Shown piece by piece: positions 1 to 64,000 of a stretch of 64,000 nt of DNA. A program made the position numbers and the translations under genes. The stretch lies in contig CANRKR010000001.1 of NCBI GenBank assembly GCA_947631275.1, forward strand, positions 40,384 to 104,383, in the 5' to 3' direction. Origin of the DNA: an uncultured Akkermansia sp. Lineage in GTDB: Bacteria; Verrucomicrobiota; Verrucomicrobiia; Verrucomicrobiales; Akkermansiaceae. Position 1 is the stretch's first letter. The number at the start of each line of letters is the position of its first letter. The notes beneath the pieces were generated by a model that ran no database searches, was not told where the DNA came from, and saw only the letters and a list, made by a program, of their open reading frames with translations.

Positions 1-88
1 TTTCTTCTTTATTTACTATGCTCGAAGTCAAATCTTCACAGTCCAGTATGACTACGTTTTCGGTTTCTTGTCTTTTGGTATTCATCAT
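1..88 (-). CDS. 5' end of a CDS truncated by the window edge (MMNTKRQETENVVILDCEDLTSSIVNKEE...)
   Basis: Open frame from ATG at 88 to the window edge, co-oriented with the cluster; weak RBS. Confidence 0.4.
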   Translation of the reverse strand, partial: MMNTKRQETENVVILDCEDLTSSIVNKEE

Positions 89-123
89 TTCTTGAGGGAT
101 GTTAAGGTTTCGTCTGTATCAAC

Positions 124-1707
124 TCAGCGTTTTGTGTTCGTTTCAATGCTATGGAAATGGGGAGAGGGAAGAGTTATTGCTATCAATTTCACATCCATGA
201 AAGCACGTCCGTTTCGGAGGGAATCCCATAATACTTTTGTCAAGTCGGAGCCTGATTCAACGTGCAGAAGGGAAGCAATCCGCCCTGCGGGGACGTGCTC
301 TCTTATCAACGTTTCCTGTGTCGCATTTTGAACGACAAAATGCACTTTGGAGGCTTCCTCCTGAACAATTTCCTGTAACCGTTGTTTGCCGGAATCCCGG
401 GAAGCCGTCAGGTCAAAAACGCAGCACACCCGCTGGGAGTCTCGCATCGAAATCTTGTTCCTGATGTAACTCAAATAGAATAACACAGAATCTGATAATG
501 AAGGCTCTGCGGATATGGGAATCCCCATGATAGAACGCCTTTTGTATCCCCCTGTAAATTTGATTTTCTCATACGGGATGCCCAGGATCTGCTTCACTTC
601 CCGCTCCGAAGAATAACGATGCTTCCACAAAGGAACTCCCAGAAAGCGGAATTGTATCGCGTTAGAGCTTATCCGCATACCAGACAGGCGTTTCGCTTGC
701 AGAATCCGGCAGACCGCCTCGTAGTTGTGATTGCTGATAAAGTGTGCGATAAAATAATACGGAGGGGAATACCTTTTCAGGAATTCCTGCACAGCAGGGT
801 CGTTGTCAAAGTGATTCTTGATATATTGCTTGATGAAATCGAAGAAAAAGCGCTTCTTTTCTTCACCCGTGACGCCATACGTCTTCAGGTGCCATATATA
901 GGAAAACAGGATCACAGCTCTGAAGCCTGTCTCGCAGGAGGAAAACGCCGGGTATTGCCGACATCTCTCGAAGGAGTATTCGTACGCTTGGATGACACAG
1001 GACAAATCTTCCCCTTTCGTCAACCTCGTGTTTCCCCTGCGGTTGTAACGATAGGAATAGTAAGCCTTGTTATGCACCATCATCCGATCAGCAGCTATAG
1101 CAACCTCATAGGCAAAGCTCGCATCGTTTGTGTTTTGAATCGTCTGGAAACGAATCTGGTTTTTGATCAAAAATTCTCTTCGATATATTTTGTTGAAAGG
1201 ATAAACAATCAAGCCCCATATAAAATCTCCTAAATCTCTCGCATTGAAAATTTTACCCCTAAGGAAATCATTAACAAACAACTTCGAAAAAGGTCCCTCA
1301 TAACTCTTTCTTTGTCCGGAATCGTTATAAAAGCCGCAGAGGAGGACATCTAATCCGTACTCTTGAGCAAGAGCGTAGAGTTCCTCGAGCATGGTCGCAT
1401 CACAGTAATCGTCCGGGTCGAAAAACACAACCCATTCGCCCACGGCATGGTCAAACCCTGTATTACGTGCGGAGCCGGCAAATGAATGCTCATCCTGGAA
1501 GAGCCGGATGCGAGCATCTTTTGCCATGAACTCGCGGATAATGCCCACCGATGCATCCGAAGAGCCATCATCCACACAAATAACCTCAAACTCCCGCAGG
1601 GTCTGGTTCAGCAGACAAGACAGCGAATGCTTCAGGTAAGCTGCCACATTGTAAACGGGCAGAATAATTGAAACTTTCGGAGTAGATGGAAGATTATTCG
1701 GAATCAT
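124..1707 (-). CDS. Family 2 glycosyltransferase with a C-terminal extension
   Basis: VSIILPVYNVAAYLKHSL, VICVDDGSSD, FFDPDDY motifs (GT-A fold GT2). Confidence 0.9.
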   Translation of the reverse strand: MIPNNLPSTPKVSIILPVYNVAAYLKHSLSCLLNQTLREFEVICVDDGSSDASVGIIREFMAKDARIRLFQDEHSFAGSARNTGFDHAVGEWVVFFDPDDYCDATMLEELYALAQEYGLDVLLCGFYNDSGQRKSYEGPFSKLFVNDFLRGKIFNARDLGDFIWGLIVYPFNKIYRREFLIKNQIRFQTIQNTNDASFAYEVAIAADRMMVHNKAYYSYRYNRRGNTRLTKGEDLSCVIQAYEYSFERCRQYPAFSSCETGFRAVILFSYIWHLKTYGVTGEEKKRFFFDFIKQYIKNHFDNDPAVQEFLKRYSPPYYFIAHFISNHNYEAVCRILQAKRLSGMRISSNAIQFRFLGVPLWKHRYSSEREVKQILGIPYEKIKFTGGYKRRSIMGIPISAEPSLSDSVLFYLSYIRNKISMRDSQRVCCVFDLTASRDSGKQRLQEIVQEEASKVHFVVQNATQETLIREHVPAGRIASLLHVESGSDLTKVLWDSLRNGRAFMDVKLIAITLPSPHFHSIETNTKR

Positions 1708-1777
1708 GCCGTACGGATGTTTGCCTCGTCGATGTTTATTTCTTTACATTCTGCGGAAGCTTCGTTCCTATCAGGGT

Positions 1778-2572
1778 TCACAGGTAGCCAGCAAAGGAGC
1801 GGCTCGCACTCACGATGTAGGCTTGTCTCTTAATGCCAAAGCGTTCAAAGGTTTGAAAAGCGATCGATTTTTTCCTCAATGCTGCTTGTGTCCTTTTGAT
1901 TGTATTTTTCTCTCCCACACGCTCAGCATCGTCAAAAATAATCACGAAATCCTCTGCCAAATTCCCATGTCCGATCAAATCCACCACGTTGGAGCGCGGC
2001 AGATTCTTTCCTCCTCCCACAGGACCATCCACAATAATCAAATCAAACTTTTGGTCTCCCACCAGTTCCAACAAGCCTGCATATTTGTCATTCCTCTTGC
2101 GTCGGTACTCAAAATATTCTAAATCGAGGTGGTTGACACAGATGTGCTCATGCTTCGGCAACTCCGGCTGATAAATCTTGATCCAATCGAGGCTGTGCTC
2201 GCATACGTTGAGGTAAGCCTCGGGATTTTTGTACGCAATGTACTGCGTCGTCAACTTCGTCGTCTGCCCCAAACCGAACTCAAGGATGTTTCGTGGCTCA
2301 ATCTTGTCCAGGATGCGGAACAACAGGTAGATAAAGCTGTAATTGGCTGCCCAGTTGTGCAAGTCAAAAGTCCGGTTCTTCACCCATGAGCTTTCCTCCA
2401 TACCGTCATGCAAGAGATGAGCGTAATTCAATTCCTTCAGCTCGTTGTAGCAAAGATCCAGCTTCTGCTCCACGGCAGCGAGCCGTTGCTCGTGCCGGCG
2501 AGCTAACTCCAGCAAAGTTGCCTGTTTTTCCTCGGAAGAGCTGATGCTTCCTTTTAATGGATTATTTTGCAT
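1778..2572 (-). CDS. Class I SAM-methyltransferase-like protein in polysaccharide cluster
   Basis: ILEFGLGQTTKLTTQY and FDLIIVDGPVGGG motifs; coiled N-terminus. Confidence 0.6.
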   Translation of the reverse strand: MQNNPLKGSISSSEEKQATLLELARRHEQRLAAVEQKLDLCYNELKELNYAHLLHDGMEESSWVKNRTFDLHNWAANYSFIYLLFRILDKIEPRNILEFGLGQTTKLTTQYIAYKNPEAYLNVCEHSLDWIKIYQPELPKHEHICVNHLDLEYFEYRRKRNDKYAGLLELVGDQKFDLIIVDGPVGGGKNLPRSNVVDLIGHGNLAEDFVIIFDDAERVGEKNTIKRTQAALRKKSIAFQTFERFGIKRQAYIVSASRSFAGYL

Positions 2573-5500
2573 GGTAGATTATTTTCTCAATTATGTCTGT
2601 TAGCACATCAATATTCTCTGAAATCACTTCCGAAGTCGGGTTGAGTTTCAAGATTATTCCCTTCAATTCTTCTCGAGAGTAGGGATGCGTCTGTCGTTCA
2701 TATTCGACCCATACCTCTTGTCCGTCTTTCACGGGCATTTCATAGTACCACGGTTTGTCGTGCCACACCGCAATAGGTGAGGAGAGAATCTCCTTTCCGT
2801 CAATTTTGATGGATTTATAGTCAATCCATACCGGGAACCTGTTGCCTTCAAATCGCATGTCAGGTCCCCGAAAATTAATTGAAAGCTTTCCGTTTTGAAT
2901 GACAGAAATCTTTATTTTTCCCTCGCTCGCTGCGCTTGTCAGAACTCTCCCCTCGCCCTGTGTATTCCTGAACCAGCTTGGGGAGGTGATCTTACTACCC
3001 TGAGCTTCAATTGTAACGGTGTTATCCTTATTCCCTAGGTTCTTTATATCTACGCGCAAGACATCCATTCTTGCCCAAATATATCGACCGAGACGACGAG
3101 TCAAGGCTTTGTAATTAAGCAAAACACGAGGTAACGATAGGAAAGCTATAAGGAGATGGGCATCTAAGTAACTCGAAAAATGACAAGAAGTCTTACCGTA
3201 TTTAGCAATTAATTTCTTTATTGCCAAATCATATGTCTTCTCTTCTGTTTCTCTCCTATGAGCATGGTACATATTTAGGCACCGTACCAGATAATCTTTT
3301 TTGTAGTTGTTGTAAATTAGTCCATCAATATGAATATTTTTTAAATATCCCAACACTATATCCGTTACCTCAAAGAAATCCACAAAATGTTTGTTCAAAT
3401 TCTGCGATGTAGAATCCTTACGAATCCTTCGTCTGTAATACTCTTCGGAATCAATAGAAACCCGAGCAGCCTTCGTCAAAGATTTCACCAAAAACACATC
3501 GTCTCCATAATGTAAACTGGGAGGAAATTCGACGTTATATTTTTTGAGGAAGGCGTTCCGATACAGCGTTAAACATGGACTCACCGGTATTTTGCATGCG
3601 TTCTCTTTAAGACTTCGCAAACTAAATATCTTTTTTCCTTTCAAGGACGATAATATTGCTCCATGTGTCCAGTAGGAATTTTCCTGCCTGACTCGGGGCG
3701 TCTCTGTAAAATCGTACCCTGAAAAACACAGCATGTCTAAATCATTTCCTCTTGCATTTTTATATAATTTCTCGCAAGTATCTTCCCTGATTAAGTCATC
3801 GGAATCGACGAACTGAACGTACTCCCCGCGTGCTAATTTCAACGCCGTATTCCGAGAGCAGGCCAGTCCCTGATTTTTCTGATTCATCAGGATAACTCGC
3901 CTATCTTTTTGGGCATACTCCTCCAAAATCTCCAAGGAGCCATCGGTAGAACCGTCGTTGACACAAATAATTTCTATCTCTTTGAGAGTTTGATGGACAA
4001 TGCTATCCATACAATCTTGCAAATACTTTTCAGCATTGAAGACACATACAATAATTGAGATTTTTTTCTTGTTAAATCTGTCCAGAAAAAAGTTGAGCGG
4101 TTTGTTGTCGGTGTTGTACAAGTTTCCACTATGGCTCAATTGTGAGAAGTGGAAATAGTCATCGGGTGTGTAATTTTCAACAAAAGAATATAACAAATTA
4201 AGGACGGCTTCTTTATCCAAGAGCACGTCGTCCTCGGGAAAATGTTGAGCAAACTTCTTGGCGAACCCTAAAATGCCCCCTGCCATTTTTGAATAAATGT
4301 CACATCTTTCCCGTTCGAGAGTAGAACAATCTGTAAATACCGGTCGGTTATTGCTCAGCATGTTAACAGGGGCTGTGGGCGCAGAGATTAATGTTTCCAC
4401 TAAGAAATTAATTCCCTCCACTCGATGAGGACGACCCCAAATTGCATGATACGGGATTTTGTCATCTTCTGTCTTGTTGGCCAACCAATATATTCCTCTC
4501 AGCGTTTTTCCGTTGAGCAGGTTCGTCAAATACTTTTGTGCCGTACAATTTATTGTTGTTAAATCAACAAGACCTATGACTTTACCGCGTATACCTTGGT
4601 TGTCTAAGTATGATCGATACTGTTCACTTGCATCCGATGCATTTAAGTTTTTAATCAACCCTCTTGAAGCATAGATGTAATGCGTTTTTACAGGCTTCTC
4701 TGAAAGGAGATTGTAAACTTTTTCTAAAATGTATCCGTCTCTGGCGATAAATAACAATTCTTCGATGCCGTGTTCCTTTATGTTTCTCTCGACAAATTGA
4801 GTCATCAGAACAGCTATCGGACCGCCAAGAGCGTATCCTATATTATACCAATAATCTCTCGGGGATATGCACCTGAGCAGAGATAGTAAAACTGAAACGG
4901 ATAATGAGTTTTTTCTATTTGCATAGCTTGTTATATATGGCTCAATTGCATTGCTTTTATATCTTCTTAGAAAAAAAGCCTTAATGCCTAACCCTTTCGG
5001 CACAAGCCAATCTGATTGTTCGTTGTCACCGACATGAAACAATTCACTTGGTTTAATTTTTAAATCATCACATACATATTTAAACAGGTTCCCGGTTCTC
5101 TTTGTCTTCTTGACTTCACTTGACAAGTAAATTTTATCGTAGCCTTCAATCCCCCTTTCACTTAAAATGTCAGAAATAACAGACCTGCTCAAATACATAT
5201 CTGACGTCAGCACGATTTTTGTCCCGGCTTTTCTAAAATAATCAAAAAGGTACTTAGTTTTTTCGTTTACAAAGAGCTTTTCTTTTTCTAGCTCTACTTC
5301 TTTTTGCATCAAAAATTGCACATCTGAAGGCATCAAGGCATATATATCGCCCAATGTGATTTCTTCTCCTTCTTTAATTTTTGTACGTGCAAGCTTTTCC
5401 GCGTTCATTCTTATTCCTGCAAAATCCTTCTTGACATACTTTTCCTCCAGATGCAGGAATAAGTCAGAAGGCTTATTGTAAGGTCTGAACAACAACGTGT

Positions 5501-6647
5501 CAAATATGTCAAAAGAAACCACCTTACACGCAGACTCATCATATGCCTTAATAATCTGAGTGACATCATCTTCTACGGGAAACAAGTGAACTAATTCTTT
5601 ATACTTTTCTGCTAAATCCTGGCTGAGAAAGTAACTATCAGGTAAATTTAGAGGAAGATCAAAAAGGTTTGCCTTGACGACAGCATCCACCAACTGTTTC
5701 TTTGAATCAGGATTGTCTATAATCCTGATATTCCAGGCAAGATGATTACAGCATAAATTGACAAAACTTCGCTTATATACCTCGTATATTTTTTCTTCCT
5801 TTAACCTGTTTTGGAGCCCTTGAAGGACGTAATAGATGTTGAGAGACGCCGAATTACGAGTCTCCTTCGCCGTTAATGTGCTTCCTGAATTGGTTCTGTA
5901 ATGCAGCAGCACCCTTTTTATCACCGATATGCGCCGTGCTAAGGCCAAACTAACACAGACAAAATAAGTGTCATTGGTGTGCTTTATACTCTGGTAGCGT
6001 ATATGGAATTGATTAACGAACTCTCTCCTGAATAATTTGTTCCATGGCCAATTGTTGGTTATGTTGAAAATACAATCACACACTTCCCGTGGGCTAAATT
6101 CATTCTTCCTGGGAAGGAGATGTTCATTGAGTATCCATCGTGGAGATTCAAATTTTTTCGTTTGATTGTTATAGAAATTGACATTATATATCACGACATC
6201 AGAATCGCTTTTCCTTGCCGTGCGATATGCCTCCTCCAACATATCTTTTTCGAAGAAATCGTCAGCATCCAAAAAACTTAAGTACTCTCCTCTTGCAACC
6301 GCGAGTCCTGCGTTACGTGCCACGCCCGCATACAAATTGCTCTGGGTTAAAATCGTGATTCTCCTATCTTTCCTTGCGTATTCCTTTAAAATTTCCAACG
6401 AGGCATCCGTGGATCCATCATTGACGCAAATAATTTCTATTTCCTTGAGAGTTTGTCCGATAAGACTTCCCAAGCATTCTCGCAAATAGTCCCCCGCATT
6501 ATACACGGGTATAATGATGGACACCTTTGGCACATACCCAATCTCATTTTGCACAATGATTCGTGTCGTCGTGACTGCTTCTCCCCTCGCATTTTGAACC
6601 TGAATGGTTCCAGCCTCTGTAGTCTGTGGTTTTATATTATGATCCAT
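2562..6647 (-). CDS. Multidomain glycosyltransferase: GT2 - HAD-like - GT2 - C-terminal module
   Basis: Two GT2 signatures (VSIIIPVYNAGDYL; ISIIVCVFNAEKYL) and a HAD-like section (SFDIFDTLLFRP ... HVGDNEQSDW). Confidence 0.85.
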   Translation of the reverse strand: MDHNIKPQTTEAGTIQVQNARGEAVTTTRIIVQNEIGYVPKVSIIIPVYNAGDYLRECLGSLIGQTLKEIEIICVNDGSTDASLEILKEYARKDRRITILTQSNLYAGVARNAGLAVARGEYLSFLDADDFFEKDMLEEAYRTARKSDSDVVIYNVNFYNNQTKKFESPRWILNEHLLPRKNEFSPREVCDCIFNITNNWPWNKLFRREFVNQFHIRYQSIKHTNDTYFVCVSLALARRISVIKRVLLHYRTNSGSTLTAKETRNSASLNIYYVLQGLQNRLKEEKIYEVYKRSFVNLCCNHLAWNIRIIDNPDSKKQLVDAVVKANLFDLPLNLPDSYFLSQDLAEKYKELVHLFPVEDDVTQIIKAYDESACKVVSFDIFDTLLFRPYNKPSDLFLHLEEKYVKKDFAGIRMNAEKLARTKIKEGEEITLGDIYALMPSDVQFLMQKEVELEKEKLFVNEKTKYLFDYFRKAGTKIVLTSDMYLSRSVISDILSERGIEGYDKIYLSSEVKKTKRTGNLFKYVCDDLKIKPSELFHVGDNEQSDWLVPKGLGIKAFFLRRYKSNAIEPYITSYANRKNSLSVSVLLSLLRCISPRDYWYNIGYALGGPIAVLMTQFVERNIKEHGIEELLFIARDGYILEKVYNLLSEKPVKTHYIYASRGLIKNLNASDASEQYRSYLDNQGIRGKVIGLVDLTTINCTAQKYLTNLLNGKTLRGIYWLANKTEDDKIPYHAIWGRPHRVEGINFLVETLISAPTAPVNMLSNNRPVFTDCSTLERERCDIYSKMAGGILGFAKKFAQHFPEDDVLLDKEAVLNLLYSFVENYTPDDYFHFSQLSHSGNLYNTDNKPLNFFLDRFNKKKISIIVCVFNAEKYLQDCMDSIVHQTLKEIEIICVNDGSTDGSLEILEEYAQKDRRVILMNQKNQGLACSRNTALKLARGEYVQFVDSDDLIREDTCEKLYKNARGNDLDMLCFSGYDFTETPRVRQENSYWTHGAILSSLKGKKIFSLRSLKENACKIPVSPCLTLYRNAFLKKYNVEFPPSLHYGDDVFLVKSLTKAARVSIDSEEYYRRRIRKDSTSQNLNKHFVDFFEVTDIVLGYLKNIHIDGLIYNNYKKDYLVRCLNMYHAHRRETEEKTYDLAIKKLIAKYGKTSCHFSSYLDAHLLIAFLSLPRVLLNYKALTRRLGRYIWARMDVLRVDIKNLGNKDNTVTIEAQGSKITSPSWFRNTQGEGRVLTSAASEGKIKISVIQNGKLSINFRGPDMRFEGNRFPVWIDYKSIKIDGKEILSSPIAVWHDKPWYYEMPVKDGQEVWVEYERQTHPYSREELKGIILKLNPTSEVISENIDVLTDIIEKIIYHAK

Positions 6648-6701
6648 CTCTTCTGTTCCCTTCTGCTACGCTATGCTCATCTCTCCCTTCGCCCTCTTTT
6701 G

Positions 6702-9236
6702 CTAGACAGGGTATTTTGCATGGCTGATTATTTGTTCGATTTCATCTGTTAGCATATCAATGTTTTTCCTGACTACTTTTGATCCAGAATTTAGTTTCAG
6801 GATGGTTTCCTTCAATTCTTTTCGTGAGTAGAGATGGGGCCGCTGCTCGTACTCAACCCATACATTCTGTCCATCTTTTACGGGCATTTCATAGCGCAAT
6901 GGCTTATCATGCCATGTTTCAACAGGGGAGGATAGTATCTCTTCCCCATCAATCTTGATGGATTTATAGTCAATCCATGCAGAGAACCGCTCGCCTTCAA
7001 AACGTCTGTCAGGTCCCATAAAACTTATGGTAAGCTTTCCAGCACGGATAATTAAAATTTTTAATTTCCCCTTGACAGCTGAGTTTAATAAAACGGTTCC
7101 TGCTCCCTGTGTATTCCTGAACCAGCTAGGCGTTGAAACCGTACCATCTTGCGTTTCAACAACAACGGCATTTTCCTCTATGCCGATATTCTTAATATCA
7201 ATGCGTGCCAAGTGTAATTGATTTTGAATGGAATTAGTATATAGTGACATAGTAATCTTCGATAGACAATGTCTCCTATGCCAATTCGATAATAAGCACA
7301 TATAGGGTGCCAGTCTTGATTTCTTTTCGAGTTTATAATATTCACCCGTATCTATGTCGTAGGCTAACTCGGGAAGATTGATGAATCTTCCCATCATGAG
7401 ATTATATTTTTCATTATTCCAACGCCCACTCCCACTTGAACGAGTGAAAGTCATTTCGCCAAATTTAATTGTCCCATCATTTAAGCGATATAAATCAACA
7501 CATACGAAAGGAAAACCTTGGCAACACGTTTTAGCAATCCACACCATCTCATCGAAATTGTCCGGTTTTGCTAACGCATGCTCGTAGAGTGGATGATCAT
7601 AATAAAATGGCTGACGTTTCCAGCTCAAATCGTAAAAGACCATTTTTAAATTGGCAGAGAAATCATCCCGAAACTGCATATATTTAACCTCTCCGTTAAA
7701 GCACCAAAATTTGTAATCATATAAATTCTGTCCATCATTAGTAACGTACTGCTCAATTATTATCTTGGGAACAATATCTCGATAATGGAGCTCAAACCCG
7801 ACCCTAGAAGCATAATTCTCATGCATCCATCTATCCACCTTCTGCTTAGCATCTGCGAGATCAAGCTGAGATTTGTCTTTGACTACAATATTATAACCAG
7901 AGCCATGGTTACATTTGATGACGAATTGATCGGGTAGCTTATCAAAGTCTATATCTTCAAATCGATCATAAACACCCAGCAATGGAATAAGATATTTCTC
8001 GCCAATTTTTTCTTTGACCCATTCGCGTACAAGATATTTATCCGACAGCCTTGTCTTGGTGGGAGTTGAGTCGTAAAGCTTAAGCCACTGTATTTTATCA
8101 TTAAAAGTCTCAGGATTGTCAAGATTGAGGAATCGACCGGTTGTTTCTAAATACCACCCTCTTAAACAGCGAGGATAAAAATCATGCAATTTAACTTCCT
8201 TTAGAAAATCTTTGCTCTCTCTAGGTAATCTAAAATCATTTGATAACTCCTCGTGCAACCTATATAGTCTGCGTCTATACCTGCATTGATGTACAACGGG
8301 GAGTGCTTTAAATATATTCACAGACCACGTCAAATAATTACTAAGAATATAGTGTGATGTTGTTTGAAAAAAAGCTTGAGAGCTTACTAATTTTGCCACA
8401 TGACGTATAATTTCTATATAATCGTTAAAGAAAAGGCTCCAATTCTGTGTTATTGATGTACCGCGCACAGTACGATTATAGAGCACTTTTCTAATGATTC
8501 CATATCTCTTTATTGAAGATAAAGCCTTTAGCACAAATAAATTATCTTCATAAAATAAACCTTCAGGAAAAACCAAAGAGTTTTCAATTAAGAATTCCGT
8601 TTTGTAAAAAAATCGGCAGGATGAAATTGGAATTTTGTGGACAATATGACTGATATCATCTGACGTGTAATACTCTTTTTCTTCTGATATATAACTTATT
8701 ATTTGTGCCGACAATTGAAAAAATCGACCATTTGACTCATCATAGTTGCGCCCCTCGAAATTAACCATATCCAAATCGAAGCGGATTGAATACTCATAAA
8801 GGAGCTCAAGAGCGTTTTCTGTCAACCAATCGTCAGAATCTAAGAAAGAAATATATTTTCCTCGAGCGATTTTGAGAGCGTTGTTTCTTGTGCGGGAAAG
8901 TCCCTGATTTTTCTGAGTAGCAACAACAATCCTAGAGTCTTTCTCGGCGTATTCCGACAAAATTTCCAAGGAGTTATCGGTGGAACCATCATTAACACAG
9001 ATAATTTCTATTTCTTTGAGAGTTTGATTTACAACAGAATCCAAGCACTTCCTCAAGTATTTATCAGTGTTATACACCGGAATGATGACCGACACCTTGG
9101 GTATATAATCTACTTTATTTCCTTTTTGAACAACGACATGTGCCGTTGCATCTTGCTCTCCCTCCGTATTCTGGACCTGAGTGGTTTTGTAATGATGAGG
9201 TGTGTCCTCCGTGGGCTGTGCTCTCGTATTATCCAT
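6702..9236 (-). CDS. Glycosyltransferase GT2 fused to a TupA-like ATP-grasp domain, with a C-terminal module shared with the preceding protein
   Basis: VSVIIPVYNTDKYL...VNDGSTDNS; NDKIQWLKLYD...VIKCNHGSGYN typical of TupA-like ATP-grasp. Confidence 0.85.
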   Translation of the reverse strand: MDNTRAQPTEDTPHHYKTTQVQNTEGEQDATAHVVVQKGNKVDYIPKVSVIIPVYNTDKYLRKCLDSVVNQTLKEIEIICVNDGSTDNSLEILSEYAEKDSRIVVATQKNQGLSRTRNNALKIARGKYISFLDSDDWLTENALELLYEYSIRFDLDMVNFEGRNYDESNGRFFQLSAQIISYISEEKEYYTSDDISHIVHKIPISSCRFFYKTEFLIENSLVFPEGLFYEDNLFVLKALSSIKRYGIIRKVLYNRTVRGTSITQNWSLFFNDYIEIIRHVAKLVSSQAFFQTTSHYILSNYLTWSVNIFKALPVVHQCRYRRRLYRLHEELSNDFRLPRESKDFLKEVKLHDFYPRCLRGWYLETTGRFLNLDNPETFNDKIQWLKLYDSTPTKTRLSDKYLVREWVKEKIGEKYLIPLLGVYDRFEDIDFDKLPDQFVIKCNHGSGYNIVVKDKSQLDLADAKQKVDRWMHENYASRVGFELHYRDIVPKIIIEQYVTNDGQNLYDYKFWCFNGEVKYMQFRDDFSANLKMVFYDLSWKRQPFYYDHPLYEHALAKPDNFDEMVWIAKTCCQGFPFVCVDLYRLNDGTIKFGEMTFTRSSGSGRWNNEKYNLMMGRFINLPELAYDIDTGEYYKLEKKSRLAPYMCLLSNWHRRHCLSKITMSLYTNSIQNQLHLARIDIKNIGIEENAVVVETQDGTVSTPSWFRNTQGAGTVLLNSAVKGKLKILIIRAGKLTISFMGPDRRFEGERFSAWIDYKSIKIDGEEILSSPVETWHDKPLRYEMPVKDGQNVWVEYEQRPHLYSRKELKETILKLNSGSKVVRKNIDMLTDEIEQIISHAKYPV

Positions 9237-9298
9237 CTCTTTTTGATCCGATCCCTCCTATTTCGCAATACCTGTCCTTTCCTTCACGTTTTTCTCTA

Positions 9299-9565
9299 TC
9301 ATAAGTCTTTTTTCAGTCTTTCAATCTCTGCCTCCAAGCGCTCGCATTCTTCCTGCAAGCGTATCGGATACTCCAGCACGTATTTTATCCTCTCTCCCAG
9401 CCCCATTTTCGCACCGCGTTTCTCGATTTCAGCGGGACAAGGCATGCCCCATCTTACCAGCTTTTTCGCGTACTTGTGTCCACTAATAAGGCGCAATTTG
9501 TAGAGCAGCCAATACCTGAGTCGCCTAGCTTTGCTGATTTTTTTCGTTTTTTTGTTTGTATCCAT
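9299..9565 (-). CDS. Small hypothetical protein with C-terminal coiled coil
   Basis: 88-aa ORF within the co-directional cluster; ends RLQEECERLEAEIERLKKDL. Confidence 0.55.
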   Translation of the reverse strand: MDTNKKTKKISKARRLRYWLLYKLRLISGHKYAKKLVRWGMPCPAEIEKRGAKMGLGERIKYVLEYPIRLQEECERLEAEIERLKKDL

Positions 9566-9627
9566 GGTTCTCGTTCTCTGTAAAATGTCAACTGGGGAAC
9601 TTCTTCAGACTGTCTGCTCCTCCTTCA

Positions 9628-10881
9628 TCATCGTTTCTTGAAAAAGCGGAAGTCTAATATGTGGTGCGAGCGCAGCCCACTTGCCACTCGTTTCCAATCC
9701 GCTGCATCAAACTGCGGCCATTCCGTGAGAATAACCAATACATCGGCTCCAAGCGCTGCGCTGTACATATCCGGCGCGTATTGAACGCTGTCGCCCAAGA
9801 TGCGCCGCGCCGTTGTCATGGCTTGCGGGTCGTAGACGCACACGTCCACGTGGTGACTCGCCAGTCGCTGCACAATCTCCACGGCGGGACTTTCCCGGCA
9901 GTCGTCCGTCCCCTCCTTGAAGGCCAGTCCCCAGATGGCGATCTTCGGAGAGGGCACATCTTCCACCTCTTTCAGGATGCGCTGCGCCATGTGTTCACGG
10001 CGCTTTTTGTTCCCCTTGATGGCAGCACGGATAAGCGAGAGCTCCACCCCCAGTTTGCGCGCCATGTGTTCGATGGCCTTTGTGTCCTTCGGGAAGCAGG
10101 ATCCGCCGTAGCCCGGTCCGGGTTTGAGGAAAGCCGGGCCGATGCGCGAGTCCAGACCCATGCCCTGCGCCACCTCGTGGATGTTGGCTCCCGCCGCTTC
10201 GCAGAAGTCCGCCATCTCGTTGATGTAATGGATCTTCACCGCCAGGAAAGCATTGGAGGCGTATTTGATGGCCTCCGAGGAACGGCGCGCCACGAAGAGA
10301 AATCTGGGAGCATTGGGCAGAGGGGCGTAGAGCTCGCGAATCAGCTCGCGGGCTTTCTGCGATTGCGTACCCACCACGATGCGCACCGGATGAAAAAAGT
10401 CATGCACAGCGTAGCCTTCTCTCAGAAACTCCGGCAGGGAGATTACCTCGACCCGCGCCTTCGGGTTGCTCTTACGGATGAGTTTTTCGACTTCATCCCC
10501 CGTCCCCACCGGTACCGTGGACTTGACCGCTACAACGGCATCCGTCGGCAAAAAGGGCGCCATCTCCCTCACCGCTCCGAACAGGTAGGAGAGATTGGCT
10601 TCACCCGTGGCAGGATTCTCGGGCGTCCCGACCGCCAACATCACGATTCGCGCTCCGCTCACGCCTTCTTTCATGTCATCCGTGAAAGTCAGTCGTCCGG
10701 ACTCCAGCTCGGTCTTCAAAAACTCCTCGAGTCCCTCTTCAAACAGCGTCGTCTGCCCGGCTCGCAGCTTCTCCACCTTCTCGTGGTCGCAATCAATGCA
10801 GCTGACATCGTGACCAAGCCTCGCCAGTCCCGCTCCCGTGGGAAGCCCCACATATCCTGTCCCAATTACAGATATTTTCAT
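9628..10881 (-). CDS. ugd: UDP-glucose/UDP-sugar 6-dehydrogenase
   Basis: MKISVIGTGYVGLPTGAGLA, PGPGYGGSCFPKDTKA catalytic Cys motif. Confidence 0.93.
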   Translation of the reverse strand: MKISVIGTGYVGLPTGAGLARLGHDVSCIDCDHEKVEKLRAGQTTLFEEGLEEFLKTELESGRLTFTDDMKEGVSGARIVMLAVGTPENPATGEANLSYLFGAVREMAPFLPTDAVVAVKSTVPVGTGDEVEKLIRKSNPKARVEVISLPEFLREGYAVHDFFHPVRIVVGTQSQKARELIRELYAPLPNAPRFLFVARRSSEAIKYASNAFLAVKIHYINEMADFCEAAGANIHEVAQGMGLDSRIGPAFLKPGPGYGGSCFPKDTKAIEHMARKLGVELSLIRAAIKGNKKRREHMAQRILKEVEDVPSPKIAIWGLAFKEGTDDCRESPAVEIVQRLASHHVDVCVYDPQAMTTARRILGDSVQYAPDMYSAALGADVLVILTEWPQFDAADWKRVASGLRSHHILDFRFFKKR

Positions 10882-10893
10882 AATAATTAGCCA

Positions 10894-11832
10894 CTAAATA
10901 TGAGAAAAGATTGAAGAAGAAATACCTATGCTGTCCTGTTTCAGTACGTTGTATTCATGGATCAATTCTTCGGTGACCCATGGGAAGAGTTTGAGGCTGT
11001 ACATGGGCTGCAGGTCGTTGTGGAATTTGTTGTGGGAATAAATAATAAATTGAGGGATGGGAAGGTCGCAAAGGACATCGCACAGTCCGCTGCGCAGAGC
11101 GATGATTGCCCTGGCGTGTGAGGCGAGGGCGTACGCTTCCGAAATGGAGAACAGCGGGGAGTTATAGAACACATCGTAGCCTCTGGCTCGCAGAGAAGTC
11201 TCAATCTCATCCCAGAAAGCGGGAGGCAAAGCCTCGCAGGAGCGGGCGACGGGTGAGAGAAAAACGAAATTATCCAGGTTGAGCCGCAACGCCTGTGCTT
11301 TAGCGAGAGCGCTGCGCTCGACCTCCGGGGGAATAACGGCGCGGGAGTATGAGAGAGACGACACATCGGCATGCATGTACTCTGCCCACGATTGCAGGAA
11401 GGGCTTTCCCCGGTTATTCATCGCGAGGAGTCGTGAACTCGTGAGAAGGGGTTCCACATGATTCCCATTGATGCATTGGGGCTCCTTGAGTTCCGCCGCG
11501 TCGCCGCAATAGAAGACCGGAATATGCGGAGCAAACAGGCGGAAGATATCGGCATGCTGGAAACGGCTGCCGAAGACGAGTTCATCGGGTTTGTACCATA
11601 GGGCGTGGGTGCGCGCGTACGTGACCGCCTCGCCCGTGTTGTTGATGATCACTTTGACACGGCGGTTGTGCACGCCTCGCGCATTGGCGGCAAAGGCCTC
11701 TGCAAAGCTGTCGTACCGCTGCGCGTATTTCTTCACTCTGTACTGAATGCCCAGGAAGTAGCGCTTTTCGCAGAACTCCATTTTCACGACGCGAATAACA
11801 GGCAACCCAAACAGATGAACTTCTCGCTGCAT
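10894..11832 (-). CDS. Hypothetical, possible GT9/GT-B-like glycosyltransferase in polysaccharide cluster
   Basis: FVFLSPVARSCEALPPAFWDEI ... ALRSGLCDVLCDLP resembles GT9-like C-terminal motifs; position in cluster. Confidence 0.45.
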   Translation of the reverse strand: MQREVHLFGLPVIRVVKMEFCEKRYFLGIQYRVKKYAQRYDSFAEAFAANARGVHNRRVKVIINNTGEAVTYARTHALWYKPDELVFGSRFQHADIFRLFAPHIPVFYCGDAAELKEPQCINGNHVEPLLTSSRLLAMNNRGKPFLQSWAEYMHADVSSLSYSRAVIPPEVERSALAKAQALRLNLDNFVFLSPVARSCEALPPAFWDEIETSLRARGYDVFYNSPLFSISEAYALASHARAIIALRSGLCDVLCDLPIPQFIIYSHNKFHNDLQPMYSLKLFPWVTEELIHEYNVLKQDSIGISSSIFSHI

Positions 11833-11835
11833 AAC

Positions 11836-12213
11836 TCACACCTCCTCATCAATGCTCCAATGAATGTCCCACGTTCCGTCGCGCTGTTGCCTCAACGCAT
11901 ACGCCATGCACAAACCGCTCGGCTTGTCGTCGTTGATGAGGATACGCTCTCCCACGGGCGCTCCGCAGATGAGCCAATCGTAGCGGATTCCTTCTCGATG
12001 CAAAAAGTCTTCCAATGCTGCCCTGTGTTCCTCCTTGCGACTCGTGATGAGCACCACCATGTCCCCCTCCGGCAATTGAGCAAAAAACTCCTTCACCCCC
12101 GGCAGCAGGGTGTCTCCGCCGTGCAGGTGCCCGTTGTGCACGCAGAGCGTACCGTCCACATCCAGAATCCAGGTGTGGGGCAGAGGAGAGAGGGTGAGAG
12201 AGTCGGGGGTCAT
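11836..12213 (-). CDS. HAD-superfamily phosphatase-like protein (start trimmed to ATG at 12213)
   Basis: WILDVDGTLCVH motif I, VVLITSR motif II, ILINDDKPSG; ATGA overlap with the upstream stop. Confidence 0.75.
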   Translation of the reverse strand: MTPDSLTLSPLPHTWILDVDGTLCVHNGHLHGGDTLLPGVKEFFAQLPEGDMVVLITSRKEEHRAALEDFLHREGIRYDWLICGAPVGERILINDDKPSGLCMAYALRQQRDGTWDIHWSIDEEV

Positions 12214-13775
12214 GCGCGGGGTTGTTCTTCGTCGAGGTATTTCTGCAGCTCCAGCAGCCCTTTGTAGAAGGCGCCGCAGATGGCGTCGTAGTCCTCCCAT
12301 GCGTAGGTGGTGAGGCTCAGCCAGATGATGGCGTGCAGCAGCTTGATCTTTCGGCGATCGGCGCCGCACAATTCAAAAAAGTCCTCTTCCAGCGCACTCC
12401 ATCCATTGGAGACGATTTCCAGCTCCACGCCGTCTTCGCCGATCTCCAGAGAAAAGTTTTTACGGTTGAACTGGTCGTAGTCGCCCACCACGCTGTAGTA
12501 GAGCTTCGCCCAGTCGTAATCTGCATCGCCGAAGAGAGCAGTTTTGCCGAAGTAGCCGCGCGGGTCGATGAGCACGGGGCGCACCCCCTCCGTTTCCAGC
12601 AGCATGTTGTGGAACGTGCAGTCCCCGTGGATGAAGTGGAACTCACTCGGGAACATACGGCGCATCTGCGCCATGATTTCATCCTTGACGGCGTAGATGT
12701 TGCGGCACCGCTTGCCGTTGACCTCCACCCACTCCTCCTGCGCAAAGGGGACGAGCTGCTGCACTTTAGCGAGGCGGTCGAAGGTTTTCGTGATGTAGTT
12801 GTTCTCGCAGTCTGCCTGATTCGCCGGGGTAGTCGGAGCGAGGGCATGCAGCTGCTTGAGGGCATCCACGATCTTCACCAGCAGGGCTCGCTTGAACCCA
12901 CGCGTCAGGAAGGCGTATTCGTACACATTCCTGCCGCGAACCTTCTCCATCACCAGCGGGGTGTAGCCGTAGATCTGCGGGATGTTCTCGTAGCCCAACT
13001 CTTTGGCCTTGCGGTACCAGTTCGCCTCATCCGCGGCAAGTCGCTCACCCTGCTCGTTGATGGGGTATTTGATCACCACATCTCCCTTGAAGTCCACCTT
13101 ATTGAACGGACGGCATTTCGGACGGTTCAACTCGTTCTGGAAGTAGGAGAGCATGGTGCCTACCTCCAGCCCGCCGTACATATCCAGCCGCCGGAAGGAT
13201 AATCCTTTCCCCGCGAGATAACGCACAAACTCCCCTTCCTGCGGCACATCGGAGATCTGGTTCTTATCCCGGAAAATGAACAGCCCCGCCACGCCGTTCT
13301 CAGCGGAAGATTCTTCCGCAAGCTTCCCGTCGCGATACGACCAGCGGCACGGGAAGTCCCTGGAGATGCCAAGATAGTTGTCCTCCACCTTCTCGGGAAT
13401 GCTTGTGACATCCGACAGGATGAGATCGCACCAGATGAGCATGAAGGGGACACCGCCCGGCACTCGCTGCAGAGCTTCTTCAATCCCGGAACAGGTGCCT
13501 TTCTTTGCCGCGTCGATCACCTCGTAATCGACTTCGCAAAATGCCGCCAGATAACGTTTGAAGGTTTCCTTCTGGTAGTCCGCAATGATGAGGAACTTCG
13601 CCTGCGGATAGCGCTCAAACAGGTGGAAAATCATCGGACGATTGTCCACGGGCACCAGAGCCTTGGGCTTGTTGGTGGTGAGCGTTTCCAGCCGCGACCC
13701 CCTTCCGCCCGCCTGCACGATGATGTAGGGGAGACGCCCTCCCGATCCGGACTCAACTGTTGTCGTTTCTCTCAT
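12210..13775 (-). CDS. Bifunctional sugar/choline-type nucleotidyltransferase - phosphotransferase (APH/choline kinase-like) fusion
   Basis: N-term IIVQAGGRGSRLETLTTNKPKALVPV; C-term FIHGDCTFHNMLLE...LIDPRGYFGK. Confidence 0.8.
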   Translation of the reverse strand: MRETTTVESGSGGRLPYIIVQAGGRGSRLETLTTNKPKALVPVDNRPMIFHLFERYPQAKFLIIADYQKETFKRYLAAFCEVDYEVIDAAKKGTCSGIEEALQRVPGGVPFMLIWCDLILSDVTSIPEKVEDNYLGISRDFPCRWSYRDGKLAEESSAENGVAGLFIFRDKNQISDVPQEGEFVRYLAGKGLSFRRLDMYGGLEVGTMLSYFQNELNRPKCRPFNKVDFKGDVVIKYPINEQGERLAADEANWYRKAKELGYENIPQIYGYTPLVMEKVRGRNVYEYAFLTRGFKRALLVKIVDALKQLHALAPTTPANQADCENNYITKTFDRLAKVQQLVPFAQEEWVEVNGKRCRNIYAVKDEIMAQMRRMFPSEFHFIHGDCTFHNMLLETEGVRPVLIDPRGYFGKTALFGDADYDWAKLYYSVVGDYDQFNRKNFSLEIGEDGVELEIVSNGWSALEEDFFELCGADRRKIKLLHAIIWLSLTTYAWEDYDAICGAFYKGLLELQKYLDEEQPRA

Positions 13776-13800
13776 AACCTATCTCTGATAGCTTCTCTTC

Positions 13801-14574
13801 TCAGCCTGTGATCGTTTCCTCCTCACTCACCCACGGAAAGAAATAGGGTGATAATTTGTTCTCTACCGCTGCCGAGAGTTTCCGAACCCGGTACACGCCC
13901 CTCTCCCACGTGTCCGCCTGCAGGCACGTCTCGGGAATGACACTCTGCGCCGTCCCATCGTGCGGGATGATGTACCAGCCACGATTCGTCGGATCGGCTA
14001 TGGCCATGTAAAGGTCTCTCCCCCGGCGCTCGTCCGCCCTCTCCCCGGTCGCTCTCCCCTTGATCTGCAGCAGCATCACCTCGTTGCCTCCCTCCGGACT
14101 CTCTCTCGTTGCGATCACATCCACCCCCCATGCATCATTCATCACTCGCTGGCATTCGAATCCGTAGTCCGCCAGCAGCGACATCAGCTTCTGGATGCTG
14201 TACGCCTCCTTCCCACGTTCACTCAGCTCCTCGTACCTCACCGGCTCAAAGCGCCGCCCGCGCGGCAGCATCGTCCCTTCTCCCTGCACCGCTGTCTCCT
14301 CCCCCTGCGGTTCCCTCATCAGACTGAACACCATCTGCGTGTCCCTCTGCGTCACCGCCGAGAAGATTTCTCCCCTCTTGTAGTCCGTGTAGAGCGAATA
14401 CTTCTCGCTCGCCGCTCCACGGTCGATCACGTTGATGGCATGCTCGTGAAAGGCTTTCTCTAGCTCCGCCGCCGGGGCCGAAAAGACGCGCCTGTCTCCG
14501 TTGATCGCACACACAAACCAGTACCTCGCGTTGTTGCGCGCCGCCTCGCTCAACTTCTTCGTCCGTATGTTCAT
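13801..14574 (-). CDS. PD-(D/E)XK-like nuclease family protein (ORF extends to a GTG at 14697; ATG at 14574 has a better RBS)
   Basis: YGFECQRVMNDAWGVDVIATRE...EVMLLQIKGRA resembles the PDDEXK core; AGGAGAGG upstream of ATG 14574. Confidence 0.5.
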   Translation of the reverse strand: MNIRTKKLSEAARNNARYWFVCAINGDRRVFSAPAAELEKAFHEHAINVIDRGAASEKYSLYTDYKRGEIFSAVTQRDTQMVFSLMREPQGEETAVQGEGTMLPRGRRFEPVRYEELSERGKEAYSIQKLMSLLADYGFECQRVMNDAWGVDVIATRESPEGGNEVMLLQIKGRATGERADERRGRDLYMAIADPTNRGWYIIPHDGTAQSVIPETCLQADTWERGVYRVRKLSAAVENKLSPYFFPWVSEEETITG

Positions 14575-14707
14575 CCAACACCTCTCCTCGTTCGCCACGC
14601 AGGGCTTGGCGGCGTAGACGGCATATCGGTAGGGTAATTTAATCTTCACGGTTGATTTCACCTTGATTACCTGTCGATGCACCCTCGGATGGCGCACGAC
14701 CGCCGCA

Positions 14708-14904
14708 GTATATCTCTTTCCAAATGCGATGCGCTGGCAACCTTATGATGACTATCTCTCAATCAATAAGTTACCCTATGGAACTTATTTCGGTTTTCGC
14801 AGACCCCTCCTTTCTTTCCGAATGCTTACAGTGTCCCGGAATCCTCATCACTGCGCGTTTTTTTGATTATTTTGACTGGACATCGCATTTGGAAAGAGAT
14901 ATAC
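14708..14904. repeat. Perfect 24-bp inverted repeat pair flanking a 149-bp segment
   Basis: 14708-14731 GTATATCTCTTTCCAAATGCGATG; 14881-14904 CATCGCATTTGGAAAGAGATATAC is its exact reverse complement. Confidence 0.95.
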
Positions 14905-15192
14905 ACCCAAAAATAGACGCTATGAACTTGTCATCAACAATTAATATGATTCATCGTCGACAAGACGAGTAGTCAAAAAGGATCGATCATATCCCGCGAA
15001 AAATGAGCGAATTTGAGACCTAACAGGCTGACCAGCAAACGTAAAAATCAATCATTCTTCACCGATCCCCAAAAATTCCGCCTCGCTCAAGCCCCACATC
15101 CCTGCGGCTTTACCGCACGATCTTCCAAATTTGTGACCCGAAAATTCCAAATCTCAAAATTCGGGCATCCTCCGTGATCGGACAAAAATAGT

Positions 15193-15403
15193 GCAATCTA
15201 TAATCCTTGCTTTCTTGCATCGAGAGGCCAGCGAGGCATATTTTTCTCTCCAGACAGAAAGCGGCCCTATTCCTGCTTGTTTACTTATCTTAAGTGGTAT
15301 ATGCTTGATATTAACTCTCTATTTTTGAGGCATCAAGCTTTCAGGAAATCCTCTTTTCCCGTTTTTAGCCATCCTTCGGCGACTTTATTTTGAGGCAATG
15401 CGC
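15193..15403 (-). pseudogene. Truncated, decayed IS copy: terminal region plus about the first 35 codons of a transposase homologous to the IS at 44.8 kb
   Basis: Near-gapless alignment of reverse complement 15193-15403 with 44753 to ~44966; start ATG is ATA in the relic; codons read IPLKISKQAGIGPLSVWREKYASLASRCKKARIIDC. Confidence 0.9.
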
Positions 15404-15499
15404 GATGCATCTACGCAAGGTTCAGACTTGAAAGAAGAAGAATTTAGCGTAGAATGAGCGGTGTCAGCGTAACCACTTTTTAATCATCCAGTCCATTTT

Positions 15500-17269
15500 A
15501 TGACCATCCTAGAATTCATCCGCAAGAACTCCCTCATGGTACTCATCGTCATCGTCGCTGTCGGTGCGGGGCTCGTGATGATGGATTACAGCGGCAAAGG
15601 GAGCGCCTTCTCTCGCGACTTTTACATCCGAGTGAATGATGTCGGCTATAGCTACCCGGAGACTGCTGCCATGGGCGAAAATGGCAAGCAATTCCTCTCT
15701 TCCCTCATCTCCGCTACCGGCGAACTCACTGAGCACCTGGATGCCGATGGCAACGGCGCCATCGATCCCTCAGAACAACCTGCTGCCATCGCATGGCAAC
15801 AGGAGCACCCGGAAGTCTTCCGATCCCTTAACGATCTTCGTTCCGTGTACGCTGCCTGGCATTATGGTGTGGCGAAAGACGGGGAGGTGAATGTGGCGAT
15901 TAATCGTGCGATGCTGCAGGCTGAGGCAGATAAGCTGGGCCTGCACCCCAGCGAGGAGCAAATCGATGCTTACCTGCGAGCCTTGCCCGCTTTCAAAAAG
16001 GAAGATGGCTCCTTCGACCTCGACCTCTATCGTCGCCTCGCCGGCTACCGCCATGGCAACACCAACCGCGTGCACGAGGAAGCTTTCCGCGGCGTGGTGT
16101 CAGATCTCATTATCTGGGACGCTCTACGGAAGATGGTGGGCGATGGAGTAGCGTTCAACACAAAAGCGCAGGTGGCCTACCTTGACGCCATCTCCCAGAG
16201 CATCTCCGGCATCACCGCGTTCATCCCCTCCTCGGCCGCCCCCGCCGCTCCGGATCCCACGGAAGACGAACTAAAGGCCTACTGGGAGCAGCACAAAGAA
16301 AACTACAAGAGCGACGAGCGCCGCATCATCTCCGTCTATACCCTCACCCCGGGGGAAGGGGGTAATTCTGAAAATCTGCTGGCTACAGCGGACGAGATTT
16401 TGCAGGAACTTTCTCTCGCAAACGGTCAGGGGCTGGATGGCATCCTGGATCGTGCCTCGAAAAACCCTCAATACGAGCCTTTCTCCTACCTGCAAGCGGA
16501 TGGTTCCGCTCTGCAAAGCTATGAACTCTCCACGCAGCAAGAGTTGGCTGAACTCCTGCGGGATACCGTGAATGATAACGGAAAGGATACCCCGCTGGCA
16601 ACCATTGCCTTCTCTGAGGTAGAAAACGTCGCAACACCGGAGGTGTATCTGGCCGCCAAAACCAACGGCACGGCGGATCGTCTGGTAGCCATCCGCCAGA
16701 TCCGTGGTTTCTACACCACGCCGGACGGAAAACTTAAGCTCGTGCGCATCGAGGCCGTGGAACCTCCCACCGTGCTGAGCTATGAGAAGGCGAAAGAACG
16801 AGCTCTCGTTGATTGTCGTAAGGAGCGTGCCGATCATGCCTTGCGACAGTACGCGCAAAAAATTTACGACCAAATACAGTCCGCCCTTGCTGAGAAGGGG
16901 CTGCGCGATGCTTTTGAAATCGCCACGACTGCCGGCAGTACAGTGGAAGATTTCGGCCCTCTTGCCATGGGACAGCTCAACACCGTCCTGCCAAGCGGTG
17001 TATCAGATGCCGACCTCATCGGCACACCGAGCGGAAAACTTGCACCTCTCGCTATTCTGCCGGACGGCGCACGCATTACGGCCGTGAGCCGCCGCACTGT
17101 TGAAAACTCCCCATCCGCAACAATTCGCCGGCAGCTCATGGAACTGCCCATGCAGAACGAGCAGCTACGCGCTGAAATGATGCAGGAATGGCAGCACGAC
17201 GGGTTCACACGCTTCAAAGTGCAGCTCTCCACAAGCGTGCGCACTACGCGGGATTCCGGCGAGGAATAA
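15500..17269 (+). CDS. SurA/PpiD-like N-terminally anchored periplasmic protein
   Basis: Short N-terminus plus single TM (MVLIVIVAVGAGLVMMDYS), SurA-N-like helical region; EF-hand-like loop near residue 80. Confidence 0.6.
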   Translation: MTILEFIRKNSLMVLIVIVAVGAGLVMMDYSGKGSAFSRDFYIRVNDVGYSYPETAAMGENGKQFLSSLISATGELTEHLDADGNGAIDPSEQPAAIAWQQEHPEVFRSLNDLRSVYAAWHYGVAKDGEVNVAINRAMLQAEADKLGLHPSEEQIDAYLRALPAFKKEDGSFDLDLYRRLAGYRHGNTNRVHEEAFRGVVSDLIIWDALRKMVGDGVAFNTKAQVAYLDAISQSISGITAFIPSSAAPAAPDPTEDELKAYWEQHKENYKSDERRIISVYTLTPGEGGNSENLLATADEILQELSLANGQGLDGILDRASKNPQYEPFSYLQADGSALQSYELSTQQELAELLRDTVNDNGKDTPLATIAFSEVENVATPEVYLAAKTNGTADRLVAIRQIRGFYTTPDGKLKLVRIEAVEPPTVLSYEKAKERALVDCRKERADHALRQYAQKIYDQIQSALAEKGLRDAFEIATTAGSTVEDFGPLAMGQLNTVLPSGVSDADLIGTPSGKLAPLAILPDGARITAVSRRTVENSPSATIRRQLMELPMQNEQLRAEMMQEWQHDGFTRFKVQLSTSVRTTRDSGEE

Positions 17270-17303
17270 AATATCCTCAGTAGCCCGCCTCCTCCCTTCC
17301 CTT

Positions 17304-18932
17304 ATGCCCCTGCCCCCACAGACGAAGTATATCGTGGGCAATGAGGCCTGCGAGCGTTTCAGCTTTTACGGCATGCGCAGTATTCTCACCCTTTACATGG
17401 TGAGTGTGCTGACGATGAAAGAAAGTGAAGCAGTGGTCGTGAGCCACCTCTTCAATGCCTGTATCTACATTCTTCCCCTGCTGGGCGCCTGGGTGGCGGA
17501 TCGCTTCATCGGGCGCTACAAGATGATTTTGTTTGTTTCGCTCTTCTACTGCTTGGGGCATGGCGTTCTTTCGATGTCCGACTGTTTCCAAAGCATCGTG
17601 GCTCGACGGTCGATTCTCTTTGTGGGCTTGCTCATCATCGCCCTCGGCGCTGGTGGAATCAAACCCTGCGTTTCCGCCTTCGTGGGCGACCAGGCAGACG
17701 GCACGGACTCCGCGACCATGACGCGCCTCTACGCTGCCTTCTACTGGTCCATCAACCTGGGTTCCTTCTTCTCCTTCCTCGTGATCCCATGGGTGCGTCA
17801 AAATTGGGGTTATGGCTGGGCATTCGGCATCCCGGGCATCTTCATGGCTCTTGCCACTTTTATCTTCTGGCACGGCAGGAAACTCTACCGTCACCGCGCC
17901 CCGTCACAACCGGAGTTTGTGCCTGCCCTCGCTTCGCGATTCTTGTACGGCAAGAAATGCGCTGAAGAACGCTGGGGCGCGCAGACCATGCAGAGTGTCG
18001 CAAACACTCTTCGCGGAATCGGTCGTTTCTTGCTTATTTTTCCTTGCGTCATCATCGTGGCGCTCGTCACTGCGTGGGGAGGATACGCTCTGGCGCAACT
18101 CTGCGGCGCCGATGGAATACTCCCCTCTCTTTTCGCTCTATCTGCGGCTCTTCTCTGCCTGATTACCATCCTTATTTCCTTGATACGACGTGCAGTGCGC
18201 CTCGGTTTGCAAAATTTCCTGGGTCGAATCGGAGTCCTCTTCTTTCCGACTCTGAGCAACTCCTCCACCTGGGATGCAGGGCAACTTTGTGAGACGCGCG
18301 GGCTCCTGCGCGTGTTAACCGTCTTCCTCATGATCATCCCCTTCTGGAGCCTCTTTGACCAAACGATGTCCAGCTGGGTGCTCCAGGGCGAAAAGATGCA
18401 GCCCCTCGTTCTCGCCGATTCTGCCGCAATGCACTTCTCCTTCGGCGCCGAAGAAATGCAGAGCGTGAATCCGCTCATCATCATGATCTCTGTACCCATC
18501 GTCACTCTGCTCATCTACCCGCGCATCGGTCGTTGGGCGGCGCCTTTGTGCCGCATGGGCTGCGGAATCATCCTCGCCGGTTTCTCCTACGCCTGTGTCG
18601 CCGCTATCCAATTCTTCCTCGATACCGGCCACCAACTCTCCATCCTCTGGCAGTGCATTCCTTACCTTGTTCTCACCTTTTCCGAAATTCTCGTCAGTAC
18701 AACCGGTCTCGAATATGCCTACACCGCTGCCGGCAAAAACCTCAAAAGCATCGTCTCCGGTTTTTGGTTCCTTACAAGCACTCTTGGCAATTTCCTCATC
18801 ATCTTCCTGACTGCCCTTGTCTCCAATCCAGCCTCCACTTCTACCTTTCTTATCTATGCTTTTCTGAGTGTCGGCGTCGGTCTGCTCTTTTTCTTCGTCA
18901 CCTCCCGCAAGTTTTTCAAGACAACCGCCTGA
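17304..18932 (+). CDS. POT/PTR-family proton-dependent oligopeptide transporter
   Basis: NEACERFSFYGMRSILTLYM motif; multiple TM segments; GGIKPCVSAFVGDQ. Confidence 0.88.
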   Translation: MPLPPQTKYIVGNEACERFSFYGMRSILTLYMVSVLTMKESEAVVVSHLFNACIYILPLLGAWVADRFIGRYKMILFVSLFYCLGHGVLSMSDCFQSIVARRSILFVGLLIIALGAGGIKPCVSAFVGDQADGTDSATMTRLYAAFYWSINLGSFFSFLVIPWVRQNWGYGWAFGIPGIFMALATFIFWHGRKLYRHRAPSQPEFVPALASRFLYGKKCAEERWGAQTMQSVANTLRGIGRFLLIFPCVIIVALVTAWGGYALAQLCGADGILPSLFALSAALLCLITILISLIRRAVRLGLQNFLGRIGVLFFPTLSNSSTWDAGQLCETRGLLRVLTVFLMIIPFWSLFDQTMSSWVLQGEKMQPLVLADSAAMHFSFGAEEMQSVNPLIIMISVPIVTLLIYPRIGRWAAPLCRMGCGIILAGFSYACVAAIQFFLDTGHQLSILWQCIPYLVLTFSEILVSTTGLEYAYTAAGKNLKSIVSGFWFLTSTLGNFLIIFLTALVSNPASTSTFLIYAFLSVGVGLLFFFVTSRKFFKTTA

Positions 18933-19042
18933 GTCACCCATCATGAAGAGCGGACGAGAGCGTGAGGGGAGGAAGGGCACAGGGGACACGCCACGACCCT
19001 CCCGTTCTGAGTCGTTATTCTCGCCACACGAAGAGGCAAAAG

Positions 19043-22021
19043 CTATTTCTCCTGTGGCGCCACAACTTGAATATGCTCCTGAACAGTCGGCAAATTTTCC
19101 GCGCAGATACTCACGGTGACTGAACCTGTCTCGCCTCGTTTGGAGCGCACAATAGCGAGGATGCGACCGTTAAAGAAAGACTGATGCGGATCCTGCATAC
19201 AGGTCTGATCAATGGGGTTACCATTGCAGAACCCGATGAGTGTCGCCGGTCCCTCAATGGAGAAGCTTACCTTCCGGCAATCCGTCGGCACCACATGCCC
19301 CTCCTCATCCACCACTGACAACTCAATAAAGCTCAGATCATGCCCATCTGCAGCAATGGTGGAACCATCCACCGAAGCCTGCACTCCGACAGCCTCCCCT
19401 GTAGTCACCACCCTGTCCTCTGCCCAGAATTTGCCGCCCTTTTTCACCACCACGTGGATCTCGCCCGGTTCATAAACCACATTTTCCCACACAAAGCGGT
19501 AGGCGGTGCGGGACGTGTCACGAACGCCCTGAGGGATCTTCTCGCCCTCGTTTTTCTCATCCTTGCGGCAAACTCCCTGACTCTTACCGTTCACAAACAA
19601 CTCTGCCTCGTCGCCGGAACTGAAGCACATCACCGGCGTCACTTTTCCCTCCCTGCCCCTCCAATTCCAGTGCGGGAGAAGATGCGCAAAGCGCTCATCC
19701 GGTGACCAGCGGCTTTTGTAAAGATAGAAGGCATCTTTCGGAAAACCCGCAAGGTCAATCAGTCCGAAATACGAGCTGCGGCTGGGAGCCTTATTGCCCA
19801 TGGCCTGAAGCTGGTCCATAATCGACTGTTTCTCAGCATCGGATAATTCCTGCAGATTTCCAACATTAGAGGCGTCTTGATTGTATGGTGTAGGTTCACC
19901 GAGATAATCAAAGCCGGTCCACACATATTCCCCTGCCATGTTTGGCTCATCATCCTGCGCCTTGAACTCCACATCCCCACAATTGCCCCAGGCCACAGCC
20001 GCCACGCCATACGCACTCACCTGGAAGGCGCTTGTGCCACCGCTTCCACCCCAGCGAAGCGGGAAAACGTAAAACCCGCGTGTGCCGATGCCGGAAGCAG
20101 TTTCAGACCCGTAAACAGGTTTATTGGGCCGCCGCCTGACGTACTCGCGGTAGGTCCACGGCTTGTAGTTGAAGCCCATGACATCCAGCACATCTCCAAA
20201 GCCGTTCCATGCACCCTCGACGTTATTCACCCCCACGGTGAAGGGTCGGGTGGTATCGTACTTACGAAATTCATCGCGAAGATTGCGACAAATCTCAACA
20301 CCTGTCGCCGATGTGATTTCCGAAATTTCATTACCGCCGCTCCACATAATCACACAGGGATGATTGCGATCACGCCGCACGAAATTCTCCACATCCCGCT
20401 TCCACCATTGATCCCAGTCCCGATGATAGCCGTTCAATTTATCGTATTTCTGCGCCTTCCAGATATCAAAGAGTTCATCAAGCACGAGTACTCCCTGTTC
20501 ATCGCAAACATCAAGCGCCTCCGGCGCAGGCGGATTATGAGAAGTCCGAATGGAATTGCAACCCATATCCTTAAGTTTACGAACTTTACGCTCCCATGCT
20601 CTCCGGTGGAAAGCGGAACCTAGCGCTCCCAAGTCGTGATGTTCGCAAACGCCATTCAGCTGTACACGCTTGCCGTTGAGGTAAAAGCCATCCGGCTTCC
20701 ACTCAATACGTCGCACACCGAACCGTGTATTGCGCACCTCGGACGCGACCCCCTTTTGGGAGAGCGTCGTCGTGAGCGAGTACAGGTTCGGCTCTTCACA
20801 GCTCCACAACCTCGGACTGGGGAGGAAAAGCTGCTGCTCCACGGTACAGGATGTCCCTGGCGCCAACGTAACCCACACGGGCTTCGCTACCGCCTCTCCC
20901 ACTTTCTGTTCTACGGCAAATTCCGCCGGCGAGTCCCCGGTATTTTCGACAAACGTCTCAACCCGAACTGTGGCGTTATCGGGGGAAATCTCCGGTGTAG
21001 TCACGTAAATGCCGTTATAGGCGATGTGCGCAGGAGCAACATGCTCCAACCAGACGTGTCGGTAGATGCCGGCTCCAGGATACCAGCGGGTAGATAGAGG
21101 TTCATTGCTTGCACGCACCGCCACCAGGTTATCTTTCCCCGGGTGGAGATACGGGGTAATATCCACGCGGAAGGAAGAGTAACCGTACGCCCATTCTCCC
21201 GCCTTCCTGCCGTTCACGTACACCAGCGGATGCGACATCACACCATCAAAGTCTATGTAATAGCGATCCTTTCCCGGAGAGAAATCCTCCGCCACCTCAA
21301 AATGCTTGCGGTACCAGCCATAGCCATTCCATGGAAGCTTTCCCGTCTCATTCGGTTCATCGCGCAGGAATGGACTCTCAATCGCCCAATCGTGTGGCAG
21401 TTGCACAGGTTTGAAGGCACTCTCGTCATACCCCGGCATGGCCGGTTCCGTGGGGTCCTCCACCTTGATGGGAGAAACAAGCTTTCCATCCATTCCCGAC
21501 AGCTCAATCTCACGAACACTCGCCCACGCGCTCCGAGAAGTTCCGGGAAAAATCAATCGAAGTCTTTCAAGAGGTCGTCCTTTCATGTCAATCTGCGACG
21601 ATCCCTCGTTCTCGGACACAATCAGCTTTTCTACCACTCCCCCGGGAAAACCGAGCTCAACCTCCACTTCCTGCCTGTCTGCTTTTTCCCAGTATATCTT
21701 CAGTTCCTTCAGGGGAGTCTTTCCGTCCAGATTCAGCAGGAGAGAGTGACCCGCCTTCGCGTCGAGCGCGCACCAGCGAGTTTCCCTGTCACCATCGATA
21801 GCATGCGTCGCAGGATTTCCCTCCTGAGACCCTCCGGGAGCGTAAATCCCAACGGCCGCCCCCTCCGGGGAGAACGGGCCAAAGTAGTGGAAAGACCAAC
21901 CAAAATCGAAACATTTGCGTTCGGGTAAAACTCTTCCATCAACGGCCTCGTCCGCCGCGGAGACAATAGGAAGAGAACTCACGCAGAGTAGCACGACGAA
22001 TAATAACTTCACCAATTTCAT
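19043..22021 (-). CDS. Glycoside hydrolase family 2 (beta-galactosidase-like), secreted, with F5/8-like insertion
   Basis: Signal peptide; LNGVCEHHDLGALGSAF, MWSGGNEISE acid/base, KPVYGSETAS nucleophile region. Confidence 0.92.
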   Translation of the reverse strand: MKLVKLLFVVLLCVSSLPIVSAADEAVDGRVLPERKCFDFGWSFHYFGPFSPEGAAVGIYAPGGSQEGNPATHAIDGDRETRWCALDAKAGHSLLLNLDGKTPLKELKIYWEKADRQEVEVELGFPGGVVEKLIVSENEGSSQIDMKGRPLERLRLIFPGTSRSAWASVREIELSGMDGKLVSPIKVEDPTEPAMPGYDESAFKPVQLPHDWAIESPFLRDEPNETGKLPWNGYGWYRKHFEVAEDFSPGKDRYYIDFDGVMSHPLVYVNGRKAGEWAYGYSSFRVDITPYLHPGKDNLVAVRASNEPLSTRWYPGAGIYRHVWLEHVAPAHIAYNGIYVTTPEISPDNATVRVETFVENTGDSPAEFAVEQKVGEAVAKPVWVTLAPGTSCTVEQQLFLPSPRLWSCEEPNLYSLTTTLSQKGVASEVRNTRFGVRRIEWKPDGFYLNGKRVQLNGVCEHHDLGALGSAFHRRAWERKVRKLKDMGCNSIRTSHNPPAPEALDVCDEQGVLVLDELFDIWKAQKYDKLNGYHRDWDQWWKRDVENFVRRDRNHPCVIMWSGGNEISEITSATGVEICRNLRDEFRKYDTTRPFTVGVNNVEGAWNGFGDVLDVMGFNYKPWTYREYVRRRPNKPVYGSETASGIGTRGFYVFPLRWGGSGGTSAFQVSAYGVAAVAWGNCGDVEFKAQDDEPNMAGEYVWTGFDYLGEPTPYNQDASNVGNLQELSDAEKQSIMDQLQAMGNKAPSRSSYFGLIDLAGFPKDAFYLYKSRWSPDERFAHLLPHWNWRGREGKVTPVMCFSSGDEAELFVNGKSQGVCRKDEKNEGEKIPQGVRDTSRTAYRFVWENVVYEPGEIHVVVKKGGKFWAEDRVVTTGEAVGVQASVDGSTIAADGHDLSFIELSVVDEEGHVVPTDCRKVSFSIEGPATLIGFCNGNPIDQTCMQDPHQSFFNGRILAIVRSKRGETGSVTVSICAENLPTVQEHIQVVAPQEK

Positions 22022-22111
22022 AATGAGGAGACTGTGTTGTCCAACGGGACAGGTTCGGCATTCTTCCTTACTGTAAATACGTACTCAGGCAGACTTTTCT
22101 GTCAAAGAAAA

Positions 22112-23680
22112 TTATGCACGAAGTTCTGATTCAAACTGCCGAAATTGAATTGCCTCAAGCAAATCGCCATCTTCCGGAGCTTCTCGACCGGCCAGATCCG
22201 CTATTGTGCGCGTCACGCGCAGGATGCGATCAAATGCTCGTGCTGAAAGTCCGAACTGTTCCACTGCTGCCAATAGCAGAGTCTGTTGATTCTCTGTAAG
22301 AGGACAATACTTGCGCAACTGCTTGCCGGAGAGTCGAGCATTGCAGCGGACACGAGTGTCGGCATACCGCTGCTGCTGCAAAACTCGGGCCGCTGCCACC
22401 CGAGCGCGAATGACAGCGCTGCTCTCCCCATCCGGTCGGTTCAACAGACTGGCAGGATCCACCGCTGGTATCTCAATGAGCATGTCAAAGCGATCCAGCA
22501 ATGGCCCGGAAATTTTCTTGCGGTAGCGCGCCACGTCCGCCGGTCTGCAATGGCAGGCGTGCTTCGGATCGCCCAGATAACCACAAGGACACGGGTTCAT
22601 CGCCGCAACCAGCATGAATTGGCAGGGAAAATCCATAGATCCGCTTGCACGCGATATCGTCACCACCCCATCCTCCAACGGTTGCCGCAGGGTCTCAAGC
22701 GTGCGACGACTGAACTCCGGAAACTCATCTAAAAACAGCACACCGTGGTGAGCCAGTGTGATCTCCCCGGGAGAGATCGAGCTTCCGCCACCCATCAGAC
22801 CAACATCCGATATCGTATGATGCGGCGAGCGAAAAGGGCGTGTCTTCAGCAAACCACCCGTCTTCGGCAACAATCCGCAGACGGAGTGAATAGTGCTGAT
22901 TTCCAATGCCTCTTCATGCGTCATCGGTGGCAAAATGCTCGGCAGACGCGCTGCCAGCATGCTCTTGCCACTGCCCGGACTGCCGCACATCAGCAGATTG
23001 TGCCCACCCGCCGCCGCAATCTCCATCGCACGCCGGGCGTAAGGCTGACCTTTAATCTCATCGAAGTCCGGCCCGTCCACAAACGCTCCTTCCTCCGGAG
23101 GAAGATCCATCGATCGGCATCGCTCCGGACCCTCCAGCAACACCTCCCATGCCTCCTGTAAATTCTCCACCGGGCAGACGCGCAATCCCTCCACGACAGC
23201 AGCTTCCCGCGCATTCTCCGGAGAAAGCATGAGAAACTTCTTCCCGGCTTCCCGCGCTGCCACAGCCTGCGGCAACACACCGCGCACACCGCGCACCGTC
23301 CCGTCCAGCGCCAGCTCCCCCACAATACACCAATTCTCTACCCCTACCGGCACGCGCCGACGGAAAGCCTCCGGCATGCCGCCATAGTTGTTCTGCAGCG
23401 CCATCTCGAGCCCCAGAGCGATCGGCAAGTCAAACCCCGGCCCCTGCTTTTTCACATCCGCCGGGGCCAAATTCACAGTAGCAAGAATCTGCCCGGGGCA
23501 GAAGAAGTGGCTATTCTGCAAAGCGGCGGTGACGCGTTGCACACTCTCGCGCACGGCAGTGTCCGGCAAGCCTACCACCATAAAGCGCCCGGTATCCTCC
23601 ACCTTCTGCACGTTCACTTCCACCTGCACCTCATAACCGGTTATGCCATTAACCGCTGCGCTGTATAGTCTCGAAATCAT
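22112..23680 (-). CDS. YifB/ComM-family Mg-chelatase-like AAA ATPase
   Basis: Walker A MCGSPGSGKSML; GVLFLDEFPEFSR; AMNPCPCGYLGD. Confidence 0.93.
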   Translation of the reverse strand: MISRLYSAAVNGITGYEVQVEVNVQKVEDTGRFMVVGLPDTAVRESVQRVTAALQNSHFFCPGQILATVNLAPADVKKQGPGFDLPIALGLEMALQNNYGGMPEAFRRRVPVGVENWCIVGELALDGTVRGVRGVLPQAVAAREAGKKFLMLSPENAREAAVVEGLRVCPVENLQEAWEVLLEGPERCRSMDLPPEEGAFVDGPDFDEIKGQPYARRAMEIAAAGGHNLLMCGSPGSGKSMLAARLPSILPPMTHEEALEISTIHSVCGLLPKTGGLLKTRPFRSPHHTISDVGLMGGGSSISPGEITLAHHGVLFLDEFPEFSRRTLETLRQPLEDGVVTISRASGSMDFPCQFMLVAAMNPCPCGYLGDPKHACHCRPADVARYRKKISGPLLDRFDMLIEIPAVDPASLLNRPDGESSAVIRARVAAARVLQQQRYADTRVRCNARLSGKQLRKYCPLTENQQTLLLAAVEQFGLSARAFDRILRVTRTIADLAGREAPEDGDLLEAIQFRQFESELRA

Positions 23681-23699
23681 AGAAAGGGAGTATAAAGGC

Positions 23700-24332
23700 T
23701 CATCTTACCACAACGACCGAACCGACGGCCAGCTTTTCGAAGAGTATGCTGCAAGCCTCCGGCGGAATGCGAACGCAACCATGCGAAGCCCCACTCCGGT
23801 AGACGCTGCCGACGTGCATCCCAATCGCGCCATTGAAGCGCATCCAGTATGTCATGAGGGCCCCCTTGAAATGAGTACCGGCAGGAGCCCTCTCCCCGGA
23901 CGAGGCATCAGACTTCACGATCTCATCTCTCGCATTCACCCAACTGCCGTAAAGGGAGGAACGGTGCTCGCGCTGTTTTTCAGAGATGCGAAAGCGACCA
24001 CGCGGAGTCTCATGCCCTCCCACCCTGCCGGAGCAGATGGGAAAATCCATCGCAATCTGGTCGTGAATGAAGAGACGTCCACGCTGCTCGGCCAGCAGGA
24101 TCTCCACGCGGGAATGGCGTGGATCGTGCAATTGCAGAGCTCTGCCGCGCCACATATCGCGCGACATACTGTAATTCGGACTATTGATAAACTCCTCAAA
24201 CGTACGGGCCACGCGCTTATTTTTGCTGGCAAGTTCCCATTCATCGGCGCTCATGGAAGAACGCCCTTCCACCTGCTTACAAGCTGACAAGCAGAGCAAG
24301 AGCAAAAGGATAAGCGAAAGGAAGATTCTCAT
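23700..24332 (-). CDS. L,D-transpeptidase (YkuD) lipoprotein
   Basis: Lipobox LLLLCLSAC; SGASHGCVRIPPEAC catalytic motif HGCVR. Confidence 0.87.
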   Translation of the reverse strand: MRIFLSLILLLLLCLSACKQVEGRSSMSADEWELASKNKRVARTFEEFINSPNYSMSRDMWRGRALQLHDPRHSRVEILLAEQRGRLFIHDQIAMDFPICSGRVGGHETPRGRFRISEKQREHRSSLYGSWVNARDEIVKSDASSGERAPAGTHFKGALMTYWMRFNGAIGMHVGSVYRSGASHGCVRIPPEACSILFEKLAVGSVVVVR

Positions 24333-24335
24333 AAA

Positions 24336-25655
24336 TCAACGTTCCCGGTATGATTCTATTCTGGCGGCAAATTCCCTCGGTAAAATCGCTCGCACAATGA
24401 TGTCGTTCCCCTCGTACTCCGCAGAGATAACTTTTCCGTCCCGGTGCATCACCGCCAACAACCGCGCTTCCGCCTGTGGAATGCGGTAGGTAGCGGTCTG
24501 CACCCGATGAGAAAGCGCCTCCACACACGCCGCCAACAGCTCTTGCATTCCTTCACCTCGCACGACACTCATCGGTACACAAGGAGTATCCTCCGCGGCA
24601 AACTTCAACCGAGCTAGCATTTCTGAGCGTTCTTCCTCTTTCAGCCTGTCAAGCTTATTGCACACAAGAATGACAGGCTTATCCCCCACACCTAACTCCG
24701 CAAGCACCGAACAAGTCGTCTCGTAATGCCTCTGTGCTTCCGCATCACTCGCGTCCACCATGTGGATGAGGAGATCTGCCACCACAGCCTCTTCCATGGT
24801 TGACTTAAATGCCTCCACCAGACGATGAGGCAGGTTGCGGATAAAGCCCACCGTATCGGTGATCACCATCGGCTGCCCATCCGGAAGTTCAATCTTGCGA
24901 CTCGTCGTGTCCAGCGTGGCAAACAAAATATCCTGGGCCAACACTCCGGCATCCGTCAGAGAGTTGAGCAGACTGGATTTACCGGCATTCGTGTAGCCAA
25001 CAATGGCCGCAGTTGGAATACCTCGGCGCGTTCGTTCTTTTCGTTGTGTAGCGCGCTGGCGGCGCACCACTTCTAACTCCCGGCGGATGGTCTCAATGCG
25101 CTCGTGAGCAAGACGCCGATCCACCTCAATCTGCTTCTCCCCCTCGCCACGGGCAGCCGCTCCTCCCCCCTTCCCTCCCCCGGATCCGCCCCTCTGACGA
25201 TCCAGGTGCTGCCACATGCCGACCATGCGCGGCAGGGCGTATTGCATACGCGCCAAATCCACTTGCATCACGGCCTCACGGGTGCGAGCCCGCTGTGCAA
25301 AGATGTCAAGAATAACCTCCTCTCGATCCTTTACCGGCACACCGACCAGACTCTCCCACTCCCGTTGCTGGGAAGGGGAAAGCATATTATCGATGACCAG
25401 ACAATCTGCCTGCAGCTCACCAACAAGGGCCTGCACCTCCGCTGCTTTGCCGATGCCGCAGAGGTACTTCGCCTGCAATTCACGGGTCCACACCACACGA
25501 CTCTCTATGATGCCGAAACCGAGATTGGACACAAGATCTACCAGCTCCTCCAGCAGGGCGTCCCTCTCCCTGCTTTTCTCGCCCGGCAATCCGATCCCCA
25601 CCAGCAGAGTCCGCTGCGGTTTTGTTTCTGTTTTCTCACGGATATCAAAGGACAT
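24336..25655 (-). CDS. hflX: GTPase HflX
   Basis: AIVGYTNAGKSSLLNSLT, DTVGFIRNLPHRLVEAFKST. Confidence 0.95.
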   Translation of the reverse strand: MSFDIREKTETKPQRTLLVGIGLPGEKSRERDALLEELVDLVSNLGFGIIESRVVWTRELQAKYLCGIGKAAEVQALVGELQADCLVIDNMLSPSQQREWESLVGVPVKDREEVILDIFAQRARTREAVMQVDLARMQYALPRMVGMWQHLDRQRGGSGGGKGGGAAARGEGEKQIEVDRRLAHERIETIRRELEVVRRQRATQRKERTRRGIPTAAIVGYTNAGKSSLLNSLTDAGVLAQDILFATLDTTSRKIELPDGQPMVITDTVGFIRNLPHRLVEAFKSTMEEAVVADLLIHMVDASDAEAQRHYETTCSVLAELGVGDKPVILVCNKLDRLKEEERSEMLARLKFAAEDTPCVPMSVVRGEGMQELLAACVEALSHRVQTATYRIPQAEARLLAVMHRDGKVISAEYEGNDIIVRAILPREFAARIESYRER

Positions 25656-25682
25656 GTCCTCTGGATCTGCCTTAACTTTGCT

Positions 25683-25820
25683 TCAATCAAAACGCTGAGA
25701 ATGCGTCACCGGCACGTCGCGCAGATAGTCGCTGTTTCCTTTGCAGGAGCACTCCCCGCAAGCCGTGAGCAGTCCCGCTCCCATCACCACACAAAGCCCC
25801 GTGAAAAAAAACGTCTTCAT
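25683..25820 (-). CDS. Small (45-aa) putative lipoprotein, not in the supplied ORF list
   Basis: Manual translation MKTFFFTGLCVVMGAGLLTACGECSCKGNSDYLRDVPVTHSQRFD*; LTAC lipobox. Confidence 0.6.
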   Translation of the reverse strand: MKTFFFTGLCVVMGAGLLTACGECSCKGNSDYLRDVPVTHSQRFD

Positions 25821-25982
25821 ACCCCGTCATTCAAGCCTATTTCGCCCCATAAATCAAGTACAAAGTCGAGCACATCAGAGCGAACGCCCGCCAAATGCGA
25901 ATGCTTTTGCACGAGGTCTCCCACGCGACCGATGAAAACGGCGTGGAATTTGCGCCTATTCCCGGCACATAAATACACTGCG

Positions 25983-26630
25983 TTATCGCCAGGAGCGAAT
26001 GTTGGAGATGTTGTCTTCGTTGTCGCCCTTGTCGTCTTTACAATCACCAAGAGCGTCTGCGCCGAGGGAGTAGATATCAAAATCCGGGTTGACACCTTCG
26101 CCGGGCTCTTTGGTTTCTGCATTTTTCATCTCGTAACCGAGCCGATATCGATAAATCCCTCCCCACGGGTCAAGTATCACAAAGGATTTCTTCTTTTTCT
26201 TCTTGCCAGTCTGCTTGATCGCTTTTCTAATGGCGGGGATACCATTGACAACCTCGCTCATGTTTTTGATGTCCTCAATTGGAACAATCCCATCGCAATA
26301 AGGAGCAAGTCGTTCTCCTGTTGCTTTCTCGATGTCGGCTTCTCCATCACCGTCTGCATCGCAACTCAGCATGGTGTATAGGACATGCGAACTCCATTCG
26401 TTACCGTTGCCACCTGGCAGTATGTCACCATAGTCGGTGCGGTATGCATTCAAACCTGTTTCTAACTGAGCCACCTGTATCTCCGCTGTTTTGTTCATCT
26501 CTCGGTTGTTGATCATACCGGCAGCCTGCCAGGTCATGGCGCCCAATACGGCAAGAATCGCGATAACCACGAATACCTCAACGAGGGTGAATCCATGCGT
26601 GGCAGGAACGGACGAATGATGAAGTCTCAT
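25983..26630 (-). CDS. Type II secretion major pseudopilin-like (GspG-type) protein
   Basis: Prepilin motif HGFTLVEVFVVIAILAVLGAMTW; C-terminal DPWGGIYRYRLGYEM. Confidence 0.8.
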   Translation of the reverse strand: MRLHHSSVPATHGFTLVEVFVVIAILAVLGAMTWQAAGMINNREMNKTAEIQVAQLETGLNAYRTDYGDILPGGNGNEWSSHVLYTMLSCDADGDGEADIEKATGERLAPYCDGIVPIEDIKNMSEVVNGIPAIRKAIKQTGKKKKKKSFVILDPWGGIYRYRLGYEMKNAETKEPGEGVNPDFDIYSLGADALGDCKDDKGDNEDNISNIRSWR

Positions 26631-26696
26631 AAAAAATGTAAATTGGACACAGAAAACGCTACACGGAGTCTGGACGAACTGAGCTTCCGACGCCGA

Positions 26697-27986
26697 TTAT
26701 ACGTTCTTAATAATTTCCATCATGGGCATGAACATAGCGAGCACGATGCTGCCGACCACTACGGCGAGGCCTACGATCATGAGGGGTTCCAGCATAGCTG
26801 TGAGAGCCGTGACGGAATTGTCCACCTCCTCATCATAGACATCTGCCACGCGCATAAGCATTTCCGGCAATCTACCCGTCTCTTCGCCCACATCCACCAT
26901 GGAGAGAACCATGGGTGGAAAAATATTGCTCGTAGTCATGGGAGTGACAATCGACTCACCCTCCCGAACAGCGTCGTGTACTTTTGAAACGGCGTCGGCC
27001 ACAATGATATTGCCGGAAGTATCGCGAGTGATATTGAGGGCTTGCAGGATAGGCACACCAGAGGAGACCAGCGTACCAAAAGTACGGGAGAAACGAGCAA
27101 CGGCGTTCACTTGGTTAAGGTGACCAAGCTTGGGTATTTTCAGCATCATGTTATCTACCACGCGACCGCCTTTCGGCGTGCGGCGCCAAAGAGTGAGAAA
27201 GACAATAGCCCCCACGATGAGCGCAATAGCAAGAAAAGCATTCGGCACAAAGGGGATGACATCCGTGGCCATACAGTTATCCGAGAAGTTGAAGACAAAC
27301 TGTGAAAAAGCGGGCAGTTCCATATTTTGTCCCTCAAACATCTGCTTGAATTTCGGCACAATGACGAGCATGAGGAAAACGAGGATGCCCACGGCGATAA
27401 CCATAATGATCATAGGATAAACCATCGCAGACACGATCTTGCCGCGCAATTTACCTGCCTTCTCCTGGTATTCGGCAAGGCGCTTTAGCACAACTTCCAG
27501 AACGCCGCCGATCTCACCGGCTTTCACCATGTTTACGAAGAGGCGATTAAAAAGTTTTGGAAAGGTGGAAAGGGCGTCTGAGAAAGTGGAGCCACCCTGT
27601 ACAGCATCTGCCAGGGAGCCTATGGTAGCGCGCAGATTAGGGTTCGGTTCCTGTTTGTTGAGTACCTGCAAACTTTGAAGCAACGGCAGACCAGCATCAA
27701 TCAGCGTAGCAAGTTGGCGCGAGAAAATCATGAGCTCTTTTTGACTCACACTGGCTCCTGCTTTGCCTTGTCCGGACTTTTTTTTGCCTCTGGATTTCTT
27801 GCCGGAAGAATCCTGAGCTTTTTCTGCCCGAGCCGGAGAGGAGGCCGCGTCCGCCTCCACGCATTCGCGCACGAGCAATCCCTGCGCACGCACCATTTCC
27901 ATGGCTGCTATCTTGTTGTCAGCCGAGACGATTCCGGTTTTTTCTGCGCCGTTCTGGTCAAGCGCGGTATATTTGAAATTAGGCAT
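26697..27986 (-). CDS. Type II secretion/type IV pilus inner-membrane platform protein (GspF/PilC); start trimmed to MPNFKYTALD
   Basis: MPNFKYTALDQNG, ELMIFSRQLATLIDAGLPLLQSL; three TM segments. Confidence 0.92.
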   Translation of the reverse strand: MPNFKYTALDQNGAEKTGIVSADNKIAAMEMVRAQGLLVRECVEADAASSPARAEKAQDSSGKKSRGKKKSGQGKAGASVSQKELMIFSRQLATLIDAGLPLLQSLQVLNKQEPNPNLRATIGSLADAVQGGSTFSDALSTFPKLFNRLFVNMVKAGEIGGVLEVVLKRLAEYQEKAGKLRGKIVSAMVYPMIIMVIAVGILVFLMLVIVPKFKQMFEGQNMELPAFSQFVFNFSDNCMATDVIPFVPNAFLAIALIVGAIVFLTLWRRTPKGGRVVDNMMLKIPKLGHLNQVNAVARFSRTFGTLVSSGVPILQALNITRDTSGNIIVADAVSKVHDAVREGESIVTPMTTSNIFPPMVLSMVDVGEETGRLPEMLMRVADVYDEEVDNSVTALTAMLEPLMIVGLAVVVGSIVLAMFMPMMEIIKNV

Positions 27987-28063
27987 AAGATGAATGAGAT
28001 GAATTAAGAGATGCAGGAAGCGGAGTTGTTGGCTTTTTCGTGATGGTATTTCGACGCATAAGA

Positions 28064-29731
28064 TCAAGTGTACCGAAGTACTTCTTCAATAGTCGTATTG
28101 CCCTCAAAAATATTCTGAATGCCATCCTCTCGCAGAGTATGCATCCCCAACTCGATAGCTTTCTGCTTGAGGGTGACTGAGGGAACATTCTTAGTAATAA
28201 GCTCCTTGATGGGGTCTGAGCAGTGTAGCAACTCGTGGATACCTTTTCGCCCCTTGTAGCCGGTGTTGCCACACTTGTCGCAACGCGAACCGGTAAAGAA
28301 TTGCTGGGCGGCAATGAGTTCCGGGCTGATACCAAGTTGGTTCAGGAGACTGGACGAAGGAGTATAAGGTATCTTGCAGTACGGACAGATCGTGCGCACG
28401 AGGCGCTGCGCCAGCACTCCGAGCATTGTAGCAGCCAGGAGGAAAGGCTGCACCCCCATGTCGATGAATCGTGTGACGGCGCCCGCCGCGTCATTCGTAT
28501 GCAGGGTGGAAAGCACGAGGTGCCCCGTCAGGGCTGCCTGCACAGCGATTTGCGCCGTGTCGGTATCTCGAATTTCCCCCACGAGAATGCGATCCGGGTC
28601 CTGACGCAGGAAAGCGCGCAGGACGCGCGGGAAGGTCACGCCGATGCCTTCATTGATAGGAATCTGCACGATGCCATCGATGTCGTACTCCACCGGATCT
28701 TCAGCGGTGAGTATCTTGGTATCCTCAGTGTTGATGGCACGCAGAGCAGCATAAAGCGTCGTCGTCTTGCCGGAACCGGTGGGACCGGTGACCACAAAAA
28801 TCCCGTTCGGCATATTGACAGTATCCAGAATGTATTCGTGCACCGCAGGGGAAAGATTCAGGTTATTGAGGTCAAGGCTTACGCTATTGCGATCCAGCAC
28901 ACGCATCACCACCGATTCGCCGTGCTGAGTGGGGAGAGAATTGACACGCATGTCCACACTATTTTCCCCCACGCGCATCATGATACGACCATCCTGCGGC
29001 ACGCGGTGCTCTGCAATATCCATGCCGGCCATAACCTTCACCCGCGAGATGATGGGGGAGGCGAGATGAATGGGAGGCGGCGCCATTTCGTACAGAGCCC
29101 CATCCACACGATAGCGGATCTTGAATTCATGTTCAAAGGGCTCTAAATGAATGTCAGAAGCCTTCTCTTTGATGGCCTGGGTAATGACGAGGTTGACGAA
29201 TTTGATGATAGGAGCAGCACTAGCTTCTTCCGTGCCATCAACACTGCTGATGCTCATGGAGGCGAGGTCCTTCATGAGATCGCCCATGGCGGCCTCCGCA
29301 CCACCGTAGTATTCTGCGATGCGAGCGCGCACCTCATAATCTGCCGCCACGTAGAGATAAATATCCTTACCGGTAAGAATGCGTAAATCATCAATAGTTT
29401 GCGGATTCAGAGGATCTTCCAGACAGACATAAAGCCCCTCTCCCTCCTGGTAGGTGACGGGCAGAGCGCCATGCATGCGAGCTTGTGCTGCCGGGATCAT
29501 GGCCAAAACCTCTGGCGCCGGCGTGAAGTCTTTTAACGAGATGTAGGTAGCACCGACCTCCGTGGCAATAACGTTCCAAAAATCCTCCGGCGAGGGAACG
29601 ACACCGAAGTCCATGAGCATCTCCCAGATTTCTTTACCACTGTTGGCGAGCTCCTCTAGAATATCCTTGGAGAGCGCGCGGTCTATAAGGCCGGCGTTGA
29701 TGAAAACCTCGAGTACTTGCTGGTTGTCCAT
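28064..29731 (-). CDS. GspE/PilB-family assembly ATPase
   Basis: FVVTGPTGSGKTTTLYAAL Walker A; ASDIHLEP; tetracysteine CPYCK..CDKCG. Confidence 0.93.
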   Translation of the reverse strand: MDNQQVLEVFINAGLIDRALSKDILEELANSGKEIWEMLMDFGVVPSPEDFWNVIATEVGATYISLKDFTPAPEVLAMIPAAQARMHGALPVTYQEGEGLYVCLEDPLNPQTIDDLRILTGKDIYLYVAADYEVRARIAEYYGGAEAAMGDLMKDLASMSISSVDGTEEASAAPIIKFVNLVITQAIKEKASDIHLEPFEHEFKIRYRVDGALYEMAPPPIHLASPIISRVKVMAGMDIAEHRVPQDGRIMMRVGENSVDMRVNSLPTQHGESVVMRVLDRNSVSLDLNNLNLSPAVHEYILDTVNMPNGIFVVTGPTGSGKTTTLYAALRAINTEDTKILTAEDPVEYDIDGIVQIPINEGIGVTFPRVLRAFLRQDPDRILVGEIRDTDTAQIAVQAALTGHLVLSTLHTNDAAGAVTRFIDMGVQPFLLAATMLGVLAQRLVRTICPYCKIPYTPSSSLLNQLGISPELIAAQQFFTGSRCDKCGNTGYKGRKGIHELLHCSDPIKELITKNVPSVTLKQKAIELGMHTLREDGIQNIFEGNTTIEEVLRYT

Positions 29732-29781
29732 GACGCTGGAGAAGGGATAATGGGGTTCGTATGTGGGAAGGAAGAAAAGAG

Positions 29782-31461
29782 TTAACTGGCATCGCCAGTG
29801 GTGACATGGATAACCTCATCCGCTGAGGTGCGACCGGCGAGTACTTTCCGTATACCGTCTTCGCGCAGGGTGCGCATACCCAGCTCTCGAGCCCGTTTGC
29901 GCAATTGCGCGGAAGAGAGGTTGGAGTTGATGAGTTCGCGCACATCATCGCTCACTTCAAAAATTTCAAAAATGCCCATGCGTCCCTTCATGCCCCTACC
30001 ACGGCATTTTTCGCAGCCCCCGGGGCGGGGGACCTTTACCGGTCGGTCCTGTTCAATGCCGAGCAATTGTGCCTGCTTGGCGGTAAGTGATCCGTCGATT
30101 TTGCAGCTGCACAGGCAGCGGCAGAGACGCTGCGCCATCACTGCTCGCACAGCAGAAGCAATGAGGAAGCGATCGACTCCCATATCCTCAAGACGAGCCA
30201 CGGATGAGGGCGCGTCATTCGTGTGCAGGGTGGAAAGCACCAGATGACCGGTCATGGCAGCTTGGATAGCGATACCGGCAGTTTCTCCATCACGAATCTC
30301 ACCGATCATGATGATATTCGGCGCCTGTCGAAGCATGGCGCGCAGGGCGGCAGCGAATGTCATGCCAATTTCGCTGCGAATCATGACTTGGTTAATACCC
30401 GGCAATTCGTACTCCACAGGATCCTCAGCGGTAATGATTTTCTTATCCGGTCGATTCAGATGATTCAAACAGGCGTACAGCGTCGTCGTCTTGCCGGAAC
30501 CCGTCGGCCCTGTCACCAAGATCACCCCGTCCGGCAAAGTAACCAAGCGATCAAAAGTTGCCTCATCATCCGAAAGGAATCCAAGCTGAGGGAGTCCCAA
30601 TGCCAACGCAGATTTGTCCAGAATACGCATGACGACGGATTCGCCGTGGTTGGAAGGAACGGTACTGACACGCAGATCAATATGGCTGCCGTTTTTCAAA
30701 TTCAGCTCAATCCGACCGTCTTGAGGCACGCGTTTTTCTGCAATGCTCATGGTGTTACTCATCACCTTGATACGAGCTACGATGGAACCGAGAAGTTTCT
30801 TCGGGTGGGTAGCCACCTCCACCAGGCGCCCATCCACACGGCAGCGGATTCGAACGCGATCCTCCATCGGCTCAATGTGAATATCGGATGCACGCATCGC
30901 GTGTGCCTCATTAAACATCTCGTCAATCAATGTAACGATGGGAGATTCATCATCGCCAGCCGTAGTCTTCTTTTCCGGGTAATACTTGTCGATGGCTCTG
31001 GACAAAGCGTCCTCCGCCGCCACAAAGAAGGAGACATCCCTTCCCAAAAACTGCGGCAGACTGTCCAGAGTCTCCATCGCAAAAGGATCCGCAATGGCAA
31101 CCTGGAGAGAAATTCCATCATCCCCGATAGGCAGGAAGTTGACGCGTCTCGCCAATTCTCCGTTCACTTGCGCCAGGATACCAGGGTCGACATCGAAAGC
31201 GCTCAGATCGACAAATTCAAGTCCGGAACTGTTGGCCGCAACCTGCGCGATGTAGTCTCGCGAAAGTAGACCGTCCTTCACAATTTTTTCGATCACACTC
31301 TCCGTCGGTCCGATCTCGGCGCGGATGCTCTCCGGGACGGAGGGATCCAAGGCTCCTGCCTCTACGAGGAGTTCTAAAAGGTATTGTTCGTTGGAGTACA
31401 CGGGAAAGGGGGTGTTGTGGGTAGTACAACCGCGTGCGCAGAGCGGATTCTCCCAGCGCAT
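29782..31461 (-). CDS. Second GspE/PilB-family assembly ATPase (start uncertain; GTG at 31401 also possible)
   Basis: ILVTGPTGSGKTTTLYACL; ASDIHIEP; CSCK..CEKCRGRG. Confidence 0.92.
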   Translation of the reverse strand: MRWENPLCARGCTTHNTPFPVYSNEQYLLELLVEAGALDPSVPESIRAEIGPTESVIEKIVKDGLLSRDYIAQVAANSSGLEFVDLSAFDVDPGILAQVNGELARRVNFLPIGDDGISLQVAIADPFAMETLDSLPQFLGRDVSFFVAAEDALSRAIDKYYPEKKTTAGDDESPIVTLIDEMFNEAHAMRASDIHIEPMEDRVRIRCRVDGRLVEVATHPKKLLGSIVARIKVMSNTMSIAEKRVPQDGRIELNLKNGSHIDLRVSTVPSNHGESVVMRILDKSALALGLPQLGFLSDDEATFDRLVTLPDGVILVTGPTGSGKTTTLYACLNHLNRPDKKIITAEDPVEYELPGINQVMIRSEIGMTFAAALRAMLRQAPNIIMIGEIRDGETAGIAIQAAMTGHLVLSTLHTNDAPSSVARLEDMGVDRFLIASAVRAVMAQRLCRCLCSCKIDGSLTAKQAQLLGIEQDRPVKVPRPGGCEKCRGRGMKGRMGIFEIFEVSDDVRELINSNLSSAQLRKRARELGMRTLREDGIRKVLAGRTSADEVIHVTTGDAS

Positions 31462-31623
31462 CTTGCATTCTACGCAAAAGGGAGGACTAAGTCAAACACT
31501 TTCTGTGTGCTGCCAAGAGGAATTTAGGCAGAAGAACGCAAAAAATCAATTCGTGCGTACTCTGTTGTTGCCTTCCCTTCTGTCAGGGTGTATCATGCGT
31601 AGTGTAGCTCTACTATTTTTTCT

Positions 31624-33888
31624 ATGGCCGCACCCTTGCTCAAAAAAAACTCGGCAGCCGTGCCTTCAGTACGTCTGAAAGCGTCCGGAACTGCGCCCAC
31701 TACTATTCCGCGATTGAAAACTATCGGCGGAAAAGCTGCCACAGCCAAAGCGCCTGCCCCCCTTGCCAAGAGCAGGCCTCAGGAAGTGAAATCGACTACC
31801 TCCCTACCTGTTGTCTCCGCTGCTCCCGTTTCAGAGGCCGTGCCTGCGCGTGAGTCTGCCGAAACAATCCCTGTTATTGCTCCCGTTGCTGAACCCACCC
31901 CCACACCGGCAGGGGAAATTCCCGAAGTAGCACCCGAAGTAGCACCCGAAGTAGCACCTGAAGTAGCACCTGAAGTAGCACCTGAAGCAACCGCCTCCGT
32001 GGAGAACGCCTCCGCGCAAGCCGATTATGAGCGCCAAATGGAGGAGTATAACCGGCAAATGGCTGAATACCATCGGCAGATGGAGGAATATAATCGGCAG
32101 ATGGCTGAATTGCAGAAACAACAGGCTTCGCAGATTGGGACCGTTCCTCCACCGTCAGGCAACGACGGAACTCTTTCTCCCTCCACCGTGTCTGCCACAA
32201 AACCTGGACTCAGTACGAAGCCCGCACTTGGGCCGTCGCCGGTGCCGGCTCTGAAATCCGCCTCTACAGTTACACCATTGAAACCGGCTGGGAGGCTGAC
32301 TCCTGTCGGAGCCAAACTGGGAATAGCAAAACCGGCCATGGTGAAAAAAGGATCGACCGGGGCGGTAGAGAAGCCAGCTGAGAAACCCATTCCTCAACCC
32401 GATAAATCCCTTGCCGAAGGAACAGCGAAGGATCAGGCTGCTGAAGGAATCAGCTCGGTGGAGGCGGCTTACCTGGAGCAATTGCGCCGAGCTGCAGAGA
32501 GACCGCCCATCTGGAAACGCAAAGGATTCTGGGTGGCGACGGTAGTGTTTGGAGTGTTTGCCGGAGTGTGCGGCGTGAAAGTGCTGAAAGAACAAGCTAT
32601 TCAGGAACGCGCAAGGGCTCGCAATGCCCGTATCATGGCTCTGTTGCAACGCGCTCAGCAGATCAATATGAGCGGAGTGGAAAGCTCGGCAGATGCTAAG
32701 AAGAAGAATGTGGATGTGCATTGCAGCCTGCAGGACGCCACGTTTCTTATGGATGTTGTGGTGAATCCCGACATGAAAGACGAGAAAGGAAAACCCATGC
32801 TGGGGGGAGACCCGGAGGGTGTCGCGAAGTTGGCATGTCTTCTGCTCGGTATCACGGCGGAGGACAACAATGAGTCTGCTAAAATGATTTTCGACCGCTT
32901 GGAAAAGGATGTCAAACAAATTAAGCCAGCTCTTTATCGCTGGTTGATTCAGCGTCTCGCCGTAGCGGATATTAAGGATGTGAACGAAAAACTACTGCAC
33001 CTCGCCGAAATGGTCGCCAAGATGCCGTCCAAGGGTTTTGTGCACCGCGATGAGATACTTTCCTACATCTGGGAGACAATGGGGCTGCGCATTACAGAAA
33101 AGGATGTGCCGATGATCACGGATCTGCTCAAAAATCCGGAGATGAGTTCCACACTGGCAACGACACTTTCCCGGTGTTTGAGCAATGTGATAGATCTGAT
33201 GGATGATCCGCAGAAGAAGAAGGAGCTGGGCGACAAGATTTTCGATCTGATTCCTGAATCCAGGCGTGCTGCGCTGGCTTCGTCCCTTGCGCGGGCTTGC
33301 TCTCCAAAAGCTCTTGCCTTCTACAAGCAGGAGGCGCAGGACCCGGCGAAGTGGCGCCATGTCTTTGATTTCTTCGCTAATTACCAGGATGACAGCGTGG
33401 TAGAATTCCTCACCAAAGATCTCAAATCCAAGGCAGCGGGTGACCCGAAGAAGGAGAAACAGGTGCATGCAATGCTTGAGGCCGTGCTCTGCCAAAATCG
33501 CGACCGCAAGCCTGAGGATGCTCGAAAGCTCATCAACATGGTCTACGATAAGTTCAACACGGATATTTCAGGGTGGAGTGATGTGGTTGCCAAGACGGAT
33601 CCGGATTCTTCAGAATTCGTCGGTGAGGATTCTCCTCAATATGCAGATCTGGTGAAGAAGCGTGAGGATATTGAGAAAGCCCGCAAGCAAAAGCAGTCAT
33701 TTGTCCGGGCCATGAACAACTTGTTCGACTGGACCTGGGTGGTGCAGTCGTTGCAGGAACTTGCCAAAACCGAGCAGGGAGACGGCGAATTAGCCGGGGA
33801 AATCTCCCGCGCTCTCGACCAGGTCGTTCTCAACCGTGAAAACTATAAGGCTCTCCGTGATAGATATAAGCAGCGTACGGGTCAATAA
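31624..33888 (+). CDS. Large hypothetical protein: proline-rich low-complexity N-terminus, one TM, helical C-terminus
   Basis: Long ORF with (APEV)n and RQMxEYx repeats; TM GFWVATVVFGVFAGVCGV. Confidence 0.75.
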   Translation: MAAPLLKKNSAAVPSVRLKASGTAPTTIPRLKTIGGKAATAKAPAPLAKSRPQEVKSTTSLPVVSAAPVSEAVPARESAETIPVIAPVAEPTPTPAGEIPEVAPEVAPEVAPEVAPEVAPEATASVENASAQADYERQMEEYNRQMAEYHRQMEEYNRQMAELQKQQASQIGTVPPPSGNDGTLSPSTVSATKPGLSTKPALGPSPVPALKSASTVTPLKPAGRLTPVGAKLGIAKPAMVKKGSTGAVEKPAEKPIPQPDKSLAEGTAKDQAAEGISSVEAAYLEQLRRAAERPPIWKRKGFWVATVVFGVFAGVCGVKVLKEQAIQERARARNARIMALLQRAQQINMSGVESSADAKKKNVDVHCSLQDATFLMDVVVNPDMKDEKGKPMLGGDPEGVAKLACLLLGITAEDNNESAKMIFDRLEKDVKQIKPALYRWLIQRLAVADIKDVNEKLLHLAEMVAKMPSKGFVHRDEILSYIWETMGLRITEKDVPMITDLLKNPEMSSTLATTLSRCLSNVIDLMDDPQKKKELGDKIFDLIPESRRAALASSLARACSPKALAFYKQEAQDPAKWRHVFDFFANYQDDSVVEFLTKDLKSKAAGDPKKEKQVHAMLEAVLCQNRDRKPEDARKLINMVYDKFNTDISGWSDVVAKTDPDSSEFVGEDSPQYADLVKKREDIEKARKQKQSFVRAMNNLFDWTWVVQSLQELAKTEQGDGELAGEISRALDQVVLNRENYKALRDRYKQRTGQ
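31924..31983 (+). repeat. 12-bp in-frame tandem repeat (GAAGTAGCACCY) x5
   Basis: Direct read of five consecutive units encoding (EVAP)5. Confidence 0.95.
32032..32115 (+). repeat. 21-bp degenerate in-frame tandem repeat x4 (RQM[E/A]E[YL][NHQ])
   Basis: cgccaaatggaggagtataac / cggcaaatggctgaataccat / cggcagatggaggaatataat / cggcagatggctgaattgcag. Confidence 0.92.
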
Positions 33889-34020
33889 CGGTGTCGTTCC
33901 AGGAAATGTTGTGCATGCGTTTCCCAGCGCACTGTCGGCCACGGCCGTGCAGTTGAGGTTTAGTCGTCTCGCCCGGGAACACGCTTAATGCGTCTCTATT
34001 GATAAACCGCTCCGTTTAAA

Positions 34021-35103
34021 TCAGCGCAGCGTGTGTCGGAAAGTGTCGCCAGGCTTGAGCGATGCGATAAACTGCACGAGCAGCTCCACCGTATTTACCA
34101 CGTCTGCCAGTTCGGCAGTCTCCACCGGGCTGTGCATGTAGCGCAGGGGCAGAGAAAGATTTGTGGCGGGTACGCCGCCGCGTGAGCGGAAAATAGAGTC
34201 AGTATTTGTACCCGTAGTGCGCCCGGACGTTTCTCGTTGCAAGGGGATGTTTTTCTCCTCCGCGATACTTTCGAGCCGGGAATTGATGGACGGGTGGCAT
34301 GCAGGACCAATGCAGAGACAGGGTCCCAGACCAAGCTTCACTTCACCGTAACGTGTGGCTGTCAGTCCAGGGGTGTCGGTAGCATGAGTGACATCCAGGC
34401 AAATGGCGGCATCCGGATTCAGTCGGTAAGTCACCATCTCTGCGCCAATGCAGCCAACCTCTTCTTGCACACTGTTGGCAAAAACGATATTCCAAGCAGG
34501 GTGAATCCTACGCTCGTGCAGTGCACGTGCCACTTCTGCGGTGATGAACCCACAAAGTCTGTCATCCAGCGCGCGGCAAACGAGGCGAGAATTGAGCATA
34601 AGCGGCTCATCGCAATATACGGCGCGGTCTCCCACGCGCAGCCCCATTTCCTCCACTTCCTTTCTCGAGCTGCAGCCGAAATCCACGTAGAGCTCCCAGA
34701 GTTTCGGTGCTTTATCAAGATCCTCGCGGATGTGGATAGCGGTGTTGCCGATGACACCCAGTACATCTCCCTTTCTGCCGAAGAAACGCAGGCGGCGTCC
34801 GCGGGCGATAGCGACATCGCTGCCGCCGAGACGTTCGACGTACGCGAAACCATCATCGGTGATATGGCGAATGGAGAAGCCGATCTCATCGGCGTGAGCA
34901 TCCAGCATAAGGGTAGGGGCGTTTTTTCTCCTACTCTTCAGAGTGGCCCAGGTGGACCCGTAGGCGTCGCATTCCTGCGTTGAGGTGTAAGGCGCGATGT
35001 AGGATGCCCAGAGGCGTTGCGCCTGAATTTCCATACCCGTAGGCGACGGGGTACGCAGGAGCTCGTGCAGAAATTGAACGGATTGATCAGTCAGATTTTT
35101 CAT
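34021..35103 (-). CDS. M42-family aminopeptidase/endoglucanase-like metallopeptidase
   Basis: LMLDAHADEIGF, RALDDRLCGFI, VQEEVGCIGAEM, GGVPATNLSLPLRYMHSPVE. Confidence 0.9.
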   Translation of the reverse strand: MKNLTDQSVQFLHELLRTPSPTGMEIQAQRLWASYIAPYTSTQECDAYGSTWATLKSRRKNAPTLMLDAHADEIGFSIRHITDDGFAYVERLGGSDVAIARGRRLRFFGRKGDVLGVIGNTAIHIREDLDKAPKLWELYVDFGCSSRKEVEEMGLRVGDRAVYCDEPLMLNSRLVCRALDDRLCGFITAEVARALHERRIHPAWNIVFANSVQEEVGCIGAEMVTYRLNPDAAICLDVTHATDTPGLTATRYGEVKLGLGPCLCIGPACHPSINSRLESIAEEKNIPLQRETSGRTTGTNTDSIFRSRGGVPATNLSLPLRYMHSPVETAELADVVNTVELLVQFIASLKPGDTFRHTLR

Positions 35104-35111
35104 GTTTTTGG

Positions 35112-36356
35112 TCAGATGTTTTTGTAAGCGATATCGCTGCGGCGTTGCAAACCGTCGAAGCTGATCTTATCGGCCTCATGATGGGCAGCGGTGCGGGCGG
35201 CGTCCAAGGTGTTACCGGTTGCGACGACTGCCAGCACACGTCCCCCGGCGGTTTGCCAGGTATTCCCCACACGCTTGGTGCCGCAGTGGAAGACAGGAGT
35301 TTCGACGTTTTCCAGTCCGGAGATTGTGTCGCCACTGTGGGAGGAGACCGGATAACCCGCGGAAGCGAGGATACAGCAAACACTCCAATCCTCCGAAAAG
35401 TCAATAAGGTCCGGTCTAAATTCACCTCGAGCTCCGGATAAACAGAAACTCGCCAAATCTCCGCGCAGGAGCGGCATCACCGCCTCACATTCCGGATCCC
35501 CAAATCGGCAGTTGTACTCAATCACCTTCGGACCGTCTGGTGTGAGCATCAGCCCGAAATACAGAAAACCACGGTATGGCAACCCGTCTTTGCTGAGCCC
35601 CGCTACCGTAGGCGCTACGATGGTTTTCTCAATCACCTCCAGCGTGGCGGCATCTGCGAGTCGACGCGACGCTACAGCTCCCATCCCCCCCGTGTTTGGT
35701 CCCTCGTCGCCATCCTTGAGCCGTTTGTAGTCACGCGCCGGGCATAGGATGAGGTAGCGCTCAGCGCAAACCGCAGCAAAAATAGAGATTTCCGGACCGG
35801 TGAGGAATTCTTCCACGAGAAGCCTGCCTTCGCCAAAACGTTTTTGCACAAAAACCTCGGAGAGGAATGCTTCCGCACTCGTCGCATCCGGGCACACTGC
35901 CACGCCTTTGCCCGCAGCCAGCCCATCGAACTTCAGCACAGTTGGATATTGTCCGCCGATTGCCACCCGTGCTTCATCCGCGCTGCTCACTGTTTGCGCG
36001 CGCCCGGTTGGTATGCCGTGACGCATCAGAAATTGCTTGGCGAAGTCCTTGGATGCTTCCAGTTGCGCACTCTCCTTGCACGGTCCCCAACAGGGGATTC
36101 CCGCCTCGGCGCATAGATTGGCCAACCCTTCATCCTTCACGAGATAGCTTTCCTCCCCCGCTAGGCAGAGGTCAATTCCCTCCGCCTTCATCCATTCGAT
36201 GAGTTCGTGCAGGTTTTTGACGGGGATAGATCGAGCAACCTGAAAGATGGCATCGCTGCCAGGGAAAGAGAAGATTTGCGGTTGGACGGGAGAGGCTGCA
36301 AGCGTTTTGATGAGCGCGTGTTCGCGTCCGCCTTTTCCGATGACAGCAATTTTCAT
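35112..36356 (-). CDS. purD: Phosphoribosylamine-glycine ligase (start trimmed)
   Basis: MKIAVIGKGGREHALI; LKFDGLAAGKGVAV; YNCRFGDPECEAVMPLL. Confidence 0.95.
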   Translation of the reverse strand: MKIAVIGKGGREHALIKTLAASPVQPQIFSFPGSDAIFQVARSIPVKNLHELIEWMKAEGIDLCLAGEESYLVKDEGLANLCAEAGIPCWGPCKESAQLEASKDFAKQFLMRHGIPTGRAQTVSSADEARVAIGGQYPTVLKFDGLAAGKGVAVCPDATSAEAFLSEVFVQKRFGEGRLLVEEFLTGPEISIFAAVCAERYLILCPARDYKRLKDGDEGPNTGGMGAVASRRLADAATLEVIEKTIVAPTVAGLSKDGLPYRGFLYFGLMLTPDGPKVIEYNCRFGDPECEAVMPLLRGDLASFCLSGARGEFRPDLIDFSEDWSVCCILASAGYPVSSHSGDTISGLENVETPVFHCGTKRVGNTWQTAGGRVLAVVATGNTLDAARTAAHHEADKISFDGLQRRSDIAYKNI

Positions 36357-36483
36357 AGCGCCGCTCATGGTAACAGACTTGTATCCACCTTGCAATCCCT
36401 TTTGTGCGCAACACAGAGCAATCCGCATCAGAAAATGAGATTTGACCTGCAGGAAGCGTTGCGCGATGTGGCGAAAGAAATCG

Positions 36484-37758
36484 TCATCCGCGCAAGGCAC
36501 GCTCCGCTGCAGCGATGGTGGCATCCACATCTGCCTCGCTATGGGCGGTAGAGAGAAAACCCGTCTCGTACGGTGAAGGCGCAATGAATATTCCCTGATC
36601 CAACATACTCAGAAAATAACGCCTGAAAGCGACGAAATCAGCGCTCTGCGCGCTTGCGAGATCCACCACATCCCTCTCCGTGAAATGCAAACAAAACATG
36701 GAGCCGCAGCGTTTGAACGTAAAATGCTTCTTGGCGTCCTTCAGAGCGCGCTGCATGCCATTCTCCAGTCTCGCACCCAGAGATTCCAGCCGTGCCCACG
36801 CATCCGTTGCCACCAAGTCTTTGAGTTGAGCTACACCTGCTGCCATCGCCAGGGGATTGCCACTCAGCGTGCCGGCTTGGTACACTCCCCCCAGCGGAGA
36901 GATGCAATCCATGATGTCCTCTCGTCCACCGAAGGCTCCCACCGGCAAACCTCCACCGATGATTTTACCGAGAGTGGTAAGATCCGGCTCGATGCTATGC
37001 AACTGCTGCGCGCCCCCGGAGGCAAGACGGAACCCGGTCATCACTTCATCAAAAATCAACAGGGCATTGTGGTGCGCAGTCACTTCACGCAGGTATTCCA
37101 AGAAGCCCGGCCGAGGCAAGTAAAACCCCGAATTTCCAGGGTAAGGCTCCACGATGACTCCCGCTATTTCCCTCCCTCGATGACGGAATACCTCACGCAC
37201 GGCTTGTTCATCATTAAAAGGAAGCACGATGGTGAGTTCTGCCAGCTCAGGCGGCACCCCCGCGCTATCCGGCTGCCCATGCGTAAGTGCTCCGCTGCCG
37301 GCTGCAACCAGCAGGCTGTCTCCGTGCCCGTGGTAGCAACCAGCAAATTTTACAATCAACTTGCGTCCTGTAAACCCGCGCGCCAGGCGCACGGCGCTCA
37401 TGGTAGCCTCGGTCCCGCTATTAGTCATACGCACCTTTTTGATGCTCGGCATAAGTTGGCAGATAAGCTCCGCCATTTCCACCTCTACTGGAGTAGGAGT
37501 ACCGAAACTAGTCCCTTTCACTACAGCGGTCTGCACGGCTTGTACCACACATTCCGGCGCATGCCCGAGGATTGCTGGCCCCCATGTGCCTACGTAGTCG
37601 ATATATTCCCTGCCGTCCACATCCCATAAGTGCGCGCCTTTTGCGGAATCCACAAAAAAAGGTGCGCGCCCGAGCCGGTTGAACGCCCGCACCGGCGAGT
37701 TCACCCCACCTGGAATAACCCTACACGCCCGCTCAAAAAGTTCTTCGCTGATCGGCAT
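36484..37758 (-). CDS. hemL: Glutamate-1-semialdehyde 2,1-aminomutase
   Basis: VIPGGVNSPVRAF; FDEVMTGFRLA; LGKIIGGGLPVGAFGG. Confidence 0.96.
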   Translation of the reverse strand: MPISEELFERACRVIPGGVNSPVRAFNRLGRAPFFVDSAKGAHLWDVDGREYIDYVGTWGPAILGHAPECVVQAVQTAVVKGTSFGTPTPVEVEMAELICQLMPSIKKVRMTNSGTEATMSAVRLARGFTGRKLIVKFAGCYHGHGDSLLVAAGSGALTHGQPDSAGVPPELAELTIVLPFNDEQAVREVFRHRGREIAGVIVEPYPGNSGFYLPRPGFLEYLREVTAHHNALLIFDEVMTGFRLASGGAQQLHSIEPDLTTLGKIIGGGLPVGAFGGREDIMDCISPLGGVYQAGTLSGNPLAMAAGVAQLKDLVATDAWARLESLGARLENGMQRALKDAKKHFTFKRCGSMFCLHFTERDVVDLASAQSADFVAFRRYFLSMLDQGIFIAPSPYETGFLSTAHSEADVDATIAAAERALRG

Positions 37759-37906
37759 GGCTTAAGTATAGAGCAGCCTGCACTTGCAAACAAGTGTAAA
37801 TCGACCCCTTGCCTGTCGCCGACTCTCCCGGGCAAATCATCGTAAGAATTCCTCACACGGAGACCTCAATTACGCCGTTCACAAAAGCAAAGCGAGCGTG
37901 TTAACA

Positions 37907-39001
37907 CTAGGCGCCGCCCGCGTTGGCAATGGCGGCATCCTCCAACGGAAGGAAGTTCTTGAAGCGCGCCTTATCGATAGATTTCATGTACGCCTCATGA
38001 GGAGAAACGAGTCCCTGCTGGAGTTTTTGCCAAATAGCATCATCCATGAATTGCATACCCTGAGCTTTACCGGAAACGATGACATCGGAGAGCTTCTGCG
38101 TGGCGCCCTCGCGGATAATGGCAGAGACGGCGGGAGTGGCGAAAAGGATCTCATTCACTGCCACGCGCCCCGGCTTGTCGCAACGCTTCATCAGCAACTG
38201 AGCCACCACACCACGCAGGGAACCGGCAAGCATCGTGCGAGCTTGTGCTTGCTGTTCAGCAGGGAAAACATCGATAATACGATCCACTGTTTTGCGAGCG
38301 TTGTTCGTATGCAGCGTGCCGAAGACGAGCAGACCGGTCTCTGCCGCTGTGAGAGCTAGAGAGATGGTCTCCAGATCGCGCATCTCACCCACAAGCACGA
38401 TATCCGTGTCCTCGCGCAGGGAAGCTCTCAGACCATCCGCGAAGGATGGAGTATTGGTGGGCACCTCGCGCTGAGTGATGAGACTCCTTTTGGAAGGGTG
38501 CACGAATTCGATGGGCTCCTCAATGGTGATGATATGGCGGGAGAAATTAGTATTGATATAGTCAATGAGAGCAGCCAGTGTGGTAGACTTGCCGGAACCA
38601 GTGGGACCGGTGACGAGCACAAGCCCAGAGCGCATTTCGCCGAAGCGCTTGATCTGTTCAGGCACATTCAGCTGCTCGAGGGTAAGAATCTTCGTGGGAA
38701 TGATACGGAAGACACAGCAGTACCCACGCTGTTGTTTCATGTAGTTGCAGCGGAAGCGAGAACTCTCATCCATCTCATAAGCGAAATCGGCATCACCTCC
38801 CTCAGTGAAGGCTTTCCAGAGCTTTTCCGGACAAATGGGTTCCATCAGTTCGACCATGTCCTCGTGCGTGAGGGTGTGCTCATCAACGGGAGTGATATCG
38901 CCATGCACGCGCAGCTTGGGCGGCTGTCCTTCCGAAAGGTGGAGATCAGACCCACCGAGCTCAACGAGTTTTTTGAAGTATGTGTGGATTTTTGGTTCCA
39001 T
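37907..39001 (-). CDS. pilT: PilT-family twitching/retraction ATPase
   Basis: LVLVTGPTGSGKSTTLAALIDYIN; LREDTDIVLVGEMRDLETI. Confidence 0.92.
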   Translation of the reverse strand: MEPKIHTYFKKLVELGGSDLHLSEGQPPKLRVHGDITPVDEHTLTHEDMVELMEPICPEKLWKAFTEGGDADFAYEMDESSRFRCNYMKQQRGYCCVFRIIPTKILTLEQLNVPEQIKRFGEMRSGLVLVTGPTGSGKSTTLAALIDYINTNFSRHIITIEEPIEFVHPSKRSLITQREVPTNTPSFADGLRASLREDTDIVLVGEMRDLETISLALTAAETGLLVFGTLHTNNARKTVDRIIDVFPAEQQAQARTMLAGSLRGVVAQLLMKRCDKPGRVAVNEILFATPAVSAIIREGATQKLSDVIVSGKAQGMQFMDDAIWQKLQQGLVSPHEAYMKSIDKARFKNFLPLEDAAIANAGGA

Positions 39002-39031
39002 GGTATCAGGAAAGTTTCAGGGTGTGCACAA

Positions 39032-40474
39032 TTATCGGGCAGTGGAATCAGCTGCGGCAGGAGCGGCAGCTTCAGCGGAGGATTTCTCCGGATGGGCCTT
39101 GAGGAAATTTTCCATACTGCTGAGATCGGCAGCGCGGGTGATGCATTCTTCGGCACTAATGATGCCATCCAAATAAAGTCCCTGCAACGCATCATCCATC
39201 AAGCGCATGCCCTGCGCCTTGCCGGTTTGGATGATACCAGGAATCATGAAGGTTTTGCCCTCGCGGATGCAGTTAGCCACAGCAGAGGTATTCACCAGCA
39301 TCTCAAGTGCCATCACACGTCCGGTTCCGTCCTTTCTAGGGACAAGCTGCTGGGAGAGTACTCCACGCAAGGATTCCGAGACCATCACGCGGATATGTTC
39401 GCGCTCCTCCACTGGGAAAGCATCCAAAATACGATCAATCGTACGAGCGGCAGATCCTGTGTGCAGCGTGCCGAGTACTAAGTGACCAGTCTCCGCCGCC
39501 GTAAGCGCCAGAGAAATGGTTTCGAGACTGCGCATTTCTCCTACCATGATTACATCCGGGTCCTCACGCAGGGCAGCGCGCAAAGCACGTCCAAAGGATT
39601 CCGTGTGGCGTCCCACCTCGCGTTGATTCACCTGGCAACCGGCAGGCACAAAAACAGACTCAATGGGATCTTCCAGAGTGATGATGTGATCACGGCGATC
39701 TTCATTGATAAATTGAATGATACTCGCCAGCGTGGTGGACTTGCCGGAGCCAGCAGCCCCCGTCACGAGAATCAACCCGTTGGTGAAGCGAGTGAGAGGT
39801 TTCACATATTCCTCCGGGAGATTGATCTCTTTCATGGTGCGGATGCGGCTGTTGATTATGCGAAACGCAAGGTCGTAGCCCAAACGCTGCTGCACGACAG
39901 AGGTACGATAGCGACCGCTGGCATTGGCATACGCAAAGTCCAAATCGCCGAGCTCCTTAAGGCGGCCCCTTTCTTTTTCATCCAGAAAACTATCGACGAG
40001 TGCCCAGGTATCCTCCTGGGTGAGGATAGGTGCACCTTCCCACATAGGTTGCAACGTGCCGAAACGCCGCCACGTTGGCGCACAGGCCGTAGGAAGGTGA
40101 ATATCCGAACAATCGCAATCAATCCCCTGCTGCAGAAAAGCATCTACATGAAGCCACACGAGTACCATGAGCGGGCCGGCATCCTGCTTGTAAATATAGG
40201 CGTGGTATTTGCCGACGGAACAGGAAGAAACAAAATCGACTGCACCTTTCTCTTCCAAAGTTTGACGTTGTTGTTCCGTAGTGCAGCTTGCCACGAGTTT
40301 CTGCATATTCTCCGCGCTCAGGACGGGCGCATCGGATTGAATGGGTGCATAAGCAGCAGCCTTCATCCAGTAAGGCTGCATGCCAACGCCTAAATAGAGA
40401 GCGGGGCTGAACACACTCTTGCTCAGCTCCAGATAACGCTCGACGTTGTCAAAGATGGGAGGGGTATCGCTCAT
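39032..40474 (-). CDS. PilT/PilU-family ATPase with an extended N-terminus
   Basis: LILVTGAAGSGKSTTLASIIQFIN; LREDPDVIMVGEMRSLETI; duplicated N-terminal region. Confidence 0.88.
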   Translation of the reverse strand: MSDTPPIFDNVERYLELSKSVFSPALYLGVGMQPYWMKAAAYAPIQSDAPVLSAENMQKLVASCTTEQQRQTLEEKGAVDFVSSCSVGKYHAYIYKQDAGPLMVLVWLHVDAFLQQGIDCDCSDIHLPTACAPTWRRFGTLQPMWEGAPILTQEDTWALVDSFLDEKERGRLKELGDLDFAYANASGRYRTSVVQQRLGYDLAFRIINSRIRTMKEINLPEEYVKPLTRFTNGLILVTGAAGSGKSTTLASIIQFINEDRRDHIITLEDPIESVFVPAGCQVNQREVGRHTESFGRALRAALREDPDVIMVGEMRSLETISLALTAAETGHLVLGTLHTGSAARTIDRILDAFPVEEREHIRVMVSESLRGVLSQQLVPRKDGTGRVMALEMLVNTSAVANCIREGKTFMIPGIIQTGKAQGMRLMDDALQGLYLDGIISAEECITRAADLSSMENFLKAHPEKSSAEAAAPAAADSTAR

Positions 40475-40530
40475 ATTCAGTCTTTCCTTTTAGCATATCC
40501 AAAGTTGGATTTCCAGATAAAATTGATGCG

Positions 40531-41412
40531 TCAGCCAGCGCTGATTTGCCGACAAGCTTTCACCGTGTTGGACATAAGCATCGCAATTGTCATGGGCCCT
40601 ACGCCACCCGGCACGGGGGTGATAGCGGAGCAAAGCGGCTGCACTGCCGAGAAGTCCACGTCCCCCACAAGCCGGTAACCGCGTGGAGCAGTGGCATCTT
40701 CCACGCGGTTAATGCCCACATCAATGACGACAGCCCCGGGTTTGATAAAGTCTGCCCTCACAAGTTCCGGCTTTCCGACGGCTGCCACGAGAATATCCGC
40801 ACTGCGGCACACCTCTGCGAGATCTCTTGTGCGGGAGTGAGCGATCGTGACGGTGGCGTTAGCCGCTTTGCCTACCAACAGGGAAGCCATCGGCTTACCT
40901 ACAATCATGCTGCGACCCAGTACCACAGCGTGTTTGCCCGCAGTAGGGATACCGTAGTTCTTGATCAGCTCCATGCAGCCCAGCGGCGTGCACGGAACAA
41001 AGCCGGATGGATCTTCCAGCACAAGTTTGGCCACATTCACCGGGTGAAAACCATCCACATCTTTACGAGGATCGATGTGACGGATGACTTCCGCCTCATC
41101 AATGTGCGGCGGAGGGGGGCTCTGCACAAGGATACCGTGAATGCGAGGATCCTCATTGAGTTTCCGAATCAGCTCCAGCAGTTCTGCCTGTGTAGTCTCG
41201 GTCGGGAGAGCCCATTTTTGGGAGTAGATGCCCAGCTGCTCGCAGGCCTTCACTTTTGAATTTACGTACACGCGAGAAGCCGGATCATCTCCCACGAGCA
41301 CGACGGCTAACCCTGGCGTATGACCGGTTTGGATAAGCTGTGCAATGGGAGCAAGAAGGGCGTTGCGAACAAGTTCCGCTGTTTTTTTCCCATCCAGAAT
41401 AGTGGTGATCAT
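40531..41412 (-). CDS. folD: Bifunctional methylenetetrahydrofolate dehydrogenase/cyclohydrolase
   Basis: [41 protein letters not shown]. Confidence 0.96.
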
Positions 41413-41457
41413 TGCGATGTTTTTTGTTTGAATTGGGTAAAGGAAAAATGGAGAAGT

Positions 41458-42093
41458 TCAATCACCGCCAAGAGCCTGTTCCAATCGGGAACAGTAAGAA
41501 GCGAGATCCTCTTCAGTGATGTCTTTCGGCACCGAGATTTGTGGGCATATTTCCATTTCCACTCGGGAAAAAGGAAGAGGAATGTGGAAGCGATCCCATG
41601 TGCGTGTGCGCAGACATGCGCCGAATTTGAACCGCAGTGGGGTGATGGAAAGACCACTTGTCGAAGCAAGTTTAATGACGCCCGGGCGGCACTTGTAGCA
41701 CGGTCCCTTCGGCCCGTCCGGGGTAATGCACATGCTCATCCCTTCGCGCAGTTCGCGCAACATATCGAAGAAGCCGATTGCTCCGCGGCGATGGGCAGAG
41801 CCTCGCACGGTGCGCATGCCGTAGCTTTTCGCCACCGTAGACAACATGGTGCCATCTTTGCTAGCACTGGTGAGCATACTCATGCAAATTTTTCCTCGAA
41901 TCACATAGCGGTAAAAATAACAGGGCACAAAAATAGTATTGTGCCAAAGGGCAACGATGCTTTGCGTACTGCGCAACCTTTCAGCGTCCCCTCGCACTCG
42001 TTTGCGCAACGTGAAACACACGAGCGTAATGAACAGCCACAAAACATATCCGAGCGGCTGCGACCACCACACCTGCCGAACTTCATTACTCAT
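41458..42093 (-). CDS. Lysophospholipid acyltransferase-like protein (DUF374)
   Basis: ALWHNTIFVPCYF; TITPDGPKGPCYK-like block (CITPDGPKGPCYKCRPGVIKLA); start trimmed from 42213. Confidence 0.8.
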   Translation of the reverse strand: MSNEVRQVWWSQPLGYVLWLFITLVCFTLRKRVRGDAERLRSTQSIVALWHNTIFVPCYFYRYVIRGKICMSMLTSASKDGTMLSTVAKSYGMRTVRGSAHRRGAIGFFDMLRELREGMSMCITPDGPKGPCYKCRPGVIKLASTSGLSITPLRFKFGACLRTRTWDRFHIPLPFSRVEMEICPQISVPKDITEEDLASYCSRLEQALGGD

Positions 42094-42142
42094 CGTGCTG
42101 TTGTAGGAGGGGATTGTCCAACGCTTACGGAGGTTAGGTAAA

Positions 42143-44716
42143 TCAGAGAGAAGAATCCTCCGTATCGAGGGGGGATGGAGAAGTTTTGGAAGCGCCAGTG
42201 GGGGTGACGACATTCACCTTCGCAAAGATCAGCAATACGCGTTGTTTTTTCTTTGAACCGGAGGAGCGGAAGAGACGCCCTACAAGCGGGAGATCTCCAA
42301 GCATCGGCACTTTGTCCTCGTAGCTCACCACCTTTGCTTCCTTCATGCCCCCCATCACAAGCACACTTCCATCCCTTACCACAAGCGCGGTATTAGTCAG
42401 ATAACGTTTGAAAATAGGCTGCAAAATATGGTTGGGAGTCAGCTCAATATGCCGAAGCTCATTACCTGTGTAAAGTCCTGCACTAATTGGAGACCCCCAA
42501 TCCACAAAACCTTCAAAGTCATTAACAAAAGTTGTAATAGCCAAGCGAACGTGCTTGCCGTCCGGCAGCACTTCAGCGCGATGTACCTGCATAATGGAGC
42601 CGACACCGCCGACATTGTCTTCCTCCATGCCATAGCGCACAAAATCAGTAGGCATAGCAGGAGCGGCTATGGCAAGACCTCCTGTCCTGTTCGTGTGCCA
42701 CCATCCCGTCAAGCGTCCCTCATCGTCCACATCATCTTCGTCCTCGTAGGAATCACTGGAGGAGATTTGAGGGGGGTCGTAATTAGAGGGGTAATAGAAT
42801 TCCTTGACATTGACAATGGAGGACTGTTCTTCGCGCCCCGGGAAAAAAACAAGTTTAGGGGTGCTGAGAGTGTCCACAGCTCCCTTCTGGGAGAGACCTC
42901 GCATGATCATGGTTACATCTGCTGTGGACCAAATGCCGCGAAAACCGAAAAGTGCGGGGGACATATCTTCTGTGTGGCTCTTTTGGTAGCCCGCCACGGA
43001 ACCACGAGCCAGCAAGTGCTCAATATCCGCCTTGCCTGCCACATTACGCACGGAGCGAAGGCCCTCAGTTACAGAGGGGCTATTATTACCACCAGCAGAA
43101 GTGATCAGTGGCATACCAGTGGCTGTGCTGGCAGCTTTTGCCGTGCCTCCACCAGTGAAAAGTTTGTCCCCGGCGCCAATGTTAAGAAGCCATTCGAATC
43201 CCAAATCTTCTAGATCTTCTTGCGAGGTCTCCATCACGATAACGCTCATGACGATGACATCTTCTTTCAAGGTACCAGCATCAGAGATGCTTTGTTCAAG
43301 CTCAGCAACATTGCCCAATGTGTTGCGTATAGAGAGGCGACGGGAACGCGGATCGTAGTGGGCACTGGCTCCCTTGGGAAAGGAGATGCCCATACGTTTA
43401 AGCGCGGCAACAGGATCTACGCGACGAACTTTCAGACGACCAGTGGCGAAAGCATCTTCCTCCTCGTCGCCCTCATTCTCTCCGGATCCCTCATTGTCGA
43501 AAAGGTGCGGCGGCACAGTGTACACGCGATCCACAAGACGACCAAAATCCTTGCCGGAATAGGTGAGCTCCGCACCGATAGGAACATAGTAGACAGCGAG
43601 GCCAAAGCGCTCGGCAACCTCGCTGAGCAGCTCTTTGAGAGAAAGGTCAGTGTAGCTAAAAGTGATGCGCTGTTGCATAAGCTCCTTATAACCGGGCGTG
43701 TCTTCTGACCCGAAGGAGCCAACGATATTAAGCTTCCGTTGGGACGGAGCATTCCGATCTTGTTCACGTCGCAGAAAGCCCTGTAGAATTTCGATTATCT
43801 CAGTGATAGAAGCATTCTCCACACTAACATTCGGTATGCGAATGTTTTCAAACTGCTCAGCGGTAATAAGCTCCTGCTCTTTGGCAGCAGACTGAGTTAC
43901 AGAATCGGCTGGCGCAGCAGCGGTAACAATGGGCAAATCAGGGAGTTTTTCATCAGAAGCATATTGCGCCTGGTCCCAAGTGGCATCCACTTCCGAAAGC
44001 ATTTTAGCGCGATTGGCGTCATAAGCAACTCCGGAGTAGCGCAGTTTTTTGTTGCGCACCTGCTCCAAACCGCGTGCAGCCGCTTCATTGTACCGATCAA
44101 TAAGCAGCACAGCGTGGAAATTTTCCTCCGCAGCGTCGTAATTAGCAAGATCCAGCTGGCCAAAAGCAAGAGAAAGCAACCGATTGACCTCCTCTACGTC
44201 CCCCACGTGCCGCGGGGTAAGCGCCGGGTTCGTTCGGACGGGATCCTCGGTATATGCCAGCTCTGTTTTAGCTCGTTTGCTCTGCGGCGCCAGCTCAATA
44301 GCTTCTTTGAGAAACTCCAGTGCCTCCTCCACGCGCCCTACACTGCGATAATCGATAGCGCGCGCAACGAGAGCATCCGACAAACTTTCACGAATAAAGC
44401 GATCCAGCTTAGCAGTCCCGCTTCCCTTTGGCAATACAGAGAGAGCGTTGCGGTAGTGTTCTACAGCTTCCGTATAGCGTTTATCCGAGTAAGCATTACG
44501 CGCTTGTTGGAGCTGCTGCATGGCATCCATAGTAGCCATGCGGCGATGGGCTGCTTCCTGGGAGGGCACGGGCGTATCAAGCGACTGCGCGAGACTCGGC
44601 GAGAGCAGGAATACCCCCAAACCGACTGCCCAAACCAGTGCGCTCGGCGCGCGTGTCAAAAAAAGCTTGCCCATACCAAGTGGGCACATTCTATCAGATG
44701 CTATTCGCAAAGTCAC
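42143..44716 (-). CDS. Type II/III secretion system secretin-like protein (GspD/PulD family) with TPR-like N-terminus
   Basis: Signal peptide-like N-terminus; secretin-like C-terminus (VLVMGGMKEAKVVSYEDKVPMLGDLPLVGRLFRS). Confidence 0.85.
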   Translation of the reverse strand: MTLRIASDRMCPLGMGKLFLTRAPSALVWAVGLGVFLLSPSLAQSLDTPVPSQEAAHRRMATMDAMQQLQQARNAYSDKRYTEAVEHYRNALSVLPKGSGTAKLDRFIRESLSDALVARAIDYRSVGRVEEALEFLKEAIELAPQSKRAKTELAYTEDPVRTNPALTPRHVGDVEEVNRLLSLAFGQLDLANYDAAEENFHAVLLIDRYNEAAARGLEQVRNKKLRYSGVAYDANRAKMLSEVDATWDQAQYASDEKLPDLPIVTAAAPADSVTQSAAKEQELITAEQFENIRIPNVSVENASITEIIEILQGFLRREQDRNAPSQRKLNIVGSFGSEDTPGYKELMQQRITFSYTDLSLKELLSEVAERFGLAVYYVPIGAELTYSGKDFGRLVDRVYTVPPHLFDNEGSGENEGDEEEDAFATGRLKVRRVDPVAALKRMGISFPKGASAHYDPRSRRLSIRNTLGNVAELEQSISDAGTLKEDVIVMSVIVMETSQEDLEDLGFEWLLNIGAGDKLFTGGGTAKAASTATGMPLITSAGGNNSPSVTEGLRSVRNVAGKADIEHLLARGSVAGYQKSHTEDMSPALFGFRGIWSTADVTMIMRGLSQKGAVDTLSTPKLVFFPGREEQSSIVNVKEFYYPSNYDPPQISSSDSYEDEDDVDDEGRLTGWWHTNRTGGLAIAAPAMPTDFVRYGMEEDNVGGVGSIMQVHRAEVLPDGKHVRLAITTFVNDFEGFVDWGSPISAGLYTGNELRHIELTPNHILQPIFKRYLTNTALVVRDGSVLVMGGMKEAKVVSYEDKVPMLGDLPLVGRLFRSSGSKKKQRVLLIFAKVNVVTPTGASKTSPSPLDTEDSSL

Positions 44717-44752
44717 TCACAAAGTAACTCGAAAAGGAAAAAAGATTGGCAG

Positions 44753-46157
44753 GCGCATTGCCTCAAAAACAAAGTCACCGAAGGGTCGCCAAAAACGGGA
44801 AAAGAGAATTTTCTGAAAGCTTGATGCCTCATAAATAAAGGGTTAATATCAAACATATGCCATTTAAGATGAGTAAACAAGCAAGAATAGAGTTACTTTC
44901 TGTGTGGAGAGAAAAATATACCTCGGTGACCTCCCGATACAGGAAAGCAAGAATCATCGATTACGTCATGCAATCTGCTGGTTATAAGAACCGCAAGACA
45001 GTCATTCGTCTATTGAGCAGCAAGAAAGCACCACCCAACAAGAAGAAAAAAGGGAGGCGAAGAATTATAGGCCTCAAAGAGCTTCAAGTCATCAAGAAGC
45101 TCTGGTTTTTGATGGGACAGCCATGCGGGAAGCGCATGGTCGCTCAGCTCCCGGAGTGGCTTGCCTTTTATGCGGCAGATGAGCACATAGAGTATGAGAA
45201 CCTGCAATGGGCGCTTAGAATCTCGGCAGCAACACTAGATCGCACGCTACGCTCTACAAAGATTAAGCAGGGAGCGCGTAAAGCACAGCAGGAGAGCTTG
45301 AGCAATCTTAAGAAGAGTATAGAGCTGGTGGACTCACAGCGAGTCATCACAGAGCCCGGACACCTCTACGCAGATACAGTATCGCATGGAGGCTCAGATG
45401 CGAGCGGAGACTACGCATGGACGCTGACATTGACGGATGACTATACGCTCTGGACAGGCAATCGAGCCGTATGGAACAAAGGACAGTACGGGGTATGCCA
45501 AGCCTTCGGGCATATATTCAGAGAGACGCCGTTTGCTAAGCGAAGCATCAACACGGATAATGGAGCGGAGTTTATCAACTACCATCTACAGGGCTGGTTG
45601 AAGAAGCAGCATAAGAGGACTAAGGTGACGCGCTCACGACCTTATCACAAGAACGACAATGCCAGGGCGGAGGAACGCAACCGCCACAAGGTGCGCGAGC
45701 TTGTGGGGAAAGATCGTTTTGACGAGCAAGGATGCGTCCAATTGCTCAATGAGGTGTATAAGTACCACGACTTGCTGACGAATCACTTTTGTGCCAGCAC
45801 GCGATTAGTTTCGAAATGCAGGGATAAGAGAAGCGGGAAGTATAGTCGCAAGTACGACAAGCCCCAGACGCCTTACCAGCGTCTGCTTGCCGCACTCAAC
45901 CCGGAATCAAAGAGATATAAAAAACTCGTGGAGCAACACGCCGGGCTCAATCCTATAGAACTTAGTCGCAAAGTAGAAAGAGCATTGAGGAAACTCTACG
46001 AATACATCAAACGACAAAGGCAGAGAAGAGAAGAGTCATTTGATGAGTCCAACTCTGAGCAAAGACTTGCAAATCCTGACTAAAATGCTATGCTATTGGG
46101 TGACCGTTTATTTTGAGGCATCGGCTTTCGGTGACTTTTTCTTTTGAGGCATTACGC
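44753..46157 (+). mobile_element. Insertion sequence with a single DDE transposase and terminal inverted repeats
   Basis: Left end GCGCATTGCCTCAAAAACAAAGTCACCGAA; right end (rc) GCGTAATGCCTCAAAAGAAAAAGTCACCGAA; each end has a second TGCCTCA copy; boundaries approximate. Confidence 0.85.
44857..46083 (+). CDS. DDE (rve/integrase-core) transposase
   Basis: HLYADTVSHGG, NTDNGAEFINYH, KNDNARAEERNRHKVRE catalytic motifs. Confidence 0.9.
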   Translation: MPFKMSKQARIELLSVWREKYTSVTSRYRKARIIDYVMQSAGYKNRKTVIRLLSSKKAPPNKKKKGRRRIIGLKELQVIKKLWFLMGQPCGKRMVAQLPEWLAFYAADEHIEYENLQWALRISAATLDRTLRSTKIKQGARKAQQESLSNLKKSIELVDSQRVITEPGHLYADTVSHGGSDASGDYAWTLTLTDDYTLWTGNRAVWNKGQYGVCQAFGHIFRETPFAKRSINTDNGAEFINYHLQGWLKKQHKRTKVTRSRPYHKNDNARAEERNRHKVRELVGKDRFDEQGCVQLLNEVYKYHDLLTNHFCASTRLVSKCRDKRSGKYSRKYDKPQTPYQRLLAALNPESKRYKKLVEQHAGLNPIELSRKVERALRKLYEYIKRQRQRREESFDESNSEQRLANPD

Positions 46158-46181
46158 AGGAAGTCTTGTCCGCCGCTTCCC

Positions 46182-47540
46182 TCACTTTCCCGGTTGAGGG
46201 AAGTCCCTGCGTAAATGATCGAGGCGTTCGGCGATACGGCTTTCCAAACCATTGTTTGTGGGGTGATAGTAGCAGCGGCCCTCAGGTAAATACGCTTGGG
46301 GAACGTAGTGTTCCTCTCCAAAATCATGGGCGTATTTGTAGGTAGTTTCCTCCACTGTGGCGCCGCGCAGGCGGGCGAGTTTCTTGCGCGTGGAAGTAGC
46401 CAGGTGGTCCGGTACCGCAAGGGTTTTTCCTTCTTTGACATCCTGCGAGGCAGCCTCAAGCGCCATGTAGGCGGAATTGCTTTTGGGGGCGGTGGCGATA
46501 TAGACCGTGGCGTGAGCCAGAGGAATACGCGCCTCTGGCATACCAACCATCTCTGCGGCACGAGCGGCAGCAACAGCGACTCGCAGGGCATTGCTATCTG
46601 CCAGACCAACATCCTCACTGGCGCAAATGACGAGCCGACGAGCAATGAAACGGATGTCTTCCCCTGCATTCAGCATGAAGGCGAGCCAGTAGAGAGCGGC
46701 ATCAGGATCGCTGCCACGCATGGATTTAATGAAGGCAGAAATCGTATCGTAGTGCCCATCTCCGGCGCGGTCGTAACGCAAAGCTTTCTGCTGGATGGAT
46801 TCCTCTGCGACTGACAGGGTGATAATGATGCGCCCATCTTTCTCTGGCGGTGTGGAAAGAGCGGCGACTTCCAGCGCTGTGAGAGCCTTACGGGCGTCTC
46901 CATCAGCCTTGAGAGCCAGGTGCTGCAGGGCTTCCTCATCCACAATCAGTGGCATCTTGCCCAATCCGCGAACCGGATCATCCTTTGCACGGCGAAGAAG
47001 AGCTTCCAATTCATCCGCCGCCACAGGTTCCAACGGGAAAACCTGCGATCGGGACAGCATAGCCGAATTGATAGCGAAGAAGGGATTTTCTGTGGTGGCC
47101 CCAATAAACCGCACCGTGCCACGCTCCAAATGAGGCAGCAGAACATCCTGCTGGGCCTTGTTGAAGCGATGCAACTCATCCACGAAGAGAATGGTTCTTT
47201 GTCCGTGCAGGGAGAACCGAGTCTTTGCCTCAGCAATCTTATCGCGGATTTCGCTCACATTGGATTCCACACCGTTGAGCATCACAAAATACGAACTTGT
47301 TTGCCGCGCGATGACGTAAGCCAACGTCGTTTTCCCCACACCGGGAGGCCCATAGAAAATAAGCGAGGAAAAGCGATCTGTTTCAATGGCACGGCGCAAG
47401 AGCTTGCCCTTCCCCAGCAAATGCTTTTGCCCTGCCACTTCCTCCAGAGTCTCCGGACGCATGCGCGCGGCAAGCGGCATGCCCCGAGTATCAGGATGGA
47501 CGTCGATTCCGGTGCCGTATGGTGTGAAGAGATCATCCAT
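46182..47540 (-). CDS. rarA: Replication-associated recombination protein A (AAA ATPase)
   Basis: MRPETLEEVAGQKHLLG; FYGPPGVGKTTLA; FVDELHRFNKAQQDVLLP. Confidence 0.94.
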   Translation of the reverse strand: MDDLFTPYGTGIDVHPDTRGMPLAARMRPETLEEVAGQKHLLGKGKLLRRAIETDRFSSLIFYGPPGVGKTTLAYVIARQTSSYFVMLNGVESNVSEIRDKIAEAKTRFSLHGQRTILFVDELHRFNKAQQDVLLPHLERGTVRFIGATTENPFFAINSAMLSRSQVFPLEPVAADELEALLRRAKDDPVRGLGKMPLIVDEEALQHLALKADGDARKALTALEVAALSTPPEKDGRIIITLSVAEESIQQKALRYDRAGDGHYDTISAFIKSMRGSDPDAALYWLAFMLNAGEDIRFIARRLVICASEDVGLADSNALRVAVAAARAAEMVGMPEARIPLAHATVYIATAPKSNSAYMALEAASQDVKEGKTLAVPDHLATSTRKKLARLRGATVEETTYKYAHDFGEEHYVPQAYLPEGRCYYHPTNNGLESRIAERLDHLRRDFPQPGK

Positions 47541-47568
47541 GGTCCGTTGGTTGGTTACATGTAGGCTG

Positions 47569-49218
47569 TCAGAGGTGAGGGAGCAGAGCGCGAAGTTGGA
47601 GGTGAATAATATCGCGCTGCTTCTTGAGCGGGCGCAGCAGGGCTTCCTGTCGGGCTACCTTCTCACGAGGCACGGAGTAGAGCTCACGGTAGGCTGACAA
47701 GCGCGAAGCGATGAAGCGTTCCAACACAGACGGCAAATTGCGGTCCATTTCCTCACAAAAATCGCGGATAAGTGCTTCAATTCCAGAACAAATCCTCTGC
47801 CGCGCAAAATAGAGCTTCAGTGAACCAAGTCCCCAGAGTGTCAAGGAGAAAAGCAGGCAGGCAAGCCCGGCAGCATCCTGTCCGAGCGCCCCCATGGTTC
47901 CTGCCAAGATCAAGAAACTGCAGCATAGTACGAAAAAAACATTCATCCACTCCGCTTGCGCGATAAAGAGTAGGCAGAGCCGTTGGCGCATTCCCCCGGT
48001 GTCAAAAGGCTCGTAAATGTTATTACAAAATCGATTACGTATGGCTATAATCTGTTTTTCAAGTTGCTCTTCTGGAAAATCGCCTATTTCGCAGGAAAGG
48101 TTCCGTTTCATGCGCGGGCGAACACTGCGCCAATGGCTTGCGCAGGAGTTGCAGAAAAGCAGATCCGATTCCTCCTGATGATTATTCAGCGTTGTGAGCG
48201 CCAGAGAGTGAAAAATTCGATCTGCCACGTTTCCCAGCATCTCGAGCCGCAGAAGAGTGACCGGCGAAAAAAGAATACCGAACGAATGCCGCACCTCATT
48301 GGTGAATTCCGGGAGCATTCCAATTAATACCGCGTTGAGACTACGACGGTGTTCCTCGATGCCCAGAACCTGCCGGGCATGAAAGTTGTCAATCTCCCTG
48401 TCGATACCTGCCAGAAAACCGCTATTTGTACGGCTCACCGATTCGCGGGTACGCAGGATGCGGTTCTGTTTTTCAACCAGCTCCAGTGAACGCTCCACCA
48501 GCGTACTGATGGAACGCCGGACTCCATGCTCTCCTTGCAGAATATCCTGCACTAGTGAGCGTATCCCCTCCATATCTGTTGTACTCCTCTGCGTGGGCAA
48601 CAAACACGTTGGCAACGCGCAATGCAGTCGTGCCCTGCACAGATTACGCATGGTATCCTTAAGTTTAAGGGCCGACTGAGCATCAACGTTTTCTGTATGA
48701 GTAACAACAAGAATACAGCTGCACACCAAACGCTTCGGAACCAGATCAAGCAGGGTCCAGACCGGCGCGTCAACGGGAGACGCGGCGTGGACGACGGCGA
48801 GCAATACATCCGCCCCCTGCATGAGAGACTGACACATCTTGCGTGTGTCCTCCTGCTCGCAATCAGCGGTATCCACCAATTCCAGCCCATCAAGAGATTG
48901 AACAGGAATGAAACGCGATTGGGTTGCGTCGCCATCTCGGCAGCAGTACCGCCAACAAGTATAGTGTTTTTGCAGAGCGGTGTGCGCGATGACAGGCGCC
49001 CTGGCAAGTCCGCTCAGAAGCTCGGATTTTCCACTTTTAGCTCCGCCGATCGCAATGATCCGCCGATCATGATCCAACGCATGGAGGGCTTGCGTCACAG
49101 GTGCACGGTACTCCTCCAACTCCTCGTCGTCGTCAATGAAACGGCACAAAGCAACAGCGCTCTCGGCCCAATGACGGGCCAAGCCCTCCATGCTGCGGTG
49201 TGCTCGCCTCAATTCCAC
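47569..49218 (-). CDS. Membrane-associated dynamin-like/P-loop GTPase family protein
   Basis: AIGGAKSGKSELL P-loop; LVDTADCE; two C-terminal hydrophobic segments. Confidence 0.6.
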   Translation of the reverse strand: MELRRAHRSMEGLARHWAESAVALCRFIDDDEELEEYRAPVTQALHALDHDRRIIAIGGAKSGKSELLSGLARAPVIAHTALQKHYTCWRYCCRDGDATQSRFIPVQSLDGLELVDTADCEQEDTRKMCQSLMQGADVLLAVVHAASPVDAPVWTLLDLVPKRLVCSCILVVTHTENVDAQSALKLKDTMRNLCRARLHCALPTCLLPTQRSTTDMEGIRSLVQDILQGEHGVRRSISTLVERSLELVEKQNRILRTRESVSRTNSGFLAGIDREIDNFHARQVLGIEEHRRSLNAVLIGMLPEFTNEVRHSFGILFSPVTLLRLEMLGNVADRIFHSLALTTLNNHQEESDLLFCNSCASHWRSVRPRMKRNLSCEIGDFPEEQLEKQIIAIRNRFCNNIYEPFDTGGMRQRLCLLFIAQAEWMNVFFVLCCSFLILAGTMGALGQDAAGLACLLFSLTLWGLGSLKLYFARQRICSGIEALIRDFCEEMDRNLPSVLERFIASRLSAYRELYSVPREKVARQEALLRPLKKQRDIIHLQLRALLPHL

Positions 49219-49354
49219 GTGTCGTCACATTATAGGAAAGAGAATATGTGATGTCCACCAAAAAGTCATTACCGACGACCATGAAATCACCCCGGCATTT
49301 GCAGCAGGCAACAAAGCACCCCCTGTCCGTCGGCAAAAGACGAGAAGAGGGCAA

Positions 49355-50446
49355 CTAGTAGCGCTCAATGACGCTCTGCATGGCGCCCATTTGCTCCTCG
49401 ATAGACTCCACAAGGGCAATCTGGGTGCGCGTGCGGTCGAGATTGTGTTCCGGACGATGGATTTTGAAGTAGGTGTCTCCCACGAGATAATCAGTGAGGA
49501 ATCGCATACCACACTCCATCGTGAGCAATTTCCCGGAGAAGGGCAGTAACTCTTTTTCCAACGGGGTAAGGAACGTGGCGGCCTCACAGTAACCCTTTGC
49601 CAGAGCCTCAAAATACTCCATACGCATGGTCACGAGACTCGTGTCCTTCTCATCTTCTGCGGCGGGAGAAGTGGAGGTACGTACCATGTCGCCAAAATCG
49701 TAGAGGGAAGATCCGGGCATCGTCGTATCCAAATCAATCACGCAGATCCCCTCACCGGTCACATCATCCAGCATCACATTGTTAAGCTTTGTGTCATTAT
49801 GGGTGACACGTACGGGCAACTCTCCGGAGGCAAGGTGATTCACGACCCTGTGGCAGTCCGCCTCACGGGATAGAAACCAGTCGATCTCTTTTTGCACACC
49901 TTTGGCTCGGCCGAGCGGATCAGCTTGCAAAGCGCTTTGGAACGCAGCGAAACGCTTGGTGGTGTTGTGAAAGTCAGGAATAGTCTCAAAGAGCGGCTCA
50001 CCGGGAAGATTCGCGCCAAGCTTTTGGAAGTTGCCGAACGCCCGAGCTACCTCAACACACTGCTGTGGCGTTTCAATCATGTCGTATGTGCGTGCACGGC
50101 CAATAAAAGTGTAAACGCGCCACACGTTGCCTTCCTCGTCCTGCGCGTAAGGCTTGCCATCCAGTGCCGACACGAGAGTGAGAGTACGGCGGTATGAGTC
50201 TTTGCAGCCTTCCTGTTGCAACACGTGAAGAGCCTCTACCGTGACACGACGCACATTCTCCATGAGGGCTATAGGCTGCTTGAAGACATTGCTATTGACG
50301 CGCTGAAGGATGTAATGCACACGCAGACCTGCCTGATCCACTTCGATGAGGTAGGTATCATTGATATGCCCGGAGCCGTAGGAAGCGCCACAAACGTAGT
50401 CCGCACGCAAATCAAACAGGCAAGCGATTTTTTTAAGATCAAACAT
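49355..50446 (-). CDS. APH-fold sugar kinase, NahK-like (N-acetylhexosamine 1-kinase family)
   Basis: YGSGHINDTYLIE; VTHNDTKLNNVMLDD; VIDLDTTMPG. Confidence 0.8.
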   Translation of the reverse strand: MFDLKKIACLFDLRADYVCGASYGSGHINDTYLIEVDQAGLRVHYILQRVNSNVFKQPIALMENVRRVTVEALHVLQQEGCKDSYRRTLTLVSALDGKPYAQDEEGNVWRVYTFIGRARTYDMIETPQQCVEVARAFGNFQKLGANLPGEPLFETIPDFHNTTKRFAAFQSALQADPLGRAKGVQKEIDWFLSREADCHRVVNHLASGELPVRVTHNDTKLNNVMLDDVTGEGICVIDLDTTMPGSSLYDFGDMVRTSTSPAAEDEKDTSLVTMRMEYFEALAKGYCEAATFLTPLEKELLPFSGKLLTMECGMRFLTDYLVGDTYFKIHRPEHNLDRTRTQIALVESIEEQMGAMQSVIERY

Positions 50447-50472
50447 GGTAGGAAAATGTAGAGAGGAGATTC

Positions 50473-51426
50473 TTAACCAAGTTTTTGGGGATAAACGCCA
50501 CCGGCAACAAGTTTGGCAATGCTATCAACGACGGCGGGTTTATCACTCGGGTAGGTCACGCCGAGCCAGTTGGCCTCAGTGCGAAGGACGCGACAATCTG
50601 CCTCGCCATTATGGATGAGTTCATCCACGACGGTAGGGATGTAGCATTCGCTCTTTAGTTCTTGTCCATGTCCCTGCATGAAGCGGGTGAAGTGATCTTC
50701 AATCTGCCCGATGAAGCTGGCTGGGAAAACCCAGAAGTTCATGGAGACAAGTCCTTCGGGATCCACCGGTTTACGATCGCCATGCAAGTTGTCGCCACGG
50801 CAAACGCCATCCGCCTCCATCTGAATCTTGGTGAACTCTTCTACGCTGTCCAGATAGCCATCGCGAATGCCGCAGACGCCGCGATTCACGTCTCCGTGAT
50901 CGCTGAGCGTGTTTTTCAAGGGGTAGCCGATCATGCCGTAATGCTCCCTGCCATCTGCCACCGGGACGGCAGTGAGGAATTGTGCAGCTTTTACAAAAGC
51001 ATCCGCTCCGTAAAAGTCATCCGCGTTCACCACACCAAAAGGCTCATGCACCACGCTGCGAGCCGCCCTCAGAGCATGTGCCGTACCCCATGGTTTCACG
51101 CGTCCCTCCGGCACACTGAATCCGCTCGGCAAATCATCCAAACTCTGGAAGGCATAGTCTACCTCAATTTTATCGGTGAAACGTGCGCCGACACTTGACT
51201 TAAAAGCCTCTTCAAAATCACGCCGAATAATGAAAACCACCTTGCCAAAGCCGGCGCGAATGGCATCATACACGGAGTAATCAAGAATCACCTCACCATT
51301 TGGCCCCATGGGATCCAGCTGCTTGAGGCCCCCGTAGCGGCTGCCCATTCCCGCCGCCAACACAAGAAGAGTCGGTTTTACGTTGTTGTTCATGGCTTCT
51401 CTGATACGAACGCCGCATTCTACCAT
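50473..51426 (-). CDS. Sugar-1-phosphate nucleotidyltransferase
   Basis: LLVLAAGMGSRYGGLKQLDPMGPNGEVILDYS; adjacent to the sugar 1-kinase. Confidence 0.85.
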   Translation of the reverse strand: MVECGVRIREAMNNNVKPTLLVLAAGMGSRYGGLKQLDPMGPNGEVILDYSVYDAIRAGFGKVVFIIRRDFEEAFKSSVGARFTDKIEVDYAFQSLDDLPSGFSVPEGRVKPWGTAHALRAARSVVHEPFGVVNADDFYGADAFVKAAQFLTAVPVADGREHYGMIGYPLKNTLSDHGDVNRGVCGIRDGYLDSVEEFTKIQMEADGVCRGDNLHGDRKPVDPEGLVSMNFWVFPASFIGQIEDHFTRFMQGHGQELKSECYIPTVVDELIHNGEADCRVLRTEANWLGVTYPSDKPAVVDSIAKLVAGGVYPQKLG

Positions 51427-51473
51427 TCTCCCTCCCTCTTGGCAAGACTCATTTCAAAAGGGTCAGGCGAGCG

Positions 51474-51560
51474 CACGAGAAAATGAAATTTCTCCAGCCG
51501 GGTGTGCGAAATGCACACGACACTAAGCAGGAAAACGACCCAGCTCATCCGAAGACTTAT
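51474..51560. repeat. Intergenic dispersed repeat, copy A
   Basis: cgagaaaatgaaatttctccagccggg...ctaagcaggaaaacgacc matches 54510-54600. Confidence 0.75.
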
Positions 51561-51796
51561 CCAACCAATTATCGCCTGTAATGCAAATTTCAATCCGCAT
51601 TAGTGACTTAACCCCGCGAGTCTGACTCGCCGAATTTTCTACTTCGTATATTAAATTTTTCAATTCAAACATAGTAAATGATTTATAAATATATTCTCCT
51701 CTGTCAACAACGGCTTTACCCATATTCTTTCCCGCACGAGGGCAGCATTCGTTTTGTCTTGGCAAGCACGCAGAAATAGGGTAGGATGATGGCGCG

Positions 51797-52627
51797 ATGA
51801 GTGTGAATGGCAACATATTACTCGTGATTCCGGCTCGGTACGCTTCAACGCGGCTGCCGGGAAAACCACTGGTAAAGATAGTGGGGGTGGAGATGATACG
51901 CCGCGTGGCAGATATTGCGGCCTGTATCTGTCGGCACAATGCGAATTGCGACTACGTGGTGGCGACAGATGATCAACGCATCACAACCTTCTGTCAGCAG
52001 GCGGACATTCCGGTCTGCATGACCTCAGAAACCTGCCGGAGCGGCACAGAACGCTGCAGAGATGCCGTTTCTCTCCGTGAAAAATCGCCGGACTTCATCA
52101 TCAATTTGCAAGGAGACAATCCCCTCTGCCCACCATGGGTAATCCAGGAGCTTATCGATGCCTGGCATAGCGAACCGGGAGATGTCTTCACCCCCTGCAT
52201 TCGCCTCAACTGGGAAGAATACGATCGCCTCGTGGAAGCCAAGCGCAGCACTCCCTACAGCGGAACGACTGTGCTGGTGGATGCAAAAGGATACGCATTA
52301 GCCTTTTCAAAAAACATCATTCCCGCTATCCGCAAGCCGGAGAAGGCACGCGCAGCAAGTCCGCTCAGTCCGGTGCGGAGGCACATCGGTCTGTACGCCT
52401 ACACCCGTGAGGCGTTGGAGACCTATTTCAGCCTGCCGGAGTCTCCCTATGAGATGGGGTCAATAGAGGGACTGGAACAAATGCGTTTCCTATATAACGG
52501 AAAGAAGATAAAGGTTATAGAGACGGATTACCGCGGTAGAAAAAGCGGCTCAGGGGTAGATTCGCCGGAGGATGTGGCGCGCGTGGAGAGCATTTTGCGC
52601 GAGTACGGTGAATTTGACCTGAGTTGA
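51797..52627 (+). CDS. kdsB: 3-deoxy-manno-octulosonate cytidylyltransferase
   Basis: LLVIPARYASTRLPGKPLVKI; NLQGDNPLCPP; RHIGLYAYTREAL. Confidence 0.92.
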   Translation: MSVNGNILLVIPARYASTRLPGKPLVKIVGVEMIRRVADIAACICRHNANCDYVVATDDQRITTFCQQADIPVCMTSETCRSGTERCRDAVSLREKSPDFIINLQGDNPLCPPWVIQELIDAWHSEPGDVFTPCIRLNWEEYDRLVEAKRSTPYSGTTVLVDAKGYALAFSKNIIPAIRKPEKARAASPLSPVRRHIGLYAYTREALETYFSLPESPYEMGSIEGLEQMRFLYNGKKIKVIETDYRGRKSGSGVDSPEDVARVESILREYGEFDLS

Positions 52628-52664
52628 GAAATCGTCGCTCATACGGTGCTCTTCTTTCTCTGCA

Positions 52665-53372
52665 TTGACCATGGGTGTTTCTCCGCAACACATAGCCATC
52701 ATCATGGATGGAAACGGTCGTTGGGCGACCAGGCGGGGGCTGCCACGCGCCGCCGGACACCGGAAGGGAGGCGAAGCTGTGCGCAGGGTGGTGGATGGAT
52801 GCATTGCGCGTGGAATTCCATGGCTTACCCTGTATGCTTTTTCTACAGAGAACTGGGGACGTCCTCCGGAAGAGGTTCAGGGGTTGATGCGCATGCTCAA
52901 CCGTTTCCTGCAGCAAACGCTGCCGGAAATGATGCAGAAAGGGATACAGCTGCGCGCCATCGGCGAATTGGATATGTTGCCCATATCCTGTCGTAATCGG
53001 CTTAACTCATGCCTGGAGAAAACGAAGCACAATAAAAATCTCGTCCTTACTCTTGCCCTCTCATACGGGTCGCGCCAGGAAATCACCCGCGCCGCACAAC
53101 ATCTCGCTGTCATGGTTGCAGAAGGCAGGTTGACCCCATCAGATATCACCTCCGACCTCTTCGCTTCGCAACTGGATACGGCCGGCATGCCGGATCCCGA
53201 CCTACTGATTCGAACCTCCGGAGAGATGCGGCTTTCCAATTACCTGCTGTGGCAGTTAAGTTACGCCGAGTTGTGGGTAACCCCGGTTCTCTGGCCGGAT
53301 TTTGGAGAAGAAGAATTGGATGCCGCTCTGGAAGATTATGCTGGGAGACACCGACGTTACGGCAAGCGCTAA
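52665..53372 (+). CDS. uppS: Undecaprenyl/polyprenyl diphosphate synthase
   Basis: HIAIIMDGNGRWATRRGLPRAAGH; LLIRTSGEMRLSNYLLWQLSYAE. Confidence 0.95.
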   Translation: MTMGVSPQHIAIIMDGNGRWATRRGLPRAAGHRKGGEAVRRVVDGCIARGIPWLTLYAFSTENWGRPPEEVQGLMRMLNRFLQQTLPEMMQKGIQLRAIGELDMLPISCRNRLNSCLEKTKHNKNLVLTLALSYGSRQEITRAAQHLAVMVAEGRLTPSDITSDLFASQLDTAGMPDPDLLIRTSGEMRLSNYLLWQLSYAELWVTPVLWPDFGEEELDAALEDYAGRHRRYGKR

Positions 53373-53776
53373 CGCGCAGAATTTTTCGGATGAGCCGGCG
53401 TATCCTGCCGGGCGGCGTGATTGACACTGCGCGCACGGCGGATGACCTTTTCGCCCGCTTTCGCCTGGTTGGCACGGTCGCGCGCAATTTGTTCAAAATA
53501 TTCAGGATCCATCATCCAAAGGAAGCGATTGTGAGCCTCCTCTTCCTCCTGCTGAGCCCTTTGGAGTGCCTGCTCTGTGTATTCGCGATCAAATGCGAGC
53601 TCCTGCCACTCAAGCCACGCCGGCAGAACCAGCATAATTGCCAGAAAAGATTCCAGCACGAGGAAAATCAACCCCAGCATCGCCAGCACTCGCGAGAGCC
53701 CGCGGGAATCCGCCTGACGGAGCATTTCCAGCTCTTCCGTCGTTCGACGGCGTCTCCTGACGAAGGGGATGTTCAT
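53369..53776 (-). CDS. FtsB/DivIC-like septum-formation-initiator-type protein
   Basis: Single TM followed by coiled coil (QALQRAQQEEEEAHNRFLWMMDPEYFEQIARDR). Confidence 0.6.
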   Translation of the reverse strand: MNIPFVRRRRRTTEELEMLRQADSRGLSRVLAMLGLIFLVLESFLAIMLVLPAWLEWQELAFDREYTEQALQRAQQEEEEAHNRFLWMMDPEYFEQIARDRANQAKAGEKVIRRARSVNHAARQDTPAHPKNSAR

Positions 53777-54462
53777 GACCGTTGCATTCGTTCAGCAAAG
53801 GGAATATAGCGTCCGCGGCGTGCCAGTACGAGAGTGTGCAGCAGGGTTCGTTTGCCTTTCGCCGCGGCGGGAAGTTGGGAAACGCTGCAGTCAAAGCCCA
53901 CACGACGCAGTACACCCTCCAAACGCTTGTCCGGCTCCGCCAACAGGATGGCCAATAGCCCGCCACCTTTTAGTGCTTCAAAATAAGCTTGAGCATCCGC
54001 CTGCGCGAGCCGACAGCGCGCGTGCGTGTGTCTCATCAAAATGGCATGGACAGATGCTTTCCGAGCACGGCAAAGCTCCGCAGCCGATTCGTTCTCCACA
54101 CTCACGCGTTCATCTTGCCAGAGAGAGGAGGTGAAATCGCAGTGCTTTCGACACCAGGAGACGATTTCTTTCACCGGTTCAGCAATGATAAAGCGTGCAG
54201 TGATTCGAGGGAGGACACTGAGCGCAGACAAGGCTCCGCATCCCAACCCCAACCCTGCTATGATCACGAGAGGCTTGCCGGCCCTTGCCATCGGCGAGAG
54301 AGCCAGGCGAGCCATTTCCTCCTCACTGCCACAGAGGCGCGTGTTCGCCACCGGTGTCCCATCCAGCAGCAAAGAAAGTTCCCCATCTCGCCGCCATAGC
54401 TCCCATATTCCATCAGCGGTATGGCTTTCCTCCAGTCTGACCAAAGGTTTCATCCGCCCCAA
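53773..54462 (-). CDS. Spermidine synthase-like/Rossmann SAM-binding protein
   Basis: PLVIIAGLGLGCGALSAL; FIIAEPVKEIVSWCRKH. Confidence 0.5.
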   Translation of the reverse strand: MGRMKPLVRLEESHTADGIWELWRRDGELSLLLDGTPVANTRLCGSEEEMARLALSPMARAGKPLVIIAGLGLGCGALSALSVLPRITARFIIAEPVKEIVSWCRKHCDFTSSLWQDERVSVENESAAELCRARKASVHAILMRHTHARCRLAQADAQAYFEALKGGGLLAILLAEPDKRLEGVLRRVGFDCSVSQLPAAAKGKRTLLHTLVLARRGRYIPFAERMQRS

Positions 54463-54509
54463 GTTATACCAGAGATGTCCGGCATTGACAAGCGCTGATT
54501 ACCAGAGCC

Positions 54510-54605
54510 AATTCGTGAGAAAATGAAATCCCTCCAGTCGGCCGCACGAAATACATGCCACGCTGAGCAGGAAAACGGTCTGATCCATCCAAACCTTTTT
54601 CCCGC
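54510..54605. repeat. Intergenic dispersed repeat, copy B
   Basis: cgtgagaaaatgaaatccctccagtcgg...ctgagcaggaaaacgg matches 51474-51560. Confidence 0.75.
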
Positions 54606-54704
54606 ACACGCTCCACAATTTCCCTATCCGTACCAATCCTGCAAATCCACACAAATTCTGTAATTCGTGCTCGCCTCGACGTCTGAACGCGTTCGCCCGG
54701 AGGT

Positions 54705-55979
54705 TCAGCTCGCCGCCTTGTGGTGAATGAGCGCGCAGATAAGATCTTCTAAGTTAAGTTTTTTTGATTCCCGTGTTTCCATATGCTTGAGTTCAATGGA
54801 GGGGAATTCAGTGCCAATAATGGCGGTGTAGGTGGCGCCGAGCCGCTCGGCATGACGCAGCTGTTTGACCAGTTTAGTATGGGAAAGAGGCAGATCCACC
54901 CTTACCCCGGCATCCCTCAGCGTGGAAGCCAGCAGCAGCATTTGCGGTCGCATCTCCACCGCAGCAAGCGCCAGATAAACATCGCAGCTGTGAGGCGTCA
55001 GAGCCGCATCTCGCAGAGCACGGGCAGCGGGGCATTCCTCTATGAGATGCGCAATGACAGCATCCCCCATCGCGAAGCCGGTGGCAGGCATAGTGAGCGC
55101 TCCATCCGTGAGTGTGGACACGAGTCCGTCATAGCGTCCGCCACCTGCCACGGCACGCAGACTATGAGCCTTGTCAAATATTTCAAAAACGAGACCGGTG
55201 TAATATGCCAGTCCTCGGACAACGCTGAGATCCAACTGCACATAGTCGGTTAATCCCCTGGCCTGTAGCTCCGTAAACACAGTCTCGTAGCGTGGAGAAA
55301 CTCCCTCCGGTGGACTTTGAATGAAATTCATCACACATTCGCGCGAAATACCCAAAGCAGCGAATTTTTCTTCGGAAACCTCGGGACGGTCTCGCTCGAG
55401 TTTATCGACAATGGAAAGAAAATCCGGCGTTTGCTCCCGACTGATACCGTGCCGCTCTGCAAAAGAGAGCCAGGCTTCACGATCACTCACGCGCACCACA
55501 AAGTCGGAGGAGCTCAAGCCGAGCGCGCGCATACAGTCGATCGATAGCGCCAGGAGCTCCGCATCTGCCTCCGGCCCCTCCTCCCCGAGGACGTCCGCAT
55601 TAAACTGCACAAACTCGCGCAGACGCCCTTTCTGCGGCTTCTCGTAGCGGAAGCAGGAACCTATCTCAAACCACTTGAGTGGTTTAGTATAGTTCAGATA
55701 GTTCGCCGCCACAATGCGCCCCAGGGAGGCGGTTAGTTCCGGTCGCAGAGAGACATCCCTCTCTCCCTGGTCAGTGAAGCGAAAAAGCTGGGTGGGCAAT
55801 TCCCCGCCGCTTTTTTTCAGGTAGAGTTCGGTTGGCTCGAGGGTTGGTCCTTCCCATTCAACAAAGCCGTAGCGTTCGGCTACGCTGCGCCATGTGCGAA
55901 ACAGATAGGCACGCAGCGCGTACGAATTGGGGTCGAGATCCCGAAATCCGGGGAGTGGTTGAAGATTTGTAGAGCTCAT
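54705..55979 (-). CDS. hisS: Histidyl-tRNA synthetase
   Basis: LPGFRDLDP; FEIGSCFRYEKPQKGRLREFVQFNADVLG; VAGGGRYDGLV. Confidence 0.95.
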   Translation of the reverse strand: MSSTNLQPLPGFRDLDPNSYALRAYLFRTWRSVAERYGFVEWEGPTLEPTELYLKKSGGELPTQLFRFTDQGERDVSLRPELTASLGRIVAANYLNYTKPLKWFEIGSCFRYEKPQKGRLREFVQFNADVLGEEGPEADAELLALSIDCMRALGLSSSDFVVRVSDREAWLSFAERHGISREQTPDFLSIVDKLERDRPEVSEEKFAALGISRECVMNFIQSPPEGVSPRYETVFTELQARGLTDYVQLDLSVVRGLAYYTGLVFEIFDKAHSLRAVAGGGRYDGLVSTLTDGALTMPATGFAMGDAVIAHLIEECPAARALRDAALTPHSCDVYLALAAVEMRPQMLLLASTLRDAGVRVDLPLSHTKLVKQLRHAERLGATYTAIIGTEFPSIELKHMETRESKKLNLEDLICALIHHKAAS

Positions 55980-55991
55980 GATGCGAAGAAT

Positions 55992-57062
55992 TTATTTATT
56001 GCCGTACATCTCATCGTAGTAGCGCTCATAAGCGCTACCGGTTACATTCTGTACCCAGTCAGCGTGTTCCAGATACCACCTCACCGTCTCTCGCAAACCG
56101 GACTCAAAAGAGTGCTGCGGCGCCCAGCCCAGTTCGCGATGCAACTTTTCGGCATTAATGGCATAGCGCAGGTCGTGACCGGCGCGGTCAGTGATGTACG
56201 TAATGAGCCCGTCGCTACAGCCGGAAGGACGACCTAGTTCTTCGTCCACAAAGCGAATGAGCATCTTGACGACATCAATATTCTTCCATTCGTTGGCGCC
56301 GCCAATGTTGTAACTTTCCCCATCGCGGCCGCGATGGAAGACTTCGTCAATCGCTTGCACGTGGTCCTGCACATGCAGCCAATCGCGGATATTCTCCCCC
56401 TTCCCGTAGATGGGTAAAGGTTTGTTTTCACAAATGTTGTGGATGCATAGCGGAATGAGTTTCTCCGGGGATTGGTAAGGACCGTAGTTGTTTGAGGAAT
56501 TGGTGAGAACCACCGGCAGACCGTATGTGTCGTGATAGGCCCGCACAAAATGGTCCGAGCTCGCCTTGGACGCCGAATACGGGCTGTGCGGCGAATACGG
56601 TGCGGTTTCCTCGAAAGAAGTCTCCCCCGGTTTCAAAGCTCCGTACACTTCATCCGTGGAGACGTGGTGAAAACGCTTGCCCTCCCATTGCCCATTCCAG
56701 CACTCGCGCACTGCTTGCAGCAGGTTGAGCGTGCCGATTACGTTCGTATGCGCAAAGGGGAAAGGGTCGCGAATTGAACGATCCACATGACTCTCCGCCG
56801 CGAGATGGATGATGCCATCCACCTTTTCCTCACGCAGGAGCGCGCGCAAAGTTTCCAAATCGCAGATATCCCCGTGCACAAAACTGTAGTTGGGAGCGCT
56901 CTGCACGTCGATCAGATTTTCCAAATGACCTGCATAGGTCAATTTGTCAAGATTGATGATGCGGTAGTGCGGGTACTTGCGAACAAAATGGCGCACGACA
57001 TGAGAGCCGATAAAACCGGCGCCTCCGGTAACGAGAATGCAGCGCTGTTGGTCGCTAGCCAT
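55992..57062 (-). CDS. rfbB: dTDP-glucose 4,6-dehydratase (start trimmed to MASDQQR)
   Basis: ILVTGGAGFIGSHVVRHF; HVSTDEVYGAL; YSASKASSDHFVRAYHDTYGLP. Confidence 0.94.
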   Translation of the reverse strand: MASDQQRCILVTGGAGFIGSHVVRHFVRKYPHYRIINLDKLTYAGHLENLIDVQSAPNYSFVHGDICDLETLRALLREEKVDGIIHLAAESHVDRSIRDPFPFAHTNVIGTLNLLQAVRECWNGQWEGKRFHHVSTDEVYGALKPGETSFEETAPYSPHSPYSASKASSDHFVRAYHDTYGLPVVLTNSSNNYGPYQSPEKLIPLCIHNICENKPLPIYGKGENIRDWLHVQDHVQAIDEVFHRGRDGESYNIGGANEWKNIDVVKMLIRFVDEELGRPSGCSDGLITYITDRAGHDLRYAINAEKLHRELGWAPQHSFESGLRETVRWYLEHADWVQNVTGSAYERYYDEMYGNK

Positions 57063-57203
57063 GTGTCGGCAGGCATTATACTCTTCTCGTCCCAATTGGC
57101 AAGAGTGAATAGATGCGTGGATGTGAGATGGTAAGAGGAGAAAGAATAACCGTTTTCCGAAGTGTATAAAAAACGCTTGCAGCGAGTGGGAGGTAGTGAT
57201 TAA

Positions 57204-57803
57204 ATGCCGGGCATGTGGGGACGATTGCCGCAGAAAGCTCCGGAACTGTTGCTGCTGCCGCCGGCGGGGGATTGGAAAAGCCCGGAGGATGTGGAAAGGT
57301 TCGCCAAAGAGTGCATGGAGCTGTGTGTATCGCCCGGGTGGGTCATGCGCTGGGATCGAGCAGTGAAGCGCCTGGGTTGTTGCCGACTGGGGGAAAAAAT
57401 CATCTCTTTTTCACGGTATTTTGTGGAAGCGTACTTGACGAAGGATCCGGAGCTGATTCGCCGCACAGTGCTGCACGAGCTGGCGCATGCCCGCGCTTGG
57501 GAGATGTACCATGAGCGGGGGCATGGGGCCGCGTGGCAACGCGCCTGCGCAGAGCTGGGGATTCCCGGAGAGCGTGCCGCGTGTGCATGCGATGATTTTT
57601 CTCCCGTTAAATCGGGGCACGAACGCAAAGCCCGCTATGCTCTATGCCACAAGGAAACCGGTGAGGTATATCGTTACTACTTCCGAAAACCGCGGCTCAA
57701 CGAACGTCGCCTGCGCTACAGCTACATGCCCGGGCGTAAAAAAGAAACCTTCGGGAAACTTCAAATCGTTGACTTACGGGACTATGCGGATACGAGCGAG
57801 TGA
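57204..57803 (+). CDS. SprT-like zinc metallopeptidase-family protein
   Basis: RRTVLHELAHARAWEMYHERGHGAAWQRAC (HELAH...H). Confidence 0.75.
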   Translation: MPGMWGRLPQKAPELLLLPPAGDWKSPEDVERFAKECMELCVSPGWVMRWDRAVKRLGCCRLGEKIISFSRYFVEAYLTKDPELIRRTVLHELAHARAWEMYHERGHGAAWQRACAELGIPGERAACACDDFSPVKSGHERKARYALCHKETGEVYRYYFRKPRLNERRLRYSYMPGRKKETFGKLQIVDLRDYADTSE

Positions 57804-57814
57804 CTCTCGTCCTG

Positions 57815-59857
57815 CTAGGTGGCGTTCTCCTTGCTCTCTTCCAATTTTTTTTCGGCTTCATCCTCGATGTCGTCAGCCCGATCCTCATCACCGGCCATGC
57901 GCCAGAATTCGGCAACTTTGAACATGAGGTCATGAGCTTTCCTGATGGCAAAGTAGTCGTTTGTCTCGTAGGCGTGCTTACCATAGTAAGCCATAACATC
58001 TTTGGCTGCGGTGCGCCAGGCTGATTGCACAAGAGCAGTCCGCTTTTTCTCATTCAATTTTTCATTGCCCTGCACAGCCTTGGCGTATTCATCCAGCATG
58101 GCCTTATAAGTGCCGAGGATGGTCATGAGCACATCCGCACGCGAGGCATACTGTTTGATGAGGGGTTTGAAAAAAGAAGTCAGTTCCTTGCCATTTCCGT
58201 TGCGCGCCGGGATTTCCGCTTGCCTCCGCAGCGCATCAGAGAACAAATCCATGCGCCCTGTATCGATGAACATAGAGATCTTGCGCGTATCTTTTTTGAG
58301 GGCCTTTTTCTTGGCAAGGTCGCTCTTTCCGTCCATGAGTTTGGACGTCTGGATACTCTGTGCCAGGTCAATGAGCTCGCTATTCTTTTTGTAGAAGCGT
58401 GAGAGTTCGGAATACACCTTTCCCCAGTCCTTTTCCGTCACGAGCTCGCCACACTGCTCCATCACTCTGATGCGGTTTTGCCAGGAAGCTGTGAGAAGAG
58501 GGAAGTTGGAGGTAACGAATTTAGCTGCGGCCAGAGCCTGTTCTTTGCAATCGATGTGGCTCATGTAAACCGACAGCATGATGCCGTCTGCCGCCATGGC
58601 CTGCTTGTCGCCATTGAGCCGATTGCTACTGTCCAGCAGAGTTGATTCGTGCTGTCTAAAACCCGAACAAGGATTGAGAAAACGTCCCGTGTTGTAGCCG
58701 TAGGAGCCGGTCGTAGTCCAGCCTTTATCGCTGGAAAGCAGCCCCACCCAGGCGTGCCGCCCCCGGTCGCCATCGCCACTGATAATCACGGCAGGAATTC
58801 CTTTGCAGCGGGCGGAACACGCGGTGTAATACGCCTGGTCTCGACAGACCCCTCCGAGTTTCTTGATTTCGCTGAAGGTGTATTTTGTATAGGGGTCAGA
58901 GTTTTGCGTAGCGCGCTCCATCATGTATTCGATGGAGGCGTAGGCATCTCCCCAGTTCTCGCGACGGAAGCGCATTTTTTTGTGCACGTAGTCGATTTCC
59001 GACCGAGGGAGGCGCAGCTGCACCACATAAAGAAGGTCACTCGGGGAAAGTTTCTTAATATCGGTAAGCAAGTTGCGCTTTTTATCCGCCTCGCGGAAGT
59101 AATTGTAGAGTTCGGCCATGCTCAACAGTGGTTCAGTGCATTGGCGCAGCATGGTCTCCTGCTCTGCAACCTCTTTTTGCACCAGAGAACAGGCGATTGC
59201 CAGGTTCAGGTAGCGTGCGCGCTCCTTGGCAGGGGTGAGCTGCCAGAGCGTGTAAAAAGTGGTGAGCACATAAGGTGCCTGGGCGCTGATTCCGGAGTTC
59301 AGCACAAAGTTTTGCAGCAGGCTGTGCAGCACGCGCCCGTCGTTTTGCAAAAGCCAGTGGATAAAAGCATCGGGAGATTGTTCCTGCGCACCCGCTTCTC
59401 GACATGCCGGGGCAAGCGCTCCTTGCAGATCTGCGGTGCCGAGCAAATCGGACAGGAGACAGAGATCAAGCGACGGGAGAAAGATTTTGGACGTCTTGCA
59501 AGCGGTATAGTTGAAGCGTTCAGCAGAGATGATACTCGGCGCAGCGGCGCGAATCTTGCTCTTGAGCGCGGGGATGAGTCGATCCATCTCGTGCTTTCTG
59601 AGAGCTGAATCGACGAGATTGTGCCACGTCTGCGTAGCCTCAGAGGAGGCGTTCAGCAGGTCCGGAACGTTATCGTAGCTCGCGAACTCTTCAGAGGACT
59701 CCTCAGAACTTGGCGTCTCCTGCGGGGATAGCGTGATCTGTCCGGGCTGGGGCGCCCTGTCCTCTTGAGCCGGAGCAAAAGTGTGCGGCAGCAGGGAAAG
59801 CAGAAAGATACTCCGGCGCAGGATTCGCCATGGGATGCAGATGCGCATATGTCTCAA
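57815..59857 (-). CDS. Secreted transglutaminase-like superfamily protein
   Basis: Signal peptide; LGGVCRDQAYYTACSARCKGIPAVIISGDGDRGRHAWVGL Cys/His pattern. Confidence 0.6.
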   Translation of the reverse strand: MRHMRICIPWRILRRSIFLLSLLPHTFAPAQEDRAPQPGQITLSPQETPSSEESSEEFASYDNVPDLLNASSEATQTWHNLVDSALRKHEMDRLIPALKSKIRAAAPSIISAERFNYTACKTSKIFLPSLDLCLLSDLLGTADLQGALAPACREAGAQEQSPDAFIHWLLQNDGRVLHSLLQNFVLNSGISAQAPYVLTTFYTLWQLTPAKERARYLNLAIACSLVQKEVAEQETMLRQCTEPLLSMAELYNYFREADKKRNLLTDIKKLSPSDLLYVVQLRLPRSEIDYVHKKMRFRRENWGDAYASIEYMMERATQNSDPYTKYTFSEIKKLGGVCRDQAYYTACSARCKGIPAVIISGDGDRGRHAWVGLLSSDKGWTTTGSYGYNTGRFLNPCSGFRQHESTLLDSSNRLNGDKQAMAADGIMLSVYMSHIDCKEQALAAAKFVTSNFPLLTASWQNRIRVMEQCGELVTEKDWGKVYSELSRFYKKNSELIDLAQSIQTSKLMDGKSDLAKKKALKKDTRKISMFIDTGRMDLFSDALRRQAEIPARNGNGKELTSFFKPLIKQYASRADVLMTILGTYKAMLDEYAKAVQGNEKLNEKKRTALVQSAWRTAAKDVMAYYGKHAYETNDYFAIRKAHDLMFKVAEFWRMAGDEDRADDIEDEAEKKLEESKENAT

Positions 59858-60321
59858 CGGGTGTAGGTGATGGCGCTGAACCCCTCCATGAGCAGGGGAC
59901 TGTCGTGCGCGGAGAAAAGATGCTCGAAGGGAGGGAAGAAGGTATCGGCCTCGTGGCAGCCCAGCACGCGGGAGACATGCAGTTTGCTCATGAGCGGCAG
60001 CAGGAGTTCGTATATCTGAGCTCCCCCGATGACCATCACCTCCGGATCCTGTAGTTCAATTTTTTCCAGCTCAGCCAGGTCACGGATGACGCTGGCGCCC
60101 TCAGCCTTGTAGTCGGTGCTGCGGGTGAGCACGATATTCTGCCGCCCGGGAAGAGGGCGACCGAGACTTTCAAAGGTTCTGCGCCCCATCAGAATGGGGT
60201 GTCCCATCGTGATTTGCTTGAAGTGGCGCAGATCCGCCGGCAGGTGCCAGGGAATGCTCCCGCGCAGACCGATAGCTCGTCGATCATCCATGGCAACTAC
60301 ACCGGTGAAATGGGGGGTCAT
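59854..60321 (-). CDS. folA: Dihydrofolate reductase (start trimmed)
   Basis: [35 protein letters not shown] overlap with thyA. Confidence 0.94.
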
Positions 60322-61133
60322 ACGGAGATGGGAGCTTTGATGTGCGGATGTGGGTTGTAATTTTCCAATGTGAAATCCTCGTAATGGAAGGCATCGATCT
60401 GTCTCACCTGGGGGTTGAGTCGCATGGTGGGCAGAGCGCGCGGCTCGCGGGTAAGCTGCAGCCGCGCCTGATCCAGATGATTGGTGTAAAGGTGCAGATC
60501 CCCGAAAGTGTGCACAAACTCCCGCGGTTCGTAGTCGCATACTTGTGCCGCCATGAGCAGCAGCAGAGCGTAACTGGCGATATTGAACGGCACCCCCAGG
60601 AACAAATCGCAGCTGCGCTGGTAGAGTTGCAAGCTCAGCCCATGCCGTTGCCCGGGCTGCTGGGCTGGAATCACGCAGAATTGAAACAGGCAGTGGCAGG
60701 GGGGCAGAGCCATGTCGTCCACCTGCGCCACATTCCATGCGCTGACGATGTGACGGCGGCTCCATGGATTTTCTTTCAGCCCCCGGATGAGGCGGTCAAT
60801 CTGATCAATGCTGCCGCCGTGACCATCCGGCCAGTGGCGCCACTGAGAGCCGTACACCGGACCCAATTCTCCGTTTTCATCGGCCCATTCGTCCCAGATC
60901 GTCACGCCGTTTTCCTGCAAGTAGCGCACATTGGTACTGCCCATGAGAAACCATAGCAACTCGTGGATGATGGAGCGCAGATGCAGCTTCTTGGTGGTGA
61001 GGCAGGGGAATCCGTCCCGCAAATCAAACCGCGCCTGACGCCCGAAGACGCCGATGGTTCCCGTACCGGTGCGATCCTGGCGCGCTACGCCGTGCGTCAG
61101 CACGTCATCCAGCAGCTCGAGGTATTGTTTCAT
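60318..61133 (-). CDS. thyA: Thymidylate synthase (start trimmed to [10 protein letters not shown])
   Basis: [28 protein letters not shown] catalytic Cys; [10 protein letters not shown]. Confidence 0.96.
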
Positions 61134-61149
61134 GAGTGTTGGGGTGGAA

Positions 61150-61929
61150 TCAAAGACCGAGCGCTTCGCGGATCTGCGCCGCAAAACCCCGTGCCTTTTC
61201 TGCGAAGCTGAGATCCGGATTTTTGTAGAGGATGCCCCGGGAGACGTTGATGAGCGCCGGTGCTTTTCGATCTCCGCCCTTCAGTGAGTCAAGTTCGCCT
61301 CCCTGCGCGCCGAGTCCGGGAATGAGCAGAGGCGCATCCGGCAACTCCGACAGAAGGCAGCTGTCCGCATTCGTGAGCCCCACGACCAGCCCCACTTCAG
61401 TCGTGGTCCCATCGCGGCGAGCGTTCTCCACCATGTCGCCGACGAGATGATACACCCTCCGCCCATCCGCCAGGCGTCGGCGTTCAATATCTTCTGCGCC
61501 GCCGTTGGATGTGACGCAGAGCAGATAGACTGCCTTCCCTTCGCAGTTGAGGAAGGGAGCGAGGGTATCATAGCCCATGAAGGGATTGAGGGTGACGGCA
61601 TCTGCCTGCAGCTGTTCAAAATAGGCGCGGGCGTAGTATTTCTGCGTCTCACCGATATCGCCTCGTTTCACATCCAGCACCACCGGGATGTCCTCCGGCA
61701 TATCCTTCAGCAGACCGTGTAGAAGTTCCATACCGCCCACTCCCATGGCTTCAAAATACGCGATATTCGGCTTGTAAGCGGCGGCAAACGGCGCCGTCTC
61801 CTCCACCACTTGCCGCAGCCAACGTCCCGTGGCGACCAAATCATCCCCATCCGGACGTGGGTCAAGCCCTACGCAAAGGGCCGATTTCACCGCCGCAATC
61901 CTCGCTGCCAGTTTTTCCGTATACCTCAT
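61150..61929 (-). CDS. pyrF: Orotidine 5'-phosphate decarboxylase
   Basis: [35 protein letters not shown]. Confidence 0.94.
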
Positions 61930-62110
61930 GGTGGCAGCATATCACAAAGCCCGCCATTGTGCAAGAGCATTGAAATGTCCCCTGCGCGGAATTCTCCGAA
62001 TCGCCTATCAGCTCTTCAGCCCCTTGCAAGACGCGCAAATTCGATACTCCGTTCGTCCAGGTGAAGAGGCACGCTTTGCGTACCGGAAACCGGATACTTC
62101 GCTCTTGAGA

Positions 62111-62965
62111 TCAGCCTTGCCCCGGAGTATCCTGCTCAGGGGTGCTGTAGTACACCTTGCCGTCCACAGCAGCGCGGTAGCGTCCGCCTGGCAGGATCGT
62201 CACCCCGAGTGTACGCCCCATATAATTCTCTGCAGGTTGCACCCTGTAGCGGCGCAGCTCGGGAGCGCCCGGCTGATCCGGATCACGGACAATGATGGTG
62301 AGTTGTCCGCTGATGGGACGCGGATCCTGCGGGCGTGATGCAATACGCTGCCCGGCATACATGAAGCCGAAGGGGAAGATGTTGCCGGAGTCGTCCTGTG
62401 CCTCCACAAAGAGCCGCCCATTTGTGCCGTTAATCACTTGCACAGCGTAGCCCGCATCGGCAGCAGAGCTCTTTGTCTGCGTAGCAGAGATGCCGGCGGC
62501 TCCCTTGCGCGCCTCCCCGGCGTTCGTCGGGAAAGAGCTGCTTGCTGCGGTCGGTTCAGGAATAGGGGCGGTAGCGGAGGAAGCATCGACGGGGCGCGGA
62601 TCCGGAATAGGCGGTGCACTATGGACCGAGATTGGGGGTGTCATGGGGCGTGGCGGAGTCGGCATCTCCTGTTGCTGCGGTATGAAGGTAGTGGGTCGGA
62701 CCGGAGAATCTGCAGTAGTTGATGCCTCCGCAGGGGAACCCTCAGTCTTCACCCCCAGTGAAGCCGCCGCAAACTCGAATGCTGTCGTTGTCTCAGACGG
62801 AGTGGAGGACGTAGCAGCCTGCCCCGGCAAAGCTTGATAGTTCGCGGGTTTATCCGCCGCCGTTGGTGTCGCTGCCTCGTGCGGCGGCGTATCAATCACC
62901 GGTGGCGCTTGCTGGCAGGAGCCGAGCAAAAGCGCAACCGACAGCAGTGCCGAGTACCGTTTCAT
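62111..62965 (-). CDS. Proline-rich lipoprotein of unknown function (start trimmed to MKRYSALL)
   Basis: Lipobox LLLGSCQQ; P/A/T-rich linker followed by a beta-type C-terminal domain. Confidence 0.65.
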   Translation of the reverse strand: MKRYSALLSVALLLGSCQQAPPVIDTPPHEAATPTAADKPANYQALPGQAATSSTPSETTTAFEFAAASLGVKTEGSPAEASTTADSPVRPTTFIPQQQEMPTPPRPMTPPISVHSAPPIPDPRPVDASSATAPIPEPTAASSSFPTNAGEARKGAAGISATQTKSSAADAGYAVQVINGTNGRLFVEAQDDSGNIFPFGFMYAGQRIASRPQDPRPISGQLTIIVRDPDQPGAPELRRYRVQPAENYMGRTLGVTILPGGRYRAAVDGKVYYSTPEQDTPGQG

Positions 62966-63174
62966 TGTGTGCATGATACCACGGAAGTTTATCTTTTGCA
63001 AGACGTGGACTTCCCTTAGTCGACAAAATGCGGAGAGCAACGTATTTTGTTCATGCCAGAATCAAACATCGGCATGAGTAACGAGCAACGTCACTAAAAG
63101 CCTGTCTGAATAAACACGATTACTCACAGCACAAATGCCGCGCGCCAGATCGACGCAATGTCCGCATTCCCTGT

Positions 63175-63273
63175 TCATTGATTCTCTCGTCCGGTCAGGA
63201 TTCTCCCCAATTTTGTGAGTGACTTCTCAAGCTCCGTCAGCCTGTTTGCTTGTTCTGTGATTTTCTCGTTCAT
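63175..63273 (-). pseudogene. Remnant ORF MNEKITEQANRLTELEKSLTKLGRILTGRENQ with in-frame continuation upstream of a TGA
   Basis: Manual translation; ...LWDVGHNGPQL*EHLCTHICAILRGEMNEK... in the same frame. Confidence 0.35.
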
Positions 63274-63410
63274 TTCCCCGCGCAGAATGGCGCAGATGTG
63301 GGTACAGAGATGTTCTCACAACTGGGGGCCGTTGTGTCCTACGTCCCACAATCAAATGCAGTTTTACTTTTAATTTACTCTATTCCAACACCCTCCTACG
63401 CCGGAAAGTC

Positions 63411-63875
63411 TTAACTCCATATTTTATCATTGAACCATTCCGGATTTGTGAAACCCAAATGTTTGTACAACTCGGGGATGGAGTTTCCAGTACCTGTTAT
63501 AAGCTCCTTACACCTATCTCGCCATTTGCTCTTTGGGGCTATTTTCCCCAAGATGATCGCACAAATACATAAGGCAGCGGCTGTCTTATCGAGTGCCGCC
63601 GTACGAGAAATCAGCCCTCTGTCCTGCCGCAGTATGGGAATCTTCTTCTTACTGAGCCATGTTCTATCCCATATTCTTGATTGATGTGCGCAAGAATTTC
63701 GCACATCCTTCAAAAAGGCTATTGCTGACCGGAAGAAAGAAGCATGAAGAATTCCCATCTCTTTTGCAATCTTCTTTACAATCTTGTCAGGGAGACAGAT
63801 TCTGAGCAAAGTATGTATGTTTCCCATGGTGGCAAACTCGACGTAAGTCCATGCAGCAAGGGAATCAACATTCAC
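63411..63875 (-). CDS. Abi_2 (AbiD/AbiF)-family protein, C-terminal portion; possibly truncated
   Basis: SLAAWTYVEFATMGNIHTLL and LKDVRNSCAHQSRIWDRTW motifs; homology-like frame continues upstream to a TGA near the window edge. Confidence 0.65.
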   Translation of the reverse strand: MNVDSLAAWTYVEFATMGNIHTLLRICLPDKIVKKIAKEMGILHASFFRSAIAFLKDVRNSCAHQSRIWDRTWLSKKKIPILRQDRGLISRTAALDKTAAALCICAIILGKIAPKSKWRDRCKELITGTGNSIPELYKHLGFTNPEWFNDKIWS

Positions 63876-64000
63876 GCCTCTTTTTATACTTTTGTCGAAT
63901 CCGGCATAGTTTTCGAAATTATTACGCTCTTCGTATATTTTTGTGGAATGACTCCACGAAGCAATTCCAAAAAGACGGCAAAATATTCACTACCTCACAA

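Follow-up and report, generated by a model that had tools for sequence, protein, structure and literature searches.

A putative split-promoter inversion switch upstream of a polysaccharide gene cluster in an uncultured Akkermansia

Introduction

An invertible element with the motif CGGATT..AATCCG adjoins cps1 in Akkermansia muciniphila, and both of its orientations were reported and correlated with the ON/OFF state of the capsule (PMC13343947). PMC13343947 cites Jiang et al. 2019 for the motif, and in PMC11892184 invertons of this kind form group 138 and have a promoter-like motif.

Here we describe an element in a 64,000-nucleotide stretch of DNA from an uncultured Akkermansia sp. (the window), where a sequence-only reading had noted an inverted repeat ahead of polysaccharide genes and proposed an invertible promoter. 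The element is very probably a site-specific inversion switch (inverton) of an Akkermansia class in which a split promoter flips. It shares with the A. muciniphila invertons a size of ~170-200 bp, palindromic arms with a 3-nt centre, a putative -35 just inside one arm, a putative -10 just outside the gene-side arm, and a site upstream of polysaccharide and surface-protein genes. It differs from them in the half-sites of its family (TCGCATT or TCTCTTT rather than CGGATT), in arms of 24 bp that contain most of the -10, and in its eight near-identical copies in the source genome, five of them before a family-2 glycosyltransferase (GT2) gene. The common layout suggests that the two are one type of device and differ in arm sequence; that the promoter is split in this way is our own reading of the sequences. 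Read in this way, the window switch has a variant recombination site and unusually many near-identical copies before glycosyltransferase genes.

In Bacteroides fragilis, several dispersed capsular polysaccharide loci each have their own invertible promoter of similar size; the serine recombinase Mpi acts on them, and the promoter lies wholly inside the invertible segment. The Akkermansia elements resemble this arrangement in that dispersed polysaccharide loci each have their own switch of similar size, whereas their promoter would span the arm and a serine recombinase was not found in the source genome. In the sap system of Campylobacter fetus and the vsp/vsa systems of Mycoplasma, cassettes share one promoter by inversion. 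Cassettes in two Akkermansia relatives (genomes G022 and G007) likewise appear to share one upstream promoter part; unlike sap and vsp/vsa, they would share only the -35 part, each cassette keeping its own -10, and the window locus is a single-gene switch.

The inverted repeat

The sequence GTATATCTCTTTCCAAATGCGATG is found at 14708-14731 on the plus strand and its exact reverse complement at 14881-14904, as the sequence-only reading had reported, together with the 149-bp interior (14732..14880) and the minus-strand polysaccharide genes to the left of the element. The repeat thus brackets a short intergenic segment that precedes a gene. No such repeat appeared in 100 dinucleotide shuffles, and the 24-bp sequence had no further occurrence in the window with up to 3 mismatches; the perfect inverted repeat is real and far beyond chance. 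The partial mirroring previously noticed in the inner 9 nt was also recovered, extending the arms to 33 nt at 88% identity (14708-14740 and 14872-14904). No target-site duplication was detected at the element, in agreement with the earlier observation.

The left, gene-side arm (14708..14731, plus strand) is an imperfect palindrome, TATCTCTTT-CC-AAATGCGAT, and is the putative recombination site, both by the exact repeat and by its fit to a family consensus, TATCKCWTTYNAAATGCGATG. The right, far-side arm (14881..14904) is its minus-strand counterpart. Outside the far arm, ~45 bp (14905-14950) are conserved among the copies in the source genome, and the sequence beyond is unrelated. A conserved stretch occupies the same place in loci L096, L097, L098, L100, L102 and L104, and is present in a diverged copy on contig 58 as well; it could be another promoter or an accessory recombination site.

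Paralogous copies and recombinase genes

The source genome (Akkermansia, 2.1 Mb, 128 contigs, 95.7% completeness) was surveyed for other copies of the 24-mer, a search that the sequence-only reading had proposed. The element occurs there in eight full copies of 196-197 bp, on contigs 1, 4, 7, 20, 23, 44, 105 and 108. Their flanks are homologous on both sides, and on the gene side the homology includes the start of the downstream gene. In five of the eight, a GT2 gene of ~350 codons starts within ~60 bp beyond the gene-side arm. Six copies have identical left and right arms; in the remaining two, the arms differ at a single base.

The end of the interior that reads TCCAGTCAAAAT lies far from the gene in seven of the eight copies, which therefore share one orientation. 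On contig 20, the TCCAGTCAAAAT end adjoins the gene, even though this copy shares flank homology with the others on both sides. By this paralogue comparison the contig-20 interior is in orientation B between homologous flanks, and the window interior is in orientation A. The contig-20 copy precedes a glycosyltransferase remnant and may be a relic, so it shows that an inversion took place in the past and not how often inversion occurs at present. Flipping in the source strain is nevertheless probable. Two diverged elements were also observed in this genome, in L105 (G000:C8:8000-20000, at 5427-5619) and L104 (G000:C58:3000-10248, at 3902-4096); one is flanked by two outward ORFs, of which one is nucleotidyltransferase-like, and the other precedes a 964-codon secreted-protein gene.

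On contigs 7 and 108, a homologue of the window's first cluster gene comes after the GT2 gene. The window locus has lost that GT2 gene: compared with contigs 7 and 108, the GT2 start is fused to the following gene at a shared 10-mer, ACCGTGAAGA. The junction at 14649 corresponds to a precise deletion of the glycosyltransferase gene between two ACCGTGAAGA copies.

The sequence-only reading had seen no recombinase gene in the window and had suggested searching the genome for both types. The absence agrees with the genome search, in which no recombinase adjoined any of the genome's own elements. Tyrosine recombinases were detected (13 PF00589 matches), but no match to the serine type (PF00239) was obtained at 95.7% completeness, and a serine-recombinase switch of the Mpi/Hin type was rejected for this reason. 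The acting enzyme is probably a tyrosine recombinase. For the gene at C36:8613-9065, orthologues were found in the arm-bearing genomes G008 (89%) and G009, G032 and G034 (56-59%); an orthologue at 54% also occurs in G029, which is without arms by the pattern used. This gene is a candidate recombinase and no more. A XerC/D-like gene adjoins an element in G009 but was set aside as the cognate recombinase; this gene type occurs about once per genome, and the adjacency was taken as chance.

These data bear on a reading that we consider unlikely, in which the switch was once active in the genus but is now locked in the source strain, with the window locus OFF and its first glycosyltransferase deleted. 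The shared orientation of seven copies, the loss of GT2 in the window with its degradation at the contig-20 locus, and the lack of a recombinase linked to the strain's own copies are all consistent with such locking. The near-perfect identity of the arms would be unexpected, however, unless recombination or selection had continued.

A proposed promoter split across the recombination site

A plain consensus scan of the window segment returned promoters no more often than in shuffles, and a promoter wholly inside the segment was rejected on this result. The earlier remark that no convincing -35/-10 could be found is resolved by a promoter split across the recombination site, which would explain why scans confined to the segment fail. 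In the window, the sequence TGGACA (14877..14882, plus strand), a 5/6 match to TTGACA, is the putative mobile -35 and now faces away from the polysaccharide genes; a T-rich tract lies upstream of it (14858-14873). The far-side arm would supply a 17-bp spacer (14883..14899, plus strand), followed by a weaker -10, TATACA (14900..14905, plus strand), whose last base comes from the flank. On the gene side, a putative fixed -10, TATACT, occupies 14707..14712 on the minus strand, with its final T at 14707 outside the arm. The corresponding -35 position (14730..14735, minus strand) reads AGCGCA at present, with no match to the consensus, and would read TGGACA after inversion. When the interior was inverted by script, TGGACA-17-TATACT pointed toward the polysaccharide genes. 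Since the -35 end faces away, the cluster is predicted to be OFF as assembled.

The layout was assessed in 70 distinct elements collected from fetched loci, with gene-side ends assigned by simple ORF rules. The sixth -10 base, which is the first flanking base, is T at 45 of 51 gene-side ends and at 13 of 57 others (p=2.8e-12); with one element per homology cluster the counts are 28/33 and 4/29 (p=2e-8). At least 5/6 matches to TTGACA were found at 17-18 bp on one end in 30 of the 70 elements (shuffle mean 7.2, maximum 16), or in 18 of 43 when counted per cluster (shuffle mean 4.1, maximum 10). This enrichment is the support for the window's mobile -35. Sixteen of the 18 per-cluster matches have a spacer of 17, and each other spacer tested, from 10 to 25, gave at most two. 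In single-gene elements, the end with the better -35 is directed toward the gene in 16, away from it in 22 and tied in one. On these statistics, the direction of the promoter is predicted to change with inversion, and transcription of the cluster would start from the split promoter.

A different arrangement, which we regard as quite improbable, would have the segment invert while a fixed promoter outside the far arm (right of 14904) reads through it, the interior serving as a terminator or attenuator in one orientation. The ~45 bp conserved there, in the genome's own copies and in the diverged contig-58 copy, would fit a promoter of this kind. However, no terminator-like hairpin was found in the interior, and both the -35/-10 statistics of the 70 elements and the elements flanked by a gene on either side require a promoter that points outward at the arm.

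That the element is a MITE or the remnant of a deleted insertion sequence spread in the genome, as the sequence-only reading had allowed, is scarcely credible: multiple near-identical ~197-bp copies with terminal inverted repeats are what such an element would leave, but the unit recurs here without target-site duplication, in flanks that the copies share on both sides through the start of the downstream gene and not at unrelated sites, at a position fixed a few bases ahead of genes, with an interior that differs between species while the arms and promoter end are kept and that is inverted on contig 20, so the copies represent duplicated loci and not insertions.

The invertible-promoter reading is instead supported by the homologous flanks, the fixed site by the gene start, the one inverted paralogue and the mixed orientations in the family. 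We propose that a trans-acting enzyme, most likely a tyrosine recombinase, would recombine the 24-bp arms and so flip the 149-bp interior. The AT-rich stretch and the -35 would lie at one end of this interior, the arm would act as a 17-bp spacer, and the first flanking base would complete a -10 situated at the arm's outer edge. With the -35 beside the gene-side -10 (TGGACA-17-TATACT) the cluster would be ON, and with the -35 beside the far-side -10 (TGGACA-17-TATACA) it would be OFF. Each of the eight paralogous copies would switch a surface-polysaccharide locus independently.

Distribution in the genus and multi-cassette arrays

Of 77 Akkermansia species genomes, 34 contain sequences that fit the arm consensus TATCKCWTTYNAAATGCGATG, and some of these have more than 20 arms; none was found in the A. 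muciniphila-like genomes G062-G068. Other species have an arm variant, CGCATT-NNN-AATGCG. The exact arm had no match among named genome contigs and viral contigs, a collection that may omit near relatives. Between species, the interior varies and the arms and promoter end are kept. Most of the 70 elements are situated ahead of GT2 or surface-protein genes; the neighbouring genes encode glycosyltransferases and apparent secreted surface proteins that begin MKLHLPxLLLAALLA or MKKTLIALxALxGxA. Several elements lie between two divergent genes, which in some cases are homologous to each other, a layout that would suit an either/or switch.

In G022 (contigs 26 and 52) and G007 (contig 23), MKKTIIALLALAG gene clusters were found with arms and TATACT upstream, in loci L175 (G022:C26:39000-52000), L176 (G022:C52) and L190 (G007:C23). 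In each MKKTIIALLALAG cluster, a T-rich tract and TGTACA are present on one arm only. Inversion between distant arms would thus pass the -35 from gene to gene, and these arrays of paralogous secreted-protein genes look like a system of mutually exclusive expression. On balance we lean toward a general form of this idea, in which inversion in Akkermansia swaps only the -35, or upstream, half of a promoter, each gene keeps its own -10, and the recombination site serves as the spacer; a single -35 module would then be passed among the surface-protein cassettes of the three arrays.

If these readings are correct, phase variation in Akkermansia extends beyond the capsule switch of human A. muciniphila, and a site variant that 44% of the searched genus genomes carry controls both polysaccharide loci and large surface proteins. 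The ON/OFF state of each locus could be read in sequence from the direction of the -35, and ordinary assemblies and metagenomes would then allow the states of populations to be predicted.

Comparison with A. muciniphila invertons

Gapped CGGATT/AATCCG pairs number 7 in the source genome, as compared to 41-43 in three A. muciniphila-like genomes. The window arm does not have this motif and reads TCTCTTT-..-AAATGCGA. A search with the literal motif CGGATTNNAATCCG was discarded; it gave scattered matches only, and the true spacing in A. muciniphila is 3 nt. G062 is rich in CGGATT-type elements, with arms CGGATT-NNN-AATCCG and TTGAC just inside one arm. With crude gene calls, TA stands one base beyond the arm at 12 of 15 gene ends and 6 of 23 others (p=0.002). 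One such element lies 425 bp upstream of a wza-like gene heading a capsule-like cluster, which was taken as cps1, and its TTGACA faces away. No inverted repeat was present in G062 at the published A. muciniphila inverton coordinates (2092093-2092283), so the coordinates probably differ between assemblies. The window has the same layout, with a putative -35 inside one arm, a 17-bp arm spacer and a putative -10 at or outside the gene-side arm, as defined in the present analysis and not drawn from papers.

Genes of the polysaccharide cluster

The sequence-only reading placed a co-directional run of genes from 14574 to 124. The genes are indeed on the minus strand, but the first most likely starts at GTG 14649, because the paralogues reveal the glycosyltransferase deletion across ACCGTGAAGA. 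This first gene (13801..14649, minus strand) encodes 282 aa with no Pfam or PDB match. It is followed on the same strand by a sugar nucleotidyltransferase with an aminoglycoside-phosphotransferase-like kinase (12210..13775; Pfam NTP_transf_3 and APH) and, as third gene, by a HAD-like phosphatase (11836..12369; weak match). Further minus-strand genes encode, by Pfam, a UDP-glucose/GDP-mannose dehydrogenase (9628..10881) and a GT2 glycosyltransferase with TupA ATP-grasp (6702..9236).

A motif in the first gene product, GVDVI...LLQIKGR, recalls PD-(D/E)XK nucleases by eye, and this identity was rejected given no Pfam or PDB support. One member of the first-gene family has a weak PADLOC match to SspE (4.8e-4). 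Diverged relatives in G008:C63, G009:C43 and G024:C7 adjoin tyrosine recombinase genes, and in the rabbit-MAG copies on G008:C2 and G008:C4 (L058 and L064) a TAG apparently interrupts the first-gene homologue near its C-terminus.
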